From positions 1 through 37,795 of the forward strand of contig NZ_JH417566.1 in NCBI RefSeq assembly GCF_000239275.1: 37,795 bases of DNA, read 5' to 3'. Below, piece by piece: positions 1 to 37,795 of this stretch. Source of the DNA: Megasphaera geminata F0357. GTDB taxonomy: Bacteria; Bacillota; Negativicutes; Veillonellales; Megasphaeraceae. Both the position numbers and the translations under genes were made by a program. Numbering within the stretch: the first letter of the stretch is position 1; the number at the start of each line of letters is the position of its first letter. The notes under the pieces were generated by a model. That model made no database searches. It saw only the letters and a list, made by a program, of their open reading frames with translations, and was not told the DNA's origin.

Positions 1-61
1 TATTTCTCATGTCTACCTAAAGGGGAGCATATCATCCGGTTCGGATTACGGCTTTTTTGTT

Positions 62-1079
62 TCACTTTTCAGGAGATGACTGGGCGATAATTTTTTTGCC
101 GTCTATATAAATCACTGTAGGTACGGTCTTTTTCTTTTCAATAAGAGCCGTTATGAGACGCATGCATTCTTCTCCGATAAGGCCCATCGGGATGTCGATA
201 CGTGACAGGGAGGGAATTGCGAAATCATTTAATTCGGGCATGGTGATCCCTATGGTGAAAACTTCTAAATCGTTCGGTATAATAAGGCCGAGATTATGGC
301 ATGCATAGAGAACACCGTGAGCGAGAACGTCCGACTCGCAGAAGAGAGCCTGCGGCATCTTGCCGCGGCGGTACAGATCTTCACAGACTTCGACAGCGCT
401 GGCAGAAGATGTATTGCACAGGATAATATCTTCCGCCGCAATAGGGTGGCCGGCTTCGGCAAAGACGTCGAGAAATCCTTTCATCCACATGCGCATGATC
501 GGGAAAGACGTATCATGTGTGAGCACGCCTGTGTGGTAGCAGCCTTTTTTAATAAAATGTCGCCCGACATTACGTCCGATTTCATAGTTATCCATTGTAA
601 CGCAGCCGTACTTATCGGAGGTCCTGTTAAAGAGCACGACGGGGCAGGGGAAGCTTGCTTTTTCCAAGTATTCCATATCTTTATCGGACATATTGGCAAT
701 AATGATACCGTTAAAAAACTTATTTTGCTCCCTTTCCAGCTGCTTTTGCAGTTCATCAACTTTATAAGGGACAACCGTTAAATGGACAGGTTTTTCCTGG
801 CGCATAATCTCACGTTGTAACCCCAAGGTTATACGTGCCAGATAATTGATTCGAAAGTCCGTTGCCCAATAGAATGCGACAGAATAGGAGTCGGACTGTG
901 CGACTCTCAACTTCTTAGCCGATTGATTCGGCACATAAATTCATGGCATGGGCTATTTCAAAAATCCGCTTTTGCGTTTCTTCAGAGATTTTCCGTTCTT
1001 TGCCCTTGCCGTTAAGGACAATGGATACGGTTGCAATGGAGACATCCGCCGCTTTGGCGATATCCTTTATAGTCGGCAT
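62..1079 (-). pseudogene. LacI-family transcriptional regulator, split by a +1 frameshift
   Basis: Reading leftward from an ATG at 1079 (preceded by AGAGGGTG) gives a canonical LacI helix-turn-helix: it starts MPTIKDIAKAADVSIATVS and continues through VLNG and KISEETQKRIFEIA. That frame closes near 921, soon after the HTH. The rest of the protein (PNQSAKKLRV onward, a periplasmic-binding-protein-like effector domain of about 290 residues ending at 62) lies in another frame that is open from a GTG at 934. The junction near 936-940 reads AATTTATGTG where AATTATGTG would restore the expected LacI linker Asn-Tyr-Val-Pro-Asn-Gln. One extra T therefore explains the break; the span is 1018 bases, one more than a multiple of three. 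As read it would give a separate HTH peptide and an effector domain without DNA binding. A sequencing indel is equally possible. The target is unknown; neighbours do not identify a sugar operon. Confidence 0.85.
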
Positions 1080-1102
1080 GGTTATTCACCCTCTTTTTTT
1101 AC

Positions 1103-1131
1103 ATTTTGCCATAAGTAGTTGTGATTTTCAA
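1103..1131 (-). promoter_or_regulatory. Probable sigma-70 promoter of the LacI-family gene
   Basis: On the minus strand TTGAAA (1131-1126) is followed after 17 bases by CAAAAT (1108-1103), about 24 bases upstream of the ATG at 1079. Spacing is ideal and the -10 box is one step from consensus. Confidence 0.45.
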
Positions 1132-1303
1132 TTATATTTGCCTATTCGGCATGGTGAAATGAATAAATAAGCGAAAAAAGAGAGCATCAATACTGCAGTA
1201 TCGGTGAAAATTCATCATTTCGTCAAGATACCGGGCTTACTGTGACGTGGTTTTAACAGCTCCGGCTTTGTCGGTTACGATATATATATAATATATGAAA
1301 AAG

Positions 1304-1333
1304 TTGAAAATAATCTGTTTCAAACAGTATAAT
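1304..1333 (+). promoter_or_regulatory. Probable sigma-70 promoter of cobT
   Basis: TTGAAA at 1304-1309, an 18-base spacer and a perfect TATAAT at 1328-1333. The predicted transcript starts about 60 bases ahead of the cobT start. Confidence 0.6.
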
Positions 1334-1401
1334 AGTGCCAGGTTTGACGGATAAACAGCAACGGTTGCGTAAATGCTTTACATTAAGAAAGCGTGGGTCA
1401 A

Positions 1402-2430
1402 ATGGATTACAGGGATGAAGTAGAAGAGACGCTCAGAAACCTTGCCAAACCGCCGGGAAGTCTCGGCCTTTTGGAAAAACAGGTGAAACAGATATTTTTG
1501 GCCTGGGGGAAAATGTATAGGGAGTTAAAGCCGAAACACATCATTTTTGCCGCTGATAACGGCGTCGTTTGGTCCGGGGCGGCCGCGCAGCCGCCGGAAA
1601 TTACGTACTTGCAGACGAAAAATATGGTTGACGGCCTGGCAGCCGTTTCGTGTTTTTGCAACTGCAACAACATTCCTTATGAAGTGGTTGATGTCGGTAT
1701 CGATTCACCGGACGCGGTGGGCCTTAACTATAAAATCCGTCAGGGTACACGTAACTTTGCGGTGGAACCGGCAATGACGGAAGAAGAGGTGCGGCGGGCC
1801 CTTGATATCGGCAGAGAACGTGTGGAGTTTGCCGGCCATATGGGATATAATCTTCTTTCTTTCGGTGAGATGGGCATTGGCAATACGACGACTTCTGCCG
1901 CTGTTTTAACGGCGTTGTCCCCGACTCATGCCGCCCTTATTGCCGGCTACGGTTCGAGCAGGGGAAATTATAAACTCGTGTGTCGTAAAGAAAAACTGAT
2001 TGCTGATGCGCTTAGAGAATACGGTCCGATGATCAAGGGCCCTGTTGATGCACTCCGCTATATGGGCGGGTTTGATTTAGCGGCTATTTGCGGGGCTATG
2101 CTTGCCTGTGTAAAAGCGCATATTCCTTTTTATGTGGACGGCTTTATTACGGCGGCAGCTCTTGTTTGTGCCGTTCAATTAAATGATGAGGTCCGTCGGT
2201 ATGCTCTTCTTTCACATTTATCGCGAGAAGCCGGAATGGCCGTTGCATTGCGTACTGTCGGCATGGATGAATCGCAGATTCCCATTCACGGCGAACTTTC
2301 ATTAGGCGAAGGCACCGGTGCCGTTTTGGCCGTATCGTTGATACAGTCCATGATGTATGCCGTCTGGCATATGGGGACGCTTGATAATGTCAATGAGGCG
2401 GCTGAACGAAGACGTAAAGGAGGAGAATAA
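1402..2430 (+). CDS. cobT: Nicotinate-nucleotide--dimethylbenzimidazole phosphoribosyltransferase
   Basis: CobT moves the ribose phosphate of nicotinate mononucleotide onto 5,6-dimethylbenzimidazole or a related base, making the alpha-ribazole phosphate of the lower cobamide ligand. Family signatures are clear: LAKPPGSLG near the N-terminus, the glycine-rich GEMGIGNTTTSAA segment in the middle, and HGELSLGEGTGA near the C-terminus, whose Glu corresponds to the catalytic Glu of the family. Length (342 residues) fits the usual 340-360. The start is ambiguous: a GTG at 1393 and an ATG at 1402 share the frame, an in-frame TAA lies at 1384, and neither has a good Shine-Dalgarno. I prefer the ATG. 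No other cobalamin genes are nearby, so it may serve salvage or base remodelling. It abuts the next small gene. Confidence 0.93.
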   Translation: MDYRDEVEETLRNLAKPPGSLGLLEKQVKQIFLAWGKMYRELKPKHIIFAADNGVVWSGAAAQPPEITYLQTKNMVDGLAAVSCFCNCNNIPYEVVDVGIDSPDAVGLNYKIRQGTRNFAVEPAMTEEEVRRALDIGRERVEFAGHMGYNLLSFGEMGIGNTTTSAAVLTALSPTHAALIAGYGSSRGNYKLVCRKEKLIADALREYGPMIKGPVDALRYMGGFDLAAICGAMLACVKAHIPFYVDGFITAAALVCAVQLNDEVRRYALLSHLSREAGMAVALRTVGMDESQIPIHGELSLGEGTGAVLAVSLIQSMMYAVWHMGTLDNVNEAAERRRKGGE

Positions 2431-2637
2431 ATGGAAGTATCCGTTGATGAGGAACTGCGCCGTCGGGCGGTGGAGATTTTTTCTCAAGCCGATTTGACGG
2501 AAGAAGAGGCAGTAATCCTTTTTTATAAACGAACAGTGGCTTTGGGAAAGATTGCCCTTCCCGGTAAGCGGGAGGAAAACCGGAAAGCCAAGCGTACGCG
2601 TATGAATGCACGCTTTGCCGAATGGGACGCATTTTAA
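2431..2637 (+). CDS. Small RelB/DinJ-like ribbon-helix-helix protein
   Basis: This 68-residue protein begins directly after the cobT stop, with AAAGGAGG upstream, so the two are almost certainly co-translated. Its first 45 residues follow the RelB/DinJ antitoxin pattern: a short beta strand (MEVSVDEELRRRA), a helix ending in an LTEEEAVILF segment, then a KRTVALGKI stretch. The C-terminus is strongly basic (KREENRKAKRTR). Antitoxins of this family bind DNA as dimers and neutralise a RelE/YafQ-type toxin, but no toxin gene follows: next is a terminator and a convergent gene. It may be an orphan regulator or simply a small partner of cobT. Family assignment is by pattern only. Confidence 0.6.
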   Translation: MEVSVDEELRRRAVEIFSQADLTEEEAVILFYKRTVALGKIALPGKREENRKAKRTRMNARFAEWDAF

Positions 2638-2646
2638 AAAGATAGC

Positions 2647-2682
2647 AGATAGATTCCGTTCGGATTTATCTGGTATTTTTTT
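2647..2682 (+). terminator. Rho-independent terminator of the cobT unit
   Basis: An imperfect hairpin (arms 2647-2658 and 2661-2671, with a mismatch/bulge and a tight loop) is followed by GGTATTTTTTT. It lies between cobT's small partner and the convergent regulator gene and overlaps the latter's 3' end. Confidence 0.5.
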
Positions 2683-4558
2683 GTTTTTCACGGAGCGCTC
2701 TCCATAGTGTGGTTCTGCTGATTTCTAACAGGTTTCCTATGTCGTTGTACGTGTATTTCAAGAGAATTTTTAACTCTTCTATGCCCTGTTTAAAGCCGGG
2801 ATTATTGAAATCTTTAGTCATTATAGGGGCATAGCGTCGCTTTACATCATCTATAATATCTTTTTCCCCGATTGATTGCAGCAGAGCATGATACCGGTTC
2901 TGTACCGTTTTATGTTCAACCGATTTCATAATAGTGATATATTTTGCGCGGATGGCCCTTAATTCGACCACGTTTCCCGGCCATGAATAGGTTTGCAGCA
3001 AATATTCCATGGCGTTTGTCAAGGTAACGGTTTTTTTTGAGGTAAGAGCTGAAATATATTTTTTAAATAAATAGGGAATATCTTCTTTTCGAGAATGCAG
3101 ACCCGGCACATCTATCCGCATGATAGATAGAAGGTGTCGTATATCTGTATAAAGCGCATCATATTCCGGGTCGGTAAGAAGTGTATAAAAAATAATATCA
3201 AAAGTTATGGGAGATTCCATCCCGGGCATAAAAAACTGGCGGCTGTTTAATGCGCGCAAAATAATAGAACGTGTACGGGGCGTCGTCAGATTTAAATTCT
3301 TTAAAATAATACTTCCATTATTCCCGTCGACTAACAAACCCGTAGTTGTACGGTTTTTTTGCGTGTAGCCCAATAAGACGGAAATTGCGTTTTCATCGTC
3401 TATTGTTGCTAAATCTATAGTAATGCATGGGTTGGACGCACGCTTTGAAGCATTATGCAGACAGTTTGCGATTTCCTCCCGACCCGAACCGGGCGGACCG
3501 ATAATGACAGTATGATTCGTTATAGGAGAAAGATGCTTGCAAGTATTGACTAAATTTTTCATGCTTGGAGAGTACGCCGTAATATTATCCAGATTATGAA
3601 CGGGAGAAATACTGTAAAAATTCTTTTTCGAATTATTTCTGAGATTATGAGGATTCGGGTGAAATGACATAATAACACCTATGTTCAGTCTGTTGATAAC
3701 GATCCGTTCAAAAACACAACGCATCATTACTGAATTTATTAAATGATATCTGTCTGTAGACTGAAGGCCGCTTTTTAAAAATTTAGGCAGAGAGATGTTG
3801 GGAAACAGCTCCTGAACTGTAAGAGAAAGAGCTTGATGCTGCGTAATATTAATATAGCTCTGCATTGTTTTGTTTATGAATTCGATATTTCCGGATGTAT
3901 CGGTGATGATAATCCCGAGTTGGGATGTATTTAATACCATGTGAAATATCGTTTGATTGCGTTTCGCTTCATATACTTGCTTTGAGAGCTTTGCCGCCTG
4001 TGTACAGGCGTTTCTAATTGTCTCCTCGCCCGCATAAAGAGGTATTTCAGGCCTTTTCAGTTCTCTTGCCGCTTCAATCGCGCCGGAAGCGCCGATAAAA
4101 ACATCACAATCGGAATTGCTGATGAGTGTTTTTAGCTCAGAAAGAGATTCAAATGTCAGAGGTAACAGATTCACTTTTAACAGTTGACTGTAAAAGGTAC
4201 AATTCGGCGGAGTCGCATATCTATAGTATGCGACTCCTATTTTTGTATAGCCCTGCTCTTTTGCAAGACGTATAGCTTTAATATAGTCGATATCGCTAAT
4301 TTGAAATTCTACGAGTGGCAGGTTGTAGTTTTGTGAAAAACGGACAGCACTTCCTCCTCCGGTGATAAATGTCTCGCAACCCAGCGCCAAGGCTTCTTGT
4401 ATGCATTCGTCCTGGGACTCCAGGTCGGCATTCATGATAATGTACTCCACATTTGATGGAGAAAGGGTAGAGACTACTTTATGTGCTAACTGAAACATGT
4501 ATGAGTAACCTAAAATACAAACTTTGTATTTATAGTTTCCTGTATGGCTGTTTTGCAT
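2666..4558 (-). CDS. PrpR-like regulator with a degenerate AAA+ (sigma-54 interaction) domain
   Basis: The 630-residue protein has the layout of propionate/carboxylate sensors of the PrpR type. Residues about 1-200 form a PrpR_N-like sensor (ETFITGGGSAVRF, DVFIGASGAIEAA), about 205-310 a PAS-like domain (LGIIITDTSGNIEFIN), about 335-560 an AAA+ region, and the last 40 residues a Fis-type HTH (NDIGNLLEISRTTLWRAL). The AAA+ core is eroded. The Walker A lysine is Arg (GPPGSGRE, 354-361), the GAFTGA loop that contacts sigma-54 is replaced by GYTQKNRTTTG (397-407), and the Walker B region reads GSIILKNLN without the Asp-Glu pair. From family knowledge such a protein should not activate sigma-54, so I infer a TyrR-like regulator working with sigma-70. 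It is divergent from the CoA-transferase operon, its likely target. The ATG has GAGGAG upstream. Confidence 0.85.
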   Translation of the reverse strand: MQNSHTGNYKYKVCILGYSYMFQLAHKVVSTLSPSNVEYIIMNADLESQDECIQEALALGCETFITGGGSAVRFSQNYNLPLVEFQISDIDYIKAIRLAKEQGYTKIGVAYYRYATPPNCTFYSQLLKVNLLPLTFESLSELKTLISNSDCDVFIGASGAIEAARELKRPEIPLYAGEETIRNACTQAAKLSKQVYEAKRNQTIFHMVLNTSQLGIIITDTSGNIEFINKTMQSYINITQHQALSLTVQELFPNISLPKFLKSGLQSTDRYHLINSVMMRCVFERIVINRLNIGVIMSFHPNPHNLRNNSKKNFYSISPVHNLDNITAYSPSMKNLVNTCKHLSPITNHTVIIGPPGSGREEIANCLHNASKRASNPCITIDLATIDDENAISVLLGYTQKNRTTTGLLVDGNNGSIILKNLNLTTPRTRSIILRALNSRQFFMPGMESPITFDIIFYTLLTDPEYDALYTDIRHLLSIMRIDVPGLHSRKEDIPYLFKKYISALTSKKTVTLTNAMEYLLQTYSWPGNVVELRAIRAKYITIMKSVEHKTVQNRYHALLQSIGEKDIIDDVKRRYAPIMTKDFNNPGFKQGIEELKILLKYTYNDIGNLLEISRTTLWRALREKQKNTR

Positions 4559-4622
4559 AATTGCACGCTCCTCAATGTAATATATATGATTTTATCATGA
4601 TGAATATATTAATAAAATATAA

Positions 4623-4689
4623 TTGTTTCATTGCAATAAACAAAGAAAATGTTTCTCTATAAAGAAAAAGAAGATATTTGAAACATTTT
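4623..4689. promoter_or_regulatory. Candidate operator array of TGTTTC/GAAACA half-sites
   Basis: Between the regulator and the CoA-transferase operon there are two inverted repeats. One is TTGTTT (4623-4628) with AAACAA (4638-4643). The other is a perfect 10-base pair, AAAATGTTTC (4646-4655) with GAAACATTTT (4680-4689), whose centres are 34 bases apart, about three helical turns. Such spaced half-sites fit a dimeric Fis-type HTH regulator. Binding by the divergent regulator is inference. Confidence 0.5.
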
Positions 4690-4801
4690 ACCCAGAAGAT
4701 TGTTCATAAAGTTACTGTGTGGTTGCAGGGAAGTGCGATTGATAAAATAAATGCAAATAAAAGAAGTGAGCTATTCTCACAGGTAATAAGGAGGCGGCTT
4801 T

Positions 4802-5995
4802 ATGAAAAAGGCATTAGCAGATATTCTTGTGCTTGATTTAACTCGGGTTTTGGCGGGTCCTTACTGTACCATGATGTTGGCGGACTATGGAGCTGAAGTC
4901 ATTAAGATTGAAGTACCGGGAAAAGGGGATGATACTAGGGCTTTCGGACCGTTAAAAAACGGGGCAAGTATGTATTATGCCAATGTGAACAGAGGAAAGA
5001 AGGGAGTTACTCTTAACCTGAAAGAAGATAAAGGTAAAAAGATTTTTCTTGACATGGTAAAAAGAGCGGACGTTGTCGTTGAAAATTACCGTCCCGGTGT
5101 AATGGATAAACTGGGTTTAGGGTATGAGGAACTGAAAAAAAATAATGACCGCATTATTTATGCGGCTGTTTCCGGATTTGGCTGTTACGGTCCTAAATCT
5201 TTGCGTCCGGGATATGACATTATTGCACAAGCAACCGGCGGACTTATGAGTATTACCGGCGAGCCGGGAAGACATGGTATAAGAGTAGGCAATGCTATGG
5301 GGGACGTGCTCGGCGGCATGAATTTAACAATCGGTATTTTAATAGCCCTTCATGCACGGACAATTACAGGAAAAGGCCAAAGAGTGGACGTATCTCTCGT
5401 TGATTCCGTGGTATCCAGCTTGGAAACGGGAACACAACGGTACTTTGCTTCCGGAAAACAACCGGAACTGATGGGAAATAGATATGCGGCTGCATATCCG
5501 TATGATTCTTTTAAAGCTTCAGACGGTTTTTTTGTGATCGGATGCGGGAATGATAAGTTATTCAGCTTATTTTGTAACAATGTCCTGAACAGACCTGAAT
5601 TATTGGAAGATTCTCGCTTTGCCACCAATATTAAGCGATGTGAATATCACGCCGAACTGAAACCCATCATTGAAGAATGGAGTGTTAATTACAGTATTGA
5701 TGAAGCGGTTGATTTATTGAATGAAGCAGGAGTACCGGCAGCTCCGATTAATGATTTGCAACGGGTAACGGAAGATGATCATATTGCCAATGTAAGGGAA
5801 ATGTTCGTGCCGTTACATCACCCGATTATTGGCGATATGAAGGTGAACGGAAATCCCGTTAAATTGTTGGATACCAAGGCTGATATCAGCAGACCGGCGC
5901 CTGCATTGGGACAAGATAACGGCGAAGTGTATAAGTCGTTATTGGGATTTGATGAAAGCTTCCTGGAAAAGTTAAAAGAGGATAAAATTATTTAA
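4802..5995 (+). CDS. CaiB/BaiF family (class III) CoA-transferase
   Basis: Class III CoA-transferases move CoA between carboxylates through an aspartyl-CoA intermediate. The 397-residue protein shows the family start (LVLDLTRVLAGPYCTMMLAD), the NRGKKGVTLNLK segment, VVENYRPGVMDKLGL, GYDIIAQATGGLMSITGEP and the catalytic Asp at residue 168 in GDVLGG. Length is typical of frc/caiB-like enzymes. The ATG is preceded by AAGGAGG. It is the first gene of an operon with an HMG-CoA-lyase-family enzyme and a carboxylate carrier, which suggests that it activates the imported acid, probably using acetyl-CoA or another acyl-CoA as donor. The actual acid cannot be read from the sequence. Confidence 0.9.
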   Translation: MKKALADILVLDLTRVLAGPYCTMMLADYGAEVIKIEVPGKGDDTRAFGPLKNGASMYYANVNRGKKGVTLNLKEDKGKKIFLDMVKRADVVVENYRPGVMDKLGLGYEELKKNNDRIIYAAVSGFGCYGPKSLRPGYDIIAQATGGLMSITGEPGRHGIRVGNAMGDVLGGMNLTIGILIALHARTITGKGQRVDVSLVDSVVSSLETGTQRYFASGKQPELMGNRYAAAYPYDSFKASDGFFVIGCGNDKLFSLFCNNVLNRPELLEDSRFATNIKRCEYHAELKPIIEEWSVNYSIDEAVDLLNEAGVPAAPINDLQRVTEDDHIANVREMFVPLHHPIIGDMKVNGNPVKLLDTKADISRPAPALGQDNGEVYKSLLGFDESFLEKLKEDKII

Positions 5996-6011
5996 TTATG
6001 AGGTGGACGGC

Positions 6012-6929
6012 ATGAAACAGATGAATGGTATGAAGCGAGTTAAGTTTATAGAAGTTGGACCGCGGGATGGATTTCAAAATGTGAAGGAATATATTCCAAC
6101 TGAAGAAAAATTGAAAATTATAGATTTATTAGTAGGTACGGGAATTAAAACGATGGAAATAGGTTCGTTTGTTCATCCTAAGGCTATTCCTCAGATGAAA
6201 GACGTTAAAGAGGTTGTTGTAAAAACGTTGGAAAAATATGGGGAGAGCGATATTGAATTTTTCGCGTTGGTTCCCAATTTATTCGGAGCTAAAGCTGCTG
6301 CCGATTGCGGCTTAAAAAAGATTGATACAGTTGTTTCCGTTAGCGAATCTCATAATAAGGCTAATATTAACAGAACGGTTGAAGAATCATTAAATGGATT
6401 GGCTGAAATTAGAGAGGCGTTTCCTGAGATGAAAATTATTTTGTCTCTGGCAACCTCGTTTACCTGTCCGTTTGAGGGGATAACTCCCGTAAAAAATGTA
6501 TTAAAAATTATTCAAAGGGGAGTAGACGAAGGCATACATGAATTTTGCTTAGCCGATACGGTCGGGCAAGCAGATCCGTTAATGGTAAGAAAGACGGTTA
6601 AAGCTGTGAAAGAAGCTTTTCCGAATGAATACTTTGAGTTACATATTCATGATACTCGCGGCATGGGGTTGGCGACGACACTGGCAGGCATAGAAGCGGG
6701 AATTCCCCATGTACAAGCTGCCGTCGGCGGGTTGGGCGGATGCCCTTTCGCTCCCGGAGCATCCGGAAATGTTGCCTCCGAAGATTTGATTTTCATGCTT
6801 GACGCGATGGGATATGAAACGGGTGTTGATTTTGAAAAGCTTTTGGCAGCAGCTAAATATGAACGTCAAATTATTGACGGTAATTACAGCGGACATCAAG
6901 TAAATATCGGCGGCCCATGTGAGAACTAA
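6012..6929 (+). CDS. HMG-CoA lyase family protein
   Basis: Members of this DRE-TIM metallolyase family cleave 3-hydroxy-3-methylglutaryl-CoA to acetyl-CoA and acetoacetate, or split related acyl-CoAs. All key elements are visible: EVGPRDGFQN at the N-terminus with the metal-binding Asp19, the ELHIHDTRGMGLAT motif with His211 and His213, and GGLGGCPFAPGASGN with the catalytic Cys244. Length (305 residues) is normal. GTG at 6003 and ATGs at 6012, 6021 and 6030 share the frame; AGGTGGA at 6001-6007 favours 6012. It lies a few bases after the CoA-transferase and just ahead of a carrier. The substrate may be HMG-CoA itself or a close branched analogue. Confidence 0.9.
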   Translation: MKQMNGMKRVKFIEVGPRDGFQNVKEYIPTEEKLKIIDLLVGTGIKTMEIGSFVHPKAIPQMKDVKEVVVKTLEKYGESDIEFFALVPNLFGAKAAADCGLKKIDTVVSVSESHNKANINRTVEESLNGLAEIREAFPEMKIILSLATSFTCPFEGITPVKNVLKIIQRGVDEGIHEFCLADTVGQADPLMVRKTVKAVKEAFPNEYFELHIHDTRGMGLATTLAGIEAGIPHVQAAVGGLGGCPFAPGASGNVASEDLIFMLDAMGYETGVDFEKLLAAAKYERQIIDGNYSGHQVNIGGPCEN

Positions 6930-6967
6930 TGTAAAAAGAAATTTACTTTCGGGAGGGGTTACCTATT

Positions 6968-8242
6968 ATGGCAATGGATCTCTTGGCTTTATTATTATTT
7001 ATCGGGACAATTATTCTTGCGTTCGTCAGAAAAGTAAACGTAGGTATAGTTGCACTGGCTGTAGGTACGGCTTGTGTGAGAATTTTCGGCGTAACCGATA
7101 AACAACTTATAGGAGCTATAAGCAGTTCAATGTTTTGTACTCTTGTAGGGATAACATTATTATTTGCTGTTATTAAATCAACCGGCGCTTTAGACTTACT
7201 GGCAAAGAAAATCGTAGCAGCGACAGGACACAGGGTATGGCTATTGCCTATTGCTATTTATGTGGCCGGATTTATAGTTGCAGGTGTTGGGCCCGGGGCC
7301 GTTCCTGCATTAGCAATTATTCCTGCATTAGGTGTTACTACGGCTTTACAGGTCGGTTATAATCCGTTGATGCTTGCGTTAATCGGCGAATGCGGGCTTA
7401 TTGCCGGCCGAATGACCGGTGTAACACCTGAAGCGGCTATTATTACGAATGCAGCGGCTGGTGCTGGTATAAGTAATGTAATGCCCACTATTTTGGCCTG
7501 CCAAACTTTAGCGACATTTTTCTTTTCAATCATTATATATGTATTCTTTAAAGGATATACGGTAAGAGAACCGATTCATTCTTTTACCCAGGTCAAGATA
7601 CCACCCTTTAATAAGACGCAGTTAATTTCTTTGAGCGGGATTGTGCTGATGTTAATCCTTATGATCGGCTTTCATGTCAATATTGGTCTGGCGGCATTTG
7701 TATCTGCAGCAGTTCTTGTTTTGTGCGGGGTTGCTCAAGATGGAGAATGTCTGAAAAATGTTCCGTGGGGTACGATTATTATGGTGCTCGGAGTCGGAGC
7801 TTTGTTATCGGTAGTTGACAAAGTCGGTGGTATTAAAGTAATGAGCAACGCTATTTCGTCCGTTATGAACAGTACCACCGCTGTCCCGCTGATGGGTATA
7901 TCGGCAGGTTTATTGAGTTTGGTAAGCTCCGCTCTTGGTGTAGTATATCCGACGATGATGCCTATGTGCCCGGATATCGCTGCTCAGGTCGGCGGAGTTG
8001 AACCTGTGGCATTAATGGCAGCTGTCGGTGTTGGCGGCTCATTAGCCGGTATTTCGCCAATGTCTACCGGCGGGGCTCTAATTTTAGCCGCTATGGGAAC
8101 TAACATTGAAAACTTTAATTCTACAAAGCAGACTAAAGTTTTTGCTGAGTTGTTGATGTTGGCCGGTATTGCACTTTTGATTATTGCGGTTGTTTCAGGG
8201 CTTACCTTTAATGGTATTGCTGAAATTGTTTACCATCCGTAG
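6968..8242 (+). CDS. MatC-like (SLC13/ion-transporter superfamily) carboxylate carrier
   Basis: A 424-residue, very hydrophobic membrane protein. The first 150 residues match the dicarboxylate carrier MatC N-terminal family pattern (FVRKVNVGIVALAVG, ALDLLAKKIVAATGHR, GVGPGAVPALAIIPALG), and about a dozen membrane segments follow. Two Gly/Ser/Pro-rich re-entrant-like stretches (GLIAGRMTGVTPEAA and VGGSLAGISPMSTGGAL) are typical of this superfamily. I expect cation-coupled uptake of a di- or tricarboxylate in the inner membrane. Third gene of the operon, with GGGAGGGG upstream of the ATG. Its presence beside a CoA-transferase and a lyase suggests that all three handle one imported acid. Confidence 0.85.
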   Translation: MAMDLLALLLFIGTIILAFVRKVNVGIVALAVGTACVRIFGVTDKQLIGAISSSMFCTLVGITLLFAVIKSTGALDLLAKKIVAATGHRVWLLPIAIYVAGFIVAGVGPGAVPALAIIPALGVTTALQVGYNPLMLALIGECGLIAGRMTGVTPEAAIITNAAAGAGISNVMPTILACQTLATFFFSIIIYVFFKGYTVREPIHSFTQVKIPPFNKTQLISLSGIVLMLILMIGFHVNIGLAAFVSAAVLVLCGVAQDGECLKNVPWGTIIMVLGVGALLSVVDKVGGIKVMSNAISSVMNSTTAVPLMGISAGLLSLVSSALGVVYPTMMPMCPDIAAQVGGVEPVALMAAVGVGGSLAGISPMSTGGALILAAMGTNIENFNSTKQTKVFAELLMLAGIALLIIAVVSGLTFNGIAEIVYHP

Positions 8243-8305
8243 CTGGTTATATCAAGACGGCGATATTTGATGCATACGAACGGGTTGCTGGATTAAATTA
8301 TAAAA

Positions 8306-8345
8306 GCCCCTCAACGGTTAGGCTCTTGTTGAACCGTTGAGGGGC
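8306..8345. terminator. Strong 14-bp perfect hairpin, possible terminator
   Basis: GCCCCTCAACGGTT (8306-8319) pairs perfectly with AACCGTTGAGGGGC (8332-8345) around a 12-base loop. On the plus strand no T-run follows directly. On the minus strand it is followed by TTTTAT, so it could stop transcription arriving from the disrupted aldo/keto reductase. It probably also ends or protects the carrier operon transcript. Confidence 0.5.
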
Positions 8346-8368
8346 AACTGTTGGTTACCAGCCTTTTT

Positions 8369-8392
8369 TTCCCGATAATACAGTATCGGGAA
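8369..8392. repeat. Second hairpin (9-bp perfect stem)
   Basis: TTCCCGATA (8369-8377) and TATCGGGAA (8384-8392) form a perfect stem with a six-base loop, just after a seven-T run at 8364-8370. The function is not evident. Confidence 0.45.
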
Positions 8393-8521
8393 TTTATACA
8401 AAATAACCGGACATGTACTTCATAGTGGATTTTTTACATGTCTTTACTGGAACAATAATTTAACTGAGACTGGAAAATATTCAAAAAACGAGCTGAATTA
8501 TATATTTATAAAAGAGGAGAT

Positions 8522-8566
8522 ATGTTGAAAACAGGTTTTATTTTAATTGATGTCCATGCGTTTTAA
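8522..8566 (+). pseudogene. 14-codon start fragment resembling an isochorismatase-family N-terminus
   Basis: GAGGAG precedes ATG at 8522, and the frame reads MLKTGFILIDVHAF before TAA. The TGFILIDV core looks like the first strand of isochorismatase-like cysteine hydrolases (ALIVIDVQ), but nothing downstream continues that family in any frame. It could be a relic, a leader peptide or chance. Confidence 0.25.
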
Positions 8567-8691
8567 CTGCCTACAGTATGTCGACCGCTTTTTTCAGAGT
8601 AATGGGGTATCGGTTATTTATAACGCTATTTTGATACTCTGAACTGCATAAAGTGGAGTTTAACGGTACAGCCGATCGTACAGGAATGATT

Positions 8692-9542
8692 TTATAATGT
8701 TCGTTTTATCAATTTTTCCGTGTAGGCCCCGTCCTGACTGTTGCCGACGAGAACTTTTTGTCTGTCCATCGCTTCAAGGCCGGCTATTTCTTCTTTTGTC
8801 AGCGTAAAATCGAAAATATCTATATTTGCCTTAATGCGTTCGACATGAGCCGATTTCGGCAAAACGGAAATATTTTTTTGCGTGAGGAAACGCAATGCGA
8901 TTTGGTAGGGTGTTTTATGATATTTCTCGTCGGCACAGTAACGGCCGGATCATTGTACATGGTCGTATCACGATTGCGGCCGAAAGGAGAATAGGCTTGA
9001 TGAACGACGCCGTAACGGTGCATAACAGCCTGCAGTTCCTTATATTGGCAGTAAAGATGTGTTTCTATTTGATTGACAGCCGGCGTGATTTTATTGAAGT
9101 GTATCAGATCTATGAGCTGACTCGGCATGAAGTTCGACACACCGATGGAACGTACAAGCCCGTTGTTTACAGCTTGCTCCAGAGAACGCCAGGCCCGGTA
9201 CACATCGTTATACGGCCAGTGGAGGAGAACCAGGTCGATATAGTCGAGATCCAGTTTACGAAGGGAATTTTCCAGACTTTTGCGACATTTATTGCCGGAA
9301 AAGTCGGTAAACCAGATTTTGGTTGTCACAAATATATCTTCTCTCGGAACGGGGCATTGTTTCAGCGCCTTCCCGATGATCTCCTCGTTCTTATAGGCTT
9401 GTGCCGTATCAATGAGACGATAGCCGCTCTTGACTGCTGTTATCACAGCTTCTTCATCATCAATCGGATTGGTCAACATATACGTACCGAAACCGACAAG
9501 GGGCATTTCATACCCCGTATTGAGTGTTACCGCAGGTTTCAC
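8692..9542 (-). pseudogene. Aldo/keto reductase, split by a -1 frameshift
   Basis: The N-terminal part starts at a GTG (9542) with AGGAGG upstream and shows the AKR fold: VTLNTGYEMPLVGFGTY, the DTAQAYKNEE motif with catalytic Asp and Tyr, VTTKIW with the Lys, LVLLHWP with the His, and SIGVSNF. Near 8936 the frame shifts. The true continuation (ADEKYHKTPYQIALRFLTQ, then the NADP-binding SVLPKSAHVERIKAN) runs in the next frame to the TAA at 8692-8694. The span is 851 bases, one short of a whole codon count; one lost G in ACTGTGCCGAC restores it. A full protein would be about 283 residues, normal for AKR5-type 2,5-diketo-D-gluconate-like reductases, which reduce small carbonyls with NADPH. It may be a real pseudogene or a sequence error. 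Confidence 0.88.
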
Positions 9543-9662
9543 AGACAGGCCTCCTTTCCATTCTTTACTGCTATTCTACGCCATTCATGTATAAGATAAA
9601 AGGGAAAGTGTCAAAATCCGTATAGATTCATGATTTTTCGGATATTATGATGTTCTTGCAAA

Positions 9663-9671
9663 TGATATAAT
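9663..9671 (+). promoter_or_regulatory. Extended -10 promoter of the redox cluster
   Basis: TGATATAAT (TG at 9663-9664, TATAAT at 9666-9671) is an extended -10 element 27 bases ahead of the small CXXC gene. No good -35 box is visible, which is common with this type. Confidence 0.5.
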
Positions 9672-9698
9672 AAGAACGATTGAAAGGGGGCTTGTCAG

Positions 9699-9830
9699 TT
9701 GTCAAAGCAGAGAATAGCCTTACTTTTATTAGCCGTAGCCTTATTGACTATCGGCTTGGCGCGCGAAGAGGAATGGGCAGTCTTCCAAAAGGGCGCCATA
9801 CTTTGCTTGGAGTGTATCGGTCTTGGCTAG
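9699..9830 (+). CDS. CD1871A-family CXXC motif-containing small protein
   Basis: A 43-residue gene starting at TTG 9699, behind AAAGGGGG at 9684-9690. It has a basic N-terminus, one hydrophobic segment (IALLLLAVALLTIGLA), a short polar middle (REEEWAVFQKGA) and a C-terminal CLECIGLG motif. This matches the small CXXC proteins that I know as the CD1871A family, which commonly precede 4Fe-4S membrane proteins in anaerobic Firmicutes. The last three codons overlap the start of the next gene, so translation is probably coupled. The role is unknown; the single membrane segment and the Cys pair suggest redox or metal handling at the membrane. Confidence 0.75.
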   Translation: MSKQRIALLLLAVALLTIGLAREEEWAVFQKGAILCLECIGLG

Positions 9831-10668
9831 CCGTAAAATTATTCAATTTGTCAGTGCCGTTCTTACGAATGCCAATTGGCGCGGTTTTCGGGACGGCACC
9901 GTATACAGCGGTGAAACGAAGGCGCTGTGTGTACCCGGACTTAACTGTTATTCCTGCCCCGGTGCAATCGGGTCTTGCCCTATCGGTTCATTGCAAAGTT
10001 CATTGAGCGGGTTTATTCCGCAGATCCCTTTTTATGTCCTTGGGCTTATTGTGCTTTTCGGACTTCTCTTTGGCCGCGTTGTTTGCGGTTTTTTGTGCCC
10101 CTTCGGATTTTTTCAGGAATTGCTTTATAAACTGCCCGTGCCGAAATTGGGAAAGTCTTCATTTACAAGAGCTCTGACCGGAATGAAGTATTTCTTTCTG
10201 GCTGCTATCTTTCTCGGCCCGCTTTTGATGTATGCTATAATCGGGTTGGGTGAGCCTGTTTTTTGTAAATATATCTGCCCTGCCGGTACGATAGAAGGGG
10301 CGGCACCGCTTTTTGCAATAAATGAAAACCTGCGCGGTGCTGCCGGTTGGCTGACCCTTTGGAAAGGCATTCTGGCAGGCCTTATGATTCTGACGGCCGC
10401 CGTTATCTTTCGGCCGTTCTGCCGGTTTATTTGTCCGTTAGGCGCAATATACGGTTTTTTTAACAAATATGCCCTTACCGGTATACATGTTGATCAAAAC
10501 CGGTGTATTGCCTGCGGCCGTTGTGCCGCTGTTTGCAAATCCGACATTAGTATTGCCGGTGATAAAGAATGCATATCCTGCGGTGATTGTGTGCGCAATT
10601 GTCCCGTTGGAGCCATATACATGAAAAAGGCCGTCGTTTTACAGCATAAGGAGGATGAAAATGTTTAA
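9823..10668 (+). CDS. NapH-like membrane ferredoxin (4Fe-4S binding protein)
   Basis: The 281-residue protein starts at TTG 9823, overlapping the CXXC gene by eight bases. It contains about five membrane segments and repeated cysteine motifs typical of NapH/YccM/RnfB-like electron carriers: CVPGLNCYSCPGAIGSCPIG, CGFLCPFGFFQE, FCKYICPAGT and FCRFICPLGAIYG. Near the C-terminus are two classical 4Fe-4S sites, CIACGRCAAVC and CISCGDCVRNCP. Such proteins pass electrons between the quinone or ferredoxin pool and redox partners. With a CXXC protein before it and a thioredoxin-like lipoprotein after it, it may supply electrons across the membrane to an extracytoplasmic thiol system. The partner is inferred from context. 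Confidence 0.88.
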   Translation: MASRKIIQFVSAVLTNANWRGFRDGTVYSGETKALCVPGLNCYSCPGAIGSCPIGSLQSSLSGFIPQIPFYVLGLIVLFGLLFGRVVCGFLCPFGFFQELLYKLPVPKLGKSSFTRALTGMKYFFLAAIFLGPLLMYAIIGLGEPVFCKYICPAGTIEGAAPLFAINENLRGAAGWLTLWKGILAGLMILTAAVIFRPFCRFICPLGAIYGFFNKYALTGIHVDQNRCIACGRCAAVCKSDISIAGDKECISCGDCVRNCPVGAIYMKKAVVLQHKEDENV

Positions 10669-11203
10669 AAAATATATTCTTGCCATGGCAGCATGTTGTT
10701 TTATCTTTGTGCTTTCAGCCTGCGGCGCCGAGCAGAAGGCTGAAACAGAAGTGCGGCAACAAGCCGTTCAGACAGAACAGATTCAGGTCGGAGAAATGGC
10801 TCCGGATATTGAGTTAACGGGGCTTGACGGGAAAATATTAAGGCTTTCCGAGCTCTATGGGCATGGCCCTGTTTTTATTAATTTTTGGGCATCCTGGTGC
10901 CCGCCTTGTGTGCAGGAGATGCCCGATATTCAAAAAGCATACGAGGGGCACAATGGAGATATTCAGTTTGTTGCCGTTGATATGGATCAGAAAAAAGAAG
11001 ACGGACAGGCTTTCTGGCAAAAAGGAAAGTTTACTGTTCCCATGTACCGGTCCAATATCCGGGATGTTACCAGAGCGTACCAAATTACAGGGATTCCTTT
11101 ATCCGTTCTTATCGATAAGGGGGGAAAGATTGTAAATATGCGTCTAGGCTCCATGTCCGGTGAAGACGTGGAAAAATTCTTGCAGCCCGTCTCGAACAGA
11201 TAA
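10661..11203 (+). CDS. TlpA-like thiol-disulfide oxidoreductase lipoprotein
   Basis: A lipoprotein signal (KKYILAMAACCFIFVLSAC, lipobox LSAC) anchors a thioredoxin fold on the outer face of the inner membrane. The active site is WASWCPPC. VAVDMDQ and the cis-Pro loop TGIPLSVLID also match TlpA/ResA. Length is 180 residues. Two ATGs share the frame (10655 and 10661); AAGGAGG ends at 10654, so 10661 has the proper six-base spacing. It overlaps the ferredoxin gene by eight bases, so the three genes form one unit. Probable role: reduction of disulfides in exported or haem-binding proteins. Confidence 0.9.
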   Translation: MFKKYILAMAACCFIFVLSACGAEQKAETEVRQQAVQTEQIQVGEMAPDIELTGLDGKILRLSELYGHGPVFINFWASWCPPCVQEMPDIQKAYEGHNGDIQFVAVDMDQKKEDGQAFWQKGKFTVPMYRSNIRDVTRAYQITGIPLSVLIDKGGKIVNMRLGSMSGEDVEKFLQPVSNR

Positions 11204-11277
11204 GCGGAAGACTCTATAAGGCCGATGCCGCTTTTACAGGTATCATCTTAATTAACGAATAACTGTGCGGGAAGTAA

Positions 11278-11327
11278 GCCGGCGAAATCGGCGCGTTATC
11301 TGTATGGCCGGCGCATTTCATTTTTTT
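11278..11327 (+). terminator. Possible terminator or attenuator before the sulfite reductase
   Basis: GCCGGC at 11278-11283 can pair with GCCGGC at 11307-11312, followed by TTTCATTTTTTTG. It sits after the TlpA gene and about 20 bases ahead of the reductase ATG. Confidence 0.3.
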
Positions 11328-11348
11328 GCTCACGAGGTAGGAGGATAT

Positions 11349-12891
11349 ATGGATACCAAAAAGTGGACGGAACATTTTAAACGGGATTTGCCTGTTTTTT
11401 ATGAAGCGACGCGGAAATTTTATCGTAAAGAGCTGGAACCCGGTAAATATAAGGGGATTTCGGGAGGATTCGGCTGTTATGGCGAACGCGGTGCGGAATC
11501 CACCATGTTACGGCTCCGCTTTGCAGGCGGTATTATCGAACAAAGGGATCTGCAGTCGCTTATTACATTGATTGAAAAACACAAGGTGGAAATGGTGCAC
11601 TATACGACCTGTCAATCGTTGCAGCTTCATCATTTGACGGAAACACAGGTCCTTTCGCTTACTGCCGATCCTTTATGAACAAGGTATTCTGACCCGTGGT
11701 GCCGGATCTGATTTTCCGCGCAATATTACGGCGCCGGCTCTTCGCGGTATCGATCCGAATGAGTATTTCGACATTACCGCTCTCGTCGATGCCGTAACCG
11801 ATTATCTTCTCGGGTTTATCGGCGTCGTTAAGTTACCGCGTAAATTTAAAGTTTCCTTTAATAATGCACCTGTTGATGAGCCGCATTCGACAATTCGCGA
11901 TCTCGGCTTTGTAGGCCGCCCCGACGGGTTGTTCGATGTCTATGCCGCAGGCGGTCTAGGTCCTAATCCGAAACTTGGCGTGAAGCTGGCGGAAGGTATT
12001 GCCCGAGAAAAGATTCTCTACTATGTAAAGGCCATGTATATGACTTTTTCCAAGTACGGTAATTATACTAACCGCAGTCGGGCCCGTACGCGTTACTTTC
12101 AACAGGTACCGGGAACGGAAGAGTTTAAGGTTCTCTTTAATAACGGCCTTATCGAGGCTTTTAAAGAGAATCTGGAGCTTCATGTAGAAGAAAGAGAAAT
12201 TACCAAGACGGGCATACCGCGTGAGGTGGATAATTTACGTATTAAACCGCAAAAACAAAGGGGATTATATTATGTTACATATCATCCCGTCGGCGGTACG
12301 CCATCTATGGAGAATTTTCTTGCTCTTGCCAAAGCTGTCGTGGCCATTGATGGGGCTCAGTTCCGTTTAGGTGCCGAAGAAACGGCATATATTACGAACC
12401 TTACCGCTGATGAAGCGGAGCGCATTGCCGCGTTGACTGAAAGTGAAACGGCGCATACTGCCTTTGAAAAATCCGTTTCCTGTGTCGGCAGTACAGTCTG
12501 TCAGGTAGGCTTACGTGATTCGCACGGTCTGTTAAAAAATATTCTGGAAGCCGCCAAGCCCTATAATTTTGCCGACGGCGTTTTACCTCGTCTTTATATT
12601 TCCGGCTGTCCTAATTCGTGCGGGACTCATGAGACGGGTGTTCTCGGTTTCCAAGGCGCGGCGAAAAAAGTCGGTGATACGACGGTGCCGGCATTCGCCG
12701 TGCATATTGGCGGTTCCGATACCCTTTACCGTGAAGTTTTGGGACCGAAAGTTACCGTTATTACGTCAGAAAATATTCCTGAATTTATCGTTGAGCTGGG
12801 AAAAACAGTAGAAAACGCAAAAACCACGTTTAATGAATGGTACAGCGCTCATTCGAAAGAACTCTACGCTCTGGCGGAAAAATACGTATAA
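11349..12891 (+). pseudogene. Siroheme sulfite/nitrite reductase family protein, split by a +1 frameshift
   Basis: The ATG at 11349 follows GAGG and begins MDTKKWTEHFKRDL. The N-terminal ferredoxin-like half (GGFGCYGERG, MLRLRFAGGIIEQRDL) runs to about 11665. There the frame passes into a premature TGA; the neighbouring frame continues as PILYEQGILTRGAGSDFPRN and on to the end. The span is 1543 bases, one more than a multiple of three, so a single extra base near CGCTTACTGCCG explains it. The C-terminal half holds the 4Fe-4S/siroheme ligands: Cys-X5-Cys in SCVGSTVCQVG and Cys-X3-Cys in SGCPNSCGTHETG. The intact protein would be about 513 residues, usual for this family, and would reduce sulfite or nitrite with six electrons. 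The redox cluster just upstream could be its electron source, but that is a guess. Confidence 0.87.
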
Positions 12892-12960
12892 ATAAGTAGT
12901 GAACGGTGCCTAAGGATATCTGTTAATACTTAAAAATACAGGGACCGTCCGCTTTAACGC

Positions 12961-12999
12961 AAGAAAACGGTGCAGTAAAAATCGCTGCACCGTTTTCTT
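12961..12999. terminator. Bidirectional terminator between the reductase and ychF
   Basis: A perfect 15-bp stem (12961-12975 with 12985-12999, core ACGGTGCAG/CTGCACCGT) has A-rich and T-rich ends on both strands. It lies between convergent genes and overlaps the ychF stop codon. Confidence 0.85.
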
Positions 13000-14104
13000 A
13001 TACATTGAAACGAAAATACGTTATGTCTCCGTCCTGCATAGGATACTCTTTTCCTTCAAGACGGACGAGTCCTTTTTCTTTAGCTGCCTGTTCACTGCCG
13101 CAGGCAATCAGATCATTGTAGGAAATGATTTCGGCGCGAATAAAACCGCGTTCCATGTCCGTATGAATTTTGCCGGCCGCTTTTTGTGCATGTGTGCCTT
13201 CGACAATGGTCCAGGCACGGACTTCATCGGCGCCGGCCGTGAAGAAATTGATAAGGCCTAAGAGCGCATAACTGGCTCTGATCAGTTTCGTTAAGCCCGC
13301 TTCGGGAAGACCGAGCTCTTTAAGAAACATAGCGGCCTCATTTTTCGGAAGTTCAGCGATCTCCGCTTCTATTTTAGCCGAAACGGCTACGACTTCGGCG
13401 TCCTCTTTCTCGGCAAATTCGATAACGCGCCGTACATGCGGATTTTCATCGGCAGCAGCAGCTTCCTCTTCAGAAACGTTGCAGACATAAAGGATCGGTT
13501 TGAGGATGAGCAAGTTGAGTTCTTTCAATAAAGGCAGTTCGCTTTCAGTGAGCTTTGCCTTGCGGACTGGTTCGCCGTTTTCAAGATAAGCCAAGACTTT
13601 TTCAAGAACGGCAAGCTCCGTTTTTGCATCTTTGTCGCCGCATTTGGCAATCTTAGTGAGACGGTCGGCGCGTTTTTGTGCCGTTTCCAGGTCGGCCAGG
13701 CAAAGTTCCGTATTGATGACGTCAATATCACGGAGCGGATCGACTGAGCCGGCAACATGCGTAATATTTTCATCCTCAAAGCAACGCACCACTTCGGCAA
13801 TGGCGTCCGTTTCTCTGATATGACTGAGAAATTTATTACCCAGCCCCTCGCCCTTGGAAGCGCCCGAAACGAGGCCGGCAATATCAACGAAACGCATAAC
13901 TGCGGGTACGACCTTCTTCGGGCAATACATGTTCGCCAAAATCTGTAACCGTTTATCCGGTACTTCTACGACGCCCACGTTCGGTTCAATAGTACAGAAC
14001 GGATAATTGGCGGCTTCAGCCCCTGCTTCGGTAATAGCATTGAAAAGAGTACTCTTACCGACATTCGGCAAGCCGACAATGCTGACCTCAAGATTTGTGC
14101 TCAT
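12998..14104 (-). CDS. ychF: Redox-regulated ATPase YchF (OLA1 family)
   Basis: YchF is a universally conserved Obg-related P-loop protein that hydrolyses ATP rather than GTP and associates with ribosomes. The 368-residue product has the P-loop GLPNVGKST (11-19), the switch region [22 protein letters not shown], and NVSEEE in place of the GTP-specific NKxD, as expected for the ATP-binding branch. The C-terminal TGS-type domain carries [15 protein letters not shown]. Length is normal (about 363-370). It has its own intergenic region after the ddh terminator. Confidence 0.97.
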
Positions 14105-14235
14105 AACATCATCCTTATCGTTAAAATTAAATATAAGTAAAAATCTTCATACAATCATAAATTATAGCATAAAACCGCGCTCTTCGCTGAGAGATGAGGA
14201 GAGAAAAACATTTCCGGGATTCACGAAGTAAGTTC

Positions 14236-14270
14236 CGAAGAAAAGCCCCGCGACGACTGTCGGCGGGGCT
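14236..14270 (-). terminator. Rho-independent terminator of the dapL-ddh unit
   Basis: On the minus strand AGCCCCGC (14270-14263) pairs with GCGGGGCT (14251-14244) and is followed by TTTCTTC. It lies ten bases after the ddh stop. Confidence 0.85.
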
Positions 14271-14279
14271 GTGGCATAT

Positions 14280-15254
14280 TTATAAAAGGTGAGAGCGAAG
14301 TTCCGCGTCGCTTTTAGTGGAAATCCAGGCAGGCGGGATATCAAAGACGGTGAACGCGCCTTTGGCGCCGTGTGAAGCCAGTCGATGCAAGCCGCGGGCA
14401 TATGCCGTGAGGACGGAGCCTGTAAATTCAGGATTGCTGTCCAGTTTCAAACTGTATTCGATAACGTGGCTCGTACCTTTTGTACTTTCTCCGCTGCGCA
14501 TTACGAATCCGCCGTGGGGAATACCCTTATGATCGCGGTCCAGTTCTTTCTGAGAGATGAAATGAACTGCTGTTTCATAACCGACGAAGTAGTTTTCCAT
14601 TGTTTTGATTTCTTCTTCGATTTTAGCCTTGTCCGCATTTTCGGCAGCGACGACATAGCAGTCGCGGAGATGTGCTTCCTGAGCGGTAACTTCCGGTGTT
14701 TCACCGCTGCGGATGGCATTTAAGTAGGCCTCTTTAGGTACTGTGTATTGGCGGGCGTCGAGAACTCCTTCAATACGGCGGATCGCGTCGGAGTGCCCCT
14801 GGCTTACGCCGCGGCCCCAAAAGGTATACGTTTTGCCTTGCGGCAGGATAGATTCCGCAAAGACACGCTGTAAGGAGAACATGCCCGGATCCCAGCCGCA
14901 GGAGATGAGAGCTGCTGTGCCGCCTTCTTTAGCCGCCTTGTCGACAGTAGTAAAGTGTTCCGTAATACGCGGATGCGTATCGAAGCTGTCGATGCAGACG
15001 AAATCTCTGGCTACTGCAGGCGTCTGAACGATTAAATCCGTTGCCGATCCGCCGCATAATATCATGACATCGATTTTTCCCTTAAAATCTTTCATTTGAT
15101 TCATTGTATATACAGGAATGCCGCTTACTGTCTGTAAATCATTGCGACGGGAGAATACAGCGACCAATTCCATGTCCGGCTGTAACTGAACGGATGCTTC
15201 CGCGCCACGGCCCAGGTTACCGTAGCCGACGATGCCGATGCGAATTTTACTCAT
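14280..15254 (-). CDS. ddh: meso-Diaminopimelate D-dehydrogenase
   Basis: Ddh converts tetrahydrodipicolinate, ammonia and NADPH directly to meso-2,6-diaminopimelate, bypassing succinylated or acetylated intermediates. The 324-residue protein starts with the Rossmann fingerprint IRIGIVGYGNLGRGAE and contains CGGSATDL, CIDSFDTHPRI, ISCGWDPGMFSLQR, FWGRGVSQGHSDAIRR and GIPHGGFVMRSG, all typical of Ddh. GGAGGC precedes the ATG. It lies 85 bases downstream of dapL on the same strand, so one cell carries two routes from the same precursor. The pairing is notable because most bacteria rely on one. Confidence 0.95.
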   Translation of the reverse strand: MSKIRIGIVGYGNLGRGAEASVQLQPDMELVAVFSRRNDLQTVSGIPVYTMNQMKDFKGKIDVMILCGGSATDLIVQTPAVARDFVCIDSFDTHPRITEHFTTVDKAAKEGGTAALISCGWDPGMFSLQRVFAESILPQGKTYTFWGRGVSQGHSDAIRRIEGVLDARQYTVPKEAYLNAIRSGETPEVTAQEAHLRDCYVVAAENADKAKIEEEIKTMENYFVGYETAVHFISQKELDRDHKGIPHGGFVMRSGESTKGTSHVIEYSLKLDSNPEFTGSVLTAYARGLHRLASHGAKGAFTVFDIPPAWISTKSDAELRSHLL

Positions 15255-15338
15255 TGAGATGCCTCCTAATAAAATATAATGACTCTTTCAGCTGTTCGGA
15301 TTATATTGTACCATACAGCGTATCCTTTTTATATGGAC

Positions 15339-16574
15339 TCAGAACGTTAAATTCTTTATTCTCTCGACGGCTTCTGTCGTGTCCGCACGGGAACCGAAGG
15401 CGGTGAGCCGCATATACCCTTCGCCGTGCGGGCCGAAACCGCTGCCCGGGGTCGTAACGACAGCTGCACGTTCCAAAAGAAGATCAAAAAAATCTCCGCT
15501 TTTCATGCCTTGCGGTGTCTGTACCCAGGCGTAGGGAGAATTGGCAGCGCCGTAAACGGTATAGCCCGCTTCCGTAAGACCGTTGCGAATGGTATGCGCG
15601 TTTTCCATATAATAGTCTATATCGGCACGGCACTGTGCCCGGCCGGCCGCTGAGTAATACGCTTCGGCGGCTCGCTGAATGATATACGGCGTGCCGTTGA
15701 AGAACGTGCATTGACGGCGGTTCCACAGGGAATTCAAGGTAACAGGTTCTCCCGCTTTGGTATAGGCTTTACAGGTCCGCGGCACGATAATATAGGAACA
15801 ACGCATGCCCGTGAAGCCGGCACATTTGGAATATGAACGAAGTTCAATGGCAACTTCGTTTGCTCCGTCGATTTCATATATGCTGTGCGGTATATCGGCC
15901 TCCGTTATGTATGTTTCATAGGCCGAGTCGTAGATGAGGACCACTTTATTTTCCCTTGCATATGTTACCCAGGCGGACAATTCCTCGTATGACATCGCCG
16001 TACCGGTGGGATTGCTCGGATTGCAAAGGTAAACGATATCAACTTTTTCTGCAGGCGGCTGTGCTTTAAAACCGTTTTCCGGTGTGCACGGCAAGTAGAC
16101 CACGCCGTCATAACGTCCTGTTTCAGCATGATACCTGCCTGTGTGACCGGTAATGACATTGGAATCCAGATAAACCGGATAAACCGGATCGGCTACGGCG
16201 AATTTCAAGTCCGCGCCGAAAAGATCTTGAATGCAGGCGACATCCGTTTTTGCACCGTCGCCGATAAATACCTCGTCCAGCTCAAGTGATACACCGCGTG
16301 TTTCGTAATCGCCCTTGATGATAGCGGCTCTTAAAAACTCATAGCCTTGTTCAGGCCCGTAACCGCGGAACGTTGCCGCACTGCCCATTTCAGCGGTTGC
16401 CTTGTGCATGGCGTCTATAATGGCCGGGGCAAGGGGACGTGTCACGTCGCCGATGCCGAGTCGAATAATACGACGTTCGGGGTGACGTTGTTCGTAAGCG
16501 GTTACCTTTTTAGCGATCGTTGCAAAAAGATAAGTACCCGGAAGTTTTGCATAATTTTCATTAACATGAGCCAT
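15339..16574 (-). CDS. dapL: LL-diaminopimelate aminotransferase
   Basis: DapL transfers an amino group from glutamate to tetrahydrodipicolinate, giving LL-diaminopimelate for lysine and peptidoglycan. The 411-residue, PLP-dependent, fold-I enzyme shows NENYAKLPGTYLFATIAKKV at the N-terminus, RLGIGDVTRPLAP, FRGYGPEQGYEFLR, VYLCNPSNPTGTA, and the PLP lysine in SYSKCAGFTGMRCSY. These are hallmarks of the DapL family, as is the length (about 410). AAGGAGG precedes the ATG. A possible promoter on the minus strand (TTTCAA and TAAAAT, near 16615-16645) lies upstream. I looked for a lysine riboswitch in the 230-base leader and could not recognise one. Confidence 0.95.
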   Translation of the reverse strand: MAHVNENYAKLPGTYLFATIAKKVTAYEQRHPERRIIRLGIGDVTRPLAPAIIDAMHKATAEMGSAATFRGYGPEQGYEFLRAAIIKGDYETRGVSLELDEVFIGDGAKTDVACIQDLFGADLKFAVADPVYPVYLDSNVITGHTGRYHAETGRYDGVVYLPCTPENGFKAQPPAEKVDIVYLCNPSNPTGTAMSYEELSAWVTYARENKVVLIYDSAYETYITEADIPHSIYEIDGANEVAIELRSYSKCAGFTGMRCSYIIVPRTCKAYTKAGEPVTLNSLWNRRQCTFFNGTPYIIQRAAEAYYSAAGRAQCRADIDYYMENAHTIRNGLTEAGYTVYGAANSPYAWVQTPQGMKSGDFFDLLLERAAVVTTPGSGFGPHGEGYMRLTAFGSRADTTEAVERIKNLTF

Positions 16575-16781
16575 GGAACGGGCCTCCTTAGAGTTTCCTT
16601 ATAAAATAATTACTTATTTTACTACAGCCGATTTCTGTTGAAAAGACGAGAAGGAAAAAACGTGAAAATTAGAGCCCCTTTTCTATTAATAAAGGAATTT
16701 CATAGGATACAATATCGCTCTATTGCCATATAAAGAGGAAGCAGACGGTAACAGGGAAGTTATGCGTCTCCGGTATTCCTA

Positions 16782-16790
16782 TGATATAAT
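16782..16790 (+). promoter_or_regulatory. Extended -10 element
   Basis: TGATATAAT (TG at 16782-16783, TATAAT at 16785-16790) lies 15 bases before the ATG at 16806. A start at about 16797 would leave a leader of only some nine bases. Confidence 0.45.
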
Positions 16791-16805
16791 AAACGGCAGA
16801 ATCAA

Positions 16806-17087
16806 ATGTCCCGCAGGAGAAAAAACAACCGAGGTGCGCAGCTGTTAAAGATATTTTTACAAAAGGTAAAGGAACGATATCACTTGTCCCGTTGCGGTGA
16901 GCCGGTTCGTATGGAGGCGCCGTGTCTCTATGTTGATAAAGGGCGTAAATTTGCCGTTTGGAATATGCCTGATAAGACTTTTGAATTTGCGGCTGAACGT
17001 GTGCGGGAAGAAGCGGGACAACGGTCCTTTGGCGATTATGATTGTCGTGCTACCCGCTCATGGAGCGAATTCGTGAAAAATTATTGA
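16806..17087 (+). CDS. Unrecognised 93-residue protein
   Basis: I do not recognise this gene. The product begins with a basic stretch (SRRRKNNRGAQ), then a helix (LLKIFLQKVKERYHL), then a small beta-like middle (APCLYVDKGRKFAVWNMP) and a charged end with two more Cys or aromatic residues. There is no signal peptide or clear membrane segment. The ATG has no Shine-Dalgarno and sits very close to an extended -10 element, so it may be read from a very short leader. Codon use resembles the neighbours. It stands alone between dapL (divergent) and the giant gene. A short frame just after it (ATG 17089, 82 codons) is doubtful. Confidence 0.5.
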   Translation: MSRRRKNNRGAQLLKIFLQKVKERYHLSRCGEPVRMEAPCLYVDKGRKFAVWNMPDKTFEFAAERVREEAGQRSFGDYDCRATRSWSEFVKNY

Positions 17088-17505
17088 AATGGAGAGGGCC
17101 GTTGACGAGCGGGTTTGTGAAATTATTAAATACGGTGCGTACAGCGTGATAAAAGAAAAACGTAAGCTTGTTCTTTGGAAGCGTGTTATATTGAGTAGCG
17201 CATTGACGAAAGTGAACAGAATAATTTGGTTCTTATATTATTTAGGTGTGCCTATAAGTCCGGTGAAGGGTATAATTTACGCTGTAATTGAGAACGGTCA
17301 AGCCGGCTCTGAGCGCAGCGGTATTGTTACCGTTTAGGTTTTACTTTTATTCATTTTAAAACGGAGTTCTTGCTGAATCATCATATAGGCCGAGAGCGGT
17401 GGGAAGAAGGCGGTAACCCTTTCACGGGCGGTGTATAATGAATATATAATATATACTTTGCAATAAAGACCGTTTGAGAAAGCCTTTCGTCAGAGGAGAA
17501 AAGAG
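17088..17505. other. Region before the giant gene with no convincing gene
   Basis: About 420 bases. An 82-codon frame (17089-17337) lacks a ribosome site and resembles no family I know. A 29-codon frame (ATG at 17064) with a basic amphipathic look overlaps it; neither is convincing. Near 17291-17330 an imperfect AACGGT/ACCGTT hairpin followed by T-rich sequence could be a terminator. TATAAT-like sequences around 17437-17455 probably belong to the promoter of the gene at 17506. Confidence 0.4.
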
Positions 17506-20500
17506 ATGCATACACATATCGCTTCGGATTTGCGTAAGATTATAGAAGAAGGGTTGCGGCAGAAACGTTTTTTAACGTTTGCCGGACTGTCACAGCGGGA
17601 AGCGGCTCAGCTTGTACCGGCACAGAAGCTCGATGAGATTGCGACGGCCATAGCTGCAACTACAGGAGCGGACGGACGTTTTGACATTTTGCCCGTGACG
17701 GATTTATTGAAGGAAACTGTGGAAGCACTGAACAATGAACCGCCTTGCGGTTGGCTTCGCTATTGTTATTATTATATTTTGGCACAGATTTATCCGGAAA
17801 ATGTGGCTTACTGGACGGATGATCATATTGAAGAAGTACTGAAGGATGATCATATTTACAAAACGGGACGGGCTTTGGTGCTGCAGATTCTGCGTTCTCT
17901 TTTTCGCTATGAAAAGCTTTATTTGCCCTTTGCACCGACCAGAGAAATGCACTTTCTCAGCGCAGAGGAAATTATTCGAAACGATTTTAATCGCGAATAT
18001 TTACGTCTTCGTGAAATCAGTACAGACTTATATATTTATGAATTTATGCGCATCGGCTGTACAATTACCCCTTTCGACACACTCGGACATGTTTGCGGCG
18101 TTCATTATGTATCCACCTTTACGGCACGGCAGCTCTATCGTGCCGGTGTCCCCGTCGATATCGGTCTCGTTTCCGGTGCCGCCGCCACTCATGATATCGG
18201 CAAATACGGTTCTAAAAAAAGTGAAGAGCGGCGTGTTCCATATTTGCATTATTTCTATACGGATCTTTGCTGCCGCCGTATGGGTATTCCCGCAATCGGA
18301 CATATTGCGGCGAACCATTCCGTGTGGGACCTGGAACTGGAAAATCTGTCTGTCGAAGCGCTTCTGCTTATTTATGCGGACTTCCGCGTTAAGAGTGAGC
18401 GCGTGGACGGTAAAGAAATTGTTCGTTTTTATACTCTTGCCCAGGCATTTAACGTTATTTTGGACAAGCTTGATAATGTGGACGAAAAGAAAAAGCATCG
18501 TTATCAGAAAGTCTATGCCAAGCTGGCGGACTTTGAGTCTTATATGAAAGAGATGGGCGTAGAAACGGATTTGCCCGCCGATTTTGCGGACGAACCGGCC
18601 GTGCGTACGAAAAAGAAACGCCCTGAAGCGGTTTTGCTTGAAGGCGAAGAAGTAGTTGATGCTCTGTCATATGCGGCAATTGACCATAATATCGAGCTCA
18701 TGAATATTTTCCAGAAGGAGAATAAATTTTCCCGCCTCGTTGAAGCGGCACGAAGTGAACGCAGTTGGAAAAACGTGCGTAATTATATCGGCACATTTGA
18801 AGAATATTCAACGTATATGACAGAGCAGCAAAAGCTGATGACCCTGCAGTACCTTTATGAAGTGCTCACCTATAAAGACGTGGATATCCGCATGCAGGCG
18901 GCACGCCTTATGGGCGTTATTGTCGCTAAGTTTACGGAACATTACTCCAAAGAACTGCCTGAAGGAGTTACACTGCCGGGGAAAAAAGTGACCGGCGTTT
19001 CTCTCTTTGCGCACTATCTTTCTATCATTATCAAACCCGGCTGGCGCTTTACGTACCAGCACAGGCTCTGGATATCTTATTGCCTGGGGCCTTTTGTGCA
19101 GGCGGCGCTGCAGAATTGCGACGACGGCGAGCGGACGGCGTATATCGCATTCCTGCAGACCTACTATGAGCGCACAAATTATCAAAGTGAAATATGTATT
19201 GTTCTGCTTACGGCACTGATGGAAATTGAAGCGGTCCATGTAGAACCGTCATTTCTCGAAAGGGCGCGTACATTTACGGCGGCGGCCTTGCACAGTGATG
19301 ACCGTCATGTTTGCGTGGCGGCGTTACGCTGCAAGGAACATCTTTTTGACGACTATGCTGAAGAAAGGTATTTCGCGGATTTACTGGATCTGTTGGAACT
19401 TCCTCATGATGAAGAAGCATTTGCCGAACGGGAGGGTCTTCTCTTTTTAGATAACTTAAAAATGGGAACGCATTGGGTTGTGAAAGAGGCCAATATAGAA
19501 ATCCTCCTTCATTATCTCCAGGCATTGCCTGACAGAAGCAGCGTGATGCATTTGGGAACGCATTTGACCAACGTTCTGAAAATGAGTGAGAATCCTTTCG
19601 TACAGCGTGCTGCCGGCGCGGCCCTGTTGCGTGTATCTCATTATATGACCTATACACAGCGCAATGAAATTGCCGTGGAATTGTTTAACGGTTTGGAATT
19701 GGGGGACCTTCGTATTTCTCAATACGTGCCCGAATATTTAGGCCGTATTATTCTTCAGCTGGAACCGCGGGAATTGGATGAATGTATTAATACGCTGGAA
19801 ACGCAAATTCTCGCTGCCTCCACACAGGTTGCGTCATCCATGATTCATACGGTAGGCGTCATGCTCGGCAATTTTCGCGAGTTCTCCGAACGATTTCCGG
19901 AAGATGAGGGGAATAATCTGCGAAAGCGTCGTCTCCTTTACGTCATGATCAAGGCTTATGCGCATTATGACAAGGAACTCAGCCGTGACGCATTCCGGCA
20001 TATGGGGCGGTTTATTTTTGCCAATCCCGATTTAACATTGGCGGAAGTGGATTTTCTTTTTATTCATTCATATAAGAAAATTCTTATTCTCCTGGCTGAA
20101 GAACGGGAAGAGCCGCTTGATTTTTACAGTAATGCGGCCGTACTGAACCATATTTACCGCTATATAGGCATCCATCAATTCATTACGGGCCCCTTCCCGT
20201 TTGAGAAGAAACGCAAAGTTTGCTTTTATCCGGGCACGTTTGACCCGTTCAGTCTCGGGCATAAAGCCGTCGCCGTACGCATTCGTGATCTCGGGTTTGA
20301 CGTATATTTGGCTCTTGATGAATTTTCATGGTCAAAACATACGCAGCCGCGGTTGATGCGGCGTAAGATCATGAACATGTCGACAGCCGATAAAGAACAC
20401 ATTTATCCGTTTCCTGACGATATTCCCATCAATATGGCGAATCCTGCCGATTTAAAACGTTTAAAAGCGATATTTGCAGATCGGGAGCTTTATATTGCCG

Positions 20501-22363
20501 TAGGCACGGACGTCATCAAAAATGCGTCCGCCTATAAGAACGAACCGACGGAACATTCCATTCATACGATTAATCACATCGCTTTTGAGCGGGAAACACG
20601 GGAGAATCACTATTTGAACAGCGATGCTCCCTACCCTATCCAAGGAGAAGTGGTGCCGCTTTTACTTGATAAATTCTATGAGGATATCAGCTCTACGCGT
20701 ATCCGTGAAAATATTGATTTAAACCGTGATATATCAAACCTCATTGATGCAGTGGCACAAAGCTTTATCTACAAAAATAACCTTTACCTTCGTGAACCGG
20801 CGTATAAGCATGTTTTTGAAGCAAAAGATATGAGTGTCGGCACGTATAAGGCGAGAGGGCATGAGAGCTTATGGCCTATTCAGGAAAAACTGGTTACCTT
20901 GGGATATAAAACGGAAAATGTGGAAGAATACATAGAGAAAGGGAATGTCCGTACCCTTTACATAGACAGTGCCGACAAGAATAAAGAAATTATTGCCTAC
21001 GCGGCGGCGCATCATGTAGGAACCCGTGATTTACACGGCGAGTTCGGCGATGCTGCGGTTGTCTCGCACATTCGTACCGTGTCTGAAGGCAGCGTTGCTT
21101 CTATAGGCTTTATTTATGCCGATACGTCCTCGGCCATTGCCAATATTTGGGAAATTATTATTACTGAACTCATGTCGGAGCTCATTGCCCGTGATTACGC
21201 CTATGCCGTATATCACCCTGTGGATAAGGGGGGATATGATGAGGCCGTTTTAAGAGCGCTCCAGGATCAGGGGTTTCGTGATATTGCGCCGGATCGTGCC
21301 GGGGCGCCTGTTTACGCAGCCAGCTTAAAGGCCCCGGTTGTGCTTTTCCGGGATGTGGAAACTGTTTTGAAGAATCCGTTTAATAAAAACGAGTGTATTT
21401 CGGATGCTCTTGATAAGGCCCATAAACGACTTCTTTCGGCAATGCGCCATATTTATCCGGGTAAGCTTATTCTTTCTTTCAATACGAGTGTCGTGCACAA
21501 TAAGATCATCAAGAAGGCCGTACAATTGAACGGCGTCTCGATTACTCGCGATGAACAACGACGTTATGGCCCGTACATGTCCGTCCCCTTCGGTAAGACT
21601 CTGAGCGATGTGCTCGTGCCCAATACAGTGACGAAGGCGCTGCATATAGAAAAATATTTCAACCGTTCCGTGGAAGGGTTTACGATGGCGGAATCATGCC
21701 ACTATTCGTCTGTCGATAATCAGGTAAGGACCATTAAATCCTTCAATAGACCCGTTATTCTTATAGATGACCTGCTGCACAAAGGATACCGCATGCAAAT
21801 GCTGGCGCCCCACTTGGAAAAAAACGGTATTGACGTCAGGGCCGTTTTAACCGGCGTCATGACCGGTCGTGCCATGGATATGATGACGGAAAAAAGGATA
21901 AAGACGGAGAGCGCATACTTTTTGCCGACCTTGGAAGTATGGCTCAATGAACGGGACTGCTATCCCTTCCTGGGAGGGGACAGCATAGTGAGCGTTACCT
22001 GATTACGACGGTCAGGATTCCAATCCTTTTATCAATCTTGTCTTACCGTACGTGAAGCCGGGCTTTGTCGGCGGCGGTGATGATGATGCGGCGTATACAT
22101 ATTCCATGATTTGTTTGCAGAATGCCCGCGACATTATGGAAGCATTGCAGCAGGAATATCAACGTATATTTGAAAAGAGACTGACTTTGAAACGGCTTGG
22201 CGAAGTTGTGACACCCTTGCGTATTCCCGATATGGATGTAGGCGTCATATTCGATGAAAACATGAATCCGTCACGCTTTATTGAAAATGATATAGAACGG
22301 CTGATCCGGCTGCGTTGGAAGCGCAAACAATCGCAGAAACGGAGCGGGAAGGAGGCGGAATAA
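17506..22363 (+). pseudogene. Giant multidomain HD / NadD-like nucleotidyltransferase / PRTase-like protein, one +1 frameshift near the end
   Basis: GAGGAG precedes the ATG. The main frame is open to 22002 (1498 residues); the tail continues in the next frame from about 22000 (PDYDGQDSNPFINLVLPYVKPGF) to 22363. The span is one base over a codon multiple, and removing one base at ATAGTGAGCG gives a 1618-residue protein. Domains: an HD hydrolase with HD at 229-230 (THDIGKYG) and a downstream Asp near 292; a long helical, HEAT-like middle (about 390-890); a nucleotidyltransferase with GTFDPFSLGH at 910-919 and SSTRIR at 1062-1067, as in NadD/CoaD; a possible GNAT-like stretch (about 1130-1310); and a PRPP-loop-like VILIDDLLHKGYRM around Asp1421-Asp1422. 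I recall long proteins loosely annotated as cytidyltransferase in Negativicutes, but know no function. Nucleotide or NAD-precursor processing is inferred. Confidence 0.8.
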
Positions 22364-23329
22364 ATGTTTATTCACGATCTGCCCGGTGAAATCGGCGTGG
22401 CTGAAGCGGTGCCTTTGGAACCTTCGCCGCTGCCGCCGCGGAAAGTGAGGCTTCACATTGTTGCCCTCGGCGATGTGGGGGCGACTATGCTTATAGGACT
22501 GCGCCTTCTCGGCGGTGATGTCATTACAAGCTGCGGCATATATGATCTTAACCGGAAAAATTTGGAACGTTTGGAAATGGAAATCAATCAAATTCAGTAC
22601 CCTGACGGTGAAGGGGACCTGCCGGCTGTCGAAATCATAACGGAAGACAGGTTGTTTGATTGTGATGTATTCGTATTCTGCGCTACAAAAGGCATTCCTC
22701 CCGTCGGTTCCGACTGTGATGTACGCATGGCTCAGTTTGCGGCCAATCGCGGTTTAGCCGTGTATTTTGCGGAGATGGCGGCACGAGCATGTTTTAAAGG
22801 ATTGGTCTGTATCGTCTCCGATCCTGTGGATCCTCTTTGCAAGGCTTTTTTACAGGTATCCGGCCTGCGAGCTTCTCAGATTCAGGGATTCGGTCTTGGC
22901 GTGATGAACGGACGAGCCAGATATTACGCCTGTAAAGATGGTCGCTTTGCCTCATACTTGACGGAAGGCCGTGTTTACGGCCCGCACGGCGAAGACCTGG
23001 TCGTTGCCAACAGTCTGGCGCAATATGATGATTCCTTGTCGCGGGATTTAACGACATTGGTCGTGCGGGCTAATATTGCTGTCCGTAATTTGGGCTATAA
23101 ACCTTATATTGCGCCGGCTTTTTCGTCTGCCGCCATTTCTGTTATTCTTGCTTTGCGGGGCAGCTGGCACTATGGTTCGATCTGGCTCGGCAGCCGCTCG
23201 GAAGGGGCTTTCCTCGGCGTGCGCAATCGATTTTATGACGGACGTGTGGAATATGAAGATGTGCCCGTGCCTCCGGCGTTATATAAACGAATTAAAAAGG
23301 CCTATTTGAACCTCTGCAAGCTTTCGTGA
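22364..23329 (+). CDS. Lactate/malate dehydrogenase-like NAD-binding protein
   Basis: Begins one base after the preceding stop, behind AAGGAGG. The 321-residue protein keeps the outline of the LDH/MDH family: a Rossmann loop (IVALGDVGATMLIG) ending in an acidic IYDLNRKN, VFVFCATKGIPPVG in place of the substrate loop, VSDPVDPLC (as in VTNPVD), SGLRASQIQGFGLGVMNGRARY, and VYGPHGED carrying the family's catalytic His. About 35 residues precede the Rossmann fold. The Asp that normally pairs with the His is not obvious, so the substrate is probably not plain lactate or malate. Its tight coupling to the giant gene suggests a joint pathway. LDH-like fold: fairly sure; reaction: unknown. Confidence 0.75.
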   Translation: MFIHDLPGEIGVAEAVPLEPSPLPPRKVRLHIVALGDVGATMLIGLRLLGGDVITSCGIYDLNRKNLERLEMEINQIQYPDGEGDLPAVEIITEDRLFDCDVFVFCATKGIPPVGSDCDVRMAQFAANRGLAVYFAEMAARACFKGLVCIVSDPVDPLCKAFLQVSGLRASQIQGFGLGVMNGRARYYACKDGRFASYLTEGRVYGPHGEDLVVANSLAQYDDSLSRDLTTLVVRANIAVRNLGYKPYIAPAFSSAAISVILALRGSWHYGSIWLGSRSEGAFLGVRNRFYDGRVEYEDVPVPPALYKRIKKAYLNLCKLS

Positions 23330-23344
23330 AGGAGGCCGTTGCGC

Positions 23345-24439
23345 ATGGTCTATCTTATTCGTATAACATGTGAGGGCTCCGCGTCGGCAGCACGCCTTGA
23401 CGGAGTACTGAAGCGCGTATTACCCCCGGGAGAGTATGTAGAAATAACCGGTCCGGAAGGGTTGTTGACAATTAAAGATAAGCTGCGCGGACAGGTCTGC
23501 ATCTTTACGGTTTCCCTGGGACCGGGTGGTATGAATGAGGAATACAGGCGGCTTATTGCGGCTCTTTATACGTCTCCGCAGTTACTGGAAGGTGTTTGCG
23601 GCGGTATTGTTATTGACGGACCGGACGAGCTTTTTACCAAAAAGATCGGCAGAGAGCTCCTGTTTATCGCTAATCGGGCGGGGTGTTTGTTTCCCGGCAA
23701 ACCTCTTGTCGAGGCGACGGGATCGCTTCGCAATTTTAATGTACAGGCCCGCCTGTTGCAATCAAGCCCTGCCGAGGCCTATAAAACAGCGGTAGAACAA
23801 CTTGTTGGAAAGGCCGTCGCCTTGACACGGAAGCCCCGGGAGAAATTTGATAAACAACACCTGCTTGTTCTGCATGCGAGCAGTCGCGCCACGTCTAATA
23901 CATTGCTGCTCTGGAAAATAGTCAGATCTCATTTGTCGCGGAGAACAGAAATAGAAGAAATTTCTTTGCGTAACGGCGAACTGGTCGATTGCCGGGGCTG
24001 CAGCTATGAAACGTGTTTGCATTTCGGCGAAAAAGGGGACTGTTTTTACGGCGGCCTGATTGTGGACGAGGTATATCCGGCTGTTAAGAAATGCCATGCC
24101 TTATTATTGATTTGCCCCAATTATAATGATGCCGTCGGCGCCAATATGACGGCTTTCTTCAATCGCCTGACTGCTCTTTTTCGGACGGACTTCAAAGAAT
24201 TTGCGTCAAAACGGGTTTATGCGCTTGTCGTGTCCGGATACAGCGGCGGAGATATTGTTGCCGAGCAGATTGCCGATACCATGAGCTGTAATAAAAATTT
24301 TATTTTACCGCCTCATTTCGCTCTTGTGGAGACGGCAAACGAGCCGCGGAGTATTCTCGCCTGCCCGGGGATAAAGGAGCGGGCGGCAGCCATGGCTGTG
24401 AGAATAGAGGGTGATTTTTCAGAGCCTGCATGCAATTAA
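23345..24439 (+). CDS. Flavodoxin-like / FMN reductase family protein with a Cys cluster
   Basis: The 364-residue protein has an unassigned N-terminal half (about 1-165, with ITCEGSASAARLDGVLK and SLGPGGMNEEYRRLIAAL) and a C-terminal NADPH-dependent FMN reductase-like domain: HLLVLHASSRATSNTLLL is the FMN phosphate loop and LLLICPNYNDAVGANM the next. Between them, CRGCSYETCLHFGEKGDC holds four cysteines spaced 3, 5 and 9 residues apart, like iron-sulfur flavoproteins. TTG 23339 and ATG 23345 share the frame; AAGGAGG ends at 23335, so the ATG fits better. Last gene of the giant-protein unit; probably its redox component. Confidence 0.78.
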   Translation: MVYLIRITCEGSASAARLDGVLKRVLPPGEYVEITGPEGLLTIKDKLRGQVCIFTVSLGPGGMNEEYRRLIAALYTSPQLLEGVCGGIVIDGPDELFTKKIGRELLFIANRAGCLFPGKPLVEATGSLRNFNVQARLLQSSPAEAYKTAVEQLVGKAVALTRKPREKFDKQHLLVLHASSRATSNTLLLWKIVRSHLSRRTEIEEISLRNGELVDCRGCSYETCLHFGEKGDCFYGGLIVDEVYPAVKKCHALLLICPNYNDAVGANMTAFFNRLTALFRTDFKEFASKRVYALVVSGYSGGDIVAEQIADTMSCNKNFILPPHFALVETANEPRSILACPGIKERAAAMAVRIEGDFSEPACN

Positions 24440-24442
24440 AGG

Positions 24443-24471
24443 TTTTCAGCGGTATACATTTGTACTATAAT
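24443..24471 (+). promoter_or_regulatory. Probable sigma-70 promoter of pta
   Basis: TTTTCA (24443-24448), a 17-base spacer and a perfect TATAAT (24466-24471), about 50 bases before the pta ATG. Confidence 0.55.
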
Positions 24472-24522
24472 AAACTGGTACTAATTTGTATTATCAGTTA
24501 TATATATAAGGAGTGGTACTGA

Positions 24523-25551
24523 ATGAGATTTACAGACGATTTGAAGTCTCGTGTGGCCAAAGCACAGAAAAAAATTGTATTGCCGGAAACAGACAGCCGT
24601 CGCGTACTTAAGGCTGCGGAACGTGTTTTGGCGGAGGGGTTTGCCAAGATCGTCCTGGTAGGCAATGAAGAACAGATTCTTAAAGATGCCGAAAAATTCC
24701 AGATTCGCTTGGACGGTGCTGAAATTGTAGATCCCTCTACGTATGCGCGCTTGGATGAATTATGCCGGTACTTCGCGAAGAAGCGTGAAAAGAAAGGCAT
24801 GACGGTAGAAAAAGCCCGCGAAATCATGACGAACAACTATACTATGTTTGCTTGCGGCCTCGTCGTTCTCGGCGACGCTGACGGCGTTGTTTCCGGCGCG
24901 GCAACGACATCGGCCGATGTTATCCGTGCAGGTCTTCAGGTTGTCGGCCCGAAACCGGGAAATAAAACGGTTTCTTCCGCCTTTATTCTGATTACGAACA
25001 CGCCGCAGTACGGTGATAACGGTATTCTTGTCCTCGGTGATTGCGGCGTTATTCCCGATCCGACATCGGAACAGTTGGCGGATATTGCCGTGATGTGCGT
25101 GGACCGGGCTCGCCGCACCGTTCAGATTACAGACCCGAAGGTCGCTATGCTTTCGTATTCCACGAAAGGCAGTGGCAGCGGCGGATCCGTAGATATAGTC
25201 CGTGAGGCTGTGGAAATTTTAAAATCCCGTCACGTGGATTTCGATTTCGACGGTGAAATTCAGGCCGATGCGGCGATCGTGCCGGCCGTAGGCGAACATA
25301 AAGCCCCGGGTTCCAAGGTTGCGGGTCATGCAAATGTACTTGTTTTCCCCACGTTGGATGCTGCTAATATCGGATATAAGCTGGTGCAGCGGTTTGCTAA
25401 CGCGACGGCTCTCGGACCGTTGGTACAGGGGCTGGCTAAACCGGTCCTTGACCTCTCCCGCGGCTGCTCGACCGAAGATATTGCCGATGTCGTTGCGGTT
25501 TGCTGCTCCGATGCTATTGCTGTTGATAAAGAAACGGCCACTAATGCATAA
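24523..25551 (+). CDS. pta: Phosphate acetyltransferase
   Basis: Pta interconverts acetyl-CoA and acetyl phosphate, the step before acetate kinase in fermentative ATP production. The 342-residue protein is the short, single-domain form: KIVLPETDSRRVLKAAERVL at the N-terminus, GLVVLGDADGVVSGAATTSADVIRAGLQ, LGDCGVIPDPTSEQLADIA, MLSYSTKGSGSGGSVD and the C-terminal ANIGYKLVQRFANATALGPLVQG. All are Pta/Ptb family hallmarks, and the SxSTKGS loop fits acetyl-specific enzymes. ATAAGGAG precedes the ATG. It has its own promoter and terminator; ackA is not in the window. Confidence 0.95.
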   Translation: MRFTDDLKSRVAKAQKKIVLPETDSRRVLKAAERVLAEGFAKIVLVGNEEQILKDAEKFQIRLDGAEIVDPSTYARLDELCRYFAKKREKKGMTVEKAREIMTNNYTMFACGLVVLGDADGVVSGAATTSADVIRAGLQVVGPKPGNKTVSSAFILITNTPQYGDNGILVLGDCGVIPDPTSEQLADIAVMCVDRARRTVQITDPKVAMLSYSTKGSGSGGSVDIVREAVEILKSRHVDFDFDGEIQADAAIVPAVGEHKAPGSKVAGHANVLVFPTLDAANIGYKLVQRFANATALGPLVQGLAKPVLDLSRGCSTEDIADVVAVCCSDAIAVDKETATNA

Positions 25552-25561
25552 CATATGTTTT

Positions 25562-25600
25562 AAAATCGGATTCGGGCTTTTGTCCGGGTCCGATTTTCTT
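25562..25600 (+). terminator. Rho-independent terminator of pta
   Basis: AAAATCGGA (25562-25570) pairs with TCCGATTTT (25589-25597), with an inner CGGG/CCGG pairing, then CTTATT. It starts ten bases after the pta stop. Confidence 0.75.
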
Positions 25601-25676
25601 ATTGGCACCTTGCGTGTAGGCAGGCCGAAAATATGATAAAATAAAAATTGTATTTTGCGATTTTATAAAGAGAAAT

Positions 25677-25901
25677 TTGCCGTGTCGGGCAGCTTCTTGT
25701 TTTGGCAGCGATACGTTTCTGTATACAGAAACGTATCCCGGGGAACTCCTGCTGTGGAGTATTTTTGATAAAGGGTTGAAGGACGGTTGTTTGGAAAAAG
25801 AACCGGCACAAGCCGAACGGGGCGCCAATACACGGCCTTGTTTTTACGGCTGTAATCGATGCGATAGTTGCGGAGGTCACGGTGACGACGCGAAGACATA
25901 G
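25677..25901 (+). pseudogene. Relic of a radical SAM gene 3' end (TIGR03960-like C-terminus)
   Basis: The frame from TTG 25677 (74 codons) ends in LLLWSIFDKGLKDGCLEKE, PAQAERGANTRPC and GCNRCDSCGG. This resembles the C-terminal tail of the B12-binding radical SAM proteins of the TIGR03960/YgiQ-like group, where an LPWS-IDKG-like segment is followed by a Cys-rich end. The 700 or so residues that should precede it are absent: pta and its terminator occupy that space. I see no ribosome site. The relic overlaps the start of the next gene by 20 bases, and its 5' part is made of a 28-base palindrome, perhaps the scar of a deletion. Assignment is by motif memory only. Confidence 0.45.
25710..25737. 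repeat. Perfect 28-bp palindrome
   Basis: The half GATACGTTTCTGTA (25710-25723) is followed immediately by its exact reverse complement (25724-25737). No T-run follows, so it is not an ordinary terminator. It could be a cruciform, an operator or a recombination scar. Confidence 0.8.
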
Positions 25902-26691
25902 GGAGAAAACGATAGTCTGGGAAGAAAGTATCCGCCTCGCGGCAGCGGGGCTGCGGCATGGTTTTACGGAACGGGCCGGCGGCGTAAGTGTCGGCGTATA
26001 TGGGTCGCTTAACCTCTCTCTTGATGTCGGTGATACAGTAGGCGATGTCCTGGAGAACCGTCGCCGTTTCTGTGAGGCTGTCGGTTGTGATATACTGCGC
26101 TTAACAACGGCTTGTCAGGATAATGAGGCGCATATCGTCGCGGTCGGCCCCCGTGAAGCCGGAGCCGGCGCAGGCAGTCGGCACGATGCGTTGGCGCGGA
26201 CAAAGGCATTGATGACGGACCGGGCGGATACGCCTCTGTTCCTTTGTGCGGCAGACAGCGTCCCCCTAGTCCTGTTTGATGACGAGTACGAAGCCGTCGC
26301 TGTTGCTGTTTGTGATATCATGGCTCTTGAGCAAAACCTGGCCGGTAAGGTTGTCACTGCCATGAATATTGTTTACGGCAGCCGGTGTGAGCGCCTGCGC
26401 GCCTATATAGGGCCTGCTGTCTCGCCGGTTCATACTACCGTGGGCCGGGCGATTGCCGAAACCCTGATTGGAACGGTACAGCGGAAGACGGGGATTTTGC
26501 AGAAGAAAGGCGAAACTGTTTACGCCGATCTGAAATATCTGGCCGTGCGGCAAATGGTGGAGGCCGGTATGGATATAAGCCGCTTCGATATAAGTAAGAA
26601 CTGCACTTATGAATCGGCGGAACGCTTCTTCTCTTCCCGTCGCAGCGGCGGCATATGCGGCCGTAACGCTGTCTTTGCACTGTTGACATAA
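25882..26691 (+). CDS. PgeF/YfiH-family protein lacking the usual metal ligands
   Basis: The 269-residue protein keeps the family frame: LRHGFTERAGGVSVGVYGSLNLS near the start, VGDVLENRRRF, LMTDRADTPLFLCAADSVPLVLFD in the middle, RAYIGPAVSP, and the C-terminal CTYESAERFFSSRRSGGICGRN. Normal members (peptidoglycan editing factor, once called laccase-like) have QVH, ADC and HAGWRG motifs whose His, Cys and His bind a metal and catalyse. Here ADC is ADS (Ser126), HAGWRG is CDIMAL (144-149), and QVH appears as QDN (79-81). The active site therefore seems lost while the fold survives. GTG start with GGAGGT upstream. It opens the yggS-sepF-ylmH-divIVA cluster, where pgeF often sits. Confidence 0.82.
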   Translation: MTTRRHREKTIVWEESIRLAAAGLRHGFTERAGGVSVGVYGSLNLSLDVGDTVGDVLENRRRFCEAVGCDILRLTTACQDNEAHIVAVGPREAGAGAGSRHDALARTKALMTDRADTPLFLCAADSVPLVLFDDEYEAVAVAVCDIMALEQNLAGKVVTAMNIVYGSRCERLRAYIGPAVSPVHTTVGRAIAETLIGTVQRKTGILQKKGETVYADLKYLAVRQMVEAGMDISRFDISKNCTYESAERFFSSRRSGGICGRNAVFALLT

Positions 26692-26777
26692 AAGCTTTTA
26701 AAAAATACTGGTAATTACAGACGCAAATATATATAATGGATACGTATAAGTTTTTTTTTATGACAGGGGGAAATTGC

Positions 26778-27461
26778 TTGATCAGAGAGAATCTCGAAAG
26801 CGTTCGCAAGCGCGTTGCCGCCAGTGCGGAACGTGTCGGCAGAACAGACCCTATTACATTGGTGGCCGTTACAAAGAATCATCCCGTTGAAGAGCTGATG
26901 GAGGCTGTAGCCGCAGGGGTGACGGATGTCGGTGAAAATCGTGTCCGGGAAGCATTGAGTAAGCAGGAATCTTTCCCCGACAATCATGTAATATGGCACC
27001 TTATCGGTCATTTGCAAACAAATAAGGTAAAACAGGCTGTTGCGCATTTTGACCTCATTCATTCTGTTGACTCTGTACATTTGCTGGAAGTAATAAATAA
27101 AGAGTCCGGGAAAATCGGCAAGGTCCAAGATATACTGTTACAGGTAAATGTTGCCCGTGAAGAAAGCAAGACGGGCATGGCCGTGGAAGTATTTCCGGAA
27201 ATATGTCGGCGTGCGGCTGAATTGGAGTATGTTCGTGTACGGGGGCTTATGTGTATGGCACCGAATTTTGAGAATAGTGAAGATGCACGCCCCATATTCC
27301 GTATAGCCGATGCCTTGTATGAGGATATGAAAGATAAATTTCCGAACGGTCAGGTCCGATGTTTATCGATGGGCATGACTCATGATTTTGAAATAGCGAT
27401 TGAAGAAGGCGCAAATATCGTCCGCGTCGGTACGGCTATATTCGGGCCGCGAAATTACTAA
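26778..27461 (+). CDS. yggS: YggS-family pyridoxal phosphate-binding protein
   Basis: YggS/PLPBP proteins carry PLP on a lysine and help keep B6 and amino-acid pools balanced without a known catalytic role. The 227-residue product shows LVAVTKNHPVEEL (PLP Lys), DVGENRVREAL, WHLIGHLQTNKVK, IHSVDSVHLLEVI, LLQVNVAREESKTGM and LSMGMTHDFEIAI near the end. An ATG at 26736 is in frame, but TTG 26778 has AGGGGG seven bases upstream and gives the usual family length, so I chose it. Part of the division-gene cluster, 13 bases before sepF. Confidence 0.95.
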   Translation: MIRENLESVRKRVAASAERVGRTDPITLVAVTKNHPVEELMEAVAAGVTDVGENRVREALSKQESFPDNHVIWHLIGHLQTNKVKQAVAHFDLIHSVDSVHLLEVINKESGKIGKVQDILLQVNVAREESKTGMAVEVFPEICRRAAELEYVRVRGLMCMAPNFENSEDARPIFRIADALYEDMKDKFPNGQVRCLSMGMTHDFEIAIEEGANIVRVGTAIFGPRNY

Positions 27462-27474
27462 GGAGGATTTTATC

Positions 27475-27966
27475 ATGGGATTGAAAAGTTTATGTCAACA
27501 GGTAGTTAATAGTGTGGGAGGCCTCAACGAAGACGACGAGTTCGAAACAGATGAAGAATTCGAAGACGAAGAGGACCTTGATGAGGTACAACCGGCACGT
27601 CGCCATATTGCAGCACCCCGGCGTTCTTCCCTGGGAAGTTCACAGGCTGACCGTCCGTTAAAAATGATGATCGTTGAGCCGGAAACCTTTGATGATTCTC
27701 AGAATATTGCCGATTACTTGCGTGAACGCAAGCCTGTCGTTATCAATTTTGAAAACACGCCGGCCGATGTGTCCAAACGGGTTGTTGATTTTATCAGCGG
27801 AGCAACGTATGCGCTTGACGGCAATATTCAAAAAGTGGGGAAGGATATTTTCCTTTGCGTGCCCAGCAATGTGTCCGTTGATCACGGTAAACGTGAATAC
27901 GGCGATTTTACGGCACAACTGGCTTGGAAAACAGCGGCTGATGAATCCGAACAACCTCGGTCTTAA
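27475..27966 (+). CDS. sepF: Cell division protein SepF
   Basis: SepF bundles and anchors FtsZ filaments to the membrane at mid-cell in Firmicutes and other bacteria. The 163-residue protein has a short amphipathic N-terminus (MGLKSLCQQVVNSV) that would act as membrane anchor, an acidic linker (about 20-40), then the conserved SepF core with MIVEPETFDDSQNIADYLRE, KPVVINFENT and RVVDFISGATYALDGNIQKV. AGGAGG precedes the ATG. Between yggS and ylmH, as in many Firmicutes. Confidence 0.96.
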   Translation: MGLKSLCQQVVNSVGGLNEDDEFETDEEFEDEEDLDEVQPARRHIAAPRRSSLGSSQADRPLKMMIVEPETFDDSQNIADYLRERKPVVINFENTPADVSKRVVDFISGATYALDGNIQKVGKDIFLCVPSNVSVDHGKREYGDFTAQLAWKTAADESEQPRS

Positions 27967-27978
27967 GGTGATTGTCGC

Positions 27979-28764
27979 GTGAAGAACAGAGACAATATTA
28001 TTCGATATTATAAGGGAACCGATAACGGCGCGCTGGCGGCCCGGCTCATCGATCTCGCCGACAGTACGGACAAAGGCCGCCCTTATGCGGTAAGTGAATT
28101 TGTATCGCCCGGCGCCGTGCAAATCGGGGAGACTGTCAGCGCTCATGCGGCGACGCTTGTCCTACGGGTTAACGGCGGTTATGAAGGCGCCGAACGGGTC
28201 AAATTATGTTTTATCCGCAACGATTATGAAGGGTCCGTCGATTTCGGGCTCACGGCCTGCCGTATTACCTGGGATGCGCGTTATCGCCTGCTGGGGCATC
28301 GCGATGTTTTGGGGGCGCTTATGAGTCTCGGTATCGATCGCGGCCGTTTCGGCGATATTATTATGCATGAAGACGGTGCCGTTATCCTGGTGGATACGAA
28401 ACTGTTGCCATATTTACAGCAGAATTTAGGAAAGATCGCTATGGTTTCCGTTACGATTTCGGAAGTGCCTGTCGCTTCTATTCCGCCCCGCCGGGAAAAA
28501 ATAAAAGAAATTAAGACAACCGTTGCGTCGTTGCGGCTTGATGCCGTCGTTTCGTCGGGATTCGGCATTTCTCGTACAAAAGCGGCGGAAGCGATTAAAG
28601 GCGAACGGGTTCAGGTCAACTGGCAGCCTGCCAAAGGAGCGTCTCAGGAAGTCGGCACCGGTGCAGTTATTTCACTGCGCGGCAAGGGCCGGATGGAACT
28701 TGCCGAAGTGACGGGCACGTCGCGCAAAGGGCGGACCGGCGTTTTATTAAGACGCTACATGTAG
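27979..28764 (+). CDS. ylmH: YlmH-type S4-domain RNA-binding protein
   Basis: YlmH proteins bind large ribosomal subunits; in Bacillus YlmH can act in ribosome rescue like RqcP. The 261-residue product has an N-terminal domain of about 180 residues (RLIDLADSTDKGRPYAVSEF, LGALMSLGIDRGRFGDI) and a C-terminal S4 domain (LRLDAVVSSGFGISRTKAAEAIKGERVQVN is the S4 core split across two helices and a strand). Start is GTG 27979 with TAAGGTGA upstream. Between sepF and divIVA, the classical order. Confidence 0.93.
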   Translation: MKNRDNIIRYYKGTDNGALAARLIDLADSTDKGRPYAVSEFVSPGAVQIGETVSAHAATLVLRVNGGYEGAERVKLCFIRNDYEGSVDFGLTACRITWDARYRLLGHRDVLGALMSLGIDRGRFGDIIMHEDGAVILVDTKLLPYLQQNLGKIAMVSVTISEVPVASIPPRREKIKEIKTTVASLRLDAVVSSGFGISRTKAAEAIKGERVQVNWQPAKGASQEVGTGAVISLRGKGRMELAEVTGTSRKGRTGVLLRRYM

Positions 28765-28792
28765 GTCTTACTACAGTTAGGAGGAAATTTAC

Positions 28793-29299
28793 ATGTTGAC
28801 ACCTATGGATATTCATAATAAAGAATTCAAGAAGGGCTTTCGCGGTTACGCTGAAGAGGATGTAGACGCTTTTATGGAAAGTCTTGCAGCAGATTATGAA
28901 AAGGTATATCGTGAATACTGTGAACTGAAAGAACGCTGTGAATCATTACAGGATAAACTGTCTCAGTATGAAAAGATGGAAGCGACCATGAACAGCACCC
29001 TTATGCTGGCGCAGCAGACCGCTGAAAATGTAAAGGTTGCCGCTCGTAAAGAAGCGGAGCTCATTTTGCAGGAAGCGGAAAACAAAAAGAAGCAGATGGT
29101 TGATGAAACGGCGCTCAATATGCAGACGACACAGCAGGAATTGGATACATTAAAAGCACAGGCTAACGGTTTCCGCGCTAAATGCAAAGCTATCCTGACC
29201 AGCCAGCTGCGGCTTTTGGACGACATGGTGCTTGAAGATGCAGCGGCTGAAGAAGCCGCTCCTGAAACGACAGCGGACGTACAGGAAGAAGATAATTGA
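28793..29299 (+). CDS. divIVA: DivIVA-family cell division / polarity protein
   Basis: DivIVA recognises curved membrane at poles and septa and organises partners there. The 168-residue protein has the N-terminal lipid-binding domain (MLTPMDIHNKEFKKGFRGY, then EEDVDAFME) with the Phe and Arg residues that insert into membrane, followed by a long coiled coil (about 35-155) and an acidic tail. AGGAGG precedes the ATG. Last gene of the ylm-type cluster. Confidence 0.95.
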   Translation: MLTPMDIHNKEFKKGFRGYAEEDVDAFMESLAADYEKVYREYCELKERCESLQDKLSQYEKMEATMNSTLMLAQQTAENVKVAARKEAELILQEAENKKKQMVDETALNMQTTQQELDTLKAQANGFRAKCKAILTSQLRLLDDMVLEDAAAEEAAPETTADVQEEDN

Positions 29300-29385
29300 G
29301 AACAAATGCGACATGATATGCTCTCTATGCGGCGTAAGGGTATTGCGTTGCCGGAGAGTATATTTTTTATAAGACGGAGAAATGT

Positions 29386-29793
29386 ATGAAAAAGTTTATA
29401 GTAGCAACTGTGATGACCGTACTTATCGGTATTTGTACGGCAAGTGCATATAATCCGTATGCCCCCAATCCTTTTGATACGATGGAAAAAAACTCTTGGG
29501 AGTATATATACGTAAAGGAGCTGACCGATGCCGGACTGACCGGCGCGACGAAAGATAAAATCAGTCCGGCATACAGGTTGACGCGGTATGAAATGGCCCA
29601 AATGATTGCTGCGGCCGTTGAAAACAGAGATAAGGCGACTGCTGAAGAACGGGCTAAAATCGATAAGCTGGCTGAGGTATTTTCCGATGATTTACAGTAT
29701 GTTGTGACAAAACGGAATACAACAAACGATAATCAGGGCGGGATTACTTTTGAGCGGCGCACAAAGGGAACACAACAACCGAATCGTGAATAA
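29386..29793 (+). CDS. SLH-domain exported protein without a barrel (OmpM-like N-terminus)
   Basis: Signal peptide (MKKFIVATVMTVLIGICTASA) followed by one S-layer homology domain: NPFDTMEKNSWEYIYVKELTDAG, then KISPAYRLTRYEMAQMIAAAV. In Negativicutes the OmpM porins use such an N-terminal SLH domain to hold the outer membrane to polyamine-modified peptidoglycan and then continue with a coiled coil and a beta-barrel of several hundred residues. Here the protein stops at 135 residues, after a short polar tail, with no barrel. It may be a peptidoglycan-bound tether or competitor, or a truncated OmpM. It overlaps the next gene by eight bases. Confidence 0.82.
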   Translation: MKKFIVATVMTVLIGICTASAYNPYAPNPFDTMEKNSWEYIYVKELTDAGLTGATKDKISPAYRLTRYEMAQMIAAAVENRDKATAEERAKIDKLAEVFSDDLQYVVTKRNTTNDNQGGITFERRTKGTQQPNRE

Positions 29794-30586
29794 GATAAAA
29801 CTGGTGGCGCTGGATTTGGATGATACGCTGCTGCGTGATGACGGTACCGTTTCGGAACGTACGGTAACCGCCCTGCGTAAGGTTCGTGAAGAAGGAATTA
29901 TGACGGTTATCGCTACAGGCCGCATGTATGCAACCGCTAAACCGTATGCAGATGTATTGAAGTTGGGAAATATACCGCTCATACTCTTTTCAGGAGGGCT
30001 TATTCAATTGTCCGAGACGAAAGAAAAGCTTTTTGAACGCCCTCTTTCTGTTGATGCGGTGACTAAAATAAATGCCATGGCGGAGACGAACGGTTGGACG
30101 GTACAGACGTATATAGATGATGCGCTCTATGTGAGAGCAAGGAATGAACTGGTCCGGGCTTATGAAGAGCATACCGGTATTCGCGCCGTTGCCTGTGCGA
30201 CAGCTGAACGGATTCCGCGGGGCAAAGCTAATAAGATGCTTGCGCTCGGTACTGCCTCAGCGCTGAATACCGTACAGCAGCGTATCCTTGCCGACTTCGG
30301 CAAGGACGTGGAGGTTCTTTTTTCCAGACCTGCTTATCTGGAGATAGTAGCCGCCTGCACATCCAAGGGAAGAGCATTGGAAGCGCTGTGCGGGTATTAC
30401 CGTATTCGTCTTTCTGAAACGGTGAGTTTCGGTAACGGCGAAAATGATACGGCGATGTTAAAGGTTGCCGGTTTTTCTGTTGCTGTCGGTAATGCCGTGG
30501 ATGAAGTAAAAGACGCGGCTTCATACGTAGCCCCGACAAATAATGAAGATGGTGTGGCCGAAGCTTTAGAACGATTCGTTTTATAA
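29786..30586 (+). CDS. Cof-type HAD-superfamily phosphatase
   Basis: A 266-residue HAD IIB (Cof) hydrolase for phosphorylated sugars or nucleotides. Motif I is LVALDLDDTLLRDDG, motif II IATGRMY, motif III is the Lys in RGKANKMLA or TSKGRAL, and motif IV is SFGNGENDTAML. The frame is also open upstream to TTG 29750, but GTG 29786 (MNKIKLVALD) gives the usual family start and overlaps the SLH gene by eight bases, so coupling is likely. No strong ribosome site is seen. Substrate unknown. Confidence 0.88.
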   Translation: MNKIKLVALDLDDTLLRDDGTVSERTVTALRKVREEGIMTVIATGRMYATAKPYADVLKLGNIPLILFSGGLIQLSETKEKLFERPLSVDAVTKINAMAETNGWTVQTYIDDALYVRARNELVRAYEEHTGIRAVACATAERIPRGKANKMLALGTASALNTVQQRILADFGKDVEVLFSRPAYLEIVAACTSKGRALEALCGYYRIRLSETVSFGNGENDTAMLKVAGFSVAVGNAVDEVKDAASYVAPTNNEDGVAEALERFVL

Positions 30587-30601
30587 TGGAGGGAATCTCT
30601 T

Positions 30602-31510
30602 ATGGAACAGTTTCATTTAATCATCATCACGGGTCTGTCCGGCGCCGGTAAGAGCCATGCACTGCAAATTTTGGAGGACATGGGGTATTTCTGCATTGAT
30701 AATATACCGCCTGCTCTTATTCCCGAATTTGCTTCTATCTGTGCCCAAAGCGGCAGTGAGCGCGTACGCCACGTAGCGGTCAGTGCCGGTATCGGTGATG
30801 ACGCCTATCTGGGCGGCCTGCGGCAAGCGGCGGCGGATATGCGCGGTAACGGCATATCCTGCGAGATTGTATTTATGGAAGCATCGGAACGGACATTGAT
30901 CAGCCGTTATAAAGAAATGCGTCGGGTTCACCCGTTTGCTACACAGGGGCGCATCAGCAAGGGAATAGAAGTCGAACGTTCACGTTTTGCCGAATTGCGG
31001 CGACATGCCGATGTTATCCTCGATACGACGGGGTTATCCGTAAAAGAACTGAAAGAAGTGCTTCAGAAAAAATATGCTATCCGCGGTAAAGAAGATGTTT
31101 TTTCCGTTACTGTCGTTTCCTTCGGATTTAAATTCGGTATTCCCATTGATGCGGATATTGTCGAAGACGTTCGTTTTTTACCGAATCCCTATTATATCGA
31201 GGCACTGCGCCATTCGTCGGGGCGTGTGCCGGCAGTACGCAATTATGTGGAAGCTGCGGATGTGACGACGGAATTTAAAAAGAAATGGTTTGATTTTATC
31301 GATTTTCTTCTGCCTTATTATAAGGCGGAAGGTAAGGGCCAACTCGTTATTGCTGTCGGTTGTACAGGCGGTATGCATCGCAGTGTAGCCATGGCGGAAG
31401 CTATGTACAGGCATTTGCGTGACCGGGGAGTTCCCGTAACCATCGAGCATCGAGACATGGATAAGAATGAAGTGGAATGTGATGCTCCCGGTTATGAAGG
31501 GGAAGAGTGA
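30602..31510 (+). CDS. rapZ: RNase adapter RapZ / nucleotide-binding protein YvcJ family
   Basis: P-loop protein of 302 residues (family about 285-300). The N-terminal kinase-like domain has GLSGAGKS at 11-18 and DMGYFCIDNIPP; the C-terminal domain has VTVVSFGFKFGIP, DVRFLPNPY, AVGCTGGMHRSVAMAEAM and VTIEHRDM. In Escherichia coli RapZ senses glucosamine-6-phosphate and directs sRNA cleavage; in Firmicutes YvcJ is linked to competence and its target is less clear. GGAGGG precedes the ATG. First of the rapZ-yvcK-whiA cluster. Confidence 0.95.
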   Translation: MEQFHLIIITGLSGAGKSHALQILEDMGYFCIDNIPPALIPEFASICAQSGSERVRHVAVSAGIGDDAYLGGLRQAAADMRGNGISCEIVFMEASERTLISRYKEMRRVHPFATQGRISKGIEVERSRFAELRRHADVILDTTGLSVKELKEVLQKKYAIRGKEDVFSVTVVSFGFKFGIPIDADIVEDVRFLPNPYYIEALRHSSGRVPAVRNYVEAADVTTEFKKKWFDFIDFLLPYYKAEGKGQLVIAVGCTGGMHRSVAMAEAMYRHLRDRGVPVTIEHRDMDKNEVECDAPGYEGEE

Positions 31511-31525
31511 TAGGGGAGATTACTA

Positions 31526-32869
31526 ATGAAACTTTTCAGATGGCTGCGGCCGGGTGTACACGTGAAGAGGTGGCTTTTTCTCTTCGGTATCGGTATGATG
31601 ATAACCAGTTTCGGCTTGATACTGACATTTAATTACGAATGGATCGGTGCGCTTGAAGAATGGACCTTCCGTATGCTTTATGAGGCAACGGGCCATTACA
31701 ACTATACCGTACTCGCTTCTCTCGGTATTGTCGTACTTCTTTCGGGTGTTTTCATTATGGGGTGGGCCACGCGGAAACTTATCCGTACAATGTTGGCGAT
31801 TGTCATGCCGAATGAATCGGGGAATTTCAGTGATCTTATACTTGAAAACCTGAAATTATCCAAGGGCCCGAAGGTTGTCGTTATCGGCGGCGGGACCGGG
31901 TTATCCGTCCTCTTACGAGGACTGAAGAACAAGACATACAATTTGACGGCTGTAGTTACCGTTGCCGATGACGGCGGTTCGTCCGGCCGTATACGTCAGG
32001 ATTTGGATATGATTGCTCCGGGCGATCTGCGTAATTGCCTTGTCGCCCTGGCTGATAAAGAAGGGCTTATGGAAAAACTCTTCGCTCACCGTTTCGGCGG
32101 TTCCGGCGGTTTGTCGGGCCACAGCTTCGGCAATCTCTTTATTGCCGCGCTCATTGAAGTTCTGGGCGATGTGGAAGGTGCCATGAATGCAACCAGTAAA
32201 ATTTTAAAGGTTCGCGGCAATGTTATTCCTTCATCGGCGGAAACGATTTTGCTGAATGCTGAAATGACGGACGGTACTGTCGTTCGGGGAGAGTCGCAGA
32301 TTCCTTTGGTAAAAGGGAAAATCAAGCGCGTTTTTACGACTCCCGCCGACCCTAAGGCCGTTACTTCGGCAGTAGAAGCCGTTCGGCAAGCTGATGCCAT
32401 TGTCCTGGGGCCGGGCAGTCTTTACACCAGTATTATGCCGAATCTGCTTATTCCGGATATAGGCAAAGCGATCATTGAAAGTGAAGCTAAGAAAATTTAT
32501 ATTTGCAATGTAATGACGCAGCCCGGGGAAACGGACGGCTACAGCGTGTCCGACCATGTTGCGGCTATTAATCGTCATGCCGGTAAAGAAATTATCGATT
32601 TTGTACTGGCTAATAACGGCGAAATCGATCCGCCGGTTTTACAGCATTATGCTGAAGCGGGTCAACAGCCCGTGCGCATTGATAAAAAAGAAACGAGCAG
32701 GGAAGGCGCTACCGTTATTCTTTCTAATCTTGTCAGCAAAGAAACGGGCTCCGCACATGATCCGAAAAAGTTGGCAACCGTTCTTTTCGATTTGATCAAT
32801 GCCTTGCGCAGCGATTTATCGCCACAACTCCTGCATTATTATTTAAAACGGTATAACCGTAAGCGCTAG
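31526..32869 (+). CDS. yvcK: YvcK/GlmR family protein with N-terminal membrane segments
   Basis: YvcK (GlmR) binds UDP-GlcNAc and steers carbon between glycolysis and the cell wall. The core starts at about residue 112 with PKVVVIGGGTGLSVLLRGL, followed by VVTVADDGGSSGRIR, MIAPGDLRNCLVAL, SGHSFGNL, VLGPGSLYTSIMPNL and the C-terminal QPGETDGYSVSDHV. The first 100 residues add two hydrophobic segments (LFLFGIGMMITSFGLILTF and ASLGIVVLLSGVFIMGWA) absent from the 317-residue Bacillus protein, so this form should be membrane-attached. 447 residues. GGGGAG precedes the ATG. Confidence 0.94.
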   Translation: MKLFRWLRPGVHVKRWLFLFGIGMMITSFGLILTFNYEWIGALEEWTFRMLYEATGHYNYTVLASLGIVVLLSGVFIMGWATRKLIRTMLAIVMPNESGNFSDLILENLKLSKGPKVVVIGGGTGLSVLLRGLKNKTYNLTAVVTVADDGGSSGRIRQDLDMIAPGDLRNCLVALADKEGLMEKLFAHRFGGSGGLSGHSFGNLFIAALIEVLGDVEGAMNATSKILKVRGNVIPSSAETILLNAEMTDGTVVRGESQIPLVKGKIKRVFTTPADPKAVTSAVEAVRQADAIVLGPGSLYTSIMPNLLIPDIGKAIIESEAKKIYICNVMTQPGETDGYSVSDHVAAINRHAGKEIIDFVLANNGEIDPPVLQHYAEAGQQPVRIDKKETSREGATVILSNLVSKETGSAHDPKKLATVLFDLINALRSDLSPQLLHYYLKRYNRKR

Positions 32870-32877
32870 GAGGAATC

Positions 32878-33795
32878 ATGTCCTTTGCGGAAGATGTGAA
32901 AAATGAAGCGGCCCATTATGAAACAAACGATATAAACAGCCGCCGGGCCGAATTGGCTGCCCTTTTATGTATGGGCGGAACGGTTTTGTACGGTTGTGAC
33001 GGTTACGTCGGCATGGAATTCAGTACAGCCAATAATGCCGTTGCCCGCCGCGTTCTCTCAGGTTGGCGACTTATCTCGAAGGTCGCTCCCGAAGTAAGTG
33101 TGCGCCGCGGATTGAAATTGCGGAAAAAGAATTACTATATCCTGCGCATTGTTCCCGGTGCGGCAGCGGCAGCTGCTCTTGCCGCGTTGGATGTGTACCC
33201 GCCGAAGCGCGAGTTTCCGCATTTACGATTAAAGAAAAATGATTACGGGCGGGCCTTTTTACGCGGTGCTTTTATGGGCAGCGGATCCGTTAATAAGCCT
33301 AACGGCGATTATCATCTTGAATTGATGACGCCCGACGAACAGCTGGCAATAACGCTGCTCAAATTAATGCGTCACTTTCATTTGCCTGCAAAATTGACCG
33401 ACCGTAAGGGGGAATACCTCGTTTATATAAAAGAGGGAAACGGGGTCTCGTCGTTTTTGCAATATATCGGAGCCGATAAAGCCTATTTGGATTTTGAGAG
33501 CGTGCGTGTTGTTAAAGAAATGCGTAATAATGTCAATCGCATTGTCAATTGCGAAACGGCCAATCTGCAAAAGACCGTTGATGCGGCGATTAACCAGATC
33601 AGGGATATAGAAAAGCTCCGGGCCTCCGGTCAATACGGCTATATTTCGCTGAAATTACAGGAAACGGCGGAACTTCGCTTGGCCAATCCCGAAGCGACGC
33701 TTGGCGAATTGGCCGAACTTTCGGGGCTTACGAAATCCGGACTGTCCCATAGATTTCAAAAAATTCGAGATATTGTAAAACAGTTGGAAAGGTAG
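32878..33795 (+). CDS. whiA: DNA-binding protein WhiA
   Basis: WhiA is a homing-endonuclease-derived (LAGLIDADG-like) protein with a C-terminal HTH; it controls sporulation genes in Streptomyces and affects division and chromosome segregation in Bacillus. The 305-residue product starts MSFAEDVKNEAAHYE, has DYGRAFLRGAFMGSGSVNKP in the second repeat, CETANLQKTVDAAINQI, and LGELAELSGLTKSGLSHRF as the HTH. AGGAGG lies just before the ATG. Last of the cluster with yvcK, nine bases apart. Confidence 0.96.
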   Translation: MSFAEDVKNEAAHYETNDINSRRAELAALLCMGGTVLYGCDGYVGMEFSTANNAVARRVLSGWRLISKVAPEVSVRRGLKLRKKNYYILRIVPGAAAAAALAALDVYPPKREFPHLRLKKNDYGRAFLRGAFMGSGSVNKPNGDYHLELMTPDEQLAITLLKLMRHFHLPAKLTDRKGEYLVYIKEGNGVSSFLQYIGADKAYLDFESVRVVKEMRNNVNRIVNCETANLQKTVDAAINQIRDIEKLRASGQYGYISLKLQETAELRLANPEATLGELAELSGLTKSGLSHRFQKIRDIVKQLER

Positions 33796-33806
33796 GAACA
33801 GTGTAT

Positions 33807-35078
33807 ATGTATATTGGAAAGTACGGGTGCCGTATAGCGGCAATCACCGTGTTGTCTTTTTTTTTCGTTTCCGTGCAGGCCGCTGATTTACGTACGCCTG
33901 CCGTTATGGATAAGTTAGTCCGTCTACCGATGAAAAGTATCGCTCTTTCGACACCGGTTGATTCGGGTAATCTTCTTTTTTCGGACAGTCCCGAATATGC
34001 GGAACGGGACGGCATGCTGTATAGTGATATTGTTCGCGGCGACAGTCGCATGTATTTTTATCATGTCAATCAGACGGATAGATTAAAAAAGTTTGTCGTT
34101 GTTGCGTCCAATACTGAGGATAAGCCTGTCGATATTTATGTGCACGGCTCCTGGCATAGCCGTCCCAGCACGGATTATTATGCTGTCGGCCGTGAATTGT
34201 CACAGATTTACTATAAAGAACATCGGAATTAACGGAAAATAACGGTACCTGCAGGCGGCACTGTTTTGCTGGATGAAGGGTTAAATAATGTATCAGTATT
34301 GCCGGATCAGCTCTTTTCGGGAATTGTTGATTTTCGAGTTGACGGAGCGGCTCAGGTATCTTCCGTTATGATGCCGTTTGATGAAGACCCTCATGAATTT
34401 ATGAAACGAGCTTTTCTCGTTTCCAGTGATGATGTAAAACTGCGCGGTCGTTTTAAAGGAAAGGACCGTCTGTTAAAGACCGTTGTTCCGTATATGCCTG
34501 CTGACGGTATAGCGTATATTCGTCTTGCTGACGGGGTGACGGATCTTTTTCTCAAGGGACCGGATATCCTTGATAACCGGCCGTCTGAAAATGTCGGAAA
34601 TTACGGGGTTGACTATACGGTCCTGGTTAATACGAAGGGAAAGGGAGCGGTTCATCTTTACTTTAATCCTATTGGCGGCGAATACTCGGGTATTGTTGAA
34701 GTGAGCCGCCGGCAAAAAAACGGTTCGACCGATGTCAAGCGGATCGACTTGCCGCGAAATGGACGGAGTATGGGGTATAATGATGCTTATGCCATGGAAT
34801 ATGTGGATACATTTAAAGCGGGTGATAAGATAACGATTCATTTTATGCCGCCGGGAGCTGCGAATTTACCCGTCCAGTATATCTTTGTTCCCGACAATGT
34901 CAGCAAAAAGGTTATTAAAGAAGTGACGGAAGAAGAAAATAAAATCAAAGCCCTGACTGCTGCAGCCGTGAATTTGCACGCTTCACAAAATCCCACCAAT
35001 CCTGAGCACAGCGATATGCAGGCGAGCGATCATGCGACACCGCCGATACGTCTGTTGGACGGTGAGAAGACGCGGTGA
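33807..35078 (+). pseudogene. Secreted protein of unknown function, interrupted by an in-frame TAA
   Basis: Signal peptide (YGCRIAAITVLSFFFVSVQA) and then about 400 residues I do not recognise. An in-frame TAA at 34230-34232 follows KEHRN. The same frame continues at once with RKITVPAGGTVLLDEGLNN and runs to 35078, so both halves belong to one protein; it is a nonsense change, not a frameshift. The second half is rich in beta strands (FLVSSDDVKLRGRFKG, YTVLVNTKGKGAVHLYFNP, DKITIHFMPPG) and ends in a polar, low-complexity tail. GTG 33801 and ATG 33807 share the frame. The first part alone (143 residues) might be made. It follows whiA by 11 bases. Confidence 0.72.
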
Positions 35079-35138
35079 TTTTCATAAGAAAGATGAAAAT
35101 AGGCCGCATGGAAGGTTTATGAAATGTTCCCCGAATAC

Positions 35139-35188
35139 GAAGAACCGGTCTTCCCGACGTATGAACACGAAGAGAAGACCGGCTCTTT
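35139..35188. terminator. Bidirectional terminator between convergent units
   Basis: Arms 35139-35153 and 35174-35188 (core ACCGGTCTTC/GAAGACCGG) form a 15-bp stem with one mismatch, and A/T tracts flank it on both sides. It separates the secreted protein gene from the minus-strand binding-protein operon. Confidence 0.65.
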
Positions 35189-35212
35189 ATCTGTATGGAA
35201 AAGATGGCATAT

Positions 35213-35995
35213 TTATTCTTTAGGTTCCGTACCGAACCATTTCTTGTATAATTTTGCGTATGTTCCGTCCGCTTTGAGTTCCTGCAGCGCTTTATTGATG
35301 TCTTTCGTTAATTCCGGCTTATCCTTGCTTGTAGCCATTGCTACGCCGCGGGAAACAATAGGTTCACCGACCAGTTTCAGTTTATCTTTACCGCCCTGTT
35401 GCAGGTAGTAAAGAGCGACAGCCTGATCAATGGCCACGGCATCACACGTCCCGGCTTCCAGTTCCATCCAGCCCTGTGTGTTTGTATCAACTTCTTTTAC
35501 GGTCGCGCAGTTTTCTTTAGCAAGGTCTGCAGGTTTTGAACCTATCTGAGCCGCAACTGTTTTTCCGTTCAAGTCATCAAAGCCGTTGATTGTCGAGTTG
35601 TCATTTTTTACGACTACGACATAACCGCCTTTGAAGTAAACATCCGTGAAGCTGACCTGTTCCCTGCGTTCCGGGGTGGCGTCCATACCGGCGGCGATAA
35701 GGTCGATCTGACCGCTCTGGAGAGCGGGAATAAGAGCGTCGAAGCCAAGATTTTTGACTTCCATCTTATAACCGAGTTTATCGCAGACGGCTTGGGCCAA
35801 ATCAATGTCGAAGCCCACGTCTTTTTCGTTTTCTGTAAATTCGAAGGGCGGGAATGTCGGCTCCGTGCCGACGATTAATGTTTTTTGAGCATTCGCCGCG
35901 TTGTCGGATTCAGATGTGTTGTTCCCGCAGCCCGCTATAAAAACGGAAATTACTGCAACGGCTGCAGCTAAAAGGGAGATATACTTTCTTTTCAT
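35213..35995 (-). CDS. Amino-acid ABC transporter substrate-binding lipoprotein (copy 1)
   Basis: A 260-residue polar-amino-acid-binding protein (family 3, GlnH/HisJ-like). Lipobox FIAGC follows a signal peptide; then TLIVGTEPTFPPFEF, VGFDIDLAQAVCDKLG, LGFDALIPALQSGQIDLIAAGMD split by a helix, GKTVAAQIG and the C-terminal YKKWFG. It should be tethered to the outer face of the inner membrane. AGGAGG precedes the ATG. It is very similar to the second copy upstream (36651-37418), including a 44-base identical stretch. No permease or ATPase gene is in the window, so it may work with a system elsewhere. Confidence 0.93.
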   Translation of the reverse strand: MKRKYISLLAAAVAVISVFIAGCGNNTSESDNAANAQKTLIVGTEPTFPPFEFTENEKDVGFDIDLAQAVCDKLGYKMEVKNLGFDALIPALQSGQIDLIAAGMDATPERREQVSFTDVYFKGGYVVVVKNDNSTINGFDDLNGKTVAAQIGSKPADLAKENCATVKEVDTNTQGWMELEAGTCDAVAIDQAVALYYLQQGGKDKLKLVGEPIVSRGVAMATSKDKPELTKDINKALQELKADGTYAKLYKKWFGTEPKE

Positions 35996-36009
35996 TGTAA
36001 AAAAACCTC

Positions 36010-36645
36010 CTAAATTAACTCACTTAAGTTTTTCATGATTCTGTAATAACCGGCTGTTTTGAAGTCTTCCGCGCTTGTCGTGCCTGTCGTCACGGCGGCA
36101 AAATCAACCCGGCTGTTGGCAGCGGTTTCTCCGTCAATGAGCGTATCGCCGATATAAAGAATGTCTTTGTCGGGCAGGGCGTAACGTTTTTGTATTTTTT
36201 TGATTCCTTCGGGAGAAGGTTTCGGGCTCCGTACGTCTTCACTGCCGATGACGCAGTCAACCAGATCCGTTATCTTATCGCGAACAAGCGTTTCCATAAT
36301 GCGGGAACGGGTTTTTGTAGAAACGATACAACAGAGGGCCCCTTGTTTTTTCAAGGTTTTCAGAGTCGGAACAACTTCTTTATATAACCGTGTGTTTGCC
36401 GTCATGTATTTATCGGAATAACGGATTTTGTACCGCTTAATCAGTTCTTTCAGTTTAGCCGGCGATGTTTCGCCTGTGAGCAAAGACATGGCGTCGTACA
36501 TTGTCATACCGATGGTGGCGCGTATACGGTCTTTCGGATAAGGACCGTAACCTTCGTCGGCAAAAAGTATTTCGAAACACATGACTATGCCTTTTTCCGA
36601 ATTGGCCAAGGTATAATCGAAATCAAAGATATATGCCTTATACAT
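36010..36645 (-). CDS. HAD phosphatase, phosphoglycolate phosphatase-like
   Basis: The 211-residue protein starts MYKAYIFDFDYTLANSEKG (motif I DFDYT). The Thr of motif II is in CIVSTKTR, motif III Lys in RSPKPSPEG, and motif IV in YIGDTLIDGETAANS. A four-helix cap sits between motifs I and II, as in Gph/PGP enzymes. An ATG at 36678 is also in frame, but 36645 gives the standard family start, five bases after the upstream stop. It lies between two copies of a binding-protein gene on the same strand, which is an unusual place for a phosphatase. The substrate is unknown. Confidence 0.85.
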   Translation of the reverse strand: MYKAYIFDFDYTLANSEKGIVMCFEILFADEGYGPYPKDRIRATIGMTMYDAMSLLTGETSPAKLKELIKRYKIRYSDKYMTANTRLYKEVVPTLKTLKKQGALCCIVSTKTRSRIMETLVRDKITDLVDCVIGSEDVRSPKPSPEGIKKIQKRYALPDKDILYIGDTLIDGETAANSRVDFAAVTTGTTSAEDFKTAGYYRIMKNLSELI

Positions 36646-36650
36646 GAAAT

Positions 36651-37418
36651 CTAAATTTTCGGTTCCGTACCGAACCATTTCTTGTATAGTTCAGCGTAAG
36701 TGCCGTCGGATTTTAACTCGGCCATAGCGTTGTTAACCTTTTCCAGCAATTGAGGATCGTCCTTGCTGACTGCTAGTGACATACCGGTTGAGATAATCGG
36801 TTCACCTACCATTTTCAGCTCTTTGCTGCCGCCCTGCTGCAAGTAATACATGGCAACGGCATTGTCAATGACAACGGCATCACACGTCCCGGCTTCCAGT
36901 TCCATCCAGCCCTGTGTATTTTGATCGAACTGCTTTACCACGGCTCCGTGCTCCTGGGCATAGTCAACTCCTTTGGTGCCGACTTGTGCGCCGACTGTTT
37001 TCCCGGCTAAATCGTCGAAACCGTTGATAGTCGTGTTATCTTTTTTAACGACGACCGTATAACCGCCTTTAAAATAAATATCCGTGAAGTTAACCTGTTC
37101 CTTTCGTTCCGGCGTAGCATCCATGCCCGAAGCGATCATGTCGATCTGACCGCTTTGCAGGGCAGGAATAAGAGCATCGAAACCAAGGCTCTTGATTTCC
37201 GCTTTTTTACCCATCATTCCGGACAACGCTTTGGAATAATCAATGTCAAAACCGACATAGGTATCGCCTTCCGTAAATTCAAAAGGAGGAAAGGTCGGTT
37301 CCATGCCGATAACTAACGTATCCTTAGCGGTCTTTTGCTCCTGTTGGGAACCGCAGCCGGTAAGGATAGCGGCTGCCGTCATGAAGACGGCGGCAAATAA
37401 GAGTATCTTTTTGTTCAT
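36651..37418 (-). CDS. Amino-acid ABC transporter substrate-binding lipoprotein (copy 2)
   Basis: A paralogue of the protein at 35213: lipobox ILTGC, TLVIGMEPTFPPFEF, VGFDIDYSKALSGMMG, SLGFDALIPALQSGQ, NTQGWMELEAGTCDAV and YKKWFGTEP. ATG 37418 (NKKILLF next) is preceded by AGGAG at ten bases; TTG 37424 shares the frame and has AGGAG at four. A good promoter lies at 37454-37482. The pairing of two near-identical sensors suggests duplication with divergence in the ligand pocket (for example EVKNLGF against EIKSLGF). It leads an operon with the HAD gene and copy 1. Confidence 0.93.
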   Translation of the reverse strand: MNKKILLFAAVFMTAAAILTGCGSQQEQKTAKDTLVIGMEPTFPPFEFTEGDTYVGFDIDYSKALSGMMGKKAEIKSLGFDALIPALQSGQIDMIASGMDATPERKEQVNFTDIYFKGGYTVVVKKDNTTINGFDDLAGKTVGAQVGTKGVDYAQEHGAVVKQFDQNTQGWMELEAGTCDAVVIDNAVAMYYLQQGGSKELKMVGEPIISTGMSLAVSKDDPQLLEKVNNAMAELKSDGTYAELYKKWFGTEPKI

Positions 37419-37453
37419 ATCCAAACATCTCCTGACATAATTTATTTTTTATA

Positions 37454-37482
37454 ATTATACAATTTTAAAACTATAAAAACAA
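37454..37482 (-). promoter_or_regulatory. Sigma-70 promoter of the binding-protein operon
   Basis: On the minus strand TTGTTT (37482-37477), 17 bases, then a perfect TATAAT (37459-37454). About 35 bases ahead of the ATG at 37418. Confidence 0.6.
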
Positions 37483-37717
37483 GGGTGAAAAATAAAATAA
37501 TAATTTGTTTCGGAAAGAATGTTCTAATAATACAAGATAAGCAGAATGATGCAGGATTTAAATGAACGCGGATATTATACGAAATAAATGTATAAAACAT
37601 ATAAGATGAATCGGGGATTTTCACAGCCGGCGATATACGTTGCCGCTCCGGATGATCTTTCCCCATGCACACCTTGGGCAGGGATCACCGCGTGACTGTC
37701 TCTCCCGGTTTCTATCT

Positions 37718-37743
37718 GGGGTGTAACATATGTGTTGCACCCC
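37718..37743. repeat. 11-bp hairpin
   Basis: GGGGTGTAACA (37718-37728) pairs with TGTTGCACCCC (37733-37743) apart from one T-G pair, around a four-base loop. No T-run follows on either strand. Confidence 0.55.
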
Positions 37744-37762
37744 TCCGGCAGGAAAGAAGGGG

Positions 37763-37792
37763 TTGACAGGGCAGGGAAAGATTTGGTAAGAT
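37763..37792 (+). promoter_or_regulatory. Probable promoter for a gene beyond the window
   Basis: A consensus TTGACA (37763-37768), an 18-base spacer and TAAGAT (37787-37792). Confidence 0.5.
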
Positions 37793-37795
37793 AAA

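Follow-up and report, generated by a model that had tools for sequence, protein, structure and literature searches.

The nucleotidyltransferase motif of NadD usually reads HxGH or TxGH, and in the NadD–YqeK fusion the NadD domain comes first, with the HD domain joined directly to it. The nucleotidyltransferases of Rel and GlnD have folds that differ from that of NadD. A NadD–YqeK fusion with proofreading is described in a minimal mycoplasma genome (PMC9426524) and is the nearest precedent for uniting both activities. Here we describe a locus in which HD and NadD-like domains lie in one very long chain. In the window (the whole stretch of 37,795 nucleotides that was analysed) this giant multidomain protein is encoded at 17506..22002 (1498 aa as far as a frame break), followed by an LDH/MDH-fold protein with an altered active site at 22364..23329 (321 aa) and an FMN-reductase-type flavoprotein at 23339..24439 (366 aa); these three genes, and the parts of the giant given below, are on the + strand.

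That the giant is a real gene follows from its unbroken frame in ten relatives from the same genus (60–80% identity, each 1614–1650 aa), together with the outcome of 200 shuffles of the bases of the region, where open runs reached at most 228 codons, with a mean of 108. A chance ORF, or a product of fused neighbours, is ruled out by the same results. In the window the frame is interrupted near its 3' end and the family profile resumes in a different frame, at 22007-22324 (E 3.3e-40) or, in a second match, at 21977-22342. This C-terminal extension occupies 22007..22360, and the ORF after the break stops immediately 5' of the start codon (ATG, at 22364) of the LDH-like gene. The break was left unmended and the two pieces were searched apart. 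The source genome, a MAG (1.8 Mb and 88% complete), has its ordinary nadD likewise split between two frames. A sulfite-reductase-like gene (named by eye) at 11265-12891 is also in pieces and, because both of these genes are broken, the interruption of the giant probably stems from an error in sequencing or assembly.

Among named genomes of Bacteria and Archaea (84,980 species), a scan identified 388 loci encoding a relative of the giant. The best 80 of these were kept, 78 with a usable ORF and 75 of more than 1500 aa; going by their record titles, they come mostly from Clostridia or unplaced Bacillota, with several from Negativicutes and one labelled Spirochaetes. The system thus extends beyond Negativicutes, most of the best 80 loci belonging to other Bacillota, chiefly Clostridia. 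Closer to home, the giant occurs in 10 of 14 other genomes of the genus and, at full length, in 8 of 150 genomes of the class (its own genome counted), two more weak matches there being to the NadD domain alone. Its C-terminal domain was found in 8 of 398 phylum genomes (own genome counted), always in a long frame, and no stand-alone copy was seen in those 398 at E<=0.001. In a quick FastTree tree of 51 members, many of them compositionally unusual, Eubacterium pyruvativorans and two Acidaminococcaceae fall inside a well-supported set with Megasphaera-type sequences, which suggests horizontal transfer.

The original prediction named an HD motif with a helical middle, the strings GTFDPFSLGH and SSTRIR, a possible GNAT-like stretch and a PRTase-type Asp-Asp loop near residue 1421. 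The motifs lie at or near the residues given (229-230 for HD, 910-919, 1062-1067 and, for the loop VILIDDLLHKGYRM, 1417-1430), and the domains around them are borne out to different degrees. Conservation was assessed in the 75 full-length members, in which identity reaches down to 37%. The HD phosphohydrolase domain (17938..18585, ~residues 145-360) keeps H195, H229-D230, H248, N270-H271 and D292 in all 75 and H200 in 74, and H195, H229, D230 and D292 make up the H...HD...D metal-ligand pattern of the superfamily (PF01966). Of 53 members, 30 match Pfam HD at E<=0.1, the strongest with 5e-5, and 47 match the HD part of the NCBIfam DVU_1551-family model (best 3.2e-7); the window protein scores 17.7 bits, below the PF01966 gathering cut-off of 22, as does the Colibacter homologue (14.8). 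Matches of this part to PDB profiles are weak (best E 0.092). With hhalign the domain reaches a probability of 24–55% against RNase Y, Dgt and two further HD groups and 17% against one other group, whereas six YqeK sequences give 0.9% (E 0.061), within the range of three controls. Rel/SpoT, itself an HD family, scores just 0.3%, so the low YqeK value is compatible with kinship to YqeK.

Residues ~361-899 (18586..20202) form a HEAT/ARM-type helical solenoid. An AlphaFold2 model built for the homologue from Colibacter (pLDDT 88.8, pTM 0.87) supports this, structure searches with VIA and Foldseek lead to HEAT/ARM proteins, which fill the matches listed for the N-terminal half, and Pfam HEAT is present in 33 of 53 members.

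The NadD-like adenylyltransferase domain follows (20203..20802, ~residues 900-1099), and structure search places its GTFDPFSLGH and SSTRIR motifs in the expected NadD/CoaD-type fold. G911, F913, D914, H920, S1063, S1064, I1067 and R1068 (Colibacter homologue numbering) are kept in 75/75 members; with the HD and NadD site residues unchanged throughout, both sites must be under selection. The NadD equivalog cut-offs are far from being reached (TIGR00482 and PRK00071; 35.9 versus 150 bits and 33 versus 112.45), and no giant of the genus exceeds them. Each genome of the genus (15/15), including four that lack the giant, encodes a separate NadD that scores above the family threshold. The giant is therefore not the sole NaMN adenylyltransferase of those cells, and the idea that it substitutes for an absent NadD is ruled out.

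Structure search also identified a GNAT fold at 20815..21357 (~residues 1104-1284), with protein N-acetyltransferases among the matches listed. The domain is weakly conserved (7/181 positions at 95%), and no acetyl-CoA loop, whose pattern is Q/RxxGxG/A, is apparent by eye in the family consensus. It has no part in the nucleotide scheme proposed below. The PRTase-like domain beyond it (21361..21999, ~residues 1286-1498; Asp-Asp loop at 21754-21795) is fairly well conserved, at 37/215 positions by the same measure. Of 53 members, 21 match Pfam Pribosyltran at E<=0.1, the strongest with 2.7e-4; the window protein scores 11.3 bits against a PF00156 gathering cut-off of 26.3, and the best PDB profile match is weak (E 0.16). 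At the PRPP loop, hhalign gives 33–47% with three of 12 PRTase-search clusters and 0–8.4% with the remaining nine, two of which (L157 and L196) probably score low because the wrong ORF was used; seven controls reach at most 2.3%. The canonical PRPP loop has Asp-Asp followed by Thr/Ser-Gly-x-Thr/Ser. Here the two Asp residues are kept in 73 and 74 of 75 members, the Gly in 69 and an Arg two residues on in 74, with Lys (37 members) or Ser (27) preceding the Gly, and the usual Thr/Ser-Gly-x-Thr/Ser appears to be missing; we take the motif to be of the kind seen in Hpt- and Xpt-like type I phosphoribosyltransferases. NadD and GNAT structures take up the VIA and Foldseek lists for the C-terminal half, and hence no PRTase structure is among the matches listed. 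Taken together, the sequence comparisons point with moderate strength to PRTase homology and to an atypical phosphate loop.

Of the two partners, the LDH-like protein has an LDH/MDH NAD-binding fold by sequence profile (best E 9.7e-12 to PDB structures of that type). It keeps D61 in 66/68 aligned members and R121, R184 and H208 in 68/68. By LDH numbering, we take residues of this protein to be the equivalents of Arg109, Arg171, His195, Asn138 and Asp168; going by one profile alignment, the Asp168 position holds Met and the Asn138 position Asp in 68/68. The catalytic His-Asp pair of LDH/MDH is thus incomplete, with His208 present and Asp168 replaced in every member, and from the Met and Asp replacements it looks as if the nicotinamide/substrate end has changed. 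The flavoprotein contains an FMN_red domain well above cut-off (58.9 versus 24 bits; Pfam E 5.7e-16) and four cysteines (218, 221, 226 and 235), conserved in 65/65 aligned sequences, that may carry an Fe–S cluster. A PDB profile search with it found no match at 0.01.

The original prediction gave the giant two tightly coupled redox partner genes, and they do adjoin it in 10/10 relatives within the genus (the flavoprotein match at L024 being a 165-aa fragment), whilst both are present in 62 of the 65 loci whose downstream DNA runs to 2.7 kb or more (65 of the 78 usable loci among the best 80 of 388). With ORF starts assigned mechanically, the gap from giant to LDH-like gene is 25 bases or less, overlaps included, in 43 of the 62, and in 61 no more than 424 bases separate the start of the LDH-like gene from the end of the giant. 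The partner pair is 5.6 kb distant in L096 (a C. thermobutyricum MAG), the flavoprotein gene of L066 occupies the opposite strand, and at L075, L086 and L099 neither partner gene is near the giant. Acetoanaerobium noterae has the three genes in order at 33% identity. Across the 398 phylum genomes, one and the same set of eight carries the giant's C-terminal domain (E<=0.001), the LDH-like protein and the flavoprotein (E<=1e-30 for each); in genome G475 the giant and its partners are on separate contigs, the partners close to a contig end.

Beyond these genes the surroundings point to no pathway. There is no constant fourth gene, the commonest further neighbour cluster occurring at 12 of the best 80 of 388 loci, and the neighbours in the window resemble ordinary metabolic genes, mostly as judged by eye. 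Rfam gave nothing in the window, nor in 16500-17600 at E<=1. Across 14 of the 80 related loci its matches were to tRNAs and tmRNAs (two of each), c-di-GMP-I riboswitches (three), a T-box and a SAM riboswitch, and not one of them stands immediately 5' of the giant; on the giant's strand the closest is the T-box, which lies 3.6 kb upstream at L069.

We tentatively interpret the three genes as one functional unit, the giant being a scaffolded enzyme that combines several activities directed at a ribonucleotide or dinucleotide and the redox proteins being users of that nucleotide, a reading whose chance we put a little below even. The chemical steps, their order and the identities of base and product are what we infer from the domain content. 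The HEAT solenoid would tether the catalytic domains to one another; the PRTase-like domain would form or cleave a base–phosphoribose bond; the NadD-like domain would draw AMP, or a different NMP, from an NTP and couple it to the mononucleotide, giving a dinucleotide; and the HD domain would hydrolyse a phosphoester in this nucleotide or in product that is faulty or surplus. The LDH-fold protein and Cys-cluster flavoprotein might then reduce, oxidise or use the nucleotide product. A more specific version, a redox cofactor system of anaerobes in which the giant builds a dinucleotide analogue of NAD from a base, PRPP and an NTP, the HD domain clears wrong or surplus product, a private LDH-fold dehydrogenase with a remodelled nicotinamide end receives the analogue and a private Fe–S flavoprotein recharges it, is unlikely. 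The original prediction proposed a single enzyme that makes, checks and recycles a nucleotide or NAD-like cofactor, with redox partners. Its domains and partners stand, but making, checking and recycling of NAD or an NAD-like cofactor fit less well with a separate NadD in 15/15 genomes, a NadD-like score below cut-off, an atypical PRPP loop and a poorly conserved GNAT domain.

The chief rival is a signalling enzyme of the RelA/SpoT or GlnD type, since the HD domain and nucleotidyltransferase could counteract one another and the GNAT domain is sensor-like. Here the NadD-like domain would make a nucleotide messenger and the HD domain destroy it, the GNAT, PRTase and HEAT parts would sense acyl-CoA, PRPP and partner proteins, and the redox pair would report redox state. 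The position of HD before a nucleotidyltransferase in one chain (CTP_transf_like is the sole such domain listed by Pfam in family members), the poor conservation of the GNAT domain, the altered PRPP loop and the two-component regulators among the neighbours at L092 and L065 all fit. However, the PRTase-like domain is rather conserved, two constant redox proteins are atypical of signalling systems, and no additional gene is constant, so that we regard this rival as somewhat unlikely. That the giant is an enzyme of NAD synthesis or salvage with proofreading, an elaborate form of the NadD–YqeK fusion, has the NadD fold and motifs in its favour, and the precedent of the fusion itself (PMC9426524). 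It is nevertheless quite unlikely given the separate NadD in all 15 genus genomes, four of them without the giant, the solenoid that separates HD from NadD and the control-level YqeK score, a comparison in which the control is unclean because Rel/SpoT scores 0.3%.

HEAT/ARM solenoids commonly bind proteins or nucleic acids, and the giant's solenoid matches such folds, so it could be part of a protein- or RNA-modifying machine in which the solenoid holds a macromolecule, the transferases attach a nucleotide or an acyl moiety, and the HD domain takes the attached group off. Protein N-acetyltransferases among the GNAT structures listed are in keeping with this, but the GNAT domain is poorly conserved, a target gene is constant nowhere among the 80 loci and the redox partners are left without explanation; we find this very doubtful. 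A phage-defence or mobile system would account for the patchy spread (full length in 8/150 class genomes; 8/398 in the phylum) and the signs of transfer in the quick tree. Against this, PADLOC gave no match for the three proteins at E<=0.1, nor did PHROG for the giant and the LDH-like protein; for the flavoprotein PHROG gave a weak pair, at 0.012 and 0.063. Phage records yielded nothing at 1e-5, the sole record labelled 'plasmid' that matches at 1e-20 belongs to a replicon of 2.6 Mb and the window neighbours, mostly by eye, look like ordinary metabolic genes, all of which makes such a role extremely improbable.

New nucleotide cofactors and messengers are seldom found, and the candidate pathway proposed here is contained in a single chain plus two partner genes and is passed on as a set in Bacillota, many of the carriers being anaerobes. 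Because carriers include strains with names (Megasphaera cerevisiae DSM 20462, Colibacter massiliensis and Acetoanaerobium noterae DSL2, amongst others), it is directly testable by metabolomics and in vitro assay. In keeping with the original view that no system with this set had been described, no match in the family libraries spans the whole giant protein and no description of the giant with its LDH-like and flavoprotein partners was found in the literature searched, subscription papers and preprints lying largely outside its scope; the titles that did come up included a jumbo-phage review (PMC7824862), brought up by pairing the domains, and three papers on genomes or metabolism. As far as these searches reach, the assembled system is new and its component superfamilies are known.

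Comparison with those superfamilies brings out what is particular to the locus. The Isf cysteine spacing is tighter than the CX2CX4CX8C found here, although the flavoprotein shares the FMN_red domain and four invariant cysteines with iron–sulfur flavoproteins and NADPH-dependent FMN reductases; its ~170 N-terminal residues are without a family match. With L-lactate and malate dehydrogenases the LDH-like protein shares the Rossmann NAD fold (by profile) and the equivalents of Arg109, Arg171 and His195, but it differs in Asp168 to Met, Asn138 to Asp and GxGxxG to AxGDVG, and many distant members carry ~90 additional N-terminal residues. Type I phosphoribosyltransferases share the Asp-Asp loop, in register by profile, but the giant mostly has DDLLH[KS]GxR rather than DDxxxTGxT and the remainder of the domain has diverged. 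Unlike NadD, the NadD-like domain is one part of a ~1,615-residue chain that coexists with a true NadD, and most family members have [ST]-L-[SG]-H. RelA/SpoT and GlnD resemble the giant in combining an HD domain, a nucleotidyltransferase and further domains, whereas its nucleotidyltransferase has the NadD fold and redox partner genes are present. With the mycoplasma NadD–YqeK fusion it shares NadD-type and HD domains in a single chain (PMC9426524); in the giant the HD domain comes first, with no YqeK likeness detected by profile, a ~540-residue solenoid lies between the two, a GNAT and a PRTase-like domain are added, and a pair of redox proteins accompanies the chain.

The operon may be linked to diaminopimelate synthesis, since genes of this kind adjoin it both in the window and at a second locus. 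In the window, two genes at 14280-16574 on the reverse strand, oriented divergently from the operon, encode a diaminopimelate dehydrogenase, which scores 418 bits, and an LL-diaminopimelate aminotransferase, which scores 553 bits; at L045, from an uncultured member of the Clostridiales near Mogibacterium, the operon is adjoined by genes for DapH and an aminotransferase. In several lineages the operon also has response regulators as immediate neighbours, identified by scanning at L092 (15665-17788, accompanied by a sensor kinase) and L065 (14937-15800) and by eye from the first residues at L103 and L032.

More distant members encode LDH-like proteins of 403-443 amino acids that carry ~90 additional residues at the N-terminus (loci L071, L074, L076, L079, L081, L083, L084, L088, L090-L097, L102, L103, L105 and L191). 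At L096 (7918-15662), in a MAG of C. thermobutyricum, the genes for the LDH-like protein and the flavoprotein lie together 5.6 kb from the giant protein gene; close to this pair are a gene that weakly matches PurF, GlmS and glutamate synthase and, on the opposite strand, one whose product resembles, by eye, an ammonium transporter. L191 lies on a 2.6-Mb Acetoanaerobium noterae replicon (NZ_CP154629.1), entered in PLSDB as a plasmid with only four annotated features, which may be a mislabelled chromosome.

Elsewhere in the window, a nitrite/sulfite-reductase-like gene (11265-12891, forward strand; identified by eye) is broken into a 137-aa ORF, a gap and a 320-aa ORF, which again points to frame errors in the MAG. 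By eye, two amino-acid-type ABC substrate-binding protein genes (35213-35995 and 36651-37424, reverse strand), whose products are strongly similar to each other, flank a HAD-type phosphatase gene.
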